Shown here piece after piece: positions 1 through 64,000 of a DNA stretch of 64,000 nt. The stretch is from the NCBI GenBank assembly GCA_030425395.1, contig JAUIAS010000003.1:1-64000 (forward strand). Reading direction: 5' to 3'. This DNA comes from Alphaproteobacteria bacterium (GTDB lineage Bacteria > Pseudomonadota > Alphaproteobacteria > Rhodobacterales > Rhodobacteraceae). The notes under the pieces were generated by a model that saw nothing but the letters and a program-made list of their open reading frames with translations, made no database searches and was not told where the DNA came from. Positions within the stretch are counted from its first letter, which is position 1; each line of letters starts with the position of its first letter. The position numbers were made by a program, and so were the translations under genes.

Positions 1-1921
1 TAGTGCTGTGTTGTACGAAGGCCAGTTCCTGGTCTTGTACTTCGTAGGGGCCCAACTGCTCATGCCTCCCAGCTATCACGCTGGATTCATGCAGTGAATC
101 CCCCGCGTAGTTGTGCAACAAAGCCGGGCGCAATCCAACAATCACACAAATGACGCCTGCGTTGTGCGCTGCATTGTTCGACCACTTAAACGACCTTTGT
201 GCGAAGAAGATTTCCGATGTGTGGCCAATAAGGAGCGGCCAAAGTGCAGCAACTTGCTGCCCTTGGCAGATGGAATTTGTAGTTACAAATGCATAGGAGG
301 TCGGAGTATGAATGGAATACTCAGATGCCTTAAGCATCCAGCCAGACACATAGTCCAGAACTTTCCAGTTTGAGCCATGGGGCTCAAACAGTTTTCTCAT
401 CTCTTGCTTTTGCTCAACACTTTGTCCTCTGCTACCCAGATAAGGCGGGTTCCCGCAGATATAGGTCTCGCCCCCCTCATTCTCGAAATCAATCGCGGCC
501 TGCTCCAGTGGGGTGTCGAAAAGATCGTCCGAGGTCAGCTTTACCCCCTTGCCCGTGGGCGGGCACACGTCCAGCCAGTCCAGTCGCAGGGCGTTTCCTT
601 GGGTGATCCAGTTCCGCGCATCCAGCGGCAGGAAGGTGTCCCGTGCCACCTTGGGCCCACGGTAGAGCACATCGCATTGATACTCCGCGATGATCAGGGC
701 CAGACGGGCGATCTCGGCTGAGAAGTCCCGCAGTTCGATCCCGCGAAAGTTCTGGATCGAGATGTCAGAGGCGCGGTCGTCCTCACCCCGCCGTTTGTTG
801 ATCTCGAACTCGATCTCACGCATCTGTTTGTAGGCGATGACCAGAAAGTTGCCCGACCCGCAGGCGGGGTCAAAAACGCGGATGTTGGACATGCGTTTGC
901 GCAGGTTGAGCAGCTTTTGCGGGCTGTCGCCAGCGCGGTCCAGATGCTCGCGCAGATCATCAAGGAAGAGCGGGTTCAGCACCTTCAGGATATTCGGCAC
1001 AGAGGTGTAGTGCATCCCCAACTTGGATCGCTCCTCCTCATCCGCGACGGCCTGGATCATGGAGCCGAAGATGTCAGGGTTGATCTGGTCCCACGGCAGC
1101 CCGCCGATCTGGATCAGATAGCGTTGCGCGATCAGAGAGAAGCGTGGAACGTCCTTGGAGCCGCTGAACAACCCGCCATTCACGTAAGGAAAGGTGTTGG
1201 CCCAATTGGGAAGGTCGGCGGTAGCACGGTCCTTGATCGGGGTGTCCATCGCCCTGAAAATCTCGGAAATAACCTCGTGGGTGTTGGCCCCGTCACGGGT
1301 GGCGAATGTGTTGACCGTTTCAGTGAACAAGTTGTCACCCGCGAGGATGTTTGTGTCTTCGGCAAAGAAACAGAAGATCAAACGCGCCATGAAGTGGTTC
1401 ATATCGTGGCGACGCTCAGGCGTTCCCCAGTCCGGGTTATCGGACCGTAGAGTGACGTAGAGCTTGTTCAGTCGCAGTGTGGCCCGAACATCGAACTCGG
1501 ACTCGGCCAACTGCTTGGTCTTGGACAGGCCCGCCAGCGGCCAGAAGAACACAAAGTGGTTGGGCAGATCGCTATAGGTGCAGGCAATCACATCGCCGGT
1601 GTGCAGGTCTTCGGCCTCGATCTGATCACCGTCTGTCGCCATGACAAACCTGCACTTGTTGCGCTTGGTTTGCGTGGCCTTGCTTTCCTTGAGCGCGGTC
1701 AGTGTCTTGGGCACAGATCCGGTTGCACAGGTCTTGATGTGGATGCTGCCCGCCTGAAGCACGCCATCCATGTCGGATTTGTTCGAGGTTCCCTTGCGAA
1801 GCTTTGTTGATCGCGCTGCCGAATTGTCGAAGCACTCCAAGAAAGCGTATGGAAACTCTCCTGCGTCGTAGGGTTTGTCCGCCAGATCGCTGATGGCCTG
1901 TTCGATCTCAACAGCGTTCAT
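1..1921 (-). CDS. MmeI-like class I DNA N6-methyltransferase (3' part missing at window edge)
   Basis: The frame is open from the ATG at 1921 to the window edge, giving 640 visible residues and no stop. It carries the SAM-binding motif I DPACGSGNF near residues 351-359 and the amino-methyltransferase motif IV NPPY near residue 490, so it should methylate adenine or cytosine exocyclic amines in DNA. The first 340 residues match the N-terminal and helical regions I associate with MmeI/type IIG-like bifunctional enzymes. I do not see a clean PD-ExK nuclease signature: the likely place reads GSIHIK, with His where Glu would be expected. The target-recognition domain should follow beyond the edge. 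It starts 76 bp downstream of a recombinase gene. It may be a solitary methyltransferase or a restriction-modification fusion. Confidence 0.85.
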   Translation of the reverse strand, partial: MNAVEIEQAISDLADKPYDAGEFPYAFLECFDNSAARSTKLRKGTSNKSDMDGVLQAGSIHIKTCATGSVPKTLTALKESKATQTKRNKCRFVMATDGDQIEAEDLHTGDVIACTYSDLPNHFVFFWPLAGLSKTKQLAESEFDVRATLRLNKLYVTLRSDNPDWGTPERRHDMNHFMARLIFCFFAEDTNILAGDNLFTETVNTFATRDGANTHEVISEIFRAMDTPIKDRATADLPNWANTFPYVNGGLFSGSKDVPRFSLIAQRYLIQIGGLPWDQINPDIFGSMIQAVADEEERSKLGMHYTSVPNILKVLNPLFLDDLREHLDRAGDSPQKLLNLRKRMSNIRVFDPACGSGNFLVIAYKQMREIEFEINKRRGEDDRASDISIQNFRGIELRDFSAEIARLALIIAEYQCDVLYRGPKVARDTFLPLDARNWITQGNALRLDWLDVCPPTGKGVKLTSDDLFDTPLEQAAIDFENEGGETYICGNPPYLGSRGQSVEQKQEMRKLFEPHGSNWKVLDYVSGWMLKASEYSIHTPTSYAFVTTNSICQGQQVAALWPLLIGHTSEIFFAQRSFKWSNNAAHNAGVICVIVGLRPALLHNYAGDSLHESSVIAGRHEQLGPYEVQDQELAFVQHST

Positions 1922-1997
1922 TGATGGTCTCTATCCGTTGCTTCTGATCCTTGCCTTAAGCTGAACCAATCCCAAGGTCTATTCAACGCCCAATTGA

Positions 1998-3023
1998 TTA
2001 CGATTTGGGAATGGCCGCTTTGATCAGCTCACCCTGACGTTCCAGAGAGACGGGATAGTAGGCGCTTATGGTGGTCACGACGCTGCTGTGGCCGATGTTT
2101 TGCGAGAAGGCTTTGAAAGCCTCGCGCGTCGGGTAGGTGCGGTCTGCCCATTTGACCAAGGTCTTGCGGAAAGCGTGTGGCGTAAATGGCGGAAGATCGG
2201 CATTCGTGAACGCGTCTTTGACGATTTTGCGAATGGCGTTGGCGTTCTTGTAAACTTGGCGCTCAAAGCCGATCACCTTCATCGCCCCATCCACAACACC
2301 GACCTTGAGCGGCGGAAAGAGCGGATCATCGGGACCGAACAGCTTTTCCTTCCGCAGGAACGTGACCCAATCGGCAAAGCACTCATGGTAGACCACATCG
2401 ACAGGGAGGAAGTAGGTTGTGATCGTCTTGCTGTTCTTCGTCAGCACTTCGCGGGCGTCCTGAAACACATACCCGTCGATCATGTTGATGTGCTTGAGTT
2501 TCAGAGAAGCAATCGCCCCGTCGCGCGCACCGGTCAACATGAGAAACGCAATCACCGCCTTGTTACGACGGTCCTGCTCCGTCTCCGTCGGCATGACATC
2601 AAACACATGGCGCACCATTTCCATAGAAGGATAAGGCGTTTCGCGAACAGCGCTCGCAACACGTTGCCCTTTCGCATCCATGTTGAAGTAGTCAGCGTCC
2701 GAGTGCCGGATGCGGCTCTTGTATCCGGGCTGATCCGCAAGCCAGAAGAAGAAGCCCTTGTTCGCCGCAAGGATCGACCGGATCGTAGATTTGGAAAGAG
2801 GTTTGCCGGTTGTCTTGCTGACCTCGGAATTGATGCGGTCCTGGAACTTGATCACCTGCTCGATGTGAAAGCGTTTGAAATCCGCGAAATTGGTGCTGGC
2901 CTCAAAACGCAGAATGCCTTCTGCTGCCTTTTGAACCGTTGTCGCGTCCTTGCGCTGGGCGCGACGAAGGTGGTGCAGGTATTTGCGCTTGATGCGTTCG
3001 TTTTCTTCGTTGAATTTCCGCAT
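1998..3023 (-). CDS. Tyrosine site-specific recombinase
   Basis: A 341-residue recombinase of the phage-integrase superfamily, cutting and rejoining DNA through a covalent phosphotyrosine. The catalytic set is complete: Arg167 in TGARDG, Lys199 in KNSKT, His283 and Arg286 in HAFRKT, His312 in IGHSS, and Tyr321 or Tyr322 in SAYYPV. Residues 1 to about 110 form the core-binding SAM-like domain. There is no DUF4102 arm domain, unlike the integrase next to the tRNA. I chose the ATG at 3023 because AAGGAG sits 7 bases upstream; an in-frame start at 3050 lacks this. The neighbours are two HTH genes upstream and a DNA methyltransferase downstream, all in the same direction. It may serve the island itself or an older nested element. 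Confidence 0.88.
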   Translation of the reverse strand: MRKFNEENERIKRKYLHHLRRAQRKDATTVQKAAEGILRFEASTNFADFKRFHIEQVIKFQDRINSEVSKTTGKPLSKSTIRSILAANKGFFFWLADQPGYKSRIRHSDADYFNMDAKGQRVASAVRETPYPSMEMVRHVFDVMPTETEQDRRNKAVIAFLMLTGARDGAIASLKLKHINMIDGYVFQDAREVLTKNSKTITTYFLPVDVVYHECFADWVTFLRKEKLFGPDDPLFPPLKVGVVDGAMKVIGFERQVYKNANAIRKIVKDAFTNADLPPFTPHAFRKTLVKWADRTYPTREAFKAFSQNIGHSSVVTTISAYYPVSLERQGELIKAAIPKS

Positions 3024-3075
3024 AGGTCTGCTCCTTGGGTTTAATGACAATTCAGGTGGAGTGATCCGGTATCAC

Positions 3076-3501
3076 TTAGGGTTCGCCATTAGCCCCTTTC
3101 GCGATATTGAATGTGCGCGTGAATGTGTCGGTGTCCCTGGTCGAAATGATGCGGGAACATGCCCGGCCACAGGTCGGGCAGATGCCCTTCAGCAATTGCG
3201 TGCTGGGCGAAACCGAGGCCGTTGTGACGATCAGATCAACGGGGCGTCGTCCTTCTCTGCAAGACGGACAGAAGAGCTGATCCGCATCGAGCGGGCGCTT
3301 GGAGGTCTCCCGCTTGGCCCGAAGGTAGCTCTTCAAGGCGTCGCCAAGGATCAGATAAGGCTTACGCTCGGACATGACAGGCAAGCCGTCTTTGATCCAG
3401 TTCCGGATGGTCGCGGGCGTGACGCCCAACGCTTGCGCCGCTTCACCGATATCATAGGTCAAGGCAGACTTGATCAACATCGGGTTGTAACGCTTACCCA
3501 T
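3076..3501 (-). CDS. HTH protein with C-terminal zinc ribbon
   Basis: A 141-residue protein. Residues 15-60 form a MerR/excisionase-like winged HTH (IGEAAQALGVTPATIRNWI). Two CxxC pairs follow, CPSC and CPTC, spaced as in a zinc ribbon. The ATG at 3501 overlaps the end of the AlpA-like gene (ATGGGTAA), so the two are translationally coupled. The likely role is DNA binding linked to recombination or to control of the island, by analogy with excisionase and repressor pairs beside tyrosine recombinases. The function is inferred. Longer in-frame starts upstream would run through the AlpA-like gene in another frame and are less likely. Confidence 0.7.
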   Translation of the reverse strand: MGKRYNPMLIKSALTYDIGEAAQALGVTPATIRNWIKDGLPVMSERKPYLILGDALKSYLRAKRETSKRPLDADQLFCPSCREGRRPVDLIVTTASVSPSTQLLKGICPTCGRACSRIISTRDTDTFTRTFNIAKGANGEP

Positions 3502-3700
3502 CGTCGCGGCCCTCGAACAAGGCGCGAATGTCCTCTGCCTTCCAGACGGTCGTGCGTGGACCAAGCTTCATCGGCTTAGGAAAACGACCGTCCTTTATGC
3601 CCTTCCACCATGTAGACTTCGATACTGGGATTGGGCCGGTCGGGGCCAGAATCTGGGAAAGGCGAACAAAGCCCGTTTGGGGAAACTGAGGTGCGTCCAT
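3494..3700 (-). CDS. AlpA-like phage regulator/excisionase
   Basis: A 68-residue protein of the AlpA/MerR-type small HTH family. Recognisable parts are the N-terminal VRLSQILAP, the SKSTWWKGIKDGRFPKPMKL core, which reads as helix-turn-wing, and the closing WKAEDIRALFEG. AlpA-family proteins activate integrase genes or act as recombination directionality factors in P4-like elements. GGAG lies 7 bases ahead of the ATG. It is the first gene after a 103-bp gap containing a triple inverted repeat (3763-3791), which may be its operator. It overlaps the next gene by 8 bases. Confidence 0.82.
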   Translation of the reverse strand: MDAPQFPQTGFVRLSQILAPTGPIPVSKSTWWKGIKDGRFPKPMKLGPRTTVWKAEDIRALFEGRDDG

Positions 3701-3762
3701 TTTGATCTCCGAACGTCTGATACGATTCGAAGAAATATTGTTTCGTCCGGCAGAGATTTTGT

Positions 3763-3791
3763 GGGAACGGGCACCGTTCCCAAAGGAACGG
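3763..3791. repeat. Three alternating copies of GGAACGG / CCGTTCC
   Basis: GGGAACGG (3763-3770), CCGTTCCC (3774-3781) and GGAACGG (3785-3791) can form two mutually exclusive hairpins with loops of 3 or 4 bases. They lie in the only sizeable gap of the leftward gene series, just upstream of the AlpA-like gene. They could be an operator for that regulator, a recombination site, or an attenuating hairpin after the 296-aa gene. The sequence alone does not decide. Confidence 0.6.
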
Positions 3792-3803
3792 TATGTTTTT
3801 CAG

Positions 3804-4694
3804 CTACTTAGGGAAATTTTCCGGATCAATAAGTTCGCAGGATTCCTTCAGCCATTTCCGAATTGTCTTGAGATCCAGACTGATCCCAAGCCGATCAAGA
3901 TCATCCGAGATGTTTTTCACAGCCTCGTTGCGCTTGGCTCCGGGAACATAAGCGTATTGCTCAATGGCCATGCCCGCGATCATCTTCAACAAGCTGACCT
4001 TCTCGGCGTCGGTCATCTCTTTTGGCGGTGCGGGTTCAGACGTGACACCAAACCGTTTGTCCAACGCAGCCTTGAATCCGGGATGAACATCCAAACCGGT
4101 TTCGTTGATCCATTGGTGGAGGCGTCGGGTGCTCAAGTGCATCTTTCCATAGCCGCCGCTCGGATACATTCGGAACATAAGTTCATAGCGTTCAATGAGA
4201 AACCTGAACGAAGCCCACAATTTTTCTGGCTTCTGTCTTTTCAACTCGTAAATTTCGTTCTCCTTGAACAGCTCTGGCTTTGCACCAACGGACAGCATGG
4301 TAGCTTCCATGACTGAGAGCTTCGGCATCATGGCCCAATAGTCAAAATCAGGTGCAAATGCAGGATGGCCGAAGCCATAGGCCCAGACCTTGGGTATCCG
4401 CGAGAGATAATCGCTGGGGTTGCTCGGCAAACAGTTTGCCCAAGGCCAAGGCGCGCGTTGTTTCTCGGAGCTTTGGAAGTCGCGCATCAGCAACAATTCT
4501 TCATCTGGCAAAGCGAGCAACGCTTCCTTGCAAGCAGATCGCAATATGGCCAAGCGGTCAGCAAACTTGTTGACGAGTTCCATATTGTCGGGACCGTAAG
4601 GAACCTCGACCTTCGCCGGCCTCCACAACCAGATTTTTGGGTATTGTGCAGCCAGTGCGGCCACAACGATGTCTTCGCGTTCTTTTTCGTCCAT
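3804..4694 (-). CDS. Island protein of unknown function (296 aa)
   Basis: I do not recognise a named family. The protein is soluble and has no signal peptide or membrane segment. It has a charged, Trp-rich N-terminal half and a C-terminal segment (about 225-292) that reads as a compact helical domain: a helix with KMIAGMAIEQYAY, then DDLDRLGISLDLKTIRKWLKE, which resembles a HTH or helical module seen at the C-terminus of uncharacterised phage and island proteins. It begins 21 bp after the P4-type integrase stop and is transcribed with it. A role in the mobility or the payload of the island is possible. No catalytic motif was seen. Confidence 0.7.
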   Translation of the reverse strand: MDEKEREDIVVAALAAQYPKIWLWRPAKVEVPYGPDNMELVNKFADRLAILRSACKEALLALPDEELLLMRDFQSSEKQRAPWPWANCLPSNPSDYLSRIPKVWAYGFGHPAFAPDFDYWAMMPKLSVMEATMLSVGAKPELFKENEIYELKRQKPEKLWASFRFLIERYELMFRMYPSGGYGKMHLSTRRLHQWINETGLDVHPGFKAALDKRFGVTSEPAPPKEMTDAEKVSLLKMIAGMAIEQYAYVPGAKRNEAVKNISDDLDRLGISLDLKTIRKWLKESCELIDPENFPK

Positions 4695-4715
4695 CGCAAA
4701 ACGAAAGCAGAACCC

Positions 4716-5912
4716 TCAAGGATTCGCTAGCCTGCGCTGTTCATCCAAGTAGTCCGACCACCAATCCATCATCTTACGACGCTCCTCCCAATGCTCCCCA
4801 AGGTCATACGCGCGTCGAACCGCGTTGGTCTCCACATGGGCCAGCTGGCGTTCAATCGCGTCCGGGTTCCAGAGACCGCTCTCATTGGCGAGGGTTGAGA
4901 ACGTGGCTCGAAACCCATGAGCTGTCATTTCCTGACCGCTGTAGCCAAGTCTCCTCAAGGCTGCATTCAAGGTGTTCTCACTAATGGGTCGATGCAGGGA
5001 TCGCAAGCTAGGGAACAGAAACACACTCTGACCTGAAACGGTCTGCAAGGCCCTGATCAGGTCAATCGCCTGATCAGGAAGAGGAACACGATGCGGGCGA
5101 CGCATTTTCATGCGCTCGCCTGGAATGCTCCATATCTGTTGAACAAGGTCAAATTCGTCCCATTTGGCGTTGCGAAGCTCACCGGGCCGCTGGACCAGAA
5201 CGGCCAAGAGTTGCAGCGCAATTCGCGTCGTGGCTTGCCCGTGAAAACCGTCAACAGCACGTAGAAGCTCTCCCAATGCCCGAGGCTCGGTAATGGCAGC
5301 GCGCGGCGTGACCGTCGGGCGGATTAGGGCGTCGCGCAGAGCGTAAGTCGGGTCCGTTTCGGCCAAACCATTTGCGACGGCATACCGGAACACAGCGCCA
5401 ATCTTTGCCCGTAGGCGACGTGCTGTTTCATAATTGCCCTTTGCCTCGACACGCCGGAGACACGCAAGGATCATTGGCGCAGTTACTTCCGATATTGGGG
5501 TTGCGCCAAACTCCGAACAAGCCATTTGCAGCAACCATTCGGTCTTTGACATTGTCGCGGCGGCTTTCCCCTCGCGTCGAGCCTTGTCGATGAAGGCGTC
5601 AGCTTGGGCCGCAAATGTGATCCCCCACCGCTCCCGCTCTGCCCTCTTTCGCTCTTGCTTAATGACACCTGGATCACCGCCAGCCGCCAGAATGGTGCGC
5701 GCCTCATCTTTCAACTTTCGGGCATCCGCGAGCGCAACGCTTGGATATGCCCCAAAGGAAAGACGCTTCTCACGCCCTCCGATCCGGTATTTCAAGTGCC
5801 ACAGCTTCGATCCACTTGGCGTGACAGTGATGTAGAGTCCGTCAAAATCGGACACTTTGTAGGGCTTTTCCTTAGGCTTCAGTGCTCTCAGTTGCGCGTC
5901 ACTCAGGGGCAT
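4716..5912 (-). CDS. P4-type integrase with DUF4102 arm-binding domain
   Basis: A 398-residue tyrosine recombinase of the P4/IntS type that integrates islands at tRNA genes. Residues 1-90 are the arm-DNA-binding domain (PYKVSDFDGLYITVTPSGSK). The core-binding domain spans about 100-190 and the catalytic domain about 205-380. The catalytic residues visible are Arg242 (QRPGELR), His274 in the region where the family has HxVPL, His332 and Arg335 (HGFRAT), His359 (LAHVE) and Tyr369 (RRAYD). Length and order match the family. The gene reads away from tRNA-Thr, with 166 bp between its start and the tRNA 3' end; that gap holds repeated TGCCCCCA motifs. Confidence 0.95.
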   Translation of the reverse strand: MPLSDAQLRALKPKEKPYKVSDFDGLYITVTPSGSKLWHLKYRIGGREKRLSFGAYPSVALADARKLKDEARTILAAGGDPGVIKQERKRAERERWGITFAAQADAFIDKARREGKAAATMSKTEWLLQMACSEFGATPISEVTAPMILACLRRVEAKGNYETARRLRAKIGAVFRYAVANGLAETDPTYALRDALIRPTVTPRAAITEPRALGELLRAVDGFHGQATTRIALQLLAVLVQRPGELRNAKWDEFDLVQQIWSIPGERMKMRRPHRVPLPDQAIDLIRALQTVSGQSVFLFPSLRSLHRPISENTLNAALRRLGYSGQEMTAHGFRATFSTLANESGLWNPDAIERQLAHVETNAVRRAYDLGEHWEERRKMMDWWSDYLDEQRRLANP

Positions 5913-5914
5913 TT

Positions 5915-6088
5915 TGGGGGCATCCTAATTTACCGATTCCCGCGATGCCCCCAGAAACGCCCCCAATCTGGGGGCACTTCACCGGATCGTATCTTCCGTC
6001 ATCGGACAAACAGACACCGCAAAACCTCTATAAACTAAGAGATTTTGGATGTCATCGGATGATCTTGGATAAGAAAGTGGTGCCCCCA
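5915..6088. repeat. Iterated TGCCCCCA motif: candidate integrase arm/att sites
   Basis: TGGGGGCA (5915-5922), TGCCCCCA (5946-5953), GCCCCCA with an inverted TGGGGGCA (5959-5976), and TGCCCCCA at the tRNA-Thr 3' end (6081-6088) lie between the integrase start and the tRNA. A direct repeat GTCATCGGA also occurs at 5998-6006 and 6051-6059. Arm-type and core sites of P4-like integrases lie in this position. The assignment is inferred. Confidence 0.5.
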
Positions 6089-6153
6089 CACGGACTCGAA
6101 CCGCGGACCTACTGATTACAAATCAGTTGCTCTACCAGCTGAGCTATAGGGGC
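6078..6153 (-). tRNA. tRNA-Thr (TGT anticodon)
   Basis: A cloverleaf can be drawn on the minus strand. The acceptor arm GCCCCTA pairs with TGGGGGC, the D-arm starts AGCTCAGCTGGTAGAGC, the anticodon stem ACTGA/TCAGT has loop TTTGTAA (anticodon TGT), and the T-arm loop is GTTCGAG. The discriminator is A and the CCA end is encoded (6078-6080). The 3' end faces the P4-type integrase, so this gene is the probable attachment site of the island. Confidence 0.97.
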
Positions 6154-6163
6154 CTGAATGTCC

Positions 6164-6191
6164 GATTAATGCCAATGCGCCGCGGGTGCAA
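6164..6191 (-). promoter_or_regulatory. Candidate promoter of tRNA-Thr
   Basis: On the minus strand TTGCAC (6186-6191) and TTAATC (6164-6169) are 16 bases apart. They end about 10 bases before the tRNA 5' end. Confidence 0.4.
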
Positions 6192-6286
6192 GTGGGTTTT
6201 GGTGTTGATCTGCATTCTCCGTATTTGACTGTCGTGATGCGACAGGCTAGGCCGATATTATCCTTGAGGAACATCACAGACAGCCG

Positions 6287-7162
6287 ATGCAGATCATCGT
6301 TCACACCGGGGCGCATTTCACGGACGATGACCGTCTGATGAAATGCCTGTTACGCAACAATGACATTTTTTCCAAGGGCGGGGCCTCGGTTCCCGGGCCC
6401 GGGAAATACCGGCAGTTGTTGCGGTCGACCCTGTCGTCCATGCGCGACCACACCCCCGACCCTCAGGCTCGGGATGTGTTGATGGACGCGATTCTGGATG
6501 ATGAACACGCCGATCGCGTGATCTTGTCCAACCCGCATTTTTTCGGTGTGGTGAATGCCGCTTTGCGCCATGGAAAGCTCTATCCGGCGGCTGCGGAACG
6601 CATGGCCAATCTGCGCAGCCTGTTCCCTTATGATGATCTTGAAATGTTCATGGCGATTCGCAACCCGGCGACCTTCATCCCTCTGGCCTATGAAAAATCC
6701 AAGGACCCGTCGCTTGATCATTTCATGGATGGCGTGCATCCGTGCGACGTGCGGTGGTCTGACATGATCAACGCCATCCGCGCCGCCGCCCCGGATGTGC
6801 CGATTACCGTTTGGTGCAACGAGGATACGCCCCTGATCTGGCCGCAGATTCTGCGTGAACTGGGGGGGCTGGAACACGATGCCCATGTCGAGGGCGGCTA
6901 TAACATCCTGCGCGATATCATGTCCGAAGAAGGCTTTTCCAGGATGGAAGCCTATCTGGGAAAATATCCCGACCTGACGGAAATGCAGCGCCGCCGCGTG
7001 GTTGCGGCGTTCCTCGACAAATTTGCCTTGCCGGACGCGCTTGAAGAAGAAATCGAGGTGGAAGGCTGGACCCAGGCCTTGTTGGAAGATCTCACCGAGC
7101 GGTATGACGAAGACGTCTTCACCATCAAACGCACACCCGGCGTCACCCTGATCGAACCCTGA
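6287..7162 (+). CDS. Conserved hypothetical protein
   Basis: A 291-residue soluble protein with no signal peptide or membrane helix. The start MQIIVHTGAHFTDDDRL resembles the first strand and loop of sulfotransferase-like P-loop proteins (a strand followed by H-x-G-x-H), but the usual glycine-rich KTGTT loop is absent, so I do not call a sulfotransferase. It reads like a family I associate with Rhodobacterales genomes. It stands alone between tRNA-Thr and a 660-bp gene-poor stretch. The function is unknown. Confidence 0.75.
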   Translation: MQIIVHTGAHFTDDDRLMKCLLRNNDIFSKGGASVPGPGKYRQLLRSTLSSMRDHTPDPQARDVLMDAILDDEHADRVILSNPHFFGVVNAALRHGKLYPAAAERMANLRSLFPYDDLEMFMAIRNPATFIPLAYEKSKDPSLDHFMDGVHPCDVRWSDMINAIRAAAPDVPITVWCNEDTPLIWPQILRELGGLEHDAHVEGGYNILRDIMSEEGFSRMEAYLGKYPDLTEMQRRRVVAAFLDKFALPDALEEEIEVEGWTQALLEDLTERYDEDVFTIKRTPGVTLIEP

Positions 7163-7783
7163 AGCGCCGCAACGCCCGCAGTCTTTCCCCCGCATTAACG
7201 TTAACGCGGCAGTTTCACCCGCGTTGCAACACAAGGCCGGGCTTGGCACCCCGGCCACCCTTGGAAACGGATGCGCCCCCTCAAGGCGCAGACCTCTGAA
7301 CGGTTCAGACCCCGGAGTGAAACCCGGTCCACCTTCCGAATTGGCGGCGCCGCCCATTTAACGAGCCTTACCATCAGAACGCATCACCCCGGCGGGCCAC
7401 AGCGGCCCAGACCGGGCAAAACGGCTGCGCGGCGGGCAGGACTGGCACCCTACATCGGCCTGTTTGACGTCCGCGCCATTGGAACAGTTCAGGTCAATTT
7501 GATAACTGCGGGTTTCTGGCCCGTCACCCGCATCAAGCGCAGGACGCCAAATAACGGTGTTTCCAAAAACTGCTTACCGAAGATCGGCAAACAAAAAATC
7601 ATGGGTTACCTCAGTGTCCGGTTTGCGCTGGGTAGTTCAAAAACGCATCAACAACATCCGCTCAATCGGATCTAGTCTGCACTGCTGTTGACCTTGTCCT
7701 CTGAATTTGGGCCACAGGGGTGTTCGCGATCCGTCCAAACAAAGCATGGACGATGAAGCGCAGATTTTCAGACGCGCAGTCCC
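7163..7783. other. Gene-poor stretch with inverted repeats
   Basis: No convincing gene. The frame 7271-7675 (+) has no family resemblance, no ribosome binding site and an atypical composition. The stretch holds the palindrome TTAACGTTAA (about 7194-7203) and several G+C-rich hairpins, including GGCCGGG...CCCGGCC near 7233-7255, TCTGAAC/GTTCAGA near 7295-7310 and GGGCCACAGCGGCCC near 7395. A structured RNA is possible, but I could not match it to tmRNA, 6S or SRP RNA. Confidence 0.5.
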
Positions 7784-7812
7784 TTGACGGTCATTACAGT
7801 TTGACTTAGAAG
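7784..7812 (+). promoter_or_regulatory. Sigma-70-type promoter of tRNA-Gly
   Basis: TTGACG (7784-7789) and TAGAAG (7807-7812) have an ideal 17-base spacer. They end 12 bases before the tRNA 5' end. Confidence 0.75.
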
Positions 7813-7824
7813 CGCGATCGTTGA

Positions 7825-7898
7825 GCGGGCGTTGTGTAGTGGTAAGACCTTAGCCTTCCAAGCTAATGACGCGGGTTCGATTCCCGCCGCCCGCTCCA
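7825..7898 (+). tRNA. tRNA-Gly (TCC anticodon)
   Basis: Acceptor stem GCGGGCG/CGCCCGC, anticodon stem TTAGC/GCTAA with loop CTTCCAA (anticodon TCC), T-arm GCGGG-TTCGATT-CCCGC, discriminator T and an encoded CCA. The D-loop is short (TGTGTAGTGGTAAGACC), as is usual for glycine tRNAs. Confidence 0.97.
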
Positions 7899-8061
7899 AT
7901 CTATTCCTTGCCTTGTCGACGTGCCGCATCGGATGCTTCTAACTGTGGGTTGACCCTGTGCGCGGGTGACGCCATTGAAGTGGGCAAATTGCGCACCGGC
8001 CCCGTGATATGCGGCGCAGCCCGGTTGCCACCGAAAGACGCGACAACAACAAGGACCCTGC

Positions 8062-9876
8062 ATGGCCCGCCTAGATACCGCCGCTCCTGTATCCCCCGGC
8101 ACCAACAAGGAAGACCGAGAGAAGTCCAAGCGTGTTGGCGCGTTGCGGGCGCTATGGCCGTTTGTTCTGCCGTATCGGTCTCTGATGCTGGCCGCGATCG
8201 CGGCTTTGATGCTGACCGCGGTTGTGTCGTTGACCCTGCCTTTGGCTGTGCGTCGGGTTGTCGATAATTTCTCTGCCGAGTCGCCTGAAATCCTTGATCT
8301 TTATTTCGCAGCGGCCTTGGTGATTGCCGGTCTTTTGGCGCTGGGGACCGGGCTGCGCTATGCTTTGGTCACGCGGTTGGGAGAACGGGTTGTGGCCGAT
8401 ATCCGCAAGGCGGTTTTCGATCGTGTTGTCGGGCTGAGCCCCGCGTTTTACGAGCGTATCATGACCGGCGAGGTGGTCAGCCGGATCACCACCGACACCA
8501 CGTTGATTCAATCGGTGCTGGGGTCGTCCGCGTCGATCGCGCTGCGTAATTTTCTGATTTTTCTGGGCGGCTTGGGCTTGATGCTGCTGACTTCGGCCAA
8601 GCTGACCGGGATGGTCCTGCTGATCGTGCCTGCGGTCGTGGTTCCGATCCTTGTTCTGGGACGCAGGCTGCGGGTCTTGAGCCGTGAAAATCAGGATTGG
8701 ATCGCTGCGTCGTCCGGCAATGCCGCCGAGGCGCTTCAGGCCGTGCAGACTGTTCAGGCCTTTACCCACGAAGATCCCAGCCGCGCCACCTTTTCCGAGG
8801 TGACGGAACGCAGCTTTGATGCCGCGCGCCGGCGGATCTGGACGCGCGCGCAGATGACCGTAATCGTGATTTTCCTTGTCTTTACGGGTGTCGTGGGTGT
8901 GCTGTGGATCGGGGCCAATGATGTGCGCGCCGGGGATATGTCGGCGGGTGCTTTGATCCAGTTCGTGATTTATGCGGTGATGGTTGCGGGGTCCGTTGCG
9001 GCATTGTCGGAAATCTGGGGCGAATTGCAGCGCGCGGCGGGGGCCACGGAACGGTTGATCGAGCTGCTGCAGGCCAGCGACAATGTGAGCGACCCTGCGA
9101 CGCCCGCGACTCTGCCATCGCCGGTTCAGGGGCGCATCAGCTTTGAGGCGGTGAATTTCCATTACCCGTCGCGGCCCGGCATTCCCGCGCTGGATAACGT
9201 ATCGCTCGATATTGCACCGGGTGAAACCGTGGCGTTTGTCGGCCCATCGGGGGCGGGCAAGACGACGATCATCCAGATGCTGCTGCGCTTTTACGATCCC
9301 GACAATGGGCGCATTTGTCTTGATGGTGTCGATCTGTCCACAGTGGCACGTTCGGATTTCCGCAGATCGCTGGCATTGGTGCCCCAGGATCCGGTCATTT
9401 TTGCCGCCAGCGCGCGCGAAAACATCCGATTTGGTCGTCCCGATGCCACCGATGCCGAGGTCGAAGCCGCAGCAAGGGCCGCCGCCGCGCATGAGTTCAT
9501 CACCGCGCTGCCCGATGGGTATGACAGCTATGTTGGCGAACGTGGTGTGATGCTGTCGGGTGGCCAAAAACAGCGTATCGCCATCGCGCGCGCGATCCTT
9601 CGGGATGCGCCTGTGCTTTTGCTGGACGAAGCGACAAGCGCGCTGGACGCTGAAAGCGAACGCGCGGTGCAGCGCGCCGTTGACGACCTCAGCCAGGGAC
9701 GCACCACGCTGATTGTCGCGCACCGTCTGGCCACCGTGAAAAAGGCAGATCGGATCGTCGTGATGGAGCAGGGCCGCGTCGTGGCCACCGGATCGCATGA
9801 CGCACTGGTGGCCGAGGGCGGGCTTTACGCCCGTCTGGCGCGGCTGCAATTCACCGACGGCATCGCGGCAGAGTGA
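8062..9876 (+). CDS. MsbA-type ABC exporter (permease-ATPase fusion)
   Basis: A 604-residue half-transporter that works as a dimer to export lipids or drugs. Residues about 30-320 form a six-helix type I exporter domain, and the nucleotide-binding domain follows. Walker A GPSGAGKTT starts at residue 394, the signature LSGGQKQR near 498, Walker B LLLDEATSALD near 518, and the H-loop AHRLAT follows. The ATG has AAGGA 6 bases upstream. It stands between tRNA-Gly and an acyl-CoA synthetase and is probably a single transcription unit. A second, more distant paralogue lies at 54164-56128. The substrate cannot be read from the sequence. Confidence 0.9.
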   Translation: MARLDTAAPVSPGTNKEDREKSKRVGALRALWPFVLPYRSLMLAAIAALMLTAVVSLTLPLAVRRVVDNFSAESPEILDLYFAAALVIAGLLALGTGLRYALVTRLGERVVADIRKAVFDRVVGLSPAFYERIMTGEVVSRITTDTTLIQSVLGSSASIALRNFLIFLGGLGLMLLTSAKLTGMVLLIVPAVVVPILVLGRRLRVLSRENQDWIAASSGNAAEALQAVQTVQAFTHEDPSRATFSEVTERSFDAARRRIWTRAQMTVIVIFLVFTGVVGVLWIGANDVRAGDMSAGALIQFVIYAVMVAGSVAALSEIWGELQRAAGATERLIELLQASDNVSDPATPATLPSPVQGRISFEAVNFHYPSRPGIPALDNVSLDIAPGETVAFVGPSGAGKTTIIQMLLRFYDPDNGRICLDGVDLSTVARSDFRRSLALVPQDPVIFAASARENIRFGRPDATDAEVEAAARAAAAHEFITALPDGYDSYVGERGVMLSGGQKQRIAIARAILRDAPVLLLDEATSALDAESERAVQRAVDDLSQGRTTLIVAHRLATVKKADRIVVMEQGRVVATGSHDALVAEGGLYARLARLQFTDGIAAE

Positions 9877-10031
9877 AATTGCCCGGATTGCGGCCCGCGC
9901 CGTAGCGTCACAGGCCAAGTTGACCTTGCGTGCGGCGCGCCAAAGCTTGCGCAAAAGGCGATTTCGCCGCATCTTTCCCTTAAGGCGCAAAGCCGGTCCT
10001 ATAGGACAGCCAAAAGGGGAGGAACGGGAAT

Positions 10032-11909
10032 ATGGCCTTTGCAGGTCTCAGCGACAAGTATGCCATCGAGAAAGAAATGCCGTGGGAGGAACGCGACGTT
10101 CCCAAAACGCTGTTTGCGCAGATATGCAAAACTGCAGGCAAGTTTCCCGATCACAACGCAATCAGCTACCAGATCACCTCGGGTCCGACCGACAAGGCCG
10201 AAACGCTCACCTGGTCACAACTGGCCGGTCAGGTGACGCAGGCGGCAAATATGTTCCGGTCGCTGGGCATCGGGGAAACCGATACGGTGGCCTATGTTCT
10301 TCCCAACTGCAACGAAACGGTTGTAACGCTGCTTGGTGGTGCGATCGCGGGGATTGCGGCACCGATCAACCCGTTGCTGGAACCCGAACAGATCGCGTCC
10401 ATCCTGCGCGAAACCGGGGCCAAGGTCGTGGTGACACTGCGCCCGTTCCCCAAAACGGATGTTGCCCAAAAGGTGGCAGAAGCGGTGCGCCATGCGCCCA
10501 ACGTCAAGACCGTGCTCGAAGTCGACCTGCTGCGTTATCTGACGGGTGTCAAGAAGCTGATCGTTCCGCTGATCCGGCCCAAGATTACCGGGGCCACCCA
10601 TGCGGATTACCGCAGCTTCCATAAGGAAATTGCCAAGCAATCTGACACCTTGAACTTTGCCGACAGCGCGGGCGACCGCTATGCGTGCTATTTCCATACC
10701 GGCGGGACCACCGGTATGCCCAAGGTGGCACAGCACCGGTATTCCGGGATGATCTACAACGGTTGGCTGGGCGCTGAACTTTTGTGCGACGAAACCGACA
10801 ACATCATGTGCCCGCTGCCGCTGTTTCACGTGATGGCCTGTCACGTGTTTCTGATGGCCGCCATATGCGCGGGGTCGCATGTGATTTTCCCGACACCGCA
10901 GGGCTATCGCGGAGAAGGGGTGTTCGACAACTTCTGGAAGCTCTGCGAACGCTGGAAGGCGACGTTCATCGTGTCCGTTCCCACCGCCATTTCCGCCAAG
11001 ATGCAGCGCCCGGTGGATGCGGATATGTCTTCGGTCAAGCTGGCGTTTTCGGGGTCTGCACCGCTGCCCATGGAACTGTTCAAGCGGTTTGAAGAGGCCG
11101 CCGGGATCAACATCGTCGAAGGCTATGGCCTGACCGAGGCGACCTGTCTGGTATCCGGCAACCCTGTCGACGGGGTCAAAAAGGTCGGCTCAATCGGTGT
11201 GCCGTTTCCCTATACAGACGTCAAAATCTTCAAGGTCGGGCCCGAAGGCGCGGTCGAATGCGATACCGATGAAATCGGAGAAATTTGTATTTCCAGCCCC
11301 GGTATCAATGTCGGCGAAACCTATACCGAGGCGGATAAGAACAAGGATCTGTATCATGGGTCTTATCTGCGCACGGGCGATCTGGGCCGGATCGATTCAG
11401 ATCACTACATCTGGATCACGGGGCGGGCCAAGGACCTGATCATTCGTGGCGGGCACAACATCGACCCGGCCGAGATCGAAGAGGCGCTTTTGGGTCACGA
11501 AGCAGTGGCCTTTGCGGGCGCGATCGGTCAGCCGGATCTGCACGCAGGCGAAGTGCCCTGTGCCTTTGTCGAATTGGTCGAAGGGGCCAACGTGACACCC
11601 GAAGAATTGATGGAGCATTGCAAGGTGCATGTTCACGAACGCGCGGCGCAGCCCAAGCACGTGGAGATCCTGGCGGAATTGCCCAAGACAGCGGTCGGCA
11701 AGGTGTTCAAACCGGACCTGCGCAAAAGCGCGATTACCCGCATCTACAACGCGGCCCTCGAAGAGGCGGGTGTAACCGCGCGTGTCTCCAAGGTGATCGA
11801 CGACAAGAAACGCGGCCTTGTCGCGCAGCTTGACAAGAACGGCGCGGAAGAGACGGATGTTGTCAAGGTTCTGGGTGGCTTCACCCGCCCATGGGAATGG
11901 GCTGCCTGA
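10032..11909 (+). CDS. Acyl-CoA synthetase (AMP-forming)
   Basis: A 625-residue adenylate-forming enzyme that activates a carboxylic acid with ATP and transfers it to coenzyme A. The AMP-binding motif HTGGTTGMPKV is near residues 222-232, GYGLTEAT near 364, the hinge region RTGDLGRID near 447, and GRAKDLIIRGG near 463, so all the diagnostic motifs of the superfamily are present. GGAGG lies upstream of the ATG. The next gene, an HSL-family esterase, starts 2 bases after its stop, so the two may act together on an ester or acyl substrate. The chain length is not predictable; the size and motifs suit medium- to long-chain or aromatic acids. Confidence 0.92.
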   Translation: MAFAGLSDKYAIEKEMPWEERDVPKTLFAQICKTAGKFPDHNAISYQITSGPTDKAETLTWSQLAGQVTQAANMFRSLGIGETDTVAYVLPNCNETVVTLLGGAIAGIAAPINPLLEPEQIASILRETGAKVVVTLRPFPKTDVAQKVAEAVRHAPNVKTVLEVDLLRYLTGVKKLIVPLIRPKITGATHADYRSFHKEIAKQSDTLNFADSAGDRYACYFHTGGTTGMPKVAQHRYSGMIYNGWLGAELLCDETDNIMCPLPLFHVMACHVFLMAAICAGSHVIFPTPQGYRGEGVFDNFWKLCERWKATFIVSVPTAISAKMQRPVDADMSSVKLAFSGSAPLPMELFKRFEEAAGINIVEGYGLTEATCLVSGNPVDGVKKVGSIGVPFPYTDVKIFKVGPEGAVECDTDEIGEICISSPGINVGETYTEADKNKDLYHGSYLRTGDLGRIDSDHYIWITGRAKDLIIRGGHNIDPAEIEEALLGHEAVAFAGAIGQPDLHAGEVPCAFVELVEGANVTPEELMEHCKVHVHERAAQPKHVEILAELPKTAVGKVFKPDLRKSAITRIYNAALEEAGVTARVSKVIDDKKRGLVAQLDKNGAEETDVVKVLGGFTRPWEWAA

Positions 11910-11911
11910 CA

Positions 11912-12853
11912 ATGACGGGCGATGTTGCGACCGATTACGCGGCGCTTCTCGATGACGAGGTCCGCGCGTTCATTGCGCGGACCGAGGAATTCTATCCGCC
12001 GGACGCCGTGGATCTGTCCATCACCGATCAAAGGCGCGTGTATGATGCGCTGTGCGTGGCGTTTGATTATCCACACCCCGAAGGTGTCAGGGTCCGCGAT
12101 ACCGAAGCCAGCGGCGTTCCGGTGCGTATCTATAACGCCGGTGACCCGTCTGCGACGATTGTCTATTTTCACGGTGGCGGGTTCGTTGTCGGCGGACTGG
12201 AAAGCCACGATGCCATCTGTGCCGAACTATGTGCCGGAACCGGCTATCGTGTTGTCGCGGTGGATTACCGACTGGCCCCTGAACATGTGTTTCCGGCCGC
12301 AGTCGAGGATGCGATTGCGGCGACCCGTTGGGTTGGCGAACGGTACGAGGGGCGGATTCTGCTTGCCGGTGACAGCGCCGGGGGCAACCTCGCTGCGGCT
12401 GTCTCGGGTGCGCTGCGGGGGCAGGATATACGGTTGCGCGGGCAGGTCCTGATCTATCCGGGCCTTGGTGGCAACCGGGACGCGCGGTCTTATCACGAAC
12501 ATGCTTTTGCGCCGGGCCTGACGGCAGCGGATGTGGATTTCTACCACGAGGTTTACGGGGCAGGGGCCGAACGTGCCGGCAATCCGCGTCTGGCCCCGCT
12601 GGAAGACAGCGATTTTTCGGGGCTTCCGCCGACTGTGGTAATTACAGCCGACTGCGACCCGCTGCGTGACGATGGCCCAGCCTATTGCGACGCGCTGGCC
12701 GGAGCGGGCGTGCGGGCGCATTGTATCAATGAAAACGGGTTGATCCACGGGTATCTGCGCGCGCGCTATGTGTCGCAAAAGGCACGTGACAGCTTTGAGC
12801 GGATCGTGGCGGCGTTGCAATGTCTGGGGCAGGGGCTTTGGCCCTACGATTGA
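11912..12853 (+). CDS. Alpha/beta hydrolase, hormone-sensitive-lipase family
   Basis: A 313-residue esterase or lipase. The oxyanion motif HGGGF is at residues 87-91, the nucleophile Ser155 in GDSAG, the acid Asp in DCDPLRDD near 248, and the base His280 in HGYLR, so the HSL catalytic triad is complete. I chose the ATG at 11912, right after the synthetase stop; an earlier ATG at 11891 would overlap the upstream gene by 19 bases. It is probably cotranscribed with the acyl-CoA synthetase and would release an acid for activation. Its 3' end overlaps the convergent phosphodiesterase gene by 10 bases. Confidence 0.9.
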   Translation: MTGDVATDYAALLDDEVRAFIARTEEFYPPDAVDLSITDQRRVYDALCVAFDYPHPEGVRVRDTEASGVPVRIYNAGDPSATIVYFHGGGFVVGGLESHDAICAELCAGTGYRVVAVDYRLAPEHVFPAAVEDAIAATRWVGERYEGRILLAGDSAGGNLAAAVSGALRGQDIRLRGQVLIYPGLGGNRDARSYHEHAFAPGLTAADVDFYHEVYGAGAERAGNPRLAPLEDSDFSGLPPTVVITADCDPLRDDGPAYCDALAGAGVRAHCINENGLIHGYLRARYVSQKARDSFERIVAALQCLGQGLWPYD

Positions 12854-13689
12854 TCCTTCAGAAAAGGGGCCGCGCGCATGGTTTCGGGGATGGGTGCGCC
12901 CAACCGGCTGAGAACCGTCGGGGCAAGCTGTAGCTGATCAATCACCGTATCGGGCGATGGTCCCTTGGCTGGCCCAAAGTAATACAGCGCCGCATCCTGT
13001 TGCAGCATCCCGCGTCCGCCGTGATGGCCGCGATCGTCCTGACCATGATCGGCGGTCACGATGATCTCATACCCCATGTCCAGCCATTTGTGGATGAACG
13101 GGGCCAACATCTCATCCATCACCGCGCAGGCGTGGTCCATCTCCTGGCAGTCGTGAAAGAACCGGTGGCCCATGCTGTCCAGCGTGCAGGTATGCAGAAT
13201 GCCATAGTCCAGTCCGAACCGCGCGCACAGGTTCGTCAGAGTGCCAAAAAGATCGACATCCGAAGGGGTCATCTGGTTGATCTGCCCGTAGCCCGTCATC
13301 GTGTGGAACCGGCCATGGTTGATGGTGTCGCTTTCGGGTTCATCATATTCGATGTCGCGCACAAAATCGAACGGATGCCGGTTAAAGAACTGCGACCAGA
13401 ACGAATGGGTCACGGCGCCGGTCACGCCACCCGCGCGGCGCACCTGCGAGAAGATATCCGGCTTGTCCAGTCGGAACACATTGCCGTTGCCGGTGCAGCC
13501 GTGTTCCTGCGGTGTCACGCCGGTGTGGATCGAGGCATAGCAGGAGGCCGAAATCGAGGGCAGCACCGCGCGATGCGTCCAGACCTGCGCGGCACCCGTT
13601 TCCACCCAGCCTTCGAGATTGCCGAACAGCCGTCGCCAATTGCGATAGGGGACACCGTCAATGATGATGAGCAATAGCTTGGATTTCAT
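12844..13689 (-). CDS. Alkaline-phosphatase-superfamily phosphodiesterase/pyrophosphatase
   Basis: A 281-residue protein of the type I phosphodiesterase/nucleotide pyrophosphatase family. The metal-binding Asp in LLIIIDGVPYRNW, a nucleophile region PSISASCYASIHTG, DSMGHRFFHD and the metal ligands in TADHGQDDRGHHGG are visible. Members hydrolyse phosphodiester or phosphonate bonds with two zinc ions. I chose the ATG at 13689, with GGAG 8 bases upstream; the open frame continues to 13833 but that extension overlaps the terminator of the neighbouring gene. No signal peptide is seen, so a cytoplasmic location is likely. Confidence 0.85.
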   Translation of the reverse strand: MKSKLLLIIIDGVPYRNWRRLFGNLEGWVETGAAQVWTHRAVLPSISASCYASIHTGVTPQEHGCTGNGNVFRLDKPDIFSQVRRAGGVTGAVTHSFWSQFFNRHPFDFVRDIEYDEPESDTINHGRFHTMTGYGQINQMTPSDVDLFGTLTNLCARFGLDYGILHTCTLDSMGHRFFHDCQEMDHACAVMDEMLAPFIHKWLDMGYEIIVTADHGQDDRGHHGGRGMLQQDAALYYFGPAKGPSPDTVIDQLQLAPTVLSRLGAPIPETMRAAPFLKDQS

Positions 13690-13744
13690 GGTGCGCTCCA
13701 CTGTTTGACACAAACTGTGCCGCATTGTCGTGGCGCCTTCAATG

Positions 13745-13776
13745 CAAAACGGCACCCCCGAAAAGGGGATGCCGTA
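13745..13776 (-). terminator. Rho-independent terminator of the 13796-15013 gene
   Basis: On the minus strand a stem ACGGCATCCCC / GGGGGTGCCGT with a TTTTC loop is followed by TTTT. It starts about 20 bases after the stop codon. Confidence 0.8.
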
Positions 13777-13795
13777 TCGGTCCGGGACGCGGGGG

Positions 13796-15013
13796 TTATT
13801 CTGCGGGAACCGCCGTCGCTGGGTTGGAACCACTGGAAAAATGCACCCGGTTCAAGCGCAACACCAGCAAGATCATCGCCCCTTGAAAGATCAGGGCCAG
13901 TGCGCTGAAGGACCAGTAGGCAATCCCGAACTTGGCGATCAGACCGGCAGCCACCAGCCCCTTGTTGACAAAGAAATGGGTCATCACCGCCAACGCCACG
14001 CCGGGGCAGATCAGTGCATAGGATCCTGCCGAAGCTTCGGAGCCAAAGACAAAGCGACCGAAATATCCCTGACGCGCCAGCACAACAAGGCCAAGACCCA
14101 GAAACAGAACCTGAACCGACAGCATACGTGCAAGGAACATCAGCGTATCGCTCGCATGTCCGGCCGACCCGTCCAGCGTATGCAGGCCGTGGGTCTGGCG
14201 CAGTCCGAGAATACCAAGCACAGTCATCATCGGAATGATGATCATCAGTGTCGGTGCGGCTTCGGGGGCCGAACCGTGGCGCAGCATCGACGAGAACGCC
14301 GTGATACCCGCCACCAGCGCATAGAGAAGGGCGGCAACGGCAAAGAACGTCGACAACATCAGCGAAACACCGATCACGGCAGGCTGCGTGCTCATCGCTG
14401 CGGGGGCGGCAAGGCCAACACCGATCATCGACAGGGCAAAGGCGGGGACCAACTGACCAAAGCTGTTGTGCTGGGTCAGATCAAACGCACCGCCCTGCGA
14501 CAGGATCCGCCCCAGAAACCGTCCGACCAAGACCAAGGCCCAGACGCCAATGCCAAGGAATGCCACCAGCGCCGCCGGAAACAGGTATTCGATGATGGAC
14601 CAAAGACCCGGCACAAAAACCAACCCGACAATGAACATCGCGTTTATGGTCATGGCGGATGCCAGCGGCGCGGCCAACAGGGTTGATTCCGCGTTCGAGG
14701 ATGAAAACCCTTTCCACTGCGGGGATTTACGCATCCGCGACAAGGCCGCAAAGTTCCACGCCAGTGAGCGAACGTTCAAAAATGCAAAGAAGGCGATGCC
14801 CACATAGGCCGCGCCAATGGCAAATTGCAAAGCCGGGCCGCCTTGGGAAAAGGCTGCCATGATGTCTTCGAACACCGGAACCGGCCGACCTGAGTGCGGC
14901 ACCCAGAACATCAGGAACATGAAGAAAGTGACCACCAATCCCCCAGCCCCCAGAGAGGCAAGGAAATAGGTGGGTGTATACCGCGTCGCGGCTGGGCTAT
15001 CGGCACGGGCCAT
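13796..15013 (-). CDS. Multi-helix membrane protein, possibly TsoY/TehA-like
   Basis: A 405-residue integral membrane protein with about ten hydrophobic segments. It begins with a short polar N-terminus and then SLGAGGLVVTFFMFLMFW. The first-helix pattern SLGAGGL and the helix count suggest a relation to the tellurite-resistance/dicarboxylate transporter (TDT, TehA/SLAC1) type of ten-helix channel, or to the TsoY family. This is pattern memory, not proof. AAGGAG lies 8 bases before the ATG at 15013. It is monocistronic, with its own terminator and an A+T-rich upstream region (15014-15085). The substrate is unknown. Confidence 0.65.
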   Translation of the reverse strand: MARADSPAATRYTPTYFLASLGAGGLVVTFFMFLMFWVPHSGRPVPVFEDIMAAFSQGGPALQFAIGAAYVGIAFFAFLNVRSLAWNFAALSRMRKSPQWKGFSSSNAESTLLAAPLASAMTINAMFIVGLVFVPGLWSIIEYLFPAALVAFLGIGVWALVLVGRFLGRILSQGGAFDLTQHNSFGQLVPAFALSMIGVGLAAPAAMSTQPAVIGVSLMLSTFFAVAALLYALVAGITAFSSMLRHGSAPEAAPTLMIIIPMMTVLGILGLRQTHGLHTLDGSAGHASDTLMFLARMLSVQVLFLGLGLVVLARQGYFGRFVFGSEASAGSYALICPGVALAVMTHFFVNKGLVAAGLIAKFGIAYWSFSALALIFQGAMILLVLRLNRVHFSSGSNPATAVPAE

Positions 15014-15086
15014 TGCAAAGCTCCTTAAATATTCCGTTATGGGAATATAAATACGAATTCTGAAAAATGAATACATTGATACAGAT

Positions 15087-15123
15087 CAAAAAAAACGGCA
15101 CCTCCCCGGGGAAGTGCCGTTTT
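15087..15123 (-). terminator. Rho-independent terminator of the peptide ABC transporter operon
   Basis: On the minus strand a near-perfect stem AACGGCACTTCCCC / GGGGAGGTGCCGTT is followed by a run of eight T. It lies about 30 bases after the stop of the dual ATPase gene. Confidence 0.92.
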
Positions 15124-15150
15124 GGATTGTGTAGCAGAGACGAAAGGGGG

Positions 15151-16788
15151 CTAGTGGCCCGCGCTTTCCATCTTGCGATTGGCGATCACCTCTTCGAGCC
15201 AGCCAAGCTTCATCTCGGGGACCGAACTGAGCAACAGATCGGTGTAATCATCAAACGGCGGTGTCAGGACGTCGGTTTTGCCACCGTAGCGCTGAACCTT
15301 GCCCTGATACATCACGGCGATGCTATCGGCGATGGCGCGCACCGTGGCCAGATCATGGGTGATGAACAGGTAGGCGACATCCTCAATTTTCTGAAGATTG
15401 AGCAGCAGCTTGAGAATCCCGTCTGCCACCAGCGGATCCAAGGCCGAGGTGACCTCATCGCAGATGATCAGCTTGGGCTTGGCTGCAAGGGCCCGCGCGA
15501 TGCAAACCCTCTGTTTCTGCCCCCCCGAAAGCTCGGCTGGATAACGGTCAATGAACCCGTCGCCCATCTCGATCTCTTCCAGCAGCTCGCGGATGCGTTT
15601 CTGTTTTTCTTCACCCTTGAGGCCAAAGTAGAACTCGAGAGGGCGCCCGATGATCGTTCCCACGGTCTGGCGCGGGTTCATCGCAACGTCTGCCATCTGG
15701 TAGATCATCTGCAATTCGCGCAAATCCTCGCGCGACCGAGACGGAAGATCAGGTGATAGGGTGCGCCCGGCGAAATGGATTTCGCCCTCTCTCGGGGGCA
15801 GCAGGCCGGTAATCACACGTGCGAGCGTTGATTTTCCCGATCCGCTTTCGCCCACCACGGCGAGTGTCTGACCGGGATACAGCTCCACATTCACATCTTT
15901 CAAAACGTCGAAATGGGTGCCCTTGTAGCGCGCCGTGATGTTCTGGACCTTCAGAACCGGTTCTGCGGTGGGTTGCTTTTCCGCGTGGTCAATGGACCGC
16001 ACCGACACCAGCGCCTTGGTATAGTCTTCCTGCGGAGCGTTGATGATCTGATCAACGCTGCCGTATTCGACCATGTCGCCCATGCGCAAAACCATGATGT
16101 CATCGCTGACCTGTGCGACGACGGCCAGATCGTGGGTGATGTAAAGAGCGGCCACACCGGTATCGCGAATGGCATCCTTGATCGCGGCCAGAACGTCGAT
16201 CTGCGTGGTCACATCCAACGCCGTGGTCGGTTCGTCGAAAACCACCAGTTGCGGTTCAGGGCACAGGGCAAGCGCGGTCATGCAGCGCTGCAACTGACCG
16301 CCCGATACCTGATGCGGATACCGGTTGCCGATGGTTTCGGGATCGGGCAGGCCGAGCTTGGCAAAAAGCTCGATCGCGCGCTGTTCTGCCTCGCGCTTTG
16401 AAAACTTGCCCTGAATGATCGCGGCTTCGGTCACCTGCTCCATGATCTTCTTGGCAGGGTTAAAGCTGGCGGCGGCGGATTGGGACACATAGGTCACTTC
16501 GCCCCCGCGAAGCCGCCGCACATCGCGCACACCTGTTTTGAGGATGTCGCGCCCGTTGATCCAGACTTCGCCACCGGTGATGCGCACGCCGCCCCGGCCA
16601 TAGGCGAGGGTGGCCAGCCCGATGGTGGATTTGCCGGCCCCGGATTCACCGATCAGGCCAAGAACCTTGCCCTGTTCCAGATCAAAATCCACGCCATGCA
16701 CGATTTCGATATCATGGGGCTTTTCCCCCGGCGGATAGACGGTTGCCCCGATGGTAAGGCCCCGGACCTTGACAAGAGGTTCGCTCAT
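15151..16788 (-). CDS. Peptide/nickel-type ABC transporter, fused dual ATPase
   Basis: A 545-residue protein joining two ABC ATPase domains, equivalent to DppD plus DppF. The first half has Walker A GESGAGKST (47-55), signature VSGGQLQR and Walker B VVFDEPTTALD. The second has GESGSGKST, LSGGQKQR and ICDEVTSALD. It powers import through the two permeases encoded just upstream. Its start overlaps the preceding permease stop by 4 bases, and a strong terminator follows. The substrate is probably an oligopeptide or a related cationic compound. Confidence 0.93.
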   Translation of the reverse strand: MSEPLVKVRGLTIGATVYPPGEKPHDIEIVHGVDFDLEQGKVLGLIGESGAGKSTIGLATLAYGRGGVRITGGEVWINGRDILKTGVRDVRRLRGGEVTYVSQSAAASFNPAKKIMEQVTEAAIIQGKFSKREAEQRAIELFAKLGLPDPETIGNRYPHQVSGGQLQRCMTALALCPEPQLVVFDEPTTALDVTTQIDVLAAIKDAIRDTGVAALYITHDLAVVAQVSDDIMVLRMGDMVEYGSVDQIINAPQEDYTKALVSVRSIDHAEKQPTAEPVLKVQNITARYKGTHFDVLKDVNVELYPGQTLAVVGESGSGKSTLARVITGLLPPREGEIHFAGRTLSPDLPSRSREDLRELQMIYQMADVAMNPRQTVGTIIGRPLEFYFGLKGEEKQKRIRELLEEIEMGDGFIDRYPAELSGGQKQRVCIARALAAKPKLIICDEVTSALDPLVADGILKLLLNLQKIEDVAYLFITHDLATVRAIADSIAVMYQGKVQRYGGKTDVLTPPFDDYTDLLLSSVPEMKLGWLEEVIANRKMESAGH

Positions 16789-17603
16789 CCCCGGCCCCCT
16801 TTCAACGATGTGGTGCGGTTCAGGACCCAGTCGGCAACCAGATTCACGCTGATCGCCAGCGTGGCGATTGCCACCGCCGGATACAGCGCGGCACCGATGC
16901 CATAAACGATCCCGTCCTTGTTTTCCTTCACGATGCCGCCCCAGTCGGCCAGCGGCGGTTGAACGCCCAGCCCCAGAAACGACAGGGTCGAGATGAACAG
17001 AACCATAAAGATAAAGCGCAGGCCCATTTCAGCGACCAACGGCGACAGGGCGTTTGGCAGGATCTCGCGGAAGATGATCCAGACGCGACCCTCGCCGCGC
17101 AGTTTGGCGGCTTCGACATAGTCCATCACGTTGATGTCCACGGCGACCGCACGCGCAAGGCGGAACACCCTCGTGCTGTCCAGCAGCCCCATCACAAGCA
17201 CCAGAACCGGGACGGTGACGGGCATGACCGACAGGATCACCAGCGCAAGGATCAGCGACGGAATTGACATCACCAGATCGACGAAACGGCTCAACGCCTG
17301 ATCCGCCCAGCCACCCAGAACGGCGGCCAGAAAGCCCAGAACCGATCCCGTGGTAAAGCTGATGAACGTGGCCATGGTGGCGATAAAAATCGTGGTTTGA
17401 CCGCCATAGATCATCCGCGTCAGCAGATCGCGCCCGATGTTGTCCGTTCCCAGAAGGTGATCCGCGCTTGCGGGCTCCCAGACGCCGCCAACGACCTCGG
17501 CCATGCCGTAGGGAGCAATGACCGGCGCAAAAATCGCTGCAAGGAAATAGAGCGAGGTAAAGAACAGCCCTATTGCGGCTGCAAAAGGTATATTCTTGAT
17601 CAT
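16785..17603 (-). CDS. Peptide-type ABC transporter permease (DppC-like)
   Basis: A 272-residue inner-membrane permease with a first helix at about 10-30, the N-terminal OppC-type TM domain, and an EAA-type cytoplasmic loop (YVEAAKLRGEGRVWIIFREILPNALSPLVAEM) that contacts the ATPase. The motif HLLGTDNIGRD is typical of DppC proteins. It overlaps both neighbouring genes by 4 bases, so translation is coupled. It pairs with the DppB-like permease to form the pore. Confidence 0.93.
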   Translation of the reverse strand: MIKNIPFAAAIGLFFTSLYFLAAIFAPVIAPYGMAEVVGGVWEPASADHLLGTDNIGRDLLTRMIYGGQTTIFIATMATFISFTTGSVLGFLAAVLGGWADQALSRFVDLVMSIPSLILALVILSVMPVTVPVLVLVMGLLDSTRVFRLARAVAVDINVMDYVEAAKLRGEGRVWIIFREILPNALSPLVAEMGLRFIFMVLFISTLSFLGLGVQPPLADWGGIVKENKDGIVYGIGAALYPAVAIATLAISVNLVADWVLNRTTSLKGGRG

Positions 17604-18544
17604 TTCGGGTGCCTCAATCTCGGATTGGCGAGGATCGACACGATATCGGCGATCATGTTCAGGCCGATATAGACGGCGGCAAAGACCAGACCACAGGCTT
17701 GCACAACAGGCAGGTCACGCTTGGACACATGGTCCACAAGGTATTGCCCCATGCCGGGATAGGTGAACACCACCTCGACCACGACGACGCCAACCACCAG
17801 ATAGGCAAGGTTCAGCATGACGACGTTGACCACGGGTGCGATCGAATTGGGAAAGGCGTGTTTCCAGATGATCTGGAACATTGGCAGGCCTTTAAGCTCG
17901 GCCGTTTCGATATAGGCCGATTGCATCACGTTCAGGATCGCGGCGCGGGTCATGCGCATCATGTGCGCCAGAACCACCAGCGTCAGAACCGCCACCGGCA
18001 GGGCGATGGTGTGCAGCTTTTGGCCAAGGCTCATTCCGTCGTGGATGTTGGCAACAGTCGGGGCCCAGCCCAGCTTAACACCCACGAAATACATCAGCAC
18101 ATAGCCGATCAGGAATTCGGGGATCGAAATCGTGCTGAGTGTGATTGCCGAAATCAGCTTGTCGGGCCAGCGGTCGCGGTAGCGCACCGCCAGAAGGCCC
18201 AGGAAAATGGCCAGCGGCACAGCGACAACAGCAGCCCAGAATGCCAGGAACAAGGTGCGTGACAGGCGTGTGCCCATGGCTTCGGCAATATCTCTGCCAT
18301 TGGTCAGCGCGGTGCCAAGATCGCCGGTCAGAACGCCTCCCAACCAATCGAAATAGCGCGTCACGGCGGGTTCGTTCAAACCCAGCTCAGCACGCAGGTT
18401 GGCCAGCGCCTCGGGGGTCGCGGATTGCCCCAGAATGGATTGCGCCACGTCCCCGGGCAGGATCAATGTTCCCACAAAAATCAGGATCGAGACGAGGAAA
18501 AGCAACAGGATGCCCAGCGCAAGGCGCTGGGCAACCAAGGTCAT
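17600..18544 (-). CDS. Peptide-type ABC transporter permease (DppB-like)
   Basis: A 314-residue permease. The N-terminal helix RLALGILLLFLVSILIFVGTL is followed by GDVAQSILGQSATPEALANLR, characteristic of DppB/OppB, and by an EAA loop (YIETAELKGLPMFQIIWKHAFPN). I used the ATG at 18544; in-frame starts at 18556 (ATG) and 18568 (TTG) cannot be excluded, and the last would overlap the binding-protein gene. It pairs with the next gene product. Confidence 0.92.
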   Translation of the reverse strand: MTLVAQRLALGILLLFLVSILIFVGTLILPGDVAQSILGQSATPEALANLRAELGLNEPAVTRYFDWLGGVLTGDLGTALTNGRDIAEAMGTRLSRTLFLAFWAAVVAVPLAIFLGLLAVRYRDRWPDKLISAITLSTISIPEFLIGYVLMYFVGVKLGWAPTVANIHDGMSLGQKLHTIALPVAVLTLVVLAHMMRMTRAAILNVMQSAYIETAELKGLPMFQIIWKHAFPNSIAPVVNVVMLNLAYLVVGVVVVEVVFTYPGMGQYLVDHVSKRDLPVVQACGLVFAAVYIGLNMIADIVSILANPRLRHPK

Positions 18545-18557
18545 TGTCGGCCCCATA

Positions 18558-20138
18558 TCAGCCGGCAACCCACATCTGGATGGGTGCGTAGTAGTTCATC
18601 AGGCCAAAGCCCGGCGATTCATCCCAACCTGCGATACGGTCGCTTGTTGCGTCGAGGAAATCGTTGAACATCGGGCAGATCAGTCCGCCGGTGTTGTGCA
18701 GGATCATGCCCATGTCGGCATACATCTGCTTGCGCTTGCCTTCGTCAAGTTCGGCGCGCGCGGCAATCAGCAGTTTGTCAAACTCGGCGTTGTTGAACCG
18801 TGTGTCGTTCCAGTCGGCCGTGGAAAGATAGGCTGTGGAATACATCTGGTCCTGTGTCGGACGCCCACCCCAGTAGCTGGTGCAGAAGGGTTGCTTGTTC
18901 CAGACTTCGGACCAATAGCCATCGTTCGGCTCGCGCTTGATTTCAACCGGGACGCCTGCCGCGTTACAGCTCTGCTGGAACAGGGCTGCGGCATCCGGTG
19001 CCCCCGGGAAGGAGTTGTCCGAGGTGCGCAGCAATACGGGCTGGTCCAGTCCGGATTTTTTCCAATGGAAGGCGGCCTTGTCGGGATCGTATTCCCGCTG
19101 CGGCAGTTCGGTATAAAGCGGATAGGCCGCGTTGATCGGTGTGTCGTTGCCCACCGAGCCATAACCGAACAGGATCTTGTCGACCATTTCCTGACGGTTC
19201 ATGCCGTATTTCAGCGCCATCATGGCATCTGGATTGCTGAACGGTTCGGTGTTGGTGTGCGCGATAAACACATAGTGACCCGGGCCGCTGGTTTTGCGCA
19301 CGGTAATATTGGGCGCGCGGTCGACCAATCCGGCCGTGCGTGGTGGGATACGATCGACCATATCGACTTGACCGGACTGAAGCGCCGCGACACGCGCGGT
19401 GTCATCGTTGATCACGATCAGTTCGATGGTCGAGGCGTTGCCGTCGCCGTTCCAATGGTTGTCATTACGCTCGAACACAAGCCGCACGCCCATGTCGGCG
19501 GACTTGAGCACGTAAGGCCCGGTGCCGATGCACGCGGTGGGATCGTCCTTGCCACCATTTGGCTGGATGATCAGGTGGTAATCCGCCATCAGGTAGGGCA
19601 AGTCAGCGTTCGCCGAACCCAGCTCCAACGTGAATTCATCGCCGTCCACGCTCATCGACTTGATGTCGCGCAAAAGTCCCAGCGCACCGGACTTGGTGTC
19701 TTCGCCGGAGTGGCGTTCAATCGTGGCGAGAACATCTTCGGCTGTTACCGGCTTGCCATTCGAGAAGGTCATGCCCTGACGCACCTTGAAGGTCCAGATG
19801 CGCGCATCAGGCGAGGACCGCCAGCTTTCGGCCACTTTGCCGTCCAGACCGCCGCCAGCGGCGAGTTCGACCAGAGGTTCGCCCCACATCCGCAGGATCA
19901 TTGTCATGGTTGCGTTGGCCGCAACCGCCGGATCGAGGCTATCGCCCGAACCACCACCCTGAATCCCGACGCGGATGGTGCCGCCCTTTTGCGGGCCTGC
20001 AGCGCGCACGGCACTGGATAGCATGGTGTTGGCAAGGGCCGCAGTCATACCCAGAGCGGCGGCACGTCCCATGAACTCGCGACGGCTCATCAGGCCGGCG
20101 CTCACGCGGGCGGCATAGTAGTTCAGTTGATCTCTCAT
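18558..20138 (-). CDS. Peptide-type ABC transporter substrate-binding protein (SBP family 5)
   Basis: A 526-residue periplasmic binding protein. The N-terminus has a twin-arginine-like signal SRREFMGRAAALGMTAALANTML with an AXA cleavage site after AVRA. The mature start GGTIRVGIQGGGSGDSLDPA and the later WTFKVRQGMTFSNGKPVTAEDV are family 5 hallmarks. GGGAG precedes the ATG at 20138. It is the first gene of the four-gene importer and sets the substrate range. The CocE-type hydrolase gene lies just upstream in the same direction. Confidence 0.93.
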   Translation of the reverse strand: MRDQLNYYAARVSAGLMSRREFMGRAAALGMTAALANTMLSSAVRAAGPQKGGTIRVGIQGGGSGDSLDPAVAANATMTMILRMWGEPLVELAAGGGLDGKVAESWRSSPDARIWTFKVRQGMTFSNGKPVTAEDVLATIERHSGEDTKSGALGLLRDIKSMSVDGDEFTLELGSANADLPYLMADYHLIIQPNGGKDDPTACIGTGPYVLKSADMGVRLVFERNDNHWNGDGNASTIELIVINDDTARVAALQSGQVDMVDRIPPRTAGLVDRAPNITVRKTSGPGHYVFIAHTNTEPFSNPDAMMALKYGMNRQEMVDKILFGYGSVGNDTPINAAYPLYTELPQREYDPDKAAFHWKKSGLDQPVLLRTSDNSFPGAPDAAALFQQSCNAAGVPVEIKREPNDGYWSEVWNKQPFCTSYWGGRPTQDQMYSTAYLSTADWNDTRFNNAEFDKLLIAARAELDEGKRKQMYADMGMILHNTGGLICPMFNDFLDATSDRIAGWDESPGFGLMNYYAPIQMWVAG

Positions 20139-20297
20139 TGAATTCTCCCGTAGTGGTCCCACCGCGTATGGTTCGCGGTTTTGTTGATTGGTGAGTTAAT
20201 GGTTGCGCATTTGACACCGGGTCGCAAGTGTTAATGCCCCTGAACTGCGCCCGAGCCCGCGCCCAAGGGGCGGGGAGCTTTGGCCGGGCGGCTGTGT

Positions 20298-22274
20298 TCA
20301 CAGGTGATCGCGCGCGATACTGTCCTTGAAAGTCTTGGAAAAAACCCGTTCGTCGTTTTCAAACGCCTCCAGACTGGCGTGCAGGTGAAAATGGGTGGCG
20401 TCGGACCACATTTCCGATCTGGTTTCGGTGCGCACCACCCAATCCCCGCGCCCGCGTTCGTCGGTCCAGTGGCAGATTCCGCGCGCGCTTTGCGGGTCGT
20501 CGGGGTGGATGATCCAACGTTCCCGCGCGATGGTGCCACCAAACAAACCGTGCTCTGCGTCCTCGACAACACCAAAATCATCTTCGATGACAAGGCTGAC
20601 CAGACCGGTCTGCTGGTCCTGCTCGACCCGCCGGACATGGGCCGGGTCGCGTCGTTGCCGGGTTTGCCACGGCTCTGCTGAATCCGGTTCGGGAAAGGTC
20701 CATTCATTGCCAGCGGTCCGGGCCACGGGAAGGGCGATGTCGCCGTCGCCCAGGCGCAGGGTGGTCCTTTCCGGCGATGGCCAGATCAACGGCCAATAGG
20801 CCGAAGACACCGCCACCCGCAGCCGGTCCCCGGCAGGCACACGATAGGCGATGTGGTCAAGATCCAGCGTTACGGTGACAGGCTCTCCAACGGGCAGGGG
20901 GGCTGGATCGGCATGGCTGTTGCGGTGGCACAGGTTGAGCACCCCATAGGTGATCCGCGTCGAGGCTCCGTCGCCGTGAACATGGCAAAGCCGCACCGCG
21001 ATCTGCGCGGCGGGCCGGTCGCTCGTCAGGGTCAGCGTGATCCGGGGCGCGCCGCTGATGTCCATGTCTTCGCTCAGCGGTGCGCTGTCGAAACAGGCTG
21101 ACAAGGCGTCGTCGCGGCGCTGATCACCGGGCATTTCCGGGCCCAGCCAGATGGCACAGTATTCTCCGCCATCCATGCCGCAATCCTGCGGTGAGGCAAC
21201 AAGACAATCCAGCGGGCCATCATCGTGCGACAGTCCCGCGTCCGTCAGGTGAAAAGCGGCCGGTTCCGCCACCGGATCGGCCTGCCAGAGCCCTTCGCGG
21301 CGGTCGTACCATGTCGCGGGGCGCACCCCGTCCATCAGATATGTGCGCAACGCCGGATCGTCCTCGGCTCCGTTGTCCACATCCTTGAGCCACCTGTCCC
21401 ACCAGCGCAGCGCCTCTTGCAGGAAACCGATGCGCGGCTCGGGCACTGCGAAATGTGGGTATTTGTGAACCCATGGGCCAAGGATACCTTTTGATCCGGG
21501 CAGGTCAGCCACGATCCGGGGCACGGTATTCTTATAGGCGTCCCCCCAACCGCCAATGGCCAGAACCTTAGCCGACAGCTTGCTGTAATCCTCGCACACC
21601 GACCCGTGTTCCCAATAGGCATCGCGGCGCTGGTGGCGCAACCAGAGCGCGGGAAGGTAGGGTTCGGCCTCGAGGCGTTCAAGCCACATTTCGCGCCATT
21701 TGTCGCGCAGGGCCGGATCGGGTGGACGCGAGGAATAGGACCACATTGTCGCGCCCCAGCCGAGGTTTTCATTCAGCAGGCACCCACCCTTGTAATGGAT
21801 GTCATCAGCATAACGGTCGACGGTTGAACACAAGGTGATCACAGCCTTGAGCGGATCTGGGCCAAGGGCTGCGATCTGCAATCCGTTGAACCCGCCCCAG
21901 CTGATCCCCATCATGCCCACTTTGCCGGTGCACCAGGGCTGCGCGGCCAGCCAGTTGATCACCTCGACCCCATCGGCCAGTTCCTGCGCGCTGTATTCGT
22001 CGTCCATCAGCCCTTCGCTGTCGCCGTTGCCGCGCATGTCGACCCGGATACAGGCATAGCCACGCGCCGCAAAATAAGGATGCGTCAGGGCATCTCGGGC
22101 GGCGGTTCCGTCACGCTTGCGATAGGGCAGGTATTCCAGAATCGCCGGGACCGGATCGTCGCCCGCGTCCACGGGGCGCCAGACGCGCGCCGACAGGCGG
22201 GTGCCGTCGGACAGGGTGATGCCCACGTCGGGCAGGTCTTCGATCTCGCGGAGGGTGTTGGGTGCATGTGTCAT
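20298..22274 (-). CDS. CocE/NonD family hydrolase (X-Pro dipeptidyl-peptidase-like)
   Basis: A 658-residue serine hydrolase. The alpha/beta-hydrolase domain has the nucleophile Ser125 in GISWGG, preceded by the strand VDMRGNGDSEG. A helical cap is followed from about residue 400 by the C-terminal jelly-roll domain of X-Pro dipeptidyl-peptidases. Family members cleave acyl, peptide or cocaine-type ester bonds. I took the ATG at 22274; the frame extends upstream into the glycerate kinase gene. It sits 32 bp after glycerate kinase and 160 bp before the peptide importer, all leftwards. It might process the imported compound. Confidence 0.9.
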   Translation of the reverse strand: MTHAPNTLREIEDLPDVGITLSDGTRLSARVWRPVDAGDDPVPAILEYLPYRKRDGTAARDALTHPYFAARGYACIRVDMRGNGDSEGLMDDEYSAQELADGVEVINWLAAQPWCTGKVGMMGISWGGFNGLQIAALGPDPLKAVITLCSTVDRYADDIHYKGGCLLNENLGWGATMWSYSSRPPDPALRDKWREMWLERLEAEPYLPALWLRHQRRDAYWEHGSVCEDYSKLSAKVLAIGGWGDAYKNTVPRIVADLPGSKGILGPWVHKYPHFAVPEPRIGFLQEALRWWDRWLKDVDNGAEDDPALRTYLMDGVRPATWYDRREGLWQADPVAEPAAFHLTDAGLSHDDGPLDCLVASPQDCGMDGGEYCAIWLGPEMPGDQRRDDALSACFDSAPLSEDMDISGAPRITLTLTSDRPAAQIAVRLCHVHGDGASTRITYGVLNLCHRNSHADPAPLPVGEPVTVTLDLDHIAYRVPAGDRLRVAVSSAYWPLIWPSPERTTLRLGDGDIALPVARTAGNEWTFPEPDSAEPWQTRQRRDPAHVRRVEQDQQTGLVSLVIEDDFGVVEDAEHGLFGGTIARERWIIHPDDPQSARGICHWTDERGRGDWVVRTETRSEMWSDATHFHLHASLEAFENDERVFSKTFKDSIARDHL

Positions 22275-22306
22275 GGCGCGACTGTCGGCGCGGCACTGGC
22301 ACCATG

Positions 22307-23401
22307 TCAAGCACGCAGCGCGATGGCCAGATCCATGACATTGGTTCCGGTGGGGCCGGTTACCAATCGCGCGCCCCGCGCTTGGAGAAAGGGGCCGCTG
22401 TCGGCACGCGCCAATGCCGCCGCCGCACCTTGTGTCCATGTGGTGCCATCCACCACGCCGCCGGCTGCATCTGTTGGCCCGTCGCTGCCGTCGGTGCCGC
22501 CGACGACGATCACGATATCGTCACGTCCAACGATGTATTCCGACAGCGCCAGCGCCAGCATCTGGTTGCGTCCGCCTTCACCGGGGGTATCAGGAAGGAC
22601 GACGGTCGGCTCTCCGCCGATGACCATGACGCCGGGTTCCATGGCCGCGATTCGGGGGCCAAGTTCGCCTGCGATCCGTGCGGCATCTCCGTGCAGCCCA
22701 TCGTTGTTGCACAATACGGTGAGATCCCCGGCCGCCGCGACGGCGGCGTCGCGGGCGATGGCGTTTGAGGCGACGATATCGCAGTGGTAGGCAAACCGCG
22801 CGTCCTCTGGCGCGGCTCCGATACCCGACCCGATCACCGCGATGTCATCGCGGGGCACGTCTGATATGGCCAGCACATCCACCCGCGCCCCGCCAAAGCG
22901 CGACAGAAGCCCGCCGCCCTTGATCCGCGACATGACCCGCCGCCGGACATTCATTTCGCCAATATCAAGGCCCGAAGCCAACAGTGCGCGGTTGAGCGCG
23001 GCGAGGCTGTCGAGCGTTTCGCCCTCCACCGGATCTTCTGCCAGCGCAGAGGCCCCGCCGGAAACCAGAAGCAACAAGCGCGTTCCAGCGCCCATTCCTT
23101 CGACCGCGCCGCGCAGCGCGCGCCCGCCCGACAGGCTGCGCGCGTCGGGAACCGGGTGTGCGGCCTCGATCAAGGTGACATGAGCCGGAAGGTCCCCAGC
23201 ATGACCATCTTTGGTCACCACGATGCAGGGAATATCGCCATACCGATCCAGCGCCGCCCGTGCCATATGGCCCGCGGCCTTACCCACGGCGAGGATCCTG
23301 TCCGGGGCTTGGGGCGGCAAGGCGCGCGCGGTTGCGGCATAGCCGTCAACGGCCGCCACCCCGGCGCGCCAGATATCAAGAGCTTTGTCGCGCAGGTTCA
23401 T
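22307..23401 (-). CDS. Type-2 glycerate kinase (DUF4147/MOFRL)
   Basis: A 364-residue kinase that phosphorylates D-glycerate to 2-phosphoglycerate. The N-terminal DUF4147 domain shows [21 protein letters not shown] and [14 protein letters not shown]. The C-terminal MOFRL region shows [19 protein letters not shown]. It is somewhat shorter than the usual 410-430 residues of the family. Its ATG overlaps the dtd stop by 4 bases. It would feed glyoxylate or serine-pathway glycerate into glycolysis; the class V aminotransferase at 56285 could act in the same pathway. Confidence 0.9.
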
Positions 23402-23835
23402 TGTTCCATCCAGATGGTGACCGGCCCGTCATTGACCAGCCCCACGGCCATGTCGGCACCGAACTGCCCCGTCTGCACAGAGATCCCGAGATGGCGCAGG
23501 TGATCTGCGAACCACAGATAAAGCGCTTCCCCCTCGGCGGGCGGGGCGGCGGCGGAAAATCCGGGGCGGTTGCCGCGCGACGTATCCGCGGCAAGGGTGA
23601 ACTGGCTGACAACAAGGGCGGCACCGCCGGTATCGGCAAGCGACCGGTTCATCTTGCCCGCGTCATCACGAAATATGCGCAGTTTGGCGATCTTGGCGGC
23701 CAGCGCTTCGGCACCGGCGGCGGTGTCACCTTGCATGGCGCAGACAAGGATCAAAACCCCCGGACCGGTTTCGGCAACCCTTGTGCCGTCTATCGTAACG
23801 CTGGCTTCGGTGACGCGCTGGATCAGGGCTCTCAT
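23398..23835 (-). CDS. dtd: D-aminoacyl-tRNA deacylase
   Basis: A 145-residue homodimeric enzyme that removes D-amino acids and glycine mischarged on tRNA. Family landmarks are the N-terminal [17 protein letters not shown], the SQFTLAAD motif in the middle and GPVTIWME at the C-terminus. The length is exactly that of the family. It is upstream of, and translationally coupled to, glycerate kinase, and 40 bp downstream of a nitroreductase gene in the same direction. Confidence 0.95.
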
Positions 23836-23875
23836 AGGGGGTTCCTTTCATGCGGTGGCGGGCACCTGACGATGG

Positions 23876-24550
23876 TCAGCCGCGCCAATCCACGATTTCT
23901 TCAACCTCTGCCCGTTCGGTGCGAAAGCGGTTGGCCGGATCGTCGGGATCGGCATAGCCAAAGGAGATCGCGCACAGAATTTGCCGATCATCGCCGATGT
24001 CAAAATACCGGTGCAGGAAGGGACTATAGGCGGCGATGGCGGCCTGCGCGATGGTGTTCACTCCAAGCGATGCAGCGGTCACGGTAAAGGCTGTCACGAA
24101 GCCACCGCAATCCATCACACCATAGGGGCCGAGTTCCTTGGGGCTGTGCACGATGGCGACATGGGGCGCGTCAAACAGATCATAGTTGCGCATCATCTGG
24201 CGGCCCGATGCGACCCGATCGCCCTTTGCCACGCCAACCGCCTCATAGAGTTGCATCCCACAGGTGCGGCGACGCTCCTTGTAAACACCGGTGTAAGCGG
24301 CTGGCCACGTCAGGTCTGGTTCGGGTGTGCCGGACAGCACTTCCTGACCCAATGCGGCCCGGAACCTGTCGGTTTCGGCACCGCTTGTCACCACCACTTG
24401 CCACGGTTGGGCGTTGCACCAGTTGGGCGTCTTGCGGGCGGTGCTCACGATGCGCTCGATGTCGGCGCGCGGCACCGGGTCGGGACGAAACGCCCGACAC
24501 GAAAACCGTTCGGCAAAAGCAGTGTCCAGTGCTGTGTAGCTGTCGTTCAT
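23876..24550 (-). CDS. Nitroreductase-family flavoprotein
   Basis: A 224-residue FMN-dependent oxidoreductase. Landmarks are the N-terminal FSCRAFRPDPVP, the FMN phosphate-binding SCRAFR arginines, TPNWCNAQPWQVVV, and the C-terminal ISFGYADPDDPANRFRTER. Members reduce nitro groups, quinones or enones with NAD(P)H. I chose the ATG at 24550 because this is where the nitroreductase fold begins; the open frame runs on to a GTG at 24649. It heads the leftward set nitroreductase-dtd-glycerate kinase-CocE. Confidence 0.88.
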   Translation of the reverse strand: MNDSYTALDTAFAERFSCRAFRPDPVPRADIERIVSTARKTPNWCNAQPWQVVVTSGAETDRFRAALGQEVLSGTPEPDLTWPAAYTGVYKERRRTCGMQLYEAVGVAKGDRVASGRQMMRNYDLFDAPHVAIVHSPKELGPYGVMDCGGFVTAFTVTAASLGVNTIAQAAIAAYSPFLHRYFDIGDDRQILCAISFGYADPDDPANRFRTERAEVEEIVDWRG

Positions 24551-25062
24551 GCGCGTTGACCCCAATCCATGCATTCCGTTCGTGACCATGCGAAACCCGC
24601 GCGCGGACCGCAAGACCGCCCAATCAAAGGGCAACAATTTTTCCTCCACAAGAAATTCGCGAGTTCGCTAAAATTGTTCTGGCCCAGCCGTTATTTAAAG
24701 TTAACTATCAACTTAAGAGATCATTTTTTTCGAAACCGAAAGCATGGAGGCCAGGATGTTCGACGCGTATCCCTCTACTTCAGTGACCTTTCGTAAACGT
24801 TTCTTGTCCATGTTGGATCGTGCTCTTTTCTTGGAAGATACCAGTAAAATAGGCATTTGCGACTATTTACGCGCCTATGAGAATACATGCGTGCAGAAGC
24901 ACGCAAAGATTGGGCTGCGTTATTCGCCGGGGCTTGCCATCAACCAATAGATGAGTTCGGTGGTGCGGGTGGCTCGGTTTCTCGGGCGGTGCTTTTTGCC
25001 CAAGGCTCTGGTGTCTGGTCCGATCTTGGCCTGACGTTCATTCGCACCATATTTCAGGGGGC
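24551..25062. other. A+T-rich intergenic region
   Basis: Divergent from the nitroreductase and following the zinc-ribbon gene. Apart from the possible 64-aa frame, it contains the imperfect inverted repeat TTAAAGTT...AACTTAA (24694-24715), a possible operator, and nothing else I can support. Its base composition is atypical for the window. Confidence 0.5.
24756..24950 (+). CDS. Possible small protein (64 aa)
   Basis: The ATG at 24756 is preceded by GGAGG at a 5-base spacing. The frame encodes a 64-residue basic protein with no recognisable family, no signal peptide and no membrane helix. The surrounding 24,650-24,890 DNA is A+T-rich, unlike its neighbours. It could be a real small regulator, a fragment left by a transferred element, or chance. 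Confidence 0.3.
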   Translation: MFDAYPSTSVTFRKRFLSMLDRALFLEDTSKIGICDYLRAYENTCVQKHAKIGLRYSPGLAINQ

Positions 25063-26178
25063 TTACTGGTTGATCGCCACGCCATACCCCACGGCACCGG
25101 CAATGCACAGGCCAACCAAAACGGCGAATGCGATCTTGATCGCGGACCACGGCCGTTCCCCGCGCACTTGGCCGCTGCGTCCGTTGACAACAAAGCGGTA
25201 GCTCTTGCCGCGATATTTGTAGGCCGCGACCCAGACGGGCAGCAGAATGTGCTTGAAGGTCACATCCGACGTTTCGGTATCTACATCATGCACGCGCTGA
25301 CGGTCGCCGCCGATGTCAAACCGCACGTCACGTTCGATCACGCGGGCCATTTTTTCGCGTGCGACGGGGAATGCTTCGGGCAGCTCCACAGCATAGCCTT
25401 CGGCGCGGAACCCGGCCAGATATTGCGGTTGATAGGGTTCAAGCGCGGACAGATCCCAGGGTTCCAGCGCTTCGGTATAGCTCTGGGGCAGGCTGGTTGA
25501 GGCAAGCACCAGAACATCGTCAAAATCCCGCGCGACCCGACCGGAAACGGAACGCCACCGGATGCGTTGCACGCGTTGGGTTTCGGTCTTGCCATTGCGG
25601 GTCACGGTGCGGGTTTCATAATAGACAGTGCCCCGTTCACCGCGATATCGTGATCGGGTGCGCGCGTCGAACGTCCAGTAGGGAACATAGACGCCCTGCA
25701 TCTTGCGGCCCTTCCGGGCATATTCCTGAAGACCGTTGGGCGCGAACCACAGCCCGCCAAGCCAATCTGTCATTGCGTCGCGTGCGGCGCTTTCATCCAA
25801 TGCAAACGGCAAGACGCCGCGTGGTTTGATGTGGCGGTGTGTTCCGGTATCGACCACCACCGGCGTCGCGCAGAAGGGGCACTCTGTTGCGTGAATGGCG
25901 GTGTCGAATTCCACTTGGGCCCCGCAATTGGGGCAGGCGGACACGCGGGTTTCCTCGATTTCCTGCTGGGGCAGGGTGTTGGCGATTGCTGCGTTGAAAT
26001 CCAGTTCGCGCAGCGAGGTGCGCCCCCATGGACCCGAACCGTGATCAGATCCTTCGGCCACATGTCCGCAGAAGTCGCAGATCAGGCCGCCAGTCGCCGG
26101 GTCAAAGCGATAATCCGCGCCGCATTGCGCGCAAGGGAAGCGATGGGTTTCATCCGGCGCGGGATCTGTGTCGATCAT
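25063..26178 (-). CDS. Double zinc-ribbon protein with C-terminal membrane helix
   Basis: A 371-residue protein. Two zinc ribbons lie at the N-terminus: Cys16, 19, 34, 37 (CAQCG/CDFCG) and Cys82, 85, 100, 103 (CPNCG/CPFC). A middle region rich in aromatic residues (VYVPYWTFDART) and YKYRGKSYRFVVNGRSGQVRGERPW follows, ending in one helix at about 347-366 that anchors it to the inner membrane. The layout matches the 'TFIIB-type zinc ribbon' proteins that accompany SPFH/virion-core-like genes. It is divergent from the CZB gene (85 bp shared upstream region). The function is unknown, probably envelope stress. Confidence 0.82.
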   Translation of the reverse strand: MIDTDPAPDETHRFPCAQCGADYRFDPATGGLICDFCGHVAEGSDHGSGPWGRTSLRELDFNAAIANTLPQQEIEETRVSACPNCGAQVEFDTAIHATECPFCATPVVVDTGTHRHIKPRGVLPFALDESAARDAMTDWLGGLWFAPNGLQEYARKGRKMQGVYVPYWTFDARTRSRYRGERGTVYYETRTVTRNGKTETQRVQRIRWRSVSGRVARDFDDVLVLASTSLPQSYTEALEPWDLSALEPYQPQYLAGFRAEGYAVELPEAFPVAREKMARVIERDVRFDIGGDRQRVHDVDTETSDVTFKHILLPVWVAAYKYRGKSYRFVVNGRSGQVRGERPWSAIKIAFAVLVGLCIAGAVGYGVAINQ

Positions 26179-26263
26179 GATCGTCTCTTCTTTGAATCTC
26201 ATGCCTAACTTTTGGGTCAGGCCTGCCGTTCATGAAATCAGTAACTGCATCAGAGGTAAACCA

Positions 26264-26641
26264 ATGGCCGACACCGAATTCTACAACAGTATCAACGCCG
26301 CGATCGGAGCGCATGGGAAATGGAAGTTCCGTCTGCGTCAGGAAGTTGCACGCGGCACGGCGGGCGCGCTGGTGCAGGAAGCGGGCGATTATCATAGTTG
26401 CGCCTTCGGAACATGGTTGAAGGGGCTGACCGCATTCGAGAAAAGCCAACCCGAAGCGGTTGATGTGATCAAACTGCACCAGCAATTCCACGGTTGTGCC
26501 AGCCGGGTGGCCGCCGAAGCCGGCAAGGGCAACCCCGACAAGGCCGTTGCATTGATTGATGGTGAACTGTCGGACCTGTCCAAAAGCCTGACCAGCGCGA
26601 TGACCCGGTGGAAGCTCAAGACAATGGCAAACGCGGCCTGA
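26264..26641 (+). CDS. Stand-alone CZB (chemoreceptor zinc-binding) domain protein
   Basis: A 125-residue soluble protein made of a single CZB domain: His17, then Cys46 in C-A-F-G-T-W (consensus CxLGxW), His72 and His76. These four residues coordinate zinc in the family, which senses zinc or hypochlorous acid and is usually fused to chemoreceptors or diguanylate cyclases. Here it stands alone. AGAGG precedes the ATG at 26264. It faces the SPFH gene convergently (16 bp apart) and is divergent from the zinc-ribbon gene. Confidence 0.88.
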   Translation: MADTEFYNSINAAIGAHGKWKFRLRQEVARGTAGALVQEAGDYHSCAFGTWLKGLTAFEKSQPEAVDVIKLHQQFHGCASRVAAEAGKGNPDKAVALIDGELSDLSKSLTSAMTRWKLKTMANAA

Positions 26642-26657
26642 GGTCAGTTGCCTTTGC

Positions 26658-27776
26658 TCACCCCGTCGGCGGCGGCGGTGGGGGTGGGGGCGGCATGACC
26701 GTAAAGAGCCGTGCCAGTTCGGCCACGTCCTCAGCCCGTTGCCATCCGTCCTGACCAGCGGTCCAGACCAGCGTGTCGCGACCGAGGGTGCCTTCGGTCA
26801 CCATACGGCCAAGGCGCGCCTTGGAAAACGGCCCCTGCGTCGCGCCGTTCTCGGCCAGATGCCAGACCTTTTCCACTGGGGGCGGCGGCGGCGGTGGCGC
26901 AGCCTGTCGCGGGGCAGAGCCCCATGGGCCTGCCTGTGCTGCGGCCTGCTGGCCCATTTGCATCCCAAGACCGGCCCCAAGGCCGGTCTGAAGCGCCGCC
27001 GCACCGGCCCCGTCGCGACCGAGGGCCTCGGCGGTCTGGAATTGCATGTATTCCTGAAGGTTGCCGACCACACCCATCGAGGTGCGTTTGTCCATCACCG
27101 CCTCGACCGCCGCGGGCAGCGAGATATTCTCGACATAGAGTTCGGGCAGGCTCAGCCCGTATTCGGCGATGGTGGGGGCGATTTCATTCGCGATCAGCTT
27201 GCCCAACTCGCGCGTGTTTGCGGCCATATCCAGCACCGGAATACCCGATCCGGCGATCCCCCTTGAGAATTCCTGCACAATGATGTTCCGGATCTGGAAC
27301 GATATTTCGTCCATCGTGAATTCGCCATCGGTGCCCACGATTTCGGTCAGGAAGCGCGCCGCATCCGTCACCCGGACCGAATAGGTGCCAAAGGCACGCA
27401 GGCGCACCGGCCCGAATTCCGGATCGCGGCAGATGATCGGGTTCTTGGTGCCCCATTTGAGATTGTTGAAGCGGGTCGTGTTCACGAAATAGATTTCGGA
27501 CTTGAACGGGCTTTTGAACCCGTGGTCCCAGTGGTTCAGCGTGGTCAGGATAGGCATGTTGTTGGTCTCAAGCATGTAGAGACCGGGCGTGAATACATCG
27601 GCCAGCTGGCCTTCGTGAATGAATACGGCGGCCTGACCTTCGCGCACGGTCAGCTTGGCCCCGTATTTGATTTCATGGCCTTCGCGTTCGAAGCGCCAGA
27701 CAAGCGTGTCGCGCGTGTCATCGACCCAATGGATCACGTCGATGAACTGACCCGAAAGAAAATCGAAGATGCCCAT
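26658..27776 (-). CDS. SPFH-domain protein with poly-proline-flanked GYF_2 domain
   Basis: A 372-residue protein. Residues 1 to about 235 form a SPFH/virion-core-like (YdjI-type) domain beginning MGIFDFLSGQFIDVIHW. A Gly/Ala/Gln-rich stretch follows, then seven prolines (294-300), a GYF_2-type domain at 305-350 (VWHLAENGATQGPFSKARL, closing DGWQRAEDV), and nine prolines (362-370). SPFH proteins scaffold membrane microdomains; GYF domains bind proline-rich peptides. AGGA precedes the ATG. It is the last gene of the leftward set starting at 31005. Its placement with TelA and XpaC suggests a membrane-stress role. Confidence 0.88.
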   Translation of the reverse strand: MGIFDFLSGQFIDVIHWVDDTRDTLVWRFEREGHEIKYGAKLTVREGQAAVFIHEGQLADVFTPGLYMLETNNMPILTTLNHWDHGFKSPFKSEIYFVNTTRFNNLKWGTKNPIICRDPEFGPVRLRAFGTYSVRVTDAARFLTEIVGTDGEFTMDEISFQIRNIIVQEFSRGIAGSGIPVLDMAANTRELGKLIANEIAPTIAEYGLSLPELYVENISLPAAVEAVMDKRTSMGVVGNLQEYMQFQTAEALGRDGAGAAALQTGLGAGLGMQMGQQAAAQAGPWGSAPRQAAPPPPPPPVEKVWHLAENGATQGPFSKARLGRMVTEGTLGRDTLVWTAGQDGWQRAEDVAELARLFTVMPPPPPPPPPTG

Positions 27777-27804
27777 TCCTGTTATTCCTCGTCTGAGGCC
27801 GGGG

Positions 27805-28800
27805 TCAGAGATCCTGCCCGGCAAGTTCGCCCGCGATGACCCGCACGATCGGGCGCGCCTGTTCCAGCGTCATGCCGGGATAAAGGCGCGGATCGTAAAG
27901 GATGCGCAGAAGGTTTTCGTCATGGCTGGTCAACAGTGCGAATTCGTCATCGTCGTTAAAGATCGACGGGCGCACACGCGGATCGTCATTGGCAAGGCCA
28001 AGGCCCTGCGCCATTTCCTCGTGCACACAACTGAGCCGCACAAGGTCGGGGTGTTCGGCACGCACAAGAGCGATTGCCTTGGAATAGGTGTTGGGCTGCC
28101 CGTTGGGCGAGGACGCCACGACGAGGCAATAGATCGACCGGGGCAGATTGCGGAAGATATCCAGCATGTCCGGGCTGATGTCGGGAACCAGAACGCGCAG
28201 TTCGGCCAACAGCTGATCGTTGTCATCCTCGCCCATGAACAACACGTGAAAATTCGGGCGCACCGGCGACATGCTGATCGGATGGTTGGTGATGCTGGCG
28301 AGACGCGCGGCATAGTCGGAAACCATCGCGCGGTCCTTCAGGCGGGTTTCCTGAGGCACGCTGTTGCCAAATCCCACCGTCACGCGCACCGGGCGTTCCC
28401 AGCGCCGTAGCCGTCCGGCCTTGCCCCCGCGCAACGAAAGCCCGGCTCCGCGCGCGTATTCGTCATAAAAAGCGATGGTTTCGAAGTTGCGCGACAAGGT
28501 GTCGGCGTCATAGGGGGTATCCGGTCCGCCCCCATCGACCCGCATCAGCCCCTTGGCCAGAAGATTGGCCTGAACCCGTTCGTAATGACGCTGCAATTCG
28601 GCACTGCGCAGGGATCGAAACGGCGCATCGGATGGCGGCGCCGCGCGCGCCAGTTCGGGACGCCCGTTGGGTGGGAACATCCCGCTGTCGCACCCCGACA
28701 GGCCCAGCAGCGCCGTGGTTCCTGCAACGAGCAAGGCCGCCCCGCGCAGCAGACGGAGCGGTCGCGGATGTATCGCAGGATTTAGAATCGCGCGGACCAT
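27805..28800 (-). CDS. DUF2927-family lipoprotein
   Basis: A 331-residue protein with a lipoprotein signal: hydrophobic residues 15-36 and lipobox LSGC with Cys37. The body (RPVRVTVGFG, ARLASITNHPI, CLVVASSPNGQ, RLSCVHEEMAQGLGLAND) matches what I associate with DUF2927. The HEEMAQGLGL segment looks like a zinc-metallopeptidase HExxxxxxGL relative, so a protease-like fold is possible. The DUF2927 gene begins 3 bases after the TelA stop, so it is cotranscribed with it. It is expected in the periplasm or outer membrane. Confidence 0.82.
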   Translation of the reverse strand: MVRAILNPAIHPRPLRLLRGAALLVAGTTALLGLSGCDSGMFPPNGRPELARAAPPSDAPFRSLRSAELQRHYERVQANLLAKGLMRVDGGGPDTPYDADTLSRNFETIAFYDEYARGAGLSLRGGKAGRLRRWERPVRVTVGFGNSVPQETRLKDRAMVSDYAARLASITNHPISMSPVRPNFHVLFMGEDDNDQLLAELRVLVPDISPDMLDIFRNLPRSIYCLVVASSPNGQPNTYSKAIALVRAEHPDLVRLSCVHEEMAQGLGLANDDPRVRPSIFNDDDEFALLTSHDENLLRILYDPRLYPGMTLEQARPIVRVIAGELAGQDL

Positions 28801-28803
28801 GGC

Positions 28804-29994
28804 TCAGCCCGGAACGGAGGTGCCGGAATTGTCGCCGATGCCGTCCTTGCGCGCCTTGGCCGCAGCCAGCGTATCGCGCAATTCGCTTTCCATTTTCTTG
28901 AGTTCCTTTTCCGCTTCGGCACGGCGCGCCTTGCCTTGGTCGGCGATCTGGAGAGATTCCTCGATGGTGCCGACCAGATCGGCGTTGGCCTGTTTGACCG
29001 CCTCGATGTCAAACACGCCGCGTTCCATTTCCTCGCGGATCAGTCGGTTGCTGTCGCGCAGGTTCTTGGCGTTCGCGGTCAACAGTTCGTTGGTCAGGTC
29101 GTTGGCCTCGCGCACGGCGGCGGCGGCTTCGGCGCTGCGCTGGATGGTGACGGCCTGCGCCAGTTGGGTTTCCCAAAGCGGCACGGTATTGACCAGCGTC
29201 GAATTGATCTTGGTTACTAGGCTTTTGTCGTTTTCCTGCACAAGGCGGATCGAGGGCAGCGATTGCATTGTTACCTGACGGGTCAGCTTGATATCGTGCA
29301 CCCGGCGTTCCAGATCGTCGCGCGCGGCGCGCAGATCGCGCAATTCCTGCGCCTTCATCACCTGATCGGCCTCGGCGGCGGCTTTGACCTCTGCCTCTTT
29401 TGCAGGAATTTCCGTGCTGTCCAGATCTTTCAGCTTGGCTTCGCCGGCCGCGATATACAGCGCCAGTTCGTCATAGAAGCTCAGGGTTTTTTCATACAGA
29501 AGATCGAGAGATTTGATATCTTTCAACAGGGTGTGTTCATGGGTTTCAAGATCGGCCGTCACCTTGTCGATCTGGCTCTGAACCTCTTCGAAACGGGCGG
29601 TGAACTGGGCAAAGGGTGCGGCGCGGCCCAGCAGCTTTTCCCACCAGGACCGTTCGCGGCGCACGTCAAGTTCGCTGACCGAAAAGCCCCGGATCGTGGT
29701 CACGATATTGCGCAGGCTGTCCCCTGCCGGTCCCACGTCCTTGTTGCGCACATCGGCCAGCATGGCTTGGCTGATTGTCTGCAATTCGGCCTGTGCCGAC
29801 GATCCGAACGACACGATGGATTGCGTATCGGTCATGTCGATTTCGTCCATACGCTTGCGGATTTCTTCGCTGGCGTGGGGGCCTGCTGCCTCCAGCGAAA
29901 CCGTGTCGCGGGCGGGCTTGGGCAACACGACCGCGTTCAGCGCCTCAACATCGGACAGGGCGGCCTCGGCCTTTTTACGGGTATCATCAGACAT
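28804..29994 (-). CDS. TelA/KlaA-family toxic-anion-resistance protein
   Basis: A 396-residue soluble, strongly helical protein with long coiled-coil segments. Family-specific stretches include IVSFGSSAQAELQTISQAML, VGPAGDSLRNIVTTIRG near the N-terminus and the heptad-rich middle ending in VNTVPLWETQLAQAV. TelA proteins are linked to tellurite, colicin and membrane-stress tolerance; the mechanism is not known. GAGG lies ahead of the ATG. It follows the XpaC-like gene by 27 bp and precedes the DUF2927 gene by 3 bp. Confidence 0.93.
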   Translation of the reverse strand: MSDDTRKKAEAALSDVEALNAVVLPKPARDTVSLEAAGPHASEEIRKRMDEIDMTDTQSIVSFGSSAQAELQTISQAMLADVRNKDVGPAGDSLRNIVTTIRGFSVSELDVRRERSWWEKLLGRAAPFAQFTARFEEVQSQIDKVTADLETHEHTLLKDIKSLDLLYEKTLSFYDELALYIAAGEAKLKDLDSTEIPAKEAEVKAAAEADQVMKAQELRDLRAARDDLERRVHDIKLTRQVTMQSLPSIRLVQENDKSLVTKINSTLVNTVPLWETQLAQAVTIQRSAEAAAAVREANDLTNELLTANAKNLRDSNRLIREEMERGVFDIEAVKQANADLVGTIEESLQIADQGKARRAEAEKELKKMESELRDTLAAAKARKDGIGDNSGTSVPG

Positions 29995-30021
29995 GGGTCA
30001 TCCTCATTATTCCGGCACCTG

Positions 30022-30912
30022 TCACAGGCGCACCCCCTCGCGCTGCAAACGATCGCGCAGCACGTCTATTTCAACAGTCAGATCGGTGCGGTCCTCAAGC
30101 ATCATCTTGCGGGTCCGCGCCGCGTAATTCTGGTCCAGATCATCCAGCAAGGCCAGATAATCGGCGCGTGCCTGCGCATCCTGCGTGCGCGCATAAATGT
30201 CGGCAAACTTCACGGTCGCATCCCGCGCGCCCAGTAGATAAACGCCAAGAAACCGGCGCGCATTGGTCAGGTCGCGTGGGTCTTCCTCGACGGTTGTTAT
30301 CATGTCGCGCACGGTGCCTTGAAGGGCCGCGAGGCGGGCCTCGGCAGTGCGGTCGCCCGCGCGGCGTATTGCGTCACTCATGGCGCTCAGATGGGCCTCG
30401 GCCTCATCCACAACGCGGGCGACGCGATCCTGCTGGAAGCTGTCAACGCCCTCCATGCCTTTGTTGCGCAGAGGGTCCAGTCCGAACGCGGCGAGCGACA
30501 GACCGGTTGTCAGCATCCCTAACAGCAGCGGCGCGATCACGCCGGGATCGGTCTTGAAGGCGGCAATGGCGGTGCCTGCACCCAGCACGACAGACCCGGC
30601 GATCTTGCGCGGGAAAGCGGGCTTGCGGGCGACCTTGCGCGCCTCAAAGGCGGCTTCGGCGTGCAGACCTTCGCGCATCAGCCATGCCCCAAGCACCCAT
30701 ACAGCGGCTGCACCCACCGCAAGAGACAGGCCCAATGCGCCATCGTTGAAGGAGGTCGCCACCAGCGGAATCGCCGGAATGAACAAAACATTGGACCGCG
30801 CACCTGCCTTTTGCGGGCGCGCGCCCTTGTAGGCCCCCGAGATCGCGCTCCGGTCTCCTGCTTGCGGGGGCGGGGGTGACGGGCTGTGGGTGCCGCCATA
30901 GCGTTGCGCCAT
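30022..30912 (-). CDS. XpaC-like protein (5-bromo-4-chloroindolyl phosphate hydrolysis family)
   Basis: A 296-residue protein with an N-terminal cytosolic tail rich in Gly and Pro, two or three hydrophobic segments at about 40-80 and 105-145, and a C-terminal helical domain starting near SFQQDRVARVVDEAEAHLSAMSDAIRR. This arrangement matches XpaC, which is paired with TelA in many genomes. It starts 3 bases after the stop of a 29-aa membrane peptide and is followed by telA. The enzymatic name of the family is historical; a membrane-stress role with TelA is inferred. Confidence 0.85.
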   Translation of the reverse strand: MAQRYGGTHSPSPPPPQAGDRSAISGAYKGARPQKAGARSNVLFIPAIPLVATSFNDGALGLSLAVGAAAVWVLGAWLMREGLHAEAAFEARKVARKPAFPRKIAGSVVLGAGTAIAAFKTDPGVIAPLLLGMLTTGLSLAAFGLDPLRNKGMEGVDSFQQDRVARVVDEAEAHLSAMSDAIRRAGDRTAEARLAALQGTVRDMITTVEEDPRDLTNARRFLGVYLLGARDATVKFADIYARTQDAQARADYLALLDDLDQNYAARTRKMMLEDRTDLTVEIDVLRDRLQREGVRL

Positions 30913-30915
30913 CGC

Positions 30916-31005
30916 TCAGAGCCCCCCGATCCGGCCAGTGGCCACTCCGAAGAGCAGCACGATCAAAGCGGCATAAGACAGTTTCTGAAGGGCACGTCCC
31001 GACAT
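30916..31005 (-). CDS. Single-helix membrane micro-protein (29 aa)
   Basis: ATG at 31005 with GGAG 6 bases upstream, ending in TGA 3 bases before the XpaC-like start. The peptide has a basic start (MSGRALQKLSY) followed by one hydrophobic helix AALIVLLFGVATGRIGGL. Its position, ribosome binding site and coding bias support a real leader gene of the TelA/XpaC operon. It is too short for most gene finders. It may stabilise the XpaC-like membrane protein. Confidence 0.6.
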   Translation of the reverse strand: MSGRALQKLSYAALIVLLFGVATGRIGGL

Positions 31006-31106
31006 GGCGGCTCCGGTTCTTTGCGTTGCCTTGAAGGTAGGGGAAGCGCCGTCCGCTTGCTAGGGGTAACCGCCCGATTCGGTCAGGTTTCCCACGGCAG
31101 GCGGGG

Positions 31107-32057
31107 TTAACCGCCCCGTTTCGGCGGTTTGCCGCGCGGCTTGCCCTTGCCGGATGATGCACCCGGTGCCGGGCCGCTACGTCCTGCCCCAGGGTGCTTC
31201 GTGTCGCGTTTTGTGTCATGTTTGGCACCGGAACCCTGACCGGGCCCCTTGCCTCGGGGTCCGCCGGGCTTGCGTGACCGATTGACCACCGGCTTGCCTG
31301 TGGGGCGCGGAGTTTCCTCGGCCGGGGCCTCCAGCCCCAGCTGATCGCGCATCACCTTGCGCCTTACTTCTTCGACCTCGCCTTCCTTGAGCTGACCCAG
31401 CTGGAACGGCCCGTAAGAGACGCGGATCAGGCGGTTGACCGCAAATCCCAGATCCTCGATCGCGCGGCGGATCTCGCGATTCTTGCCTTCACGCAGGCCG
31501 ATCGTCAGCCAGGCGTTTGCGCCTTGCTGTCGATCAAGGGTGACGGTCATTGGCTGAAACCGTTCCCCCCCGATCACCAGCCCTTTGCGAAGCGGTGCAA
31601 AATCTTCGTCCTTGGGGCGGCCATTGATCCGGACACGGTATCGCCGCAACCATCCGGTTGAGGGCAATTCCAGCTTGCGCTTGATGCCGCCGTCATTGGT
31701 CAGCAGCAAAAGCCCCTCGGAATTGATATCCAGACGCCCGACACTGATCACGCGGGGCATGTCTTCGGGAAGCGAGTCGAAAACCGTGGAGCGGCCCTTT
31801 TCGTCGCGCGCCGAAGTCACAAGGCCGATGGGCTTGTGATACAGCCAGAGACGTGGCGGTTCAGGTTCGGACAACGGTTTGTCGTCCACCATGATGGTGT
31901 CGGTCGCGATGACGTTCAGCGCGGGGCTGTCGATGCGCTTGCCATTGACCGAAACGCGCCCGGCCTCGATCATGCGTTCGGCCTCGCGGCGCGATGCAAC
32001 GCCGGCGCGCGCCAGAACCTTGGCGATGCGATCGCCGTCTTTTTTCTCAGTGTCCAT
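31107..32057 (-). CDS. RluB-type 23S rRNA pseudouridine synthase
   Basis: A 316-residue enzyme that isomerises uridine in large-subunit rRNA. Residues about 8-55 are the S4 RNA-binding domain (RIAKVLARAGVASRREAERMI). The catalytic motif GRLDINSEGLLLLTND follows near 95-110, with the Asp nucleophile. The C-terminal 70 residues are a basic Lys/Gly/Pro-rich tail typical of alphaproteobacterial RluB. I used the ATG at 32057; one three codons earlier is possible. Divergent from tadA, with 61 bp between. Confidence 0.9.
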   Translation of the reverse strand: MDTEKKDGDRIAKVLARAGVASRREAERMIEAGRVSVNGKRIDSPALNVIATDTIMVDDKPLSEPEPPRLWLYHKPIGLVTSARDEKGRSTVFDSLPEDMPRVISVGRLDINSEGLLLLTNDGGIKRKLELPSTGWLRRYRVRINGRPKDEDFAPLRKGLVIGGERFQPMTVTLDRQQGANAWLTIGLREGKNREIRRAIEDLGFAVNRLIRVSYGPFQLGQLKEGEVEEVRRKVMRDQLGLEAPAEETPRPTGKPVVNRSRKPGGPRGKGPGQGSGAKHDTKRDTKHPGAGRSGPAPGASSGKGKPRGKPPKRGG

Positions 32058-32118
32058 GCCCTGCACTTATCCCATCGCCCCGCCTTGCGAAAGCGGCCTT
32101 TGCGCGGCAGGGTGAACC

Positions 32119-32574
32119 ATGGCTTTCAGATCGCATATGGACGTGGCGCTGGACGAAGCGCGCGCCGCCGCCGCACGCGGGGAAGTGCCTGTGGGCGCGG
32201 TTGTCGTTGACCCGAAAGGCAATGTGGTCGCACGTGCCGGGAACCGAACGCGGGAGGATAACGACCCTTCGGCCCATGCCGAGATGCTGGCCATCCGTGC
32301 GGCCTGTGCGGCTCTGGGCCAAGAGAGGCTGGCGGGATTTGACCTTTATGTGACGCTGGAACCCTGCGCGATGTGCGCGGGCGTGATCGCCGCGGCCCGC
32401 ATCGCGCGGCTCTACTATGCGGCCAGCGATCCCAAATCCGGCGGCGTGGCGCATGGCGCGCGCGTCTTTGCCCATCCCCAGTCCCATCACCGCCCCGAAA
32501 TCTACGACGGATTGGCCGAGGCAGACGCGGAAGGCTTGCTCAGAACCTTTTTCGCTGCGCGACGCGGTAAATGA
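32119..32574 (+). CDS. tadA: tRNA-specific adenosine deaminase
   Basis: A 151-residue zinc enzyme that converts adenosine 34 of tRNA-Arg(ACG) to inosine. Zinc ligands and proton shuttle are visible: His53 and Glu55 in HAE, and Cys83 and Cys86 in PCAMCAG. The length matches TadA. It is divergent from the pseudouridine synthase, another RNA-modification gene. A recurrent intergenic repeat begins right after its stop. Confidence 0.95.
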   Translation: MAFRSHMDVALDEARAAAARGEVPVGAVVVDPKGNVVARAGNRTREDNDPSAHAEMLAIRAACAALGQERLAGFDLYVTLEPCAMCAGVIAAARIARLYYAASDPKSGGVAHGARVFAHPQSHHRPEIYDGLAEADAEGLLRTFFAARRGK

Positions 32575-32577
32575 CAG

Positions 32578-32616
32578 GTGCCTCCGGCGGGGGTATTTCA
32601 AACGAGAAAGAAACAA
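32578..32616. repeat. Recurrent intergenic element, copy 1
   Basis: CCTCCGGCGGGGGTATTTCA followed by AACGAGAAAGAAACAAC directly after tadA. A near-identical copy is at 60222-60262, and a relative at 49690-49720. The GCCTCCGGCGG part can pair with itself; the tail is A-rich. Confidence 0.7.
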
Positions 32617-32986
32617 CAGCGCGTTAAGGTTGATCGCCTTGTTTCCGGGCCAATAATTCCGGAGGCGGGCCCTAAGGCCGGGTCAGGTCGTGCAGGAGAT
32701 CATCTCCGTCGAGCGCGGATGCCAGCCCTTTGATCCAATTTTGCCCGTGAACATGATAGCCTCCGGTCGCGCCGTTCCGGAGGTGTGGTTTTCTGCCAGC
32801 GCCGCCGCGATCAGGGCGTTCAGCGCGGTATGGTCGCCGTTTTCTCTGCGCCCGGAATCGGTCAGGGCACTATCATGCGACAGGTCGCAGTGAGACAAGT
32901 CCGCCGTCCAGCGTGCCCAGACGCGTCACCGCCGGCCCGGACCGATGGTTTCGACGTCCGGCGAATGGCGGACTTGGCGCTTGGGT
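32617..32986. other. Gene-free stretch, possible decayed coding remnant
   Basis: About 370 bp without an accepted gene. On the minus strand, short stretches in different frames look protein-like (near 32770-32900, ALNALIAAALAE, and 32690-32760, NWIKGLASALDG) and are separated by stops or shifts, as in a degraded gene. I cannot name a parent gene. Confidence 0.3.
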
Positions 32987-33682
32987 TTACAACGCGATCG
33001 GTTCGAGCACTTCGGGTTCCACCACGTCCACGCCGGGCAAGCCCTCGGCCAGCACCTCTGCGGATTCCTCCAGAAGCGGGAAGGTCCGGTAGTGACAGGG
33101 GATCACCGTCTTGAAATCGAAATAGCGCTTGGCTGCGTAGGCCGCCCCGGCCATGCCCATCGTGAAATGGCCACCTGCGCTCAGAATGCCGATGTCGGGT
33201 TTGTGGAAATCCCCCATCCACTCCATGTCCGCCATGATATCCGTATCGCCCGACAGATAGATGCAGCGCCCTTCGCCCCGGATCATGAACCCGACTTCGG
33301 CCCCCATATAGAGAGGTGTGCCTTCTCCGACGGTCATCGACGAGGAATGCGACGCGGGCACCATGGTGACCGCCACATTGCCGATCTGGACCGTGCCGCC
33401 CTTGTTGAAGCCGGCGCCCTCGATTGCGCCGTTGGCCACCAGTTGGGCCGACAGTTCATACATCGCGTAAATCGGGATATTGCGATCCCGTGACAAGGCG
33501 ACCACGTCCACCGTGTGATCGAAATGGCCGTGGGTGACCAGCATCGCCGTTGCTCCGGTCAGGGCCTCTTCGTGGCGGTCTTCTGGCAGCATGGGGTTGC
33601 CGTTCAGCCATGGATCGACCAGCAGAACCTGATCTTCGATTTCGATGCGAAAGCTGCCATGTCCAAGCCAGATGATATTCAT
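32987..33682 (-). CDS. UPF0173-type metal-dependent hydrolase
   Basis: A 231-residue metallo-beta-lactamase-fold protein. It starts [14 protein letters not shown] and has the metal motif [10 protein letters not shown], then [18 protein letters not shown] and CHYRTFPLL, the set I associate with UPF0173. AAGGAG lies 8 bases before the ATG at 33682. The substrate is unknown. It is divergent from gatC. Confidence 0.9.
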
Positions 33683-33842
33683 GCGGTGTCTCCTTGTCGT
33701 TGCTGGTGCGACGCTAGCATGTGGGGGATGTTTGTCCACAGTGTCGCTGCATCTTGGGGCGCTGCGCGGGATTTGCGCTTGCTCGGCCTTGCAGGAGGCT
33801 CGTCACAGCGGTAAACGCAGCCGTGACGCATCGGAGGGTTTC

Positions 33843-34130
33843 ATGTCGATTGACCAATCAACCGCGGCCCGTGTGGCCAAGCTCGCCCGGATCAAGGTCG
33901 AGGAAGACGCGCTGCCGGCCCTGGCGGCGGAGTTCAACGCCATTCTCGGCTTTATCGAGCAGCTCGAAGAAGTTGACGTCGAGGGGGTCGAGCCGATGAC
34001 GTCGGTGACCCCGCAGCGGCTCAAGCGCCGCGCTGACGTGGTGACCGATGGCGATCAGCAAGACAAGGTTCTCGCGAATGCCCCCGATGCCCGTGAGGGC
34101 TTTTTTGCCGTGCCCAAGGTTGTGGAGTGA
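33843..34130 (+). CDS. gatC: Asp-tRNA(Asn)/Glu-tRNA(Gln) amidotransferase subunit C
   Basis: A 95-residue subunit of GatCAB, which converts misacylated Glu-tRNA(Gln) or Asp-tRNA(Asn) to the amide form. The pattern [15 protein letters not shown] and [22 protein letters not shown] is diagnostic. GGAGGG precedes the ATG at 33843; longer in-frame starts upstream have no site. It overlaps nothing and is followed by gatA 4 bp later. Confidence 0.95.
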
Positions 34131-34134
34131 TCCG

Positions 34135-35622
34135 ATGAGCGAACTGAACAAGCTTGGCCTGGCGCAGGCCCGCGATGCGCTGCGCAAGGGCGATGTTACA
34201 TCCGTTGAACTGACCGAAGCGTGCCTGAAAGAGATTGACGGTGCCGATGCGCTGGGCGCGTTTGTGCACAAGACACCGGAAATCGCGATGGAGCGCGCCG
34301 CCGCCGCCGACGTGCGGATCAAGGCGGGCGATGCGCCCGCGATGTGCGGGCTGCCGATCGGCATCAAGGATCTGTTCTGCACCAAGGGCGTGGCGAGCCA
34401 GGCCGCAAGCCGTATCCTGGAAGGGTTCCGCCCGGAATATGAATCCACCGTCAGCCAAAACCTCGCGGATGCGGGCGCTGTCATGTTGGGCAAGCTCAAC
34501 ATGGACGAATTCGCCATGGGATCGTCAAACGAAACGTCGGTCTATGGAAACGTGGTCAATCCCTGGCGGCGTGCCGGTGACGATGCGGCGTTGACGCCGG
34601 GCGGGTCCTCGGGCGGATCGGCGTCGGCAGTGGCTGCGGATCTTTGCCTTGCCGCCACGGGAACAGATACCGGCGGGTCGATCCGTCAGCCTGCCGCGTT
34701 TACCGGCACCGTCGGCATCAAGCCGACTTATGGGCGCTGTTCGCGTTGGGGCATTGTGGCGTTTGCCTCATCGCTCGATCAGGCGGGACCGATGACCAAG
34801 ACGGTGCGCGACAGTGCGATCATGTTGGGGGCGATGTGCAGCCATGACCCAAAGGACAGCACGTCCGCTGATCTGCCTGTGCCGGACTTTGAGGCCATGC
34901 TGACCGGTGACATCCGTGGCAAGAAGATCGGCATTCCCCGTGAATACCGGATGGAGGGCATGCCCGCCGAGATCGAGGCGCTATGGCAGTCGGGCACCGA
35001 TATGCTGCGCGATGCAGGGGCCGAGATCGTCGATATTTCGCTGCCGCACACAAAATACGCGCTGCCGGCCTATTACGTGATTGCCCCCGCCGAGGCGTCT
35101 TCGAACCTCGCGCGATATGATGGTGTGCGTTATGGTCGCCGCGCGGCGATGGCCAAGGGCGACGGCATCACCGAGATGTATGAAAAGACCCGCGCCGAAG
35201 GCTTTGGACCAGAGGTGCAGCGCCGGGTGATGATCGGCACCTATGTGCTGTCAGCCGGTTTTTATGATGCGTATTACAACCGCGCGCGCAAGGTCCGCAC
35301 CCTGATCAAGAAAGACTTTGAGGACGTTTTCGCCGCAGGGGTCGATGCGATCCTGACACCGGCCACGCCCTCGGCCGCGTTCGGACTGGGCGAGATGACG
35401 GATGCCGATCCGGTGGCAATGTATCTCAACGATGTGTTTACCGTGACGGTGAACCTTGCCGGTCTGCCGGGTATCGCGGTGCCTGCGGGTGTCAACGGGC
35501 AGGGGCTGCCTCTCGGATTGCAGTTGATCGGTCGTCCCTGGGAAGAGGGCGATTTGCTGAACACCGCCTATGCGCTGGAAGCTGCCGCCGGATTTGTGGC
35601 AAAACCTGAAAAATGGTGGTAA
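34135..35622 (+). CDS. gatA: Asp-tRNA(Asn)/Glu-tRNA(Gln) amidotransferase subunit A
   Basis: A 495-residue amidase-signature enzyme that releases ammonia from glutamine for the transamidation. The Ser-cis-Ser-Lys triad is visible: Lys78 in GIKDLF, Ser158 in PGGSSGGSA and Ser182 in DTGGSIRQP. The start [11 protein letters not shown] is the usual GatA N-terminus; the ATG is 4 bp after gatC. gatB is not in the window next to it. Confidence 0.97.
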
Positions 35623-35655
35623 GGCTGGCCGCAGAAAAAGACCGAACAAGGCAGG

Positions 35656-36492
35656 ATGGCAGTCATGCGATGGATCGCTCCGGCATTTTTGCTGGGAACG
35701 TTGGCGGCGTGTTCGCCGCCTATCCCCGATAGCGCGGCAGGCGTAGGATTTGACAACTCCATAGCCGCGCAGCGCGCCCGTGACGCGGCATTGACCGGAT
35801 CGGCGATCCCGCCGCCGAATGCGGTGTCCTCCGAAAGGCTGCCTGCGGCGGCGGCCATCCCGCCGCAGTCTGCAGCTACGGCAACCGGACCGGGTGCGCC
35901 GCTGGCGGGAACGGCATTCACGACGCCGCCACCGGCGGGAACACCCAATGTGCCCGACCAGCAAGACGCGATACTGAACGCGGCGGCGTCGCTGGATGCC
36001 ACCGCGGCCAACTCTGGGGTTCCCCCGCTGGAGGCCAGCCCGTCAAATCCGCCGCCCTTGCAGATCAACGGGGCCGGATTGTCGGATGAAAACGACTTTG
36101 CCGCCGTCTCAGGCCGCGAATCCATTGAGAGCGACGCTGAAAGACTGGCCCAGAACCGGGCGCAATATCAGGTGGTCACGCCAACGGCCCTGCCATCCCG
36201 GACGGGTGCCGGTCAGCCAAATATCGTGCAATACGCATTGTCTACGACCCATGCCAAGGGCACCAAGGTGCACCGGCGACTGGGATTGAATTTCGGCGGA
36301 CGCAATGCGCGCAACTGTGCATCCTATGCCAGCGCGGATCAGGCCCAGATTGATTTTCTCGCCCGGGGCGGTCCGCAGCGCGATCGGGCCGGTCTTGACC
36401 CCGATGGTGACGGCTTTGCCTGCGACTGGGATCCGCGCCCGTTCCGGCAGGCGGTCCAGAACCAAACCCAGATACCGGCGGTGCAGAACTGA
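35656..36492 (+). CDS. Lipoprotein with C-terminal Excalibur-like calcium-binding motif
   Basis: A 278-residue protein. The signal ends in a lipobox LAAC with Cys19. Residues about 25-140 are a low-complexity Ala/Pro-rich linker. The C-terminal part has NARNCASYASADQAQIDFLARGG and the EF-hand-like DPDGDGFACDWDP, the Excalibur pattern. It is probably attached to the membrane and located in the periplasm. It lies 33 bp after gatA and 14 bp before the amidase, so it may be cotranscribed. The function is unknown; the neighbouring amidase hints at a cell-wall context. Confidence 0.8.
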   Translation: MAVMRWIAPAFLLGTLAACSPPIPDSAAGVGFDNSIAAQRARDAALTGSAIPPPNAVSSERLPAAAAIPPQSAATATGPGAPLAGTAFTTPPPAGTPNVPDQQDAILNAAASLDATAANSGVPPLEASPSNPPPLQINGAGLSDENDFAAVSGRESIESDAERLAQNRAQYQVVTPTALPSRTGAGQPNIVQYALSTTHAKGTKVHRRLGLNFGGRNARNCASYASADQAQIDFLARGGPQRDRAGLDPDGDGFACDWDPRPFRQAVQNQTQIPAVQN

Positions 36493-36506
36493 CCGCTGAC
36501 CGGATT

Positions 36507-37211
36507 GTGAACTCGCCCAATTTCGGGCCGCGCCGCGACGGGTTGCGGCCCGAACTGGTGGTGCTGCACTTTACCGCCATGGCCAGCGCAGAGGACGCAT
36601 GTGAGCGGCTCTGCGACCGCGAGGCCGAGGTTTCCAGTCACTATCTGATTGGTCGCGACGGGGCGCTGTGGTCGCTTGTCGACGAGGCCGCACGCGCTTG
36701 GCATGCGGGGGCAGGGTGCTGGCGCGGGCTGGGGGATATCAATTCCCGGTCCATCGGGATCGAGCTGGACAATGACGGCACCACTCCGTTTTCCGAACCA
36801 TTGATGCGGCGGCTTGAGGCTCTGTTGCCTGATATCCTCGAGCGCTGGTCGATCCCGCCCGCGGGGGTGATCGGCCATTCCGATATGGCACCCGAGCGCA
36901 AGTTCGATCCCGGCCCGCGATTTGATTGGCGGCGTCTGGCGCGGCAAGGGCTGTCTGTATGGCCCGATACGGTCGCGTGCGGGCAAAGCCCCACCACGGC
37001 CGCCCAGAGGCCAGAGGAGGTCCGTGCGGCATTCCTCGCGGCAGCGCGGGCGTTCGGCTATCCACATGACGCGGCCCCGGATGCGGTTCGTGACGCGTTT
37101 CGTCACCGGTTCCGGCCATGGGCCAAAGGAGAGATCAGCCCGGAGGATGCAGAGGCGGCGCAGTCGCTGGAGCGTCGCTTTGGCATTGACCCGACCCGCA
37201 ATCGCCCCTAG
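36507..37211 (+). CDS. N-acetylmuramoyl-L-alanine amidase (AmpD/amidase_2 type)
   Basis: A 234-residue zinc amidase that cleaves the bond between muramic acid and L-alanine in peptidoglycan fragments. Zinc ligands fit His21 (LHFTAM), His124 (GHSDMAP) and Asp134 (KFDPG). A peptidoglycan-binding-like region follows. The start is a GTG at 36507. There is no signal peptide, so it is probably cytoplasmic and recycles anhydro-muropeptides. Its TAG stop at 37209 also supplies the first bases of the rnpB -10 box. Confidence 0.87.
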   Translation: MNSPNFGPRRDGLRPELVVLHFTAMASAEDACERLCDREAEVSSHYLIGRDGALWSLVDEAARAWHAGAGCWRGLGDINSRSIGIELDNDGTTPFSEPLMRRLEALLPDILERWSIPPAGVIGHSDMAPERKFDPGPRFDWRRLARQGLSVWPDTVACGQSPTTAAQRPEEVRAAFLAAARAFGYPHDAAPDAVRDAFRHRFRPWAKGEISPEDAEAAQSLERRFGIDPTRNRP

Positions 37212-37214
37212 TTC
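37186..37214 (+). promoter_or_regulatory. Promoter of rnpB, embedded in the amidase 3' end
   Basis: TTGACC (37186-37191) and TAGTTC (37209-37214) are 17 bases apart and lie 6 bases before the predicted rnpB 5' end. The -10 box begins with the stop codon of the amidase gene. Confidence 0.75.
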
Positions 37215-37220
37215 GCCTGT

Positions 37221-37617
37221 GCGCGGAGAGCTGGATGGCCGCGGGGTCGCGAGGCCCTGAGGAAAGTCCGGACTCCATGAGACAACGGTGCCGGGTAATG
37301 CCCGGGCGGGGCAACCCGACGGAAAGCGCCACAGAAAACAAACCGCCCCGGCACGCCGGGGTAAGGGTGAAACGGTGGAGTAAGAGCCCACCGCGCTGCT
37401 GGTAACAGCGGCGGCACGGCAAGCCCCACCGGGAGCAATGCCAAATAGGAACCCCGCGCGGGCAGGTCGGCGGCATCCGTCGAAACCGCCGCTAGGCTCG
37501 TCTTGGCCGAGAGGGTTCGGGTTGGCAGCATGAGGGGGCCGGTAACGGTCCTCCCAGATGAATGGTCATCCAACCGCGCAAGCGGTGGACAAAATCCGGC
37601 TTACAGGCTCTCCGCGC
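37221..37617 (+). ncRNA. rnpB: RNase P RNA (class A)
   Basis: The catalytic RNA of RNase P, which trims tRNA 5' ends. The 5' GCGCGGAGAGC pairs perfectly with the 3' GCTCTCCGCGC (P1, 11 bp). Conserved parts are present: GAGGAAAGTCCGGACTCC after P2-P3, ACAGAAAA, GGTAAGGGTGAAACGGTGG, AAGAGCCCACCGC, GGCAAGCCCCACCGGGAGCA and AATGGTCATCCAACCGC near the 3' end. The length, about 397 nt, fits alphaproteobacteria. Confidence 0.96.
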
Positions 37618-37688
37618 AAAATATCCGGGCCTTGGGCGCGTTTCGGTTGAAGAGGCGCGGAAAGCCGCGAAAAACCCGGCGAATGCGC

Positions 37689-37716
37689 TTGACTCAGGGC
37701 CGCGACGCGGTAAAAG
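37689..37716 (+). promoter_or_regulatory. Candidate promoter of rpmG
   Basis: TTGACT (37689-37694) and TAAAAG (37711-37716) are 16 bases apart and about 57 bases ahead of the rpmG start. Confidence 0.6.
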
Positions 37717-37772
37717 CGGGCGCTCAAGGAATTCGACCGGACGGCCTGCCCTCCGGACTCAGGAGAGATATC

Positions 37773-37940
37773 ATGGCGAAGCCGACCACAATCAAGATCC
37801 GCCTCAACTCGACCGCAGGCACGGGCCACTTCTATGTGACCAAGAAAAACGCCCGGACCATGACTGAAAAGATGACCATTCGTAAATACGACCCGGTTGT
37901 CCGCAAGCATGTCGAGTACAAGGAAGGCAAGATCAAATAA
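37773..37940 (+). CDS. rpmG: Ribosomal protein bL33
   Basis: A 55-residue large-subunit protein: [20 protein letters not shown] then [14 protein letters not shown] and a basic C-terminal VEYKEGKIK. It lacks the zinc-binding cysteines, so it is the zinc-free form. AGGAG precedes the ATG by 7 bases. It follows rnpB and has its own promoter and terminator. Confidence 0.97.
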
Positions 37941-37965
37941 GATCTGCCACTTGGACGTTTGAACA

Positions 37966-37996
37966 AAGCCGCGCCTCAGGGTTGCGGCTTTTTTCG
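37966..37996 (+). terminator. Rho-independent terminator of rpmG
   Basis: Stem AAGCCGC / GCGGCTT with an 11-base loop followed by TTTT, 25 bases after the rpmG stop. Confidence 0.85.
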
Positions 37997-38134
37997 TGTT
38001 TTGCGGTGTGTGCGCGAACCGGTCCAGTGCCGCCGGTGGCGAAGATGTGATGGGGCGCAAACCGAAAAGAACGGTTAATTTCGGTTGTTTGCCGGGACGC
38101 GACCACCCTTTTGGCCGCAGCCCGGTTTGCGGCC

Positions 38135-39712
38135 TCAGTCCACCGCCGGGTCAAAGCCCATGAGATAGGCAAGCGGCGCGTGATCGTCGGTCAGAATCCG
38201 CGCATTCTTTTCTTGCAGGATCGTTTCGACAAAGGCGTCACCCAGCACCTGAAAGCGGGATAACTCAGGGGTGCGGGTGTCCACGGCCGATACGGGGCTG
38301 TCCGATCCGCTGGCCAGCAGCACGAAAACGCGGCGTTCGCCGGGGCGGGGCGGTCCGGCCGCTGTCCACACCTCGACGCTGGCAAAAACATCGCGCAGCG
38401 TGACCAGAACGGCCGCGAGGGCATCCAACCTGTCCACATTGTCAATCAGGTTCATCGCAAAGACCCCATCGGGCGAAAGGCGGCGCGACACCAGTTCAAA
38501 GAACTGCCGCGTCACCAGATGTTCCGGGGCCGCGATATCGGTGAACGCGTCCCCGACGATGACATCGAAAGTCTGCTTGCTCCGTTTCAGCGCCACGCGG
38601 GCATCGCCATGCAGGATGGTCGCTGCTGCGGGGGCAAACCAGAACTGATCGACCGCGATTTCCGTTACTGCAGGGTCGATTTCCGCAATCGTTATATCGC
38701 CTATCCCACGGTCTGCCCATGCGCGCGGGACCGAATACGTCCCGCCGCCGATATGGAACGAGGTAAAGTCTGTTCGGCCCATACGCATCCGGGGCAACGC
38801 ATCAAGCATCGCCGCATGTTCCGTGAACATGACGCGGGGTGCCTTGCGTGCGCTGATGCCATGGGCGAGGTGGTCGACGACCATCAGATTGACGGGATCG
38901 TCGGGGTTGTCAGACAAAGCGACGGTGCGGATGCAGTAATAGCTGCTTTCGCGGTCGCAGACGGATGGCAGGGCCAAGGCCCCGGCACCAATCGCGAATG
39001 CAACCGCGATGCCCGAGACAGAAGCGACATAGCCGCGCGGCACCGTTTGTCCGAGCCGGAAACAGATCAACGCTGCAATCGCATAAACCACAGTGATTAC
39101 AACAAGCGTCTTTACGGACCCGATCCACGGCACAAACAGGAAGCCCGCCAGAAGGGTGCCCGCAATCGCACCCACCGCGCCTGCGGCAAACATCGCACCC
39201 AAGGCTTGTTCCGAGCGGTCTCTGCCCCGCATCGCAGCGACGGTCAGGATCGGTGCGGGCACGCCTGCAAAGAGCGATGGCAGGAAAAACGCGAGGGCGC
39301 TCAGGGTTGTGATCGCGGCCAGCGGGTGGGTAAAGGCCTCAACCACCGGGCCCGCGAAGGCCCGCAAGAGAAGGGTCGCACCGGCGGTGGTGCAGGCCGC
39401 GGCAACCATGGTCCAGCCGGTCACGCGCAGCGCGCGCGCGGTGTCCAGGGCCGCAATTCTCCCGCCCCACCAATGTCCAACGGAAAACCCGGCAAGGACC
39501 ACGGCGATAATGGCTGTCCATGTGTAAAGGCTCATGCCGACGTAAGGCGCGATCATGCGCCCGGCAACGATCTCAACGATCAGGCTCGACGCTGAAATGC
39601 CGGCCTGCAGGAAGATCAGTAACCCAAGCGGTATGGCGGCGAAGGTGCCGTGTTCCTTTGTCAATTCTGGCTGGACCTTATTGAGGACGATGCACGAAAG
39701 GGACCTTCGCAC
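38135..39712 (-). CDS. Membrane-fused spermidine-synthase-like protein
   Basis: A 525-residue fusion. Residues about 22-235 carry seven or more hydrophobic helices resembling an MFS-like domain (GLLIFLQAGISASSLIVEIVAG at the start). Residues about 260-470 are a spermidine-synthase-like methyltransferase fold: GGGTYSVPRAW, IAEIDPAVTEIA, VIVGDAFTDIAAPEHL. The substrate-binding residues of true spermidine synthases are only partly kept, so polyamine synthesis is uncertain. The start at 39712 is GTG and no clear ribosome binding site is seen. Separate from the genes around it. Confidence 0.85.
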   Translation of the reverse strand: MRRSLSCIVLNKVQPELTKEHGTFAAIPLGLLIFLQAGISASSLIVEIVAGRMIAPYVGMSLYTWTAIIAVVLAGFSVGHWWGGRIAALDTARALRVTGWTMVAAACTTAGATLLLRAFAGPVVEAFTHPLAAITTLSALAFFLPSLFAGVPAPILTVAAMRGRDRSEQALGAMFAAGAVGAIAGTLLAGFLFVPWIGSVKTLVVITVVYAIAALICFRLGQTVPRGYVASVSGIAVAFAIGAGALALPSVCDRESSYYCIRTVALSDNPDDPVNLMVVDHLAHGISARKAPRVMFTEHAAMLDALPRMRMGRTDFTSFHIGGGTYSVPRAWADRGIGDITIAEIDPAVTEIAVDQFWFAPAAATILHGDARVALKRSKQTFDVIVGDAFTDIAAPEHLVTRQFFELVSRRLSPDGVFAMNLIDNVDRLDALAAVLVTLRDVFASVEVWTAAGPPRPGERRVFVLLASGSDSPVSAVDTRTPELSRFQVLGDAFVETILQEKNARILTDDHAPLAYLMGFDPAVD

Positions 39713-39900
39713 GCGCCAAGGTTAGTGTTTCAAACTGGCGGCTGCAACTGACAGATGCCCAGATTTCGCAGGGTGTCCATGCAAAAGCATGATCAATGTT
39801 CAGGCATGCGCCCCAGCAGGACGCGCGGTTGGTCAAACAGGCCCCCGTATCGGGCAGACGCGGCAGACAGCGGCTATGCGCGGCACATCACCGGCTATGC

Positions 39901-39929
39901 AAAAGGGCCGGTCCTTTCGGACCGGCCCC
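39901..39929 (-). terminator. Rho-independent terminator of the Bax-inhibitor-1 gene
   Basis: On the minus strand GGGGCCGGTCC, loop GAAA, GGACCGGCCC and then TTTT form a strong hairpin 26 bases after the stop. Confidence 0.9.
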
Positions 39930-39954
39930 ATGTGTCATCGCATGGAGGAGACGG

Positions 39955-40692
39955 TTATTCCCGGTTGCCGAACAGCGACAGCAGCATCATGAACATGTTG
40001 ATAAAGTTCAGATACAGGCTGAGCGCGCCCATGATACCGGATTTGGCCATCCACTCCTGATCACCATGCGCCGCGTGGGCAAGGTAGGTGTTCTTGATGT
40101 TCTGCGTGTCATAGGCGGTCAGACCGGCAAAGATCAGCACACCGATGGCAGAGATCGCGAACATGATCGCGGGCGAACCAAGGAAGATGTTGACGATCGA
40201 CGCCACCACGAGGCCGATAACACCCATGATCAGGAACGACCCCCAACCGGAAATGTCCTTCTTGGTGGTGTAGCCCCAGAGCGACAGGCCCGCAAACGCG
40301 ATGGATGTCACGAGGAAGATCTGCGCGATGGAGAACCCGGTGAACGCGACAAAGATCCACGACAGGGACAGCCCCATCACGGATGCGAACACATAGAAGA
40401 ATGTCTGTGCCCCCATCGCCGACAGACGGTTGATCATTGCACCAAAGGCAAACACCATGATCAGCGGCGCGAACATGATGATATAGCCAAGAATGTTCGG
40501 TTGCAGGGTTGCGGGATCGCGGAAGACCGCAAGAAGTTGTGGGCTGGTACCGACGGCCCATGCCACAGCAAAGGTCAGGAGCATGCCTACGGACATTGTG
40601 CCGTAGACCTTGTTCATATGGGCGCGCAGGCCCTCATCAATCTGAGCAGCGCGCGCGCCTGACGCCGTCCGGATTGTGTCGAATTCAGCCAT
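39955..40692 (-). CDS. Bax inhibitor-1/YccA family membrane protein
   Basis: A 245-residue protein with seven transmembrane helices and the family pattern: an N-terminal polar region ending DEGLRAHMNKVYGTMSVGML, then helices LTFAVAWAV, IIMFAPLIMVFAFG, FFYVFASVMGLSLSWIF, and the C-terminal YLNFINMFMMLLSLFG. Members are calcium-leak or protease-modulating proteins in the inner membrane. Followed by a strong terminator. The upstream gap (40693-40874) holds a possible plus-strand terminator. Confidence 0.93.
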   Translation of the reverse strand: MAEFDTIRTASGARAAQIDEGLRAHMNKVYGTMSVGMLLTFAVAWAVGTSPQLLAVFRDPATLQPNILGYIIMFAPLIMVFAFGAMINRLSAMGAQTFFYVFASVMGLSLSWIFVAFTGFSIAQIFLVTSIAFAGLSLWGYTTKKDISGWGSFLIMGVIGLVVASIVNIFLGSPAIMFAISAIGVLIFAGLTAYDTQNIKNTYLAHAAHGDQEWMAKSGIMGALSLYLNFINMFMMLLSLFGNRE

Positions 40693-40811
40693 TAGTCGTT
40701 GTCTCCCTCAAAAGGCGGTTGATCCCGCTTGCTTACATGCTGCGGGGTTCGAGGGAAATATCGGAAGTGCGATACACCTTTTCAAGGGGGAAAACGTGAT
40801 AAGTGCAAACT

Positions 40812-40844
40812 TCGGCAGGACGGTCTGAGGCCCTGCCGGTTTTT
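40812..40844 (+). terminator. Plus-strand terminator without an obvious plus-strand gene
   Basis: CGGCAGG (40812-40818) pairs with CCTGCCG (40831-40837) and is followed by GTTTTTTG. It reads rightwards, yet the flanking genes both read leftwards, so it may end a small RNA arising between about 40700 and 40800. Confidence 0.55.
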
Positions 40845-40874
40845 TGTCCGCACGGTTTCGTCCGCATCCGATTT

Positions 40875-41093
40875 TCAGCGGCTCCAATGGCTGGGAACGT
40901 CCCAGATCGGGCGGGCGGCTTCCTTCTGGGCGGCGCGCCGGGTAACGCCGATATCGCTCAGAGCATCGGCATCCAGCGTGGCAAGCGCACGGCGCTGACG
41001 CCACAGGCCGATCAGCGACCCCAGCGAAAACGCGGCGTTCTGCTGCTTGCGGCTGGCGAAGGGGCGGGTGCGGGTGTCGGGCATAAAGGTCAT
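40875..41093 (-). CDS. DUF1127-domain small basic protein
   Basis: A 72-residue basic protein whose C-terminal part has the DUF1127 signature: LATLDADALSDIGVTRR followed by AAQKEAARPIW. DUF1127 proteins in alphaproteobacteria are RNA-binding or stress-linked and often neighbour small RNAs. AAGGAG lies 7 bases before the ATG at 41093. It is divergent from the LysR gene, with 128 bp between. Confidence 0.88.
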   Translation of the reverse strand: MTFMPDTRTRPFASRKQQNAAFSLGSLIGLWRQRRALATLDADALSDIGVTRRAAQKEAARPIWDVPSHWSR

Positions 41094-41164
41094 AAGATCA
41101 CTCCTTTTCACTGAGTTTGATGCTTGCATTCGGTTCAATCATTTTCCTTGATGTATATGTGGTC

Positions 41165-41199
41165 TTGTGGGATATTTGTGAAACGAATGTTTGTGGGAT
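41165..41199. promoter_or_regulatory. Direct repeats in the DUF1127/LysR divergent promoter
   Basis: TTGTGGGAT at 41165-41173 and again at 41191-41199, 26 bases apart, with an intermediate TTTGTG. Repeats of this spacing between a LysR gene and its divergent partner are candidate LysR binding sites. Inferred. Confidence 0.45.
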
Positions 41200-41221
41200 T
41201 ATCCATCAAGGATTGTGATCA

Positions 41222-42166
41222 ATGAGAAATCTCGATGTCACTACGCTGAGGTCTTTTGTTGCGGTCGCCGACAGTGGCGGTGTGACCCGCGCTGCGGGCT
41301 TCTTGCATCTGACGCAATCCGCGGTTTCGATGCAGATCAAACGGCTTGAGGAATTACTTGGTCTTGAGTTGTTTGACCGCTCGGGCCGCAAGATTGTCCT
41401 GACCGCCGCCGGGGACCAGCTATTGGCCTATGCCCGCCGGATGGTGGCCCTGAACGACGAGGTGATGGCAAGATTGACCGATCAGGCATTCGAAGGAGAA
41501 ATCGTTCTGGGGGTGCCGCATGATATCGTTTATCCGGTCATCCCGCGCGTCTTGCAGCAGTTCAATGCGGCCTTCCCACGGGTCAAGGTACATCTGATCA
41601 CGTCCTATACCATCGGTTTGAAGGATCAGTTCGCCAAAGGGGAATGCGACCTGATTTTGACCACGGAAACCGAAACCGGCGAAGGCGGCGAAACGCTGTC
41701 TCACAGGCCCTTGTGCTGGCTGGGCGCGCCGGACGGATCCTCATGGCGGCAACGTCCGTTGCGATTGGCTTTTGGCCGCTATTGCACGTTCAGGCCCAAG
41801 GTGATCGCGGCGCTGGATGCGGCGAATGTTCCATGGGACATGGTCGTGGAAACCGACAGCGACCGCACGATCGAGGCCACCGTCGCCGCCGATCTTGCCG
41901 TGAATGCGATGATCGAAGGAACCGAACCGCCGCATCTGGAGCGGATCGCCCATAACGACGCGTTGCCGCCTCTGCCGGTGCAAATGATCAATCTTTATGG
42001 CGGGCAGGCGGGCAACGGTGCCATCGTCGCGGAACTGGCTACCTTGATCCGGGCGGCATTCGGGGCCAACGCGGGGCCGGGGCATACGGGCGCACACAGG
42101 ACCGATCCTGCGGAAGGGCAGGGGAGCGCACCCGCCCGTGGCGCGCGCCTTGAGGTCGCAGACTGA
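41222..42166 (+). CDS. LysR-family transcriptional regulator
   Basis: A 314-residue regulator. Residues 1-62 are the winged HTH (LRSFVAVADSGGVTRAAGFLHLTQSAVSMQIKRLEE). The periplasmic-binding-like effector domain follows from about residue 90. Divergent from the DUF1127 gene and facing the quinone oxidoreductase convergently (21 bp). It probably controls the DUF1127 gene or itself; the effector is unknown. Confidence 0.93.
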   Translation: MRNLDVTTLRSFVAVADSGGVTRAAGFLHLTQSAVSMQIKRLEELLGLELFDRSGRKIVLTAAGDQLLAYARRMVALNDEVMARLTDQAFEGEIVLGVPHDIVYPVIPRVLQQFNAAFPRVKVHLITSYTIGLKDQFAKGECDLILTTETETGEGGETLSHRPLCWLGAPDGSSWRQRPLRLAFGRYCTFRPKVIAALDAANVPWDMVVETDSDRTIEATVAADLAVNAMIEGTEPPHLERIAHNDALPPLPVQMINLYGGQAGNGAIVAELATLIRAAFGANAGPGHTGAHRTDPAEGQGSAPARGARLEVAD

Positions 42167-42187
42167 CGCCCTTAAGGGAACGGGGTC

Positions 42188-43147
42188 TCAGGGCGTGATG
42201 ACAACCTTGCCCGTTGATTTGCGTGCGCGCAAAAGCTCCATGCCTTCGGCAGCCTGCGCCAATGGCAGCGTATGGCTGACGTGCGGCTTGATCCTGCCGT
42301 CCCGATACCACTCCATGAGGGTGCTCAGGCTGTCGGTGATGACCTCTGGGCGGAACTTCATATAGCCGCCCCAATAGAAGCCCAGCACCGACAGGTTCTT
42401 GACCAACAGGTGATTGGCCGGAATTTGCGGCACGTCGCCCGAGGCAAACCCGATGGGCAAAAGCCGCGCTTCGGGGTTGCAGGCGCGGAAAATCGCCCGG
42501 AACGCATCACCGCCCACCGGATCATAAACAACATCGGCCCCGCCAAGTTCCTTGATCGCTGTGCGCAGGTCATCGTGTCCGGCGTCAATCAGGTGGTCGG
42601 CCCCGGCGGCCCGCGCGATCTCAAGCTTGTCGGCACCACGGGCGATCGCGATGACATTGGCCCCCATCAGCTTGCCGATCTCGACGGCGGTCAGCCCTAC
42701 GCCACCGGCCGCACCGAGCACGACGAGGGTTTCCCCCGGTTGCATCTGCGCGCGGTAATCAAGGGCGACATGGCTGGTGCCGTAGGTGATCAGGAACGCG
42801 GCGGCGTGCTCGAAACTCATTTCATCGGGGATATGCACCGCGCGCCGGGCCTCAAAAACGCCCTGTTCCGCCAGCCCGCCAGAGCCTCCAAATACCGCGA
42901 CCCGGTCGCCCACGGCGAATCCCGTCACCGCATTCCCGACCGCGTTCACCTCGCCTGCGACCTCCATGCCAAGGGTAAACGGGGCCTCGGGTGTATCCTG
43001 ATAGGTGCCTTTCTGCATCAAGAGATCGGCGAAATTCAGCCCGCAGGCGCGAATGGACAGGCGGATTTCATCCGCGGCAGGCTCGGGCACCGGAACGGAG
43101 ATAAGTGCGGGTGCCGCACCGGATGTCGTGATGTGATACGCAAGCAT
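42188..43147 (-). CDS. Zinc-independent NADPH:quinone oxidoreductase (MDR family)
   Basis: A 319-residue medium-chain dehydrogenase/reductase. N-terminal GroES-like domain, then the NADPH-binding loop VLGAAGGVGLTAVEIGKLMGA in the middle. The catalytic zinc ligands of alcohol dehydrogenases are missing, as in quinone reductases. AAGGGGG precedes the ATG at 43147; the open frame continues upstream without support. The substrate may be a quinone or an alpha,beta-unsaturated carbonyl. Confidence 0.9.
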   Translation of the reverse strand: MLAYHITTSGAAPALISVPVPEPAADEIRLSIRACGLNFADLLMQKGTYQDTPEAPFTLGMEVAGEVNAVGNAVTGFAVGDRVAVFGGSGGLAEQGVFEARRAVHIPDEMSFEHAAAFLITYGTSHVALDYRAQMQPGETLVVLGAAGGVGLTAVEIGKLMGANVIAIARGADKLEIARAAGADHLIDAGHDDLRTAIKELGGADVVYDPVGGDAFRAIFRACNPEARLLPIGFASGDVPQIPANHLLVKNLSVLGFYWGGYMKFRPEVITDSLSTLMEWYRDGRIKPHVSHTLPLAQAAEGMELLRARKSTGKVVITP

Positions 43148-43514
43148 GAAAAGCCCCCTTTTTCCCGGTTTAATCCGCCAAGTCGCTTGCGCTGTCAAAC
43201 CGATGGCGGGTCCATGGCCCCAAAAACGGTCGTTCCCAAGGGGATTGTCGGGATGCACGCAGTGAGGGAATGTGAAGGCGCTGGATCCAATTTTGCATTG
43301 ATGCTGAAAGATATACAGCGATATCCATGGGGGGACGGAAGCGTCTGCCGTAGGAAATCTATGCTTTTTCTTGAATTCAACCACAGAGAGCGTAAGGTTA
43401 ACAATCACTGCGCGAAAGAAAATGCTAACGTTCCACCCCTTAATATTCGCGTTGAAGAACCGTTATCATTGCAACGTAGGCATGATTTATGCGTCTAAGG
43501 CCAAGGAGACCCAG
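43148..43514. other. A+T-rich regulatory stretch upstream of the XRE gene
   Basis: 367 bp between divergent genes. The part 43280-43490 is A+T-rich and carries TTGAATTC and TAACAATC-like stretches that could be promoter elements, but I cannot define one. No coding signal. Confidence 0.4.
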
Positions 43515-43892
43515 ATGACACACCCGGTAGACACGCACGTCGGCAAGCGCATCCGACACCGTCGATGGCTGATTGCGATGACACAACAGCAACTGGCCGA
43601 AAAGGTCGGGATCAAGTTCCAGCAGATCCAGAAATACGAAACCGGCGCGAACCGTGTGAGCGCATCTCGCCTGTGGGATATCTCCGAGGCGCTGGGCGTT
43701 CCGGTCAGCTTTTTCTTTGAGGGCATCAATGAGGCCGCCGAAGCTGCAGCGGACCCGTCAAGCGACAAGGCACCCGCGGATCTTCTTGGCGACAAGGAAG
43801 CGCTCGATCTGGTGCGGTCCTACTATTCAATCCCCGAAAATCAGCGTAAACGCCTGTTCGAACTGGCCCGCGTGCTGAGCGACGTGGCCTGA
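43515..43892 (+). CDS. XRE/Cro-C1-type HTH regulator
   Basis: A 125-residue regulator. Residues about 15-70 are the HTH_3 domain (MTQQQLAEKVGIKFQQIQKYETGANRVSASRLWDISEALGV). A helical C-terminal part with Leu-rich heptads (LVRSYYSIPENQRKRLFELARVL) follows and probably mediates dimerisation. AAGGAG is 6 bases before the ATG at 43515. It precedes hisN by 26 bp and may be cotranscribed with it. Confidence 0.92.
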   Translation: MTHPVDTHVGKRIRHRRWLIAMTQQQLAEKVGIKFQQIQKYETGANRVSASRLWDISEALGVPVSFFFEGINEAAEAAADPSSDKAPADLLGDKEALDLVRSYYSIPENQRKRLFELARVLSDVA

Positions 43893-43918
43893 CGGCCACG
43901 CCACACCCGGAGGACGGC

Positions 43919-44722
43919 ATGACATCCAGTGCCAACGAAGTTTCCGATCTGGATGTCGCGCACCGTCTGGCGGACGCCGCCAGACGTGTCATCCTTCCCT
44001 ATTTCCGGGCACAGTCACTTGGCACCGACAACAAGGATGCCGAGGGATTTGATCCCGTGACCGAAGCCGATCGCGCCGCGGAACGGGCGATGCGCGATCT
44101 GCTGGCCGATCTGCGTCCCAATGACGCCATTCTGGGCGAGGAATTTGGCACCCGCCCCGGAACCAGCGGGCGGACATGGGTGCTTGACCCGATCGACGGC
44201 ACGCGCGGGTTCATTTCCGGAACGCCCACTTGGGGCGTTCTGATTGCCCTGTCGGACGAAAGCGGCCCTATCCTCGGAGTGATTGACCAACCCTACATCG
44301 GCGAACGATTCTCTGGCATGGATGGACATGCGGCCATGACCGGGCCGCATGGCGGGTGCACGTTGCACACCAGGTCGCGCCAGACGCTGGCTGAAGCGGT
44401 GTTGTTCACGACATTTCCCGAAGTCGGGAGCAGCCGGGATCGTGCCGGGTTCGAGGCGGTCGCGGGTGAGGTTCAGCTGACCCGCTACGGGATGGATTGC
44501 TACGCCTATGCGCTGCTTGCATCGGGTCAGATTGATATGGTGATCGAGGCGGGCCTGAACGCGTATGACATTCAGGCACCCATCGCCGTGATCGAGGCCG
44601 CGGGCGGCGTCGTGACAAACTGGAGCGGGGGCCCGGCCCATCACGGCGGGCAGGTGCTGGCCGCGTCCAACCCTGATATCCACGCGGCCGCGCTTGGCTT
44701 GCTGGCCCCCTTCGCAGACTGA
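43919..44722 (+). CDS. hisN: Inositol-monophosphatase-type histidinol-phosphatase
   Basis: A 267-residue magnesium-dependent phosphatase of the histidine pathway, converting histidinol phosphate to histidinol. Metal ligands: Glu74 and Glu75 in GEEFG, Asp90 and Asp93 in DPIDGT, and the Asp of AYDIQAP near the end. The FDPVTEADRAAE stretch is typical. GGAGG precedes the ATG. hisC is in this window at 57880, not adjacent. An inositol-monophosphatase function is a possible alternative. Confidence 0.88.
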   Translation: MTSSANEVSDLDVAHRLADAARRVILPYFRAQSLGTDNKDAEGFDPVTEADRAAERAMRDLLADLRPNDAILGEEFGTRPGTSGRTWVLDPIDGTRGFISGTPTWGVLIALSDESGPILGVIDQPYIGERFSGMDGHAAMTGPHGGCTLHTRSRQTLAEAVLFTTFPEVGSSRDRAGFEAVAGEVQLTRYGMDCYAYALLASGQIDMVIEAGLNAYDIQAPIAVIEAAGGVVTNWSGGPAHHGGQVLAASNPDIHAAALGLLAPFAD

Positions 44723-44875
44723 CATCCGCGCGTCGCGTCATGTGTTGCCGCATGCTTGGTCTTGCCAAGCTGCCGGTGACAGGCGACGTTGTGGTGCCGT
44801 CTGACGAGTCCTTTGCTTCTTTTCTGTCGTCTGGCGGGCTTGCACCGAAAAGAAGCCATCAGCTTGGGGCAAGGC

Positions 44876-46231
44876 ATGACCGATCTCATTATTCAGAACG
44901 CAGATACCATCCTGACCATAGATGACGGTGGCGATGGCATGGGCCGTGAATTTCGCGGTGCCAGTGTCCGTGTGCGGGGGAGACGGATTACCGCCGTGGG
45001 TGATCTCACACCGGAAACCGGCGAGGCGGTGATCGACGCGCGCGGCTGTGTCGTGACGCCGGGGTTGGTGAACACCCATCACCACCTTTACCAATCCTTG
45101 ACCCGTGCTGTGCCGGGTGGTCAGGATGCGCTGCTGTTCGGCTGGCTGCGCAGGCTGTATCCCATCTGGTCGCTGTTCGGCCCGGAAGAAATGTTTGTCT
45201 CGGCGCAGACGGGGCTGGCTGAACTGGCGCTGTCGGGCTGCACCATGAGTTCGGACCATCTGTATCTGTTTCCGAACGGATCGCGTCTGGACGATACCAT
45301 TGCCGCCGCGCAGGAGATCGGGTTGCGGTTTCACCCCACGCGCGGAGCGATGAGCATCGGTGAAAGCGACGGGGGCCTGCCGCCCGACGCTCTGGTAGAA
45401 AACGAAGCCGCGATCCTATCCGACATGGTGCGGGTGATCGACACGTTCCATGATGGGTCTGACGGCGCGATGTGCCGGGTCGGTGTGGCCCCGTGTTCGC
45501 CCTTTTCCGTTACCCGCGACCTGATGCGGGATGCGGCGATTCTGGCCCGTGACAAGGGTGTGATGATGCACACGCATCTGGCCGAGAACGACGAAGATAT
45601 CGCCTATTCGCTTGAAAAGTTCGGCTGCCGCCCCGGACAGTATGCCGAGGATCTCGGCTGGACCGGAGACGACGTATGGCATGCCCATTGCGTCAAGCTG
45701 GACGGGCAGGAAATCGACCTGTTCGCGCGCAGCCGCACCGGGGTTGCGCATTGCCCCTGTTCCAATTGCCGCCTTGGGTCAGGCATCGCGCCGCTGCGTG
45801 CCATGCGCGATGCGGGCGTGCCGGTGGGGCTGGGGGTGGACGGATCGGCCAGCAATGACGCGGGGAACCTCGTGGCCGAAGCGCGGCAAGCCATGCTGTT
45901 GCAACGTGTGGCGCGCGGGGCCGACGCCATGAGCGCGCGCGAAGCCCTGCGCATTGCCACCCGTGGCGGAGCCGAGGTTTTGGGGCGTCACGACTGTGGC
46001 CAGATCTCGCCGGGCAAATGCGCCGATATTGCGATCTGGGATACCCGAGGCATCGAAAGCGCCGGAAGCTGGGATCCCGCAGCGTTGCTGCTGGCCGGGC
46101 CAACGCAAGTGCGCGATCTGATCGTGAACGGCCGCGCGGTGGTGCGTGATGGCCAGATGGTCACCGTTGACATGCCTGCGCTGGTGGAACGGCAGAACCG
46201 TCTGGCAAACGCGCTGGCCGAGCGCGCTTAG
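44876..46231 (+). CDS. 8-oxoguanine deaminase (amidohydrolase)
   Basis: A 451-residue zinc amidohydrolase that converts 8-oxoguanine to urate and ammonia. Metal ligands are visible: His68 and His70 in NTHHHLY, then the His of MHTHLAE near residue 234, the His of HAHCVK and the Asp of VGLGVDGSASND. The start is the ATG at 44876 (GGGGCAAGGC upstream). It ends 6 bp before the convergent guanine deaminase gene. It is related to atrazine chlorohydrolase-like (TrzA) enzymes, so the substrate call is not certain. Confidence 0.85.
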   Translation: MTDLIIQNADTILTIDDGGDGMGREFRGASVRVRGRRITAVGDLTPETGEAVIDARGCVVTPGLVNTHHHLYQSLTRAVPGGQDALLFGWLRRLYPIWSLFGPEEMFVSAQTGLAELALSGCTMSSDHLYLFPNGSRLDDTIAAAQEIGLRFHPTRGAMSIGESDGGLPPDALVENEAAILSDMVRVIDTFHDGSDGAMCRVGVAPCSPFSVTRDLMRDAAILARDKGVMMHTHLAENDEDIAYSLEKFGCRPGQYAEDLGWTGDDVWHAHCVKLDGQEIDLFARSRTGVAHCPCSNCRLGSGIAPLRAMRDAGVPVGLGVDGSASNDAGNLVAEARQAMLLQRVARGADAMSAREALRIATRGGAEVLGRHDCGQISPGKCADIAIWDTRGIESAGSWDPAALLLAGPTQVRDLIVNGRAVVRDGQMVTVDMPALVERQNRLANALAERA

Positions 46232-46237
46232 ACGGGA

Positions 46238-47536
46238 TCAGGCTGGCCCCTTGCGGCGTTTGCCCGCGATCCAGACGTCGCCAACCGCGCGGTCATCGCC
46301 CAGCATGATAAGCGCAAACAGCGTTTCAGCGACGCTGTTGGATTGTGCGCAGCGCTGCGCCAACGCCGGGCTGGCCGCAGGATCAAGCGTGATCAGGTCG
46401 GCCTCGGCACCGGCGGCGATCCGCCCGATCCGGCCCGCAAACCCCAAGGCTTCGGCGCTGCCCTCGGTGGCCAGCCACAAAAGCTGGGCGGGATGCAGGG
46501 CCGTGCCGCGCAGCTGGGCCACCTCATAGGCCGCTGCCATGGTGCGCAGCATCGAAAACGAAGACCCGCCGCCGGTGTCTGTTGCCAGACCAATGCGGTG
46601 CCCCTCGGCCTGAAGGCCCGCCATGTCAAAAAGACCGGATCCGATAAAGGTGTTGGAGGTCGGGCAATGGACAAGGGCCGCGCCCACTTCGCGCAACCGG
46701 TCACGCTCCCGTGGTTCAAGGTGGATCGCGTGGCCATAAAGACCGCGGCCACCCAGCAGGCCAAAGGCTTCATAGGTGTCCAGATAATCGCGGGCCTTGG
46801 GAAAGAGCGACCGCACCCATTCGATTTCGTCTGTCTGCTCGCTGAGATGGGTCTGCATCAGGCAGTCGGGATATTCGGCCCACAGCGCCCCCAGCGCGGC
46901 CAGTTGATCCGGCGTGGAGGTTGGCGAGAACCGGGGTGTGATTGCATAGGACAGCCGATCCCGCCCATGCCAGCGTTCCAGCAATCGTTTGCTGTCATCA
47001 TAGGCGCTCTGTGCGCTGTCGCGCAGGTTGTCAGGGGCGTTTCGGTCCATGCAGGTCTTGCCGGTGACGACCCGCTGATTGCGGGCCAGTGCCTCGGAAA
47101 AGAAGGCCTCGACGCTCTCGGGGTGGATCGTGGCAAAGGAACACACCGTGGTCGTTCCAGCATCGGTCGTCAGATCAAGATACCGCGCCGCGATCCGGGC
47201 GGCATAGGTGGCGTCGCCAAACCGGGCTTCTTCGGGGAAGGTGTAGGTATTGAGCCAGTCAATCAGCCGCTTGCCCCAGCTTGCGATCATCGCGGTTTGC
47301 GGAAAATGCACATGGGCATCCACAAATCCCGGACAGATCAGATGGCCGGGGCGATCTATCCGGGGCAGGTCGGTCGCATTGGGCAACAGCGCGTCCAGCG
47401 CGCCCACCGCCTCGATGCGCCCGTCGCGCACGATGACTGCTTCGTTCAGGGTCAGGGCCGCTTCGGGGTCCGAACGAAACGGCGATGCAGAGAACCCCAG
47501 CACTTGCCCGGTAAGAATAAAACTTTGTCCGTCCAC
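46238..47536 (-). CDS. guaD: Guanine deaminase
   Basis: A 432-residue zinc amidohydrolase converting guanine to xanthine and ammonia. Landmarks: PGFVDAHVHFPQT with His75 and His77, then CMDRNAPDNLRD, MQTHLSEQTDE, HAIHLEPRE and CPTSN. AAGGAGG precedes a GTG start at 47536. It is convergent with the 8-oxoguanine deaminase gene. Confidence 0.94.
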   Translation of the reverse strand: MDGQSFILTGQVLGFSASPFRSDPEAALTLNEAVIVRDGRIEAVGALDALLPNATDLPRIDRPGHLICPGFVDAHVHFPQTAMIASWGKRLIDWLNTYTFPEEARFGDATYAARIAARYLDLTTDAGTTTVCSFATIHPESVEAFFSEALARNQRVVTGKTCMDRNAPDNLRDSAQSAYDDSKRLLERWHGRDRLSYAITPRFSPTSTPDQLAALGALWAEYPDCLMQTHLSEQTDEIEWVRSLFPKARDYLDTYEAFGLLGGRGLYGHAIHLEPRERDRLREVGAALVHCPTSNTFIGSGLFDMAGLQAEGHRIGLATDTGGGSSFSMLRTMAAAYEVAQLRGTALHPAQLLWLATEGSAEALGFAGRIGRIAAGAEADLITLDPAASPALAQRCAQSNSVAETLFALIMLGDDRAVGDVWIAGKRRKGPA

Positions 47537-47666
47537 GCGCGGCTGCCTCCTTGATCCTGACGTTGGAACAGACTAGCCCGAAGTCGGGGCGGCGGTAAAT
47601 CGGCCTGCCCGCAGAGACGCGGCGAAGCTGTTTCTTCGAAATGGCGGAAATCGGAGAGATCGTGAC

Positions 47667-49064
47667 ATGAGCCAGGACACCACGACAGACCCCGAAGAAA
47701 CATCGCGCGAGGATGATCGCGCCTATGCGCTGGACCGGCGCAATGTCGTCGCGATTCTGGATGCCGTCGATGCCGAGGACCGCGATCTTCTAATCGACCT
47801 GATGGAGCCGCTGCACGCGGCCGACATCGCCGACCTTCTGGAACAGATCCATGCGTCCGACCGGGTGCGGCTGGTGCGGCTGTATGACCGTGAATTCGAC
47901 GGCGACATCCTGTCCGAACTCGAAGAGGGGGTGCGCGAAGATATTATCGGGATGCTCACGCCTCAGGTTCTGGCCGAGGCGGTGCGCGATCTCGACAGCG
48001 ATGATGTCGTTGACCTTGTCGAAGATCTCGACGCCCCCCAGCAGGCGGCGATCCTCGGGGCGCTGAACGACGCCGACCGGGTCGCGGTGCAGCAATCGCT
48101 GAGCTACCCGGAATATTCCGCCGGGCGTCTGATGCAGCGCGAAGTGGTCATGGCACCGGAGCACTGGACCGTGGGGCAGGCCATCGACCACCTGCGCAGC
48201 AGCGATACCTTGCCCGAACAGTTCTATCACGTTGTTCTGGTCGATCCGCGCCTGCATCCTCTGGGCAATGTCACACTGGGCAAGCTGATGCGGTCGCGGC
48301 GCGACGTGCCGCTGGCCGACATCACCGAAGATGTGTTTCAGGTGATCCCGGTCAATCAGGACGAGGCCGACGTGGCCTATGCGTTCAATCAGTATCACCT
48401 TATTTCCGCGCCCGTGGTCGATGAGGAAGGTCGCCTTGTCGGGATTATCACCATCGACGATGCGATGATCGTGCTGGACGAAGAACACGAGGAAGACATT
48501 CTGCGTCTGGCGGGGGTGAGCGAGGAGGGCAGCCTGTCGGACAATGTTCTGGAAACCGCGCGTCAGCGGTTCCCGTGGTTGGCGGTTAACCTTGTGACGG
48601 CTGTTCTGGCCTCGCTCGTGATCGCGCAGTTCGAGGCGGCGATTGCCCAGCTCGTCGCGCTGGCGGTGCTGATGCCGATCGTGGCGTCAATGGGCGGCAA
48701 TGCGGGCACGCAATCGCTGACCGTGGCGGTGCGGGCGATTGCCACCAAGGATTTGACCGGATCGAATGTCTGGCGGGTTATCCGGCGCGAGGTGATGGTG
48801 GGGCTGCTGAACGGGCTGGCGTTTGCAGTGGTGATGGGCATTGTGGGCGTGGTCTGGTTTGGATCGCCGACACTGGGATATGTGATCGCCGCGGCGATGG
48901 TGATCAATCTCGTGGTCGCGGGGCTTGCGGGCACGGTGATCCCTGTCTTGCTGGAACGTGTCGGCATCGACCCGGCGCTCGCCTCCGGGGCCTTTGTGAC
49001 AACGGTCACGGATGTGGTTGGCTTTCTTGCCTTTCTGGGCCTTGCGGCGGCGGTATTGCTATGA
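47667..49064 (+). CDS. mgtE: MgtE magnesium transporter
   Basis: A 465-residue channel. N-terminal superhelical MgtE domain (about 30-140), two CBS domains (about 145-265) that bind magnesium and close the channel, and five transmembrane helices (about 295-465) with PIVASMGGNAGTQSL, the pore signature. GGAG is upstream of the ATG. The 3' end overlaps the cyclo-ligase ATG by 4 bases. Confidence 0.95.
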   Translation: MSQDTTTDPEETSREDDRAYALDRRNVVAILDAVDAEDRDLLIDLMEPLHAADIADLLEQIHASDRVRLVRLYDREFDGDILSELEEGVREDIIGMLTPQVLAEAVRDLDSDDVVDLVEDLDAPQQAAILGALNDADRVAVQQSLSYPEYSAGRLMQREVVMAPEHWTVGQAIDHLRSSDTLPEQFYHVVLVDPRLHPLGNVTLGKLMRSRRDVPLADITEDVFQVIPVNQDEADVAYAFNQYHLISAPVVDEEGRLVGIITIDDAMIVLDEEHEEDILRLAGVSEEGSLSDNVLETARQRFPWLAVNLVTAVLASLVIAQFEAAIAQLVALAVLMPIVASMGGNAGTQSLTVAVRAIATKDLTGSNVWRVIRREVMVGLLNGLAFAVVMGIVGVVWFGSPTLGYVIAAAMVINLVVAGLAGTVIPVLLERVGIDPALASGAFVTTVTDVVGFLAFLGLAAAVLL

Positions 49065-49633
49065 ACGATCTTTCCGAAATCAAGGCGCAGGCGCGCAAGG
49101 CGGCATTTGCGCGGCGCAAGGTTGCCCATGATGCGTTGGCCGGACGGTCAGCTTCGGCCTGCCTGTCCGAAGTTCTGGCCGGGTATCGTGGCGTGCCGAT
49201 ATCCGCCTATCTGCCGATCCGCACCGAAATAGACCCGCGTCCGGCCATGGCCGAGGCCGCCGCCCACGGACCGGTGGGGGTTCCGGTGATTGACGGAAAC
49301 GGCCTGCCGCTGCGGTTCTTGCGATGGGAGCCGGATTGCGCCTTGGTCGAGGGGCCGTTTGGCGCGATGGTCCCGGCGGAACCGGTGGAATTGGTGCCGG
49401 AAATTGTCATTGTGCCCTTGGTGGCCTTTGATCGTTGGGGAGGTCGGCTGGGTTATGGCGGAGGCTTCTACGACCGAACGCTGGAACGCCTGCGTGCCGC
49501 GCGGGCGACGCTGGCGATCGGTTTTGCCTATAGCGCGCAGGAGGCGGAGGCGTTGCCGCTGGAGCCGACCGATCAGCCGTTGGATCTGATTGTCACCGAA
49601 TCCGGTATCATAGAGCCTCACCCGGTCGGATAG
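49061..49633 (+). CDS. 5-formyltetrahydrofolate cyclo-ligase
   Basis: A 190-residue enzyme that uses ATP to convert 5-formyl-THF to methenyl-THF. The substrate-binding and ATP motif GGRLGYGGGFYDRTLERL is clear, and IVPLVAFDRWG precedes it. Coupled to mgtE by ATGA overlap. In many bacteria this gene neighbours 6S RNA, but I saw no 6S RNA here. Confidence 0.92.
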   Translation: MNDLSEIKAQARKAAFARRKVAHDALAGRSASACLSEVLAGYRGVPISAYLPIRTEIDPRPAMAEAAAHGPVGVPVIDGNGLPLRFLRWEPDCALVEGPFGAMVPAEPVELVPEIVIVPLVAFDRWGGRLGYGGGFYDRTLERLRAARATLAIGFAYSAQEAEALPLEPTDQPLDLIVTESGIIEPHPVG

Positions 49634-49689
49634 GGCCGGAGCAGCCCAAGGGGAGGAGGGGGCGCTGCCCCCTCGCGGCGGGGCCGCTC

Positions 49690-49720
49690 ACCCCCGGGAT
49701 ATTTGCAGCAAGAGAAAAAG
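49690..49720. repeat. Recurrent intergenic element, relative of copies 1 and 3
   Basis: CCCCCGGGATATTTGCAGCA followed by AGAGAAAAAG, preceded by a hairpin GGGGGCGCTGCCCCC near 49660. Same order of parts (G+C hairpin, G-run, ATATTT, A-rich tail) as 32578-32616 and 60222-60262. Confidence 0.55.
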
Positions 49721-49770
49721 CCGGGCGATGCGGCTTGCGCCGATGCGCGCACGGGCCTAGACCGTTGCCC

Positions 49771-50583
49771 ATGAGAATTTTGTTTCTAGGCGATGTAATG
49801 GGCCGGTCGGGCCGGGCAGCGGTGGCGGAGCATCTGCCACGCCTGCGCAAGGAATGGCGGCTGGATTTTGTCGTGGTCAACGGTGAGAACGCGACCTCGG
49901 GGATGGGGCTGAATGCGGACCACGCCAAGGGGTTGCTGGCGGCGGGGGCGGATTGCCTGACCTTGGGGGATCATGCCTTTGATCAGAAGGACATGATGAG
50001 CTTTATCGGTAACGAGGCGCGCATCATCCGGCCCCTGAATTTTGCCAAAGGCGCGCCCGGACGCGGATCGCGGGTGTTCGATGTGCCGGGCGGGCGCAAA
50101 ATCCTTGTTGCCCAGGTCCTGGGGCAGGTGTTCATGAAGCGGCCCTTTGATGACCCGTTTTCGGCGCTCGATGCGGTGCTGCGGGCGCATCCCCGTGGCG
50201 GTATGGTGCAGGCGGCGCTTATCGATGTGCATTGCGAAGCCACCTCCGAGAAGATGGCCATGGGACATTTCTGCGACGGCCGTGCCAGCCTTGTCGTGGG
50301 CACTCATACCCATGTGCCAACCGCGGATGCGATGATCTTGCCCGGCGGCACCGCCTATCTGAGCGACGCGGGTATGTGCGGCGATTATCATTCGGTGATC
50401 GGTATGGAAAAGGCCGAACCCATGCGCCGCTTTGTGACGGGGATGCCCAAGGGACGGTTCACACCCGCGCTGGGCGCGGCGACCCTGTCGGGGGTGTTTG
50501 TCGAAACCGATGACGCGACGGGGGCTGCGAAGGACATCCGCATGGTGCGTGTCGGTGGTGCGTTGCAACCGGCGGAGCCGTAG
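49771..50583 (+). CDS. YmdB-like metallophosphoesterase (TIGR00282)
   Basis: A 270-residue phosphodiesterase with the two-metal site: Asp8 in FLGDVMGRSG, Asn and Glu in VVVNGENATSG, the Asp of GDHAFDQKD, and the His of VGTHTHVPTAD. YmdB homologues hydrolyse 2',3'-cyclic nucleotides and affect RNA turnover and development. The ATG at 49771 has only a weak ribosome binding site. It is followed 3 bp later by the EamA transporter gene. Confidence 0.9.
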   Translation: MRILFLGDVMGRSGRAAVAEHLPRLRKEWRLDFVVVNGENATSGMGLNADHAKGLLAAGADCLTLGDHAFDQKDMMSFIGNEARIIRPLNFAKGAPGRGSRVFDVPGGRKILVAQVLGQVFMKRPFDDPFSALDAVLRAHPRGGMVQAALIDVHCEATSEKMAMGHFCDGRASLVVGTHTHVPTADAMILPGGTAYLSDAGMCGDYHSVIGMEKAEPMRRFVTGMPKGRFTPALGAATLSGVFVETDDATGAAKDIRMVRVGGALQPAEP

Positions 50584-50586
50584 GCG

Positions 50587-51492
50587 ATGGGGCGAGGGGG
50601 ATCTCTGATCCTTTTGCTGGTATTGGGGGCAGGCTGGGGTTTGACCATGCCGCTGACCAAGATCGCGGTCAGCACCGGGCACGGGCATTTCGGTCTGATC
50701 TTTTGGCAGATGGCCATCGGGGCGCTGTGCATGGGCGCGCTGATGGCGGTGCTGGGACGCAGATTGCCGTGGCGGCGCGACGCGCTGCGGGTTTACGTGA
50801 TCATCGCGTTGATCGGGACGCTGTTGCCCAATACCGCCTCTTTGCAGGCGATCGTTCATTTGCCATCCGGGATGACGTCTGTCCTGCTGTCCCTGATTCC
50901 GATGATGGCCTTTCCCATGGCCCTTTTGTTGCGGCTGGAACGGTTCCGGATGCAACGCCTTGTTGGGCTTGGCTGCGGATTGGCCGGGGTTCTGATCCTG
51001 ATAATGCCGGAGGCGGGCCTGCCTGCGCAGGGGGGGACTTGGGTCTGGGTTCTGGTGGCGCTGATCGCGCCTGCGTTCTATGCCTTTGAAGGCAATTTTG
51101 TCGCCCGTTGGGGGACCGCAGGGCTGGATGCGGCGCAGGTATTGTGCGGGGCCTCCATTGTCGGAACGGTGATGAGCCTGCCGCTGGCCGTGTTCTCGGG
51201 GCAATTCATCTGGCCTGCGCAGGGAATGGCGGCCCCTGAATGGGCACAGGTCGCGAGCTCGGTCATCCACGTGGCTGTCTATACGGGCTATGTGTGGCTT
51301 GTGGGCCGCGCCGGGCCGGTGTTTGCGGTTCAGGTCAGCTATCTGGTCACCGGGTTCGGCGTGCTCTGGGCGATGCTTATCCTTGGCGAAAGCTATGCCG
51401 CTCACTTCTGGGTGGCGATGGGGCTTGTTCTGGGCGGTGTTGCTCTTGTCCAGCCGCGCCCGGCCGATCCCGCGCCGGTGGTTCCGGCATGA
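50587..51492 (+). CDS. EamA/DMT-family transporter
   Basis: A 301-residue protein with ten transmembrane helices in two EamA repeats (about 5-135 and 150-285). It starts directly after the phosphoesterase stop (3 bp), so it is in the same operon. Members export amino acids or other metabolites; the substrate is not predictable. Confidence 0.9.
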   Translation: MGRGGSLILLLVLGAGWGLTMPLTKIAVSTGHGHFGLIFWQMAIGALCMGALMAVLGRRLPWRRDALRVYVIIALIGTLLPNTASLQAIVHLPSGMTSVLLSLIPMMAFPMALLLRLERFRMQRLVGLGCGLAGVLILIMPEAGLPAQGGTWVWVLVALIAPAFYAFEGNFVARWGTAGLDAAQVLCGASIVGTVMSLPLAVFSGQFIWPAQGMAAPEWAQVASSVIHVAVYTGYVWLVGRAGPVFAVQVSYLVTGFGVLWAMLILGESYAAHFWVAMGLVLGGVALVQPRPADPAPVVPA

Positions 51493-51598
51493 CGTTCCGG
51501 CCGCGCCGCGCTTGAACTTGGGTCGGCTGACGGTCTATATGGCGCAGCAGCGAAAACTGACACCAAATTCTGATACTGAAACTTGACGGGGACCGACC

Positions 51599-52339
51599 AT
51601 GGCAGGCCATTCAAAATGGGCGAACATCCAGCATCGCAAAGGGCGTCAGGACGCCGTGCGGGCCAAGCTTTTCTCCAAGCTGTCAAAGGAAATCACCATT
51701 GCCGCCAAGATGGGCGATCCCGATCCCGAAAAGAATCCGCGCCTGCGCATGGCGGTGAAGGAAGCGAAATCGCAGTCCATGCCCAAGGACAACATCGAAC
51801 GCGCGATCAAGAAATCCGTGGCCGGTGACGGGGATGAATACGAAGAAATCCGGTACGAGGGCTATGGGCCCAATGGGGTGGCGGTGATTGTCGAGGCAAT
51901 GACCGACAACCGTAACCGGACCGCGTCCAACGTTCGGTCCACCTTTTCCAAAAATGGCGGAAATCTGGGCGAGACAGGGTCCGTGGGGTTCATGTTCGAC
52001 CGCAAGGGCGAGATCACGTATCCGGCGTCAGTGGGCGACGCTGACACCGTCATGATGGCGGCGATCGAAGCGGGGGCTGAAGACGTTGAAAGCAGCGAGG
52101 ACGGTCATGTGATCTGGTGTGCTGACACTGATCTGAACGATGTGTCAAACGCGCTTGAGGCGGAGTTGGGCGAAACCGAGAGCACCAAGCTGGTGTGGAA
52201 GCCCACGACAACGACCGAACTGGATCTTGAGGGCATGGAAAAGCTGATGAAGCTGATCGACGCACTCGAAGATGACGACGATGTGCAGCGTGTGACCACC
52301 AACTTTGAAGCCTCGGACGAGGTGATGGCGCAACTTTGA
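51599..52339 (+). CDS. yebC: YebC/PmpR-family translational/transcriptional regulator
   Basis: A 246-residue protein of the TACO1/YebC family: [19 protein letters not shown] start, then [20 protein letters not shown]-like text and [20 protein letters not shown]. YebC assists translation of proline-rich sequences and, in some species, represses genes. It ends before a bidirectional terminator. Confidence 0.96.
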
Positions 52340-52379
52340 TCCCAACCCGCCGCGTTGCGGGTCATTCCTGAGATTTTTG

Positions 52380-52412
52380 AAAACGCGCGCCCGACAACGG
52401 CGCGCGTTTTTG
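52380..52412. terminator. Bidirectional terminator between yebC and the 87-aa gene
   Basis: AAAACGCGCGCC pairs with GGCGCGCGTTTTT around a 7-base loop; A-run and T-run on the two flanks suit both strands. Confidence 0.85.
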
Positions 52413-52427
52413 TGTCAGCAGATGCGC

Positions 52428-52691
52428 CTATCCGCCAACATACGGTGCCGCCTGCGCGCGCGGGCGGTAGAAAACCTTTTGGTTGTGCAGCCGTCCCATG
52501 AGTTCGTGCGTCTCTGACAGGGATTGATTGATCCGGTCGAGTTCGGCCGCGGCATCCGCGCTGCCGTCGCCTTCTTCGGCCAGAAGGTGCAACCGCTTGA
52601 GAGACAGGTCCGTTTTGCGGGTCTGAAGCGCGGATTCGATCAGATCAAGATCCTCAAGACCCAGATCAAAGCGTGTGTTGTATGCTGGCAT
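52428..52691 (-). CDS. Small conserved protein (87 aa)
   Basis: An 87-residue acidic, helical protein with heptad-like Leu spacing (DLGLEDLDLIESALQTRKTDL, then AAAELDRINQSLSETHELMGRLHNQ). No signal peptide, no membrane helix. It reads like a small conserved protein I associate with this group; the function is unknown. It faces yebC convergently across a shared terminator. Confidence 0.65.
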   Translation of the reverse strand: MPAYNTRFDLGLEDLDLIESALQTRKTDLSLKRLHLLAEEGDGSADAAAELDRINQSLSETHELMGRLHNQKVFYRPRAQAAPYVGG

Positions 52692-52824
52692 GTGGCCCCC
52701 GATGTGCTGGTGGGTTTCCGATAGGAGATACCCTTAAACCGGCATATAGCGCCTATTTTGCGACATGGCCAGTGGTCGGGCGCAAAACTATTTCTTTTTC
52801 GGAATGTATGCTTTGGAACACCGC

Positions 52825-52849
52825 AAACCGCCCAAAAAACGGGCGGTTT
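52825..52849 (-). terminator. Hairpin downstream of ygfZ
   Basis: AAACCGCCC pairs with GGGCGGTTT around AAAAAAC. It follows the ygfZ stop by about 7 bases. The T-rich loop rather than a tail is unusual, so termination is likely but not certain. Confidence 0.55.
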
Positions 52850-52855
52850 TAGGGG

Positions 52856-53599
52856 TCAAAGGCGGGTTTCCAGCGTCACAACGGCGTCACCGGCCTTCAT
52901 GTCGTCCCCGGCGCGGTCAAAGCGCAGATAGGCAAGCGCCCGGTCCCCGGAGCGGGTGTGCAGAGTGCCCGCCACCTTGCCGTCGGCGGTGATCTCGGTC
53001 CCAGATTCGGCAGGGCCTTCGACACGCACCCGTGCCAGCCCCTTGCGCAGTTCCGTCTTGTGTTTCATGCGCGCGGTCACTTCCTGACCCACATAGCAGC
53101 CCTTGCGGAAGTCGACGCCGTTCAGGCGTTCAAAGCCGGTCTCGAGGATAAACGTATCCGGGGTGAGTTCCTGTCCGGTTTCGGGAATGCCAAGCGCCAC
53201 ACGCAGGGCGTTCCAGTCGCTGCCGTCGTCGGATTCGTCTGCGTCGCCATAGGCACGCCAGCCCATCGCCGGATCGCGCGGATCGACAACGGCGCCTTTT
53301 GGCGCGGGGCCAGTGCCGCGTTGGAGATGCAGGTCGGTTTGCTCGATGGTGACCTGGGCGCGCAGCTTGTACATGCTGAGCCGTTTGAACAGCATATCCG
53401 CCAGATCAGCGGCCACATCCACAAGCACATCAGGCCCGTCGGGCACCAGAAAGAAATCGGCGATGAGCTTGCCCTGCGGCGTCAGCATTGCGGTATAGAC
53501 CGCTCCTTCGTCGAGACGCGCGACATCGTTGGTCACAAGCCCTTGCAGAAAATCGCGGGTGTCTGGCCCGCTCAGGCGAAGAATTCGGCGGCTGGTCAT
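52856..53599 (-). CDS. ygfZ: Folate-binding protein YgfZ (iron-sulfur maturation)
   Basis: A 247-residue protein of the glycine-cleavage T family. It has the diagnostic KGCYVGQE (166-173) with Cys168. YgfZ uses folate to support iron-sulfur enzymes such as MiaB under oxidative stress. Landmarks also include FLQGLVTNDV at the N-terminus. Divergent from the small glycosyltransferase gene, with 69 bp between. Confidence 0.92.
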   Translation of the reverse strand: MTSRRILRLSGPDTRDFLQGLVTNDVARLDEGAVYTAMLTPQGKLIADFFLVPDGPDVLVDVAADLADMLFKRLSMYKLRAQVTIEQTDLHLQRGTGPAPKGAVVDPRDPAMGWRAYGDADESDDGSDWNALRVALGIPETGQELTPDTFILETGFERLNGVDFRKGCYVGQEVTARMKHKTELRKGLARVRVEGPAESGTEITADGKVAGTLHTRSGDRALAYLRFDRAGDDMKAGDAVVTLETRL

Positions 53600-53668
53600 G
53601 TTGCATCCCCGTTGCTATCAGCAGTGCACCATATAGGCGGCATTGGCGGACGCAACAGGGGGCAGAGG

Positions 53669-54178
53669 GTGGCGGAACTCAGTATCGTGATCGCGACGCG
53701 CAATGCCGAGGCAACCTTGCCCGGCACGATCGAGCCGTTGATGGAAGGGCTGCGCGCAGGCCTGATCCGCGATCTGGTGATTGCCGATGCAGGATCGACA
53801 GATGACACCTGCCGGATCGCAGATGCGGTCGGGGCCGAGATCGTGACCGGTCCGGCGGATCGGTCTGCCCTGTTGCGGCTGGGCACAGAGGCGGCGCAGG
53901 GCCGTTGGATACTGGCGCTGCGATCCGGAACGCGGTTGCAAGACGGGTGGTCGGATGCGGTCGGAGAACATATGCGGACAGACAAGGGTGGGCGCGCCTG
54001 TTTCAGGCTGGGCGGGGGCGGATTGCGCCCCTTGTGGGCCAATCTCGGGGTGCGCATTTTGGGGCGCGCGGGGGCTGATCACGGTCTTTTGTTCGCCAAA
54101 TCGGATCGCGCGGCGGGGGGGCGAGTGCGCCTGTTGGCGGCCACGGCGATCCCGCCGCGCGGTTCAGCCCCGCTCTGA
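53669..54178 (+). CDS. Short family-2 glycosyltransferase-like protein
   Basis: A 169-residue protein with a GT-A fold N-terminus: LSIVIATRNAEATLPGTIEPL and the nucleotide-sugar segment VIADAGSTDDTCRIAD. It is shorter than usual GT2 enzymes (around 230-350) and I see no acceptor-binding part, so it may be a minimal or truncated family member. The start is a GTG at 53669 with AGGGGGCAGAG upstream. Its end overlaps the convergent exporter gene by 15 bases. Confidence 0.65.
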   Translation: MAELSIVIATRNAEATLPGTIEPLMEGLRAGLIRDLVIADAGSTDDTCRIADAVGAEIVTGPADRSALLRLGTEAAQGRWILALRSGTRLQDGWSDAVGEHMRTDKGGRACFRLGGGGLRPLWANLGVRILGRAGADHGLLFAKSDRAAGGRVRLLAATAIPPRGSAPL

Positions 54179-56128
54179 CCCGCCAAAAAATCGTGTGCTC
54201 AGACGGCGCAACCACCCCTGTTTGGGCGCGGCTGTTTGCGGAGCTTCGGCGACCGGGACACCATGCCCCGGATCGCTGACGGTCTTGCCGTCGCGAAATT
54301 GCAATCGGTAGAGATCGGCATAAATGCCGCCGCGCGCCAAGAGCGCCTCGTGCGTGCCCTCGTCCACGACCTCGCCGCGATCCATCACAACGATCTTGTC
54401 GGCGTTGCGGATGGTCGACAGGCGATGCGCGATAACGATTGTTGTGCGCCCGCCCGACAGTTTGTCGAGCGCGGCCTGAACCACCTGTTCGGACTGCGCA
54501 TCCAGCGCGCTTGTCGCTTCGTCCAGCAACAACACGGGCGTATCGCGCAACAAGGCGCGCGCGATGACGACCCGCTGTCGTTGTCCGCCCGACAGCGCCG
54601 AACCGCGCGGGCCGACATGCGTGTCCAGCCCGTCAGGCAGCTTGGGCAGGAAATCAGACACATGGGCCGCGTCCAGAACCTCTTTGAGGCGGGCGTCGCT
54701 GATATCGGTGCGCCCCAGCAGGATGTTCTCGCGCAGGCTGTCGTCGAATAGAAGCGCCTCTTGCGTGACCACGGAAAACAGGCTGCGCAATCCGTCCAGT
54801 GTCATCTCGCCGGTGCCGACGCCACCGATTTCGATGCGCCCGGTCTGAGGATCAACGAGGCGTGTCAAGAGGTTGAAAATCGTCGATTTTCCCGCCCCGG
54901 ATGCCCCAACCAGAGCGGTGGTCTTGCCCGCTTCTGCGCGCAGCGACAAGTTGCGCAGAACCTGCGCGTCGCCATAGCGCAGCGTGACGCCGTCAAGGGT
55001 GATGTCCGGCGTGCCTTGCGGCGGGGCCACGGGATTGGCCGGAGAAAACAGGCGAAGGGGCGCATCCATCAATTCCTTGATCCGCTCGATCGCGGCGGCG
55101 GCGCTCTGCCACAGGCCGCTGATCCCGCCAAGACGACGCAGCGGATCAAAGGCCAATCCCATCGCCGTGAAAAAGCTCATGAATTGCCCGACGGTTTTTT
55201 CCCCGGAAATGATCTCGGAGCCGCCATAGATCAACACCGCCATGAAACCCATGCCCGCCATAAGATCCACCAGCCCGGGGATCGTCGCCGTTCCCAGCGA
55301 CGCGCGGACTTCGGAATAGACGAACTTTTCTGTCTGCTCGCGGTATTTTCGCGCCTGATATTCCTCAAGCGCGTTCAGCTTGACGGGCACAATCCCGTGA
55401 AAAATTTCATCCAGCCGCGTGGCCAGAACTGCGCCCAGATCGCGCGCGGCACGCGCCTTTTTGCGCACGTATTTCTGAGCCATCAGCGCCGGTGCCAGCA
55501 TCAAAGGCGTGCCCACGCAGGCAATCAGCGCCCAACGCCAATCCACATTGATTGCCACCGCCATCAATGCAAACAACGCGATCACATCGCGCCCCGCGCC
55601 TGTGATGATGGCGCGCCAGACAAAGTTGATCGCCTCGACGTCGCTTTGCACCCTCTGGATCAGAAAACCGGGCGGGTGAGCCTGATGAAAGGCTCCGTCC
55701 TGCTGCACCAGCCGGTCCAGAAGGTCAAACCGCAGGCTGGCGGCGGTCAGTTGCGAAATCCGGGTCAGCAGCACCTTTTGCACCACACCGGACACCGCGC
55801 GCAGCACAAAGATGCCCATGATCGCACCGGCAACCCAGCCAAGCGCATCTGTGTTGCCAGCCACAAAGACCTGATCGAACATCGGCTGCATCATGTAGCT
55901 GAGCGCGCCGATCATCGACCCTTCGATCAGCATGAATATCACCGCAACACCCAAAAGACCGATATGATGGCGCAGGTATCCGCGCCAGAGCCAGCCCAGA
56001 AGTTCGCCCGAGGATCCGGTGCCGGTGACCCGCTGGGGGGGCGTGGCCGTTTCTTGATCCGTCGGAGTTTGCAGGTTTGGTGCGTCTTCCTGCCCTTCAG
56101 CGGGCCCTTTTGGCGCTGCATCCGTCAT
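54164..56128 (-). CDS. MsbA-type ABC exporter with N-terminal extension
   Basis: A 654-residue permease-ATPase fusion, probably a lipid flippase. The first 60 residues are polar and disordered (rich in Pro, Thr, Glu). Six-helix exporter domain about 60-350, then the nucleotide-binding domain with Walker A GASGAGKST, signature LSGGQRQR and Walker B LLLDEATSALD. The ATG at 56128 has AAGG upstream; the open frame continues to 56722 without support. Divergent from the aminotransferase (156 bp). Confidence 0.9.
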   Translation of the reverse strand: MTDAAPKGPAEGQEDAPNLQTPTDQETATPPQRVTGTGSSGELLGWLWRGYLRHHIGLLGVAVIFMLIEGSMIGALSYMMQPMFDQVFVAGNTDALGWVAGAIMGIFVLRAVSGVVQKVLLTRISQLTAASLRFDLLDRLVQQDGAFHQAHPPGFLIQRVQSDVEAINFVWRAIITGAGRDVIALFALMAVAINVDWRWALIACVGTPLMLAPALMAQKYVRKKARAARDLGAVLATRLDEIFHGIVPVKLNALEEYQARKYREQTEKFVYSEVRASLGTATIPGLVDLMAGMGFMAVLIYGGSEIISGEKTVGQFMSFFTAMGLAFDPLRRLGGISGLWQSAAAAIERIKELMDAPLRLFSPANPVAPPQGTPDITLDGVTLRYGDAQVLRNLSLRAEAGKTTALVGASGAGKSTIFNLLTRLVDPQTGRIEIGGVGTGEMTLDGLRSLFSVVTQEALLFDDSLRENILLGRTDISDARLKEVLDAAHVSDFLPKLPDGLDTHVGPRGSALSGGQRQRVVIARALLRDTPVLLLDEATSALDAQSEQVVQAALDKLSGGRTTIVIAHRLSTIRNADKIVVMDRGEVVDEGTHEALLARGGIYADLYRLQFRDGKTVSDPGHGVPVAEAPQTAAPKQGWLRRLSTRFFGGSERG

Positions 56129-56284
56129 GTGTGATGGGCCTTTTGCTGTGCCAGTGGTGTGCCGGTCATGGTGGCCGGGGTCTACGCCTTTGGTTGCTCT
56201 TAGGCAAGCGCGCCATCGGCGATTGACGCCACGCGCGGTGGCGCTAAACATTCCGGCTCTTGCAGTTGTCCGAGGTGTCGCGCG

Positions 56285-57496
56285 ATGTCCAACAAACCGA
56301 ACCTGTCCTTTGGCCGCCCCTATCTGGCCATTCCCGGCCCGTCGGTCATGCCCGATCCGGTGTTGCAGGCAATGCACCGGCCCGCGCCCAATATCTACGA
56401 AGGCGATCTGATCGACATGATGCCGCCGCTGATGGACGATCTGCGCCGCGTGGCGCGCACCCGGCACAACGCGACGATCTATATCGGCAACGGCCATGGC
56501 GCATGGGAAGCGGCCTTGTCCAACACGATCGAACCGGGCGACCGGGTTCTCGTGCCGGCCGTGGGACGGTTCGGCCATGGCTGGGCCGACATGGCCGCGG
56601 GATTGGGGGCCGAGGTGGACCTGATAGATTTTGGCCGCAAGACGCCGTTTGATCTGAACCGGATCGCAGAGGCTCTTGCCGCCGATCCCGGCCACAAGAT
56701 CAAGGCGGTTCTGGCCGTGCATGTCGATACGTCGTCATCGGTGCGCAACGATATGGCCGGTTTGCGCGCGGTTCTGGACGATCTGGGCCATCCGGCGCTG
56801 CTTATGGCCGATTGCATCGCATCGCTGGGCTGTGACCGGTTCGAGATGGACGAATGGGGCGTGGATGTCATGGTCACCGGCAGCCAAAAGGGGCTGATGG
56901 TGCCGCCGGGGACGTTCTTTGTGTTTTTCAACGATCGCGCCGCGCAGGCGCGCGCGCGCATGTCACGGGTCAGCCGGTATTGGGATTGGGTGCCACGCGC
57001 GGACCCTGAGATGTTCTACCAGTATTTCTGTGGCACCGCGCCGACGCATCACCTTTTCGGGCTGCGTGCGTCCCTCGACATGATCCACGGCGAAGGAATG
57101 GAAAACGTCTGGGCGCGGCATGAAACGCTGGCGCGGGCCGTATGGGCCGCGTCCGAGGCATGGGGGCAGGGCGGCCCGCTGAGCCTCAACGTGGCCGATC
57201 CCGCGCATCGGTCGCATGCGGTGACCGCGCTGCGTCTGGGCGCGCCGCTGGGCACGCAATTGCGCCGCTGGGTCGAAAGCCAGCTTGGCCTGACGCTGGG
57301 AATTGGCCTTGGCATGTCAGAAGACGGCGATCCCAAGGGCGACGGGTTCTTTCGGTTTGGTCACATGGGGCATGTGAACGGCCACATGATCATGGGCCTG
57401 CTCGGTGGGGTTCAGGCGGGTCTGACAGCATTGGACATTCCGCATGGCACAGGTGCTCTGGAAGCGGCTGCACGGGTCATCGCGCAGAAGGCCTGA
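56285..57496 (+). CDS. Class V aminotransferase (serine-glyoxylate/alanine-glyoxylate type)
   Basis: A 403-residue PLP enzyme. The Schiff-base lysine is Lys202 in VTGSQKGLM, and the phosphate-binding region IGNGHGAWEAAL lies near 67-78. The N-terminal LAIPGPSVMP is typical of serine-glyoxylate aminotransferases. It would make hydroxypyruvate and glycine from serine and glyoxylate, linking to the glycerate kinase at 22307. Divergent from the exporter. Confidence 0.92.
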   Translation: MSNKPNLSFGRPYLAIPGPSVMPDPVLQAMHRPAPNIYEGDLIDMMPPLMDDLRRVARTRHNATIYIGNGHGAWEAALSNTIEPGDRVLVPAVGRFGHGWADMAAGLGAEVDLIDFGRKTPFDLNRIAEALAADPGHKIKAVLAVHVDTSSSVRNDMAGLRAVLDDLGHPALLMADCIASLGCDRFEMDEWGVDVMVTGSQKGLMVPPGTFFVFFNDRAAQARARMSRVSRYWDWVPRADPEMFYQYFCGTAPTHHLFGLRASLDMIHGEGMENVWARHETLARAVWAASEAWGQGGPLSLNVADPAHRSHAVTALRLGAPLGTQLRRWVESQLGLTLGIGLGMSEDGDPKGDGFFRFGHMGHVNGHMIMGLLGGVQAGLTALDIPHGTGALEAAARVIAQKA

Positions 57497-57544
57497 CGAT
57501 TGCCGTGCAAGGTGCCTGTCACCGGATTGTCGCGGTGCCGTGTT

Positions 57545-57769
57545 TCAACGGCGTGTGCGGCGATCCGTGACAAAACCGAACACCGTAACAGCGCCGCGCG
57601 TCTGCGCAAAGCGTTCGACAAGGTGATTGATCGCCAGTGCCAGCACCAGGACCAGAACAAATCCGTAAAGCGCCCAAAGTAATGTGAATATCCACACCAT
57701 GTTCACGCCCAGCATGATCAATGCGGCATTGGTATAGTCGGGGGCCGACCCGGTTGGACTGTTGTTCAT
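57545..57769 (-). CDS. Small membrane protein (74 aa)
   Basis: A 74-residue protein with two hydrophobic helices (AALIMLGVNMVWIFTLLWALY and FVLVLVLALAINHLV) and a basic C-terminus (TDRRTRR). AGGAG is upstream of the ATG at 57769. It is convergent with the aminotransferase (48 bp). It resembles short membrane proteins described near this gene in related genomes; the function is unknown. Confidence 0.65.
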   Translation of the reverse strand: MNNSPTGSAPDYTNAALIMLGVNMVWIFTLLWALYGFVLVLVLALAINHLVERFAQTRGAVTVFGFVTDRRTRR

Positions 57770-57879
57770 GGCTGTCTCCTGCACACATCCCGCCCTCTGC
57801 GACAGAATAGCGCAGGTGTGCGGGATGTCAGATCACGTCCCCGTGATCGGCCCTGCGGGAGGCCGCGCGAAACCCCTCT

Positions 57880-59007
57880 TCAGCCTGCCGGGGCCACAGC
57901 CTTCGACCGCGCTGCCGCAAGAGCCAGAGGCAGCGCCGCCGCAAAGGCATCGAGGTCTTGCGCCCGTCCACAGCTGACGCGGATGCACCGGTCCTGCGGT
58001 GCAACAAACGGCATCCGCACGAACACGCCCCGCCCGACCAGCTCGGCGAGCACGTCGCGGGCGAAATCGCCATCGCCGCCGCAATCAATCGCCACGAAAT
58101 TCGCAGCCGATGGCAGCGGGGTCAGCCCGTTGTCCTGCGCAATCGCGGAAATTGTATCGCGCGCGGTGCGGATTTCACCCTGCACATGGGCCAGCCACGC
58201 ATCATCATGCAGCGCCGCCAGCGCCCCGGCCTGCGCCACGCGTCCCATGCCGAAATGGTTGCGCACCTTGTTGAAGGCGGTGATCAGCTCGGGGGCCGCC
58301 AGCGCATAGCCGACGCGCAAGCCCGCCAGACCGTAAACCTTGGAAAACGTGCGCATACGGATCAGGCGTGGATCATCCGCAGGCAGGGTGACCGCGGTGC
58401 CATCGGGGGCGCATTCCACATAGGCCTCGTCCAGGACCAGCAAACTGTCTGAGGGAAGCGACGCCATCGCGGCCTCGATCTCGGCACCGCTGTGCCAGGT
58501 GCCCATCGGATTGTCGGGGTTCGAAAGATAAACGAGCTTGGCGTTCACCTCGGCCGCACGTGCAAAAAGCGCCGCAGGGTCTTCGTGATCGTCGCGGAAA
58601 GGCACCTTGTGCAAGACCCCGCCGAACCCGGCCACGTGATAGTTGAACGTGGGATAGGCCCCGTCGGACGTCACCACGGCATCGCCGTCTGCCACCATCA
58701 GCCGCACCAGATATCCCAACAGCCCGTCAATGCCTTCGCCGACAACGATATTGCCGATATCGCAGCCATGCCGTGCGGCGAGTTCGGTGCGCAGCTGGAA
58801 ATTCTCGGCATCTCCGTATTTCCAAGCCTCGGCGGCCTCGGTCTGCATCGCGGCCACGGCGCGCGGCGATGGCCCAAAGACATTTTCATTGGCACCAAGG
58901 CGCGCCGTGAATGGCGCACCGCGCTGACGTTCCTGCGTTTCGGGGCCAACGAAAGGCACGGCGGAAGGCAACTGGGCGGCAAGCGGGGTGTAACGGGGTG
59001 CTGTCAT
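57880..59007 (-). CDS. hisC: Histidinol-phosphate aminotransferase
   Basis: A 375-residue PLP-dependent aminotransferase of histidine biosynthesis. Schiff-base Lys223 in TFSKVYGLAGLRVGY, Asn166 in SNPDNPMG, Asp193 and Tyr196 in LDEAYVE. The ATG at 59007 is the start with a recognisable fold; the frame extends a few residues upstream. Broad specificity for aromatic amino acids is also possible. Divergent from the SMP-30-like gene (92 bp). Confidence 0.9.
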   Translation of the reverse strand: MTAPRYTPLAAQLPSAVPFVGPETQERQRGAPFTARLGANENVFGPSPRAVAAMQTEAAEAWKYGDAENFQLRTELAARHGCDIGNIVVGEGIDGLLGYLVRLMVADGDAVVTSDGAYPTFNYHVAGFGGVLHKVPFRDDHEDPAALFARAAEVNAKLVYLSNPDNPMGTWHSGAEIEAAMASLPSDSLLVLDEAYVECAPDGTAVTLPADDPRLIRMRTFSKVYGLAGLRVGYALAAPELITAFNKVRNHFGMGRVAQAGALAALHDDAWLAHVQGEIRTARDTISAIAQDNGLTPLPSAANFVAIDCGGDGDFARDVLAELVGRGVFVRMPFVAPQDRCIRVSCGRAQDLDAFAAALPLALAAARSKAVAPAG

Positions 59008-59099
59008 GCCCCGCTGATAGCCGATGCGCGTTAGGTATCGCAAGCCTTGCCGAACCCAAGCCCGGCGGGCACAGTGTCCGGAACAATCGGGAGAATGTC

Positions 59100-60188
59100 A
59101 TGCGTCGTGTTGCACTCGCTCTGGCCGGGCTTGGCCTTGCCTACATCCTGTTCTGGCCGATCCCGCTGGATCCCCGCGCTGCCGCAGTCACGCCGCCCCC
59201 CGCCGCGCAGGGCATTCTTGCCCCCAACGACGCGCTCAGCGGTGCGGAACTGGTCGCGATGCCCGGAGGAGCCATCGGACCCGAGGACATCGCGGCCTTT
59301 GCCGATGGGCGGGTCTATACCACGGTCCTTGGCGGGGGCCTTTACCGTATCGATGGGGACGAAGGGCCGCGTCTGGTCGAGGAACTTGGGGGCAGGCCTT
59401 TGGGCCTTGATGCGGGGCCGGACGGGGCGCTCTATATCGCCGACAGCTTTCGCGGTATCCTGCGGTGGCAGCCGGGGCAGGGCGCGCAAGTGCTGGCTGA
59501 CCGGATTGACGGGGCGCAGATCGTTTACGCAAACCAACTCGACGTGGCGCGCGATGGAACGGTCTATTTCAGCAATTCCAGCGACCGTTTTGATCCCCGC
59601 ACTCTGGGCGGCACCAAGCCCACATCGGTGATGACGATTTGGGAACAGTCCGATACCGGTTACGTCGCCCGCGTCACGCCATCGGGCGCGGTCGAGCGTG
59701 TCGCGACAGGGTTTGTCTATACCAATGGCGTGGCGCTGTCGCCGGAGGAAGATTTCCTGATCGTGGCCGAAACCGGTCGGGCTCGGTTGCACCGCGTCTG
59801 GCTGCAAGGAGACCGGAAAGGCCAGACCGAGGTGCTGGTGGACAGCCTGCCGGGATACCCCGATAACATTGAGCCGGTGGGTGATGGCACATACTGGGTG
59901 GCTTTGGCGAGCCCCCGCGTCGCCGCCGAAGCGCTGATGGCCTACCCTTTCCTGCGCCGCATCGTGTGGCGGCTGGGCCCTTCCGTCCGGCCGGCCCCTG
60001 TGGCCGAAGGGCAGGTGATCCAGATCGACGGGTCGGGTCGTATTCTGCGATACCTGCGGGATGCCACGGGCCGGATCGGGCTGACCACGGGGGCCAGCAT
60101 GGTGGGAGACCTGTTGCATATCACAACTCTCGATAGTCCGCATTTTGCCCGGATCCCGGCAACGGATCTGCCGCCGCGATCACAATAA
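59100..60188 (+). CDS. SMP-30/strictosidine-synthase-like beta-propeller protein
   Basis: A 362-residue protein anchored by an N-terminal helix (RRVALALAGLGLAYILFWPI). Six-bladed propeller repeats are visible: GLDAGPDGALYIADSFRG, NQLDVARDGTVYFSNSSD, NGVALSPEEDFLIVAETGRARL, DNIEPVGDGTYWVALAS. This matches strictosidine-synthase-like or gluconolactonase-type lactonases. The substrate is unknown. GGGAG precedes the ATG at 59100. A periplasmic domain is likely. Confidence 0.85.
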   Translation: MRRVALALAGLGLAYILFWPIPLDPRAAAVTPPPAAQGILAPNDALSGAELVAMPGGAIGPEDIAAFADGRVYTTVLGGGLYRIDGDEGPRLVEELGGRPLGLDAGPDGALYIADSFRGILRWQPGQGAQVLADRIDGAQIVYANQLDVARDGTVYFSNSSDRFDPRTLGGTKPTSVMTIWEQSDTGYVARVTPSGAVERVATGFVYTNGVALSPEEDFLIVAETGRARLHRVWLQGDRKGQTEVLVDSLPGYPDNIEPVGDGTYWVALASPRVAAEALMAYPFLRRIVWRLGPSVRPAPVAEGQVIQIDGSGRILRYLRDATGRIGLTTGASMVGDLLHITTLDSPHFARIPATDLPPRSQ

Positions 60189-60221
60189 CGCGGCGCCGGG
60201 CGCCGCGCTTCGCGCGTCGCG

Positions 60222-60262
60222 GTGCGCCTCCGGCGGGGGTATTTGAAACGAGAAAGAAGCAG
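60222..60262. repeat. Recurrent intergenic element, copy 3
   Basis: GCCTCCGGCGGGGGTATTTG followed by AAACGAGAAAGAAGCAG. It matches copy 1 at 32578-32616 in nearly all positions. It lies between the SMP-30-like gene and the crotonase gene. Confidence 0.7.
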
Positions 60263-60419
60263 CGGCCCGCCAAGTTCGAAGGATCGTGACGCCTCTTGCG
60301 GGACATGTTTGGGGCGGCGGCGCGCCTTGTCGCCGTCTTGGACAAACTGCCCCAACGTTTTGCTGGCAGCGGTTGGCGTTTGCGATCACTGTGAGAGCGT
60401 TGAAAAAAGGGAGAGCCTC

Positions 60420-61205
60420 ATGGATCGCGTCCGCCTTACATATTCCGACAACATCGCCCACGTGACCTTGACCCGTGGGGACAAGATGAATGCTGTGGAT
60501 CCGGATTTGATTGTCCAGCTGATCGCCGCGGGTGAAGAGGTTGCGGCGTCGGATGCGCGGGCGGTGGTCTTGTCGGGGGAAGGGCGGGCGTTTTGCGCCG
60601 GTCTTGACGTTCAGAGCTTTGCCGCGATGGCCGGCACGGACCCCGAAGCGATGATCATGCCGCGCACCCATGGTGAGGCGAACCGTTGGCAGGAAGTCGC
60701 GCTGATCTGGCGCAAGGTGCCTGTTCCAGTCATTGCTGCGCTGCATGGTGTGTGTTTCGGAGCAGGGCTTCAGATTGCTGCGGGGGCGGATATTCGCATC
60801 GCTGCGCCGGATACCCGTCTTGCGATCATGGAGATGAAGTGGGGCCTTGTTCCGGACATGGGCGGGATGGTTTTACTGCCGCACTTGCTGCGTTCTGATG
60901 TGTTGCGGCAGCTGACGTATACCGCGCAGGAGATCGACGGGAGCCAGGCTCTGGACTGGGGGCTTGTCACGTCGCTTGCCGAGGATCCCTTGGCCGAGGC
61001 GCGGGCTTTGGCGATGACCATTGCAGGCAAGAGTCCGTCGGCGGTTCGGGCCGCCAAGCGTTTGATCGCTGTTGCCGAAGGCCCGGCGTCTTCTGCCGAG
61101 GTTTTGCATGAGGAAAGCCGCGAGCAGGCCGCCCTTGTCGGGCGGCCCGATCAAATGGAAGTGATTGCGGCCCAGATGGCCGGGCGCGCGCCGGTGTTCA
61201 AGTAA
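60420..61205 (+). CDS. Enoyl-CoA hydratase/isomerase (crotonase family)
   Basis: A 261-residue crotonase. The oxyanion hole and CoA-binding parts show GEGRAFCAGLDVQSF near 55-70 and GVCFGAGLQIAAGADIRIA near 108-126. The catalytic Glu of hydratases is replaced in the usual place by text near MKWGLVPDMGG, where Asp and Gly are present, so isomerase or hydratase activity is not decided. GGGAG precedes the ATG at 60420. It faces the acyl-CoA ligase convergently (6 bp) and the two probably act in one catabolic route. Confidence 0.88.
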   Translation: MDRVRLTYSDNIAHVTLTRGDKMNAVDPDLIVQLIAAGEEVAASDARAVVLSGEGRAFCAGLDVQSFAAMAGTDPEAMIMPRTHGEANRWQEVALIWRKVPVPVIAALHGVCFGAGLQIAAGADIRIAAPDTRLAIMEMKWGLVPDMGGMVLLPHLLRSDVLRQLTYTAQEIDGSQALDWGLVTSLAEDPLAEARALAMTIAGKSPSAVRAAKRLIAVAEGPASSAEVLHEESREQAALVGRPDQMEVIAAQMAGRAPVFK

Positions 61206-61211
61206 CCACGC

Positions 61212-62771
61212 CTAGTTTATCGCGCGGTCGTGCCCGTCCCAGAAAGGTTTGCGCAATTCCGTCTTGAGCACCTTGTTTGCCCCGGACAAGGGCATGGGGT
61301 CGGTGCGGAAGCTGATTGACCGGGGGCATTTGTACCCCGCGATCAGATCGTGACAATGCGCTTTCAGTTCTTCCTCGCTGGCGGTCATACCGTCGTTGAG
61401 GATGACGATGGCATGCACCGCTTCGCCCCATTGATCGGACGGGATACCGATCACCGCGCTTGTAGCCACCGCGGGGTGGCGGGCAAGAGCGTTCTCGACC
61501 TCGGTCGAGTAGACGTTTTCGCCCCCTGAAACGATCATGTCCTTGAGGCGGTCCACGAGAAAGACAAAGCCCTCGTCGTCCATATATCCCGCATCCCCGG
61601 TATAGACCCAGCCGTCTTTCTTGGTCTTTGCGGTGATATCCGGTTTGTTCCAGTAGCCCAGCATCGTGACCGGGCCGCTGACGGTAATCTCTCCGACCTC
61701 GCCGCGCGGCACTTCGGTGCCGTCCGCGCCGACGATGCGCACTTCGCAAATGCGGGTTGCTTGCCCGGCCGAGCGCAGCTTGCCCGCATGGGGGCCGTCA
61801 AAGGTGTGATAACGGGTGTCGAGAATGGTCGCCACTGGGGCCAGTTCGGTTTGCCCGTAGGCTTGCAGGAACTGGGTCTTGGGAAAGGCTTTGAACGCTT
61901 GCGCGAGAACAGCCTCGGTGATGGGGGATGCACCATAGCCGATGTATTGCAGGCTGTCGGCGTTGCAGTCTGCCAGCTGAGGGGATTGAAGCACCATCTG
62001 CAGCATGACCGGCACGAGCAGAACATGGGTTACCTTGTGGGCCTCGATCGCGGCCAGCGTGTCTTCGGGGGTGAAGCGGGGGACGACCACATGGGTTCCG
62101 GCCACAAATGACACAGCGGTAAAGAAGATCAGGTCGGCGATGTGGAACATCGGGGCCACATGCAGATAGATCGCGCCCTCCTTGAGATAGAGCGCATCGC
62201 AGTTCGAGATGCCGCCGACAAACAGGTTGGTGTGGGACAACATCACGCCCTTGGGGAAACCGGTGGTGCCTCCGGTATAAAACACGCCTGCAAGATCGTC
62301 CCCGGACCGGTTGGCGTCCGGGGCGGGGGCCGCCTCTGCCACGAGGGTTTCGTAGTTCAGCATCCCGTCGGGGGTATCGCCGTCGCCGCAAAAGATCAGC
62401 GTTTCGACGCCCTTGGCCTCGGCGGTGATCGCAGGCACGGCGGGGGCAAAGGCGTCGTCCACCATCAGAATGCGTGCCCCGGCATCATTCAGTGCATAGG
62501 CGCTTTCGGGTGGGGCCCAGCGGACGTTCATTGGCATCATGGCACCGCCCGCCCAGACGACCGCATAGTAATATTCCAGATACCGGTCGGAATTCAGAGA
62601 TAGCAGGGCCACCCTGTCACCCGGTCCGACGCCCAGACCACGCAACGCCCCGGCAAGGCGCGAAACCCTATCAACGAATTGCGCCCAGGTTTGTTGGCGA
62701 TCGCCCTGGATTGTGGCAATGCCGGTCGGGTTTACTTGCGCGGCCCGTCTGATGATGGATGTCAATTGCAT
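61212..62771 (-). CDS. Fatty/aromatic acyl-CoA ligase (AMP-forming)
   Basis: A 519-residue adenylate-forming ligase. Motifs: YTGGTTGFPKGVMLSH near 160-175, AYGQTELAP near 290, YTGDAGYMDDEG near 390, and the C-terminal KAHCHDLIAGYKCPRSISF. The ATG at 62771 has GGGAGGG 9 bases upstream. It ends 6 bp before the convergent crotonase and has a counterpart at 10032. It activates an organic acid; the chain is not predictable. Confidence 0.9.
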   Translation of the reverse strand: MQLTSIIRRAAQVNPTGIATIQGDRQQTWAQFVDRVSRLAGALRGLGVGPGDRVALLSLNSDRYLEYYYAVVWAGGAMMPMNVRWAPPESAYALNDAGARILMVDDAFAPAVPAITAEAKGVETLIFCGDGDTPDGMLNYETLVAEAAPAPDANRSGDDLAGVFYTGGTTGFPKGVMLSHTNLFVGGISNCDALYLKEGAIYLHVAPMFHIADLIFFTAVSFVAGTHVVVPRFTPEDTLAAIEAHKVTHVLLVPVMLQMVLQSPQLADCNADSLQYIGYGASPITEAVLAQAFKAFPKTQFLQAYGQTELAPVATILDTRYHTFDGPHAGKLRSAGQATRICEVRIVGADGTEVPRGEVGEITVSGPVTMLGYWNKPDITAKTKKDGWVYTGDAGYMDDEGFVFLVDRLKDMIVSGGENVYSTEVENALARHPAVATSAVIGIPSDQWGEAVHAIVILNDGMTASEEELKAHCHDLIAGYKCPRSISFRTDPMPLSGANKVLKTELRKPFWDGHDRAIN

Positions 62772-62923
62772 GAATGCGCCCTCCCAAACGCTGTGGTCGG
62801 TGAGCGTGTCGAAAACTCGGGCGGGCGTCAATGGTGCGCAGAGGGCGTGAACATAAACAGGTCCGCCACCCGGTGGTGGCAGGGCACCGGGCGCGGTTGT
62901 TGTCGCGCCCGGCCCGGTGTTGA

Positions 62924-64000
62924 TCAGCCCAGTTCGGACAGCCGTGCGACCGCTTCTTTCAGCTTGGCTTCCTCAGCCTCGCGGGCGGCAAGATTGGCGC
63001 GGGTTTCGGCGACCACCTCTTCGGGGGCGCTGGCGGCGAATTTCGGATTGGACAGACGTCCGCGCATCCCTCCGATTTCCTTGGCCAGCTTGCCCAGCGT
63101 CTTTTCCAGACGGGCCTTTTCCTCTGGGATGTCGATGATGCCTGCCAATGGCAACCCGAAAGTGCCGCCGTCGATGCCGATTGCGGCCGTGCCCTTGTCA
63201 AAGGCGTCAACGGGGATCAGATCACCGATCCGGGCCAGTCGTTTGACCAGCGTCTCATTGCGATCCCATGCGGCGCGGCGGGACTCTTCCAGCCCGATCA
63301 CCTGAAGCGGCACATAGGCACCCGCGGGCACGTGCATTTGCGCACGCACCGACCGCACCTGTTCGATCAGACCGATGATCCAGCCCATTTCGTCATCCGC
63401 CGCCGAATCCGCAATCTCTGCGCCGTATTCGGGCCAGTCGCCATGCACCAGCAACTTGGCGCGGGTGCCGGTCTGGCTCCACAGTTCCTCTGTGATGAAC
63501 GGCATCATCGGGTGCAGCAGGATCATGCATTGATCCAGAACCCAGGCGGTGATGGCCTGTGTCTCGGCGCGCTCGGCTGCATTTTCGGCCAGAAGCGGCT
63601 TGGAGAATTCGATATACCAGTCGCAAACCTTGCCCCAGACAAAGGCATAAAGCGCCATTGCCGCATCGTTGAAGCGGTATTCAGCAAGGGCGGCATCCAC
63701 AGTGGCGCGCACGCGGCCGGTTTCCCCGATGATCCAGCGATTGACCGTTGCGGTTGCCTCAGGCACGGCGGTCCGGGTTTCATGCCCGTCCCAAACGCCG
63801 TTCATTTCCGCAAAGCGGCAGGCGTTCCACAGTTTGGTGCCAAAGTTGCGGTAGCCGGCGATCCGTTGGGTATCAAGCTTCAGAACCCCGCCCAGAGCCG
63901 CCATCGCCGCCGAGGAAAACCGCAGCGCATCCGCGCCGAATTCGTCGATGATCTCCAGCGGGTCGATGACATTGCCAAGGCTCTTGGACATCTTCTTGCC
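62924..64000 (-). CDS. valS: Valyl-tRNA synthetase, C-terminal part (5' end missing at window edge)
   Basis: The frame is open to the window edge and starts with [14 protein letters not shown], the KMSKS loop of a class I synthetase. The anticodon-binding domain ([32 protein letters not shown]) and a C-terminal coiled-coil tail ([21 protein letters not shown] then repeated Glu/Lys/Ala) follow, as in ValRS. About 359 residues are visible, ending at 62924. The catalytic core is beyond the edge. Confidence 0.93.

Follow-up and report, generated by a model that had tools for sequence, protein, structure and literature searches.

Results

Layout of the gene block

The window analysed here is a stretch of 64,000 nucleotides from a contig of the Rhodobacteraceae (JAUIAS010000003.1, positions 1 to 64,000). 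Between positions 25063 and 31005 it carries six genes on the minus strand, transcribed in the order micro-protein, XpaC, TelA, DUF2927, SPFH-GYF_2 and a two-zinc-ribbon protein (ZnR), together with a plus-strand CZB gene; a promoter-like element lies upstream of the micro-protein:

25063..26178, minus strand: ZnR, two-zinc-ribbon protein whose single TM helix is C-terminal (residues 351-369); constant companion of the SPFH gene
26261..26641, plus strand: CZB, stand-alone zinc-binding protein recognised by the CZB profile, in the variable slot between SPFH and ZnR
26658..27776, minus strand: SPFH (Band_7_1) protein with a C-terminal GYF_2 domain and a conserved proline-rich tail; without TM helix
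27805..28800, minus strand: DUF2927 lipoprotein, with a predicted metzincin/MMP-like fold whose zinc ligands are replaced
28804..29994, minus strand: TelA (PF05816), cytosolic, predicted to be all-helical with very long helices
30022..30912, minus strand: XpaC family membrane protein (Halogen_Hydrol, PF10112) with two TM-like stretches
30916..31005, minus strand: micro-protein of 29 aa, single-span membrane protein, MSGRALQKLSYAALIVLLFGVATGRIGGL; its stop lies 3 nt before xpaC
about 31031..31066, minus strand: promoter-like element, operon-specific, TTACCCCTAGCAAG...CCCCTACCTT

All of the domains named in the sequence-only reading that preceded this analysis (zinc-ribbon, CZB, SPFH with GYF_2, DUF2927, TelA and XpaC) were borne out by Pfam. 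TelA (PF05816; 4.7e-106, 355 bits against a cut-off of 30), XpaC (PF10112; 3.5e-26, 92.8 bits against 29.8) and CZB (8.9e-8, 32.8 bits against 29.4) are members of their families; the DUF2927 profile matched at 4.9e-62, the SPFH protein matched Band_7_1 (1.3e-100, 335.7 bits) and GYF_2 (1.9e-20, residues 305-354), and ZnR matched Zn_ribbon_RRN7 (8.6e-9).

The minus-strand coordinates also agree with the short gaps reported in that reading (3, 3, 27 and 28 nt), which fall between micro-protein and XpaC (3 nt), XpaC and TelA (27 nt), TelA and DUF2927 (3 nt), and DUF2927 and SPFH (28 nt). The further claim, that seven genes stand in tight order, survives only in part: There are six minus-strand genes, five of them tightly spaced, but CZB is on the opposite strand, and SPFH and ZnR are 479 nt apart in the window because CZB is inserted between them, convergent with SPFH and divergent from ZnR. 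With CZB on the plus strand inside this gap, the proposed seven-gene block is therefore six genes and a passenger. Its membership in the system was likewise not borne out by comparison with relatives, in which CZB was found at 6 of about 144 loci, each time on the opposite strand in the SPFH-ZnR slot. In 80 of the 144 loci this slot measures less than 250 nt; elsewhere it holds unrelated genes. We rejected CZB as a component on the grounds of its opposite strand and rarity; it is a passenger, outside the conserved system.

Conservation of the operon

To define the conserved block, regions of 17-18 kb around TelA were taken from 63 other genomes of the family and from more distant ones, and these loci were searched first with the window proteins and, in a second round, with profiles made from the resulting matches. 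Within the family, TelA itself is present in 258 of 295 genera; of 289 genomes sampled from the whole class, 28 have it, 25 of them above the cut-off. In all 64 sampled family loci, the window included, XpaC, TelA, SPFH and ZnR occur together (ZnR is inverted in one), and DUF2927 lies between TelA and SPFH in 61; the other three have the four-gene core XpaC-TelA-SPFH-ZnR without DUF2927, as do four genomes (L049, L050, L051 and L057) from three other alphaproteobacterial families. At L095 and L143, both operons without DUF2927, a gap of about 1.1 kb takes its place and possibly holds another gene.

When named genomes were scanned with the SPFH alignment, 80 loci were recovered, nearly all from named Rhodobacteraceae (genera include Sulfitobacter, Roseobacter, Salipiger, Shimia and Roseovarius), and all five genes were present in 73. 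Six of the other seven were truncated by a contig end, leaving Rhodosalinus halophilus (L200), which has SPFH-ZnR only, as the sole other exception. The SPFH-ZnR pair also stands alone on a Vibrio coralliilyticus plasmid (L262), its second gene matching the ZnR profile at 1.5e-114. On Paracoccus plasmids the set is TelA-DUF2927-SPFH-ZnR, and neither XpaC nor the micro-protein was detected. The pair on the Vibrio plasmid adjoins genes with a TIR domain and a TRAFs-binding domain, possibly a defence neighbourhood.

Co-occurrence across 289 evenly sampled genomes of the class, calculated with phylogeny ignored, links XpaC to TelA (17 of 17 XpaC genomes; Fisher p 9e-22) and SPFH to TelA (12 of 13 SPFH genomes; Fisher p about 1e-13) far beyond chance, DUF2927 being a much looser associate (p 0.04). 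This SPFH was missing from 13 of the 25 TelA-bearing class genomes. The idea that the genes form one system thus stood up to comparison: Conservation is not limited to close relatives, the order being kept in 64 of 64 family loci and in three other families. The block, minus CZB, is a real operon, and it is almost always kept together in marine Rhodobacteraceae.

Two open reading frames upstream also keep their position in most genomes of the family: a 319-aa frame at 31107-32066 (minus strand) that by eye resembles RsuA/RluB pseudouridine synthases, and a 151-aa frame at 32119-32574 (plus strand) that by eye resembles TadA deaminases.

A promoter-like element upstream of the micro-protein

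Upstream of the micro ORF lies an element with the consensus CTTCCCCCTAGCAAG-N-ATCnCCTAAGTTt; its CTTCCCCCTAGCAAG is followed at a fixed distance by CCTAAGTT, a -10-like box. Its 10-nt core, TTCCCCCTAG, was found with at most one mismatch in 46 of 115 loci (1.0 expected from shuffles), and the spacing from core to CCTAAGTT is identical in 40 of these 46; the window's own copy is less perfect. In 10 of 80 genomes the exact 14-mer of the element is present as a single copy, and in nine of these ten, with the TelA position listed, it lies about 1.2 kb upstream of telA, at the operon. Because the exact 14-mer is single in each genome, the search for it across the 80 genomes found no wider regulon. 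Patterns for RpoH, RpoE, EcfG and sigma-70 showed no clear enrichment upstream of the operon. As a candidate promoter, the element supports the view that the operon would be one transcription unit.

The micro-protein

The 29-aa ORF at 30916-31005, proposed in the sequence-only reading, exists and is conserved in relatives. Homologues at E<=1e-3 were found in 117 of 147 loci with XpaC and TelA, a count that is not independent of the profile, whose 17 seeds came from the same loci; the codon test is independent of it. They are usually 27 or 29 aa long and share the pattern LQKLA[FY]..LL....G...GG, with no family match in Pfam or NCBIfam. Their stop codon mostly overlaps the xpaC start by 1 or 4 nt, or lies 1-5 nt before it. 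Among pairs more than 70% identical, pN/pS is 0.27-0.34 (pS 0.52-0.55, pN 0.15-0.18); in the other two frames pN/pS exceeds 1, and third codon positions are the most variable. The micro-protein is under purifying selection. A candidate second small ORF upstream of it in relatives proved to be the end of TerC.

XpaC, TelA and the SPFH protein

The XpaC N-terminus reads MA[QK][RK][YF]GGK[YF]SP, and these ten residues (30883-30912, minus strand) are almost invariant in the family, while the linker that follows is variable; the first ten residues are likely to be a docking motif, judging from this pattern. A proline-rich stretch of the window XpaC was considered as a conserved GYF ligand and rejected, a comparable stretch being present in only 46 of 141 relatives. 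For TelA, an ESCRT-III/PspA-like fold was considered and set aside, the all-helical model being too weak (pLDDT 69) and its fold matches non-significant, at the noise level of helical bundles, with no PspA chain among the matches listed.

Having no TM-like stretch, the SPFH protein agrees with YdjI-like proteins in being a Band_7_1 protein without an N-terminal TM helix. The C-terminal zinc ribbon, also a YdjI-like trait, is absent from it, with GYF_2 at 305-354 instead, and this tail matches by sequence the solved GYF domain 7z3c (Adventurous gliding motility protein X).

The DUF2927 lipoprotein

A structure model of DUF2927 built from 42 aligned sequences (pLDDT 87.7) is predicted to have a metzincin fold: VIA-align placed it with metzincins/MMPs at Z 11.5 and rmsd 2.8 over 150 residues, the best 50 rows all being MMP-like, and the best PDB matches in Foldseek were matrix metalloproteinases (E 0.008, weak alone). 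Its active-site helix, E261 E262 xx Q265 xx G268 xx N271 D272, is in register with HExxHxxGxxH. DUF2927 shares with metzincins and matrix metalloproteinases the predicted fold, the position of the catalytic Glu and the turn Gly, but has EExxQxxGxxN in place of HExxHxxGxxH. The segment HEEMAQGLGLAND, previously described as HEExxxGL-like, is accordingly a degenerate metzincin motif and not HExxH.

In place of the zinc motif HExxHxxGxxH, nearly all of the 138 operon members have EExxQxxGxxN(D) (130 in the form H-E-E..Q..G..N-D), and the Glu at the catalytic position, the turn Gly and the replacing E/Q/N(D) are invariant in the 42 aligned sequences. Remote DUF2927 proteins (L246-L249) align with HExxHxxGxxH intact, all three histidines kept. 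On the strength of the model and alignment, the operon protein would be a pseudo-metzincin or have an altered metal site, and probably has no zinc site. Its lipobox, LSGC, occupies residues 34-37 (cysteine 37); a lipobox-like pattern is found in 121 of the 138 operon members, and D/E at +2 in 63. The genome encodes another DUF2927 protein away from the operon (G000:C6:5163-5762, L231), and its motif is likewise of the EExxQxxGxxN type.

TerC and PspA

A TerC gene (Pfam 7.8e-36) lies directly upstream of the micro ORF, on the same strand, in 34 of 141 operon loci (L172, L214, L100, L159 and about 30 more; three further examples were seen by coordinates); the window genome gave no TerC match. 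Nor did its 98% complete assembly give a match to PspA_IM30, so that the operon does not qualify as a PSP system, and PspA matches in other genomes of the family were only weak, in 3 of 12. A defence-system reading of the operon was rejected, with no PADLOC match.

Discussion

Several parts of this operon have counterparts in known systems. By domain type, it shares with the B. subtilis pspA-ydjG-ydjH-ydjI operon a Band_7_1 SPFH protein without a TM helix (a family that forms rings in B. subtilis) and a two-zinc-ribbon membrane protein, but it has TelA and XpaC instead of PspA and YdjH, and its SPFH protein, unlike YdjI, ends in GYF_2 and not in a zinc ribbon. The XpaC and TelA gene pair is that of B. 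subtilis xpaC-yaaN and Listeria lmo1966-lmo1967, here joined with a micro-protein, a DUF2927 lipoprotein, SPFH and ZnR. The B. subtilis yceC-H operon, whose YceH we take to be a TelA homologue, has a TerC protein (MeeF/YceF) near TelA, as do the 34 TerC-bearing loci, whereas TerC gave no match in the window genome.

These systems have been tied to the envelope in several ways. In B. subtilis, pspA-ydjGHI, xpaC-yaaN and yceC-H all belong to the sigma-W regulon (PMC3498285), and PspA is brought to the membrane by YdjI, an SPFH protein, with YdjG/H (PMC8581546). In Listeria, mutation of telA increases sensitivity to nisin and tellurite (PMC12791056); xpaC belongs to the LiaR/CesSR envelope responses and goes up in E. 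faecium when LiaR is activated (PMC10269926); and exported enzymes are metalated by TerC proteins (PMC10550928). A survey of PSP partners named associations with band-7, zinc-ribbon and TPM proteins and did not name TelA or XpaC (PMC11237479).

Because counterparts of the B. subtilis, Listeria and TerC modules are gathered in it, we read the operon as encoding one envelope-stress complex: The six minus-strand genes probably constitute a single operon for a complex that maintains the inner membrane and acts under stress, and the best reading of its make-up is that it corresponds, without PspA, to the Bacillus sigma-W modules (xpaC-yaaN, yceC-H and pspA-ydjGHI). A role in membrane sensing and repair is plausible, given what has been published on XpaC, TelA, TerC and YdjI. 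In such a complex, the SPFH protein would oligomerise beneath the membrane, its GYF domain binding proline-rich tails, and would be tethered by the tail-anchored ZnR, much as YdjG/H may serve YdjI in B. subtilis. XpaC would provide a platform in the membrane to which the long, helical TelA is recruited; the micro-protein would bind XpaC there, as a small subunit with a regulatory or stabilising role, and TelA and XpaC would perform the job that PspA has in operons of the ydj type. In the periplasm, the DUF2927 lipoprotein, as a catalytically dead metzincin, could bind a peptide or envelope ligand and report the state of the envelope. The most specific form of this model, a PspA-independent envelope-repair machine in which TelA/XpaC replace PspA on a YdjI-like SPFH/ZnR scaffold, gated by the 27-29-aa micro-protein and with the pseudo-metzincin lipoprotein as periplasmic sensor, is a speculative proposal that we would advance only tentatively.

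The complex may be modular, since SPFH-ZnR occurs alone on the Vibrio plasmid and in Rhodosalinus, TelA occurs without this SPFH in 13 of the 25 TelA-bearing class genomes, and the Paracoccus plasmids gave no match to XpaC or the micro-protein. The main rival explanation takes this separability further, holding that two independent modules are co-expressed from a shared promoter without forming a single complex: (TerC)-micro-XpaC-TelA would act in extracytoplasmic metal or toxic-anion homeostasis, and SPFH-ZnR would be a general membrane scaffold. Besides the solitary SPFH-ZnR pairs and the 13 class genomes with XpaC-TelA or TelA but without this SPFH, the division of the same parts among separate sigma-W operons in B. 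subtilis (PMC3498285) and the metalation of exported enzymes by TerC proteins (PMC10550928) speak for it; however, both modules are kept in one order in every sampled family locus, and that order recurs in other families, and we regard this explanation as rather unlikely.

Narrower alternatives concern individual components. The micro ORF could be a mere translational-coupling leader for xpaC, encoding a functionless peptide, as the -1 and -4 overlaps or 1-5 nt distances in most loci would suggest; but because coupling alone needs no particular residues, purifying selection at the amino-acid level (in-frame against out-of-frame pN/pS) and the conserved length classes and sequence pattern count against a pure leader, which we consider improbable. 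We give similarly little credence to the operon DUF2927 being an active metalloprotease that uses E/Q/N for His to hold a different metal, Mn or Ca, which TerC might load: The metzincin fold, the invariance of the catalytic Glu, turn Gly and replacing residues, and the frequent adjacency of TerC fit such an enzyme, but all three canonical zinc ligands are replaced and DUF2927 is kept in the window genome, which has no TerC match. That CZB supplies a zinc or hypochlorite input to the system is hardly credible: It is CZB-like and sits between SPFH and ZnR, but its strand, its rarity and the short or otherwise occupied slot in relatives all speak against it.

The micro-protein represents a new, conserved family of small proteins. 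For DUF2927 there is now a predicted fold, and its members divide into those that bear HExxH and those with swapped ligands. Little is understood about the widespread TelA and XpaC proteins, and the label 'toxic anion resistance' probably misleads. Their presence with SPFH, ZnR and often TerC in a fixed-order operon allows what they do together to be tested directly in tractable members of the Rhodobacteraceae.
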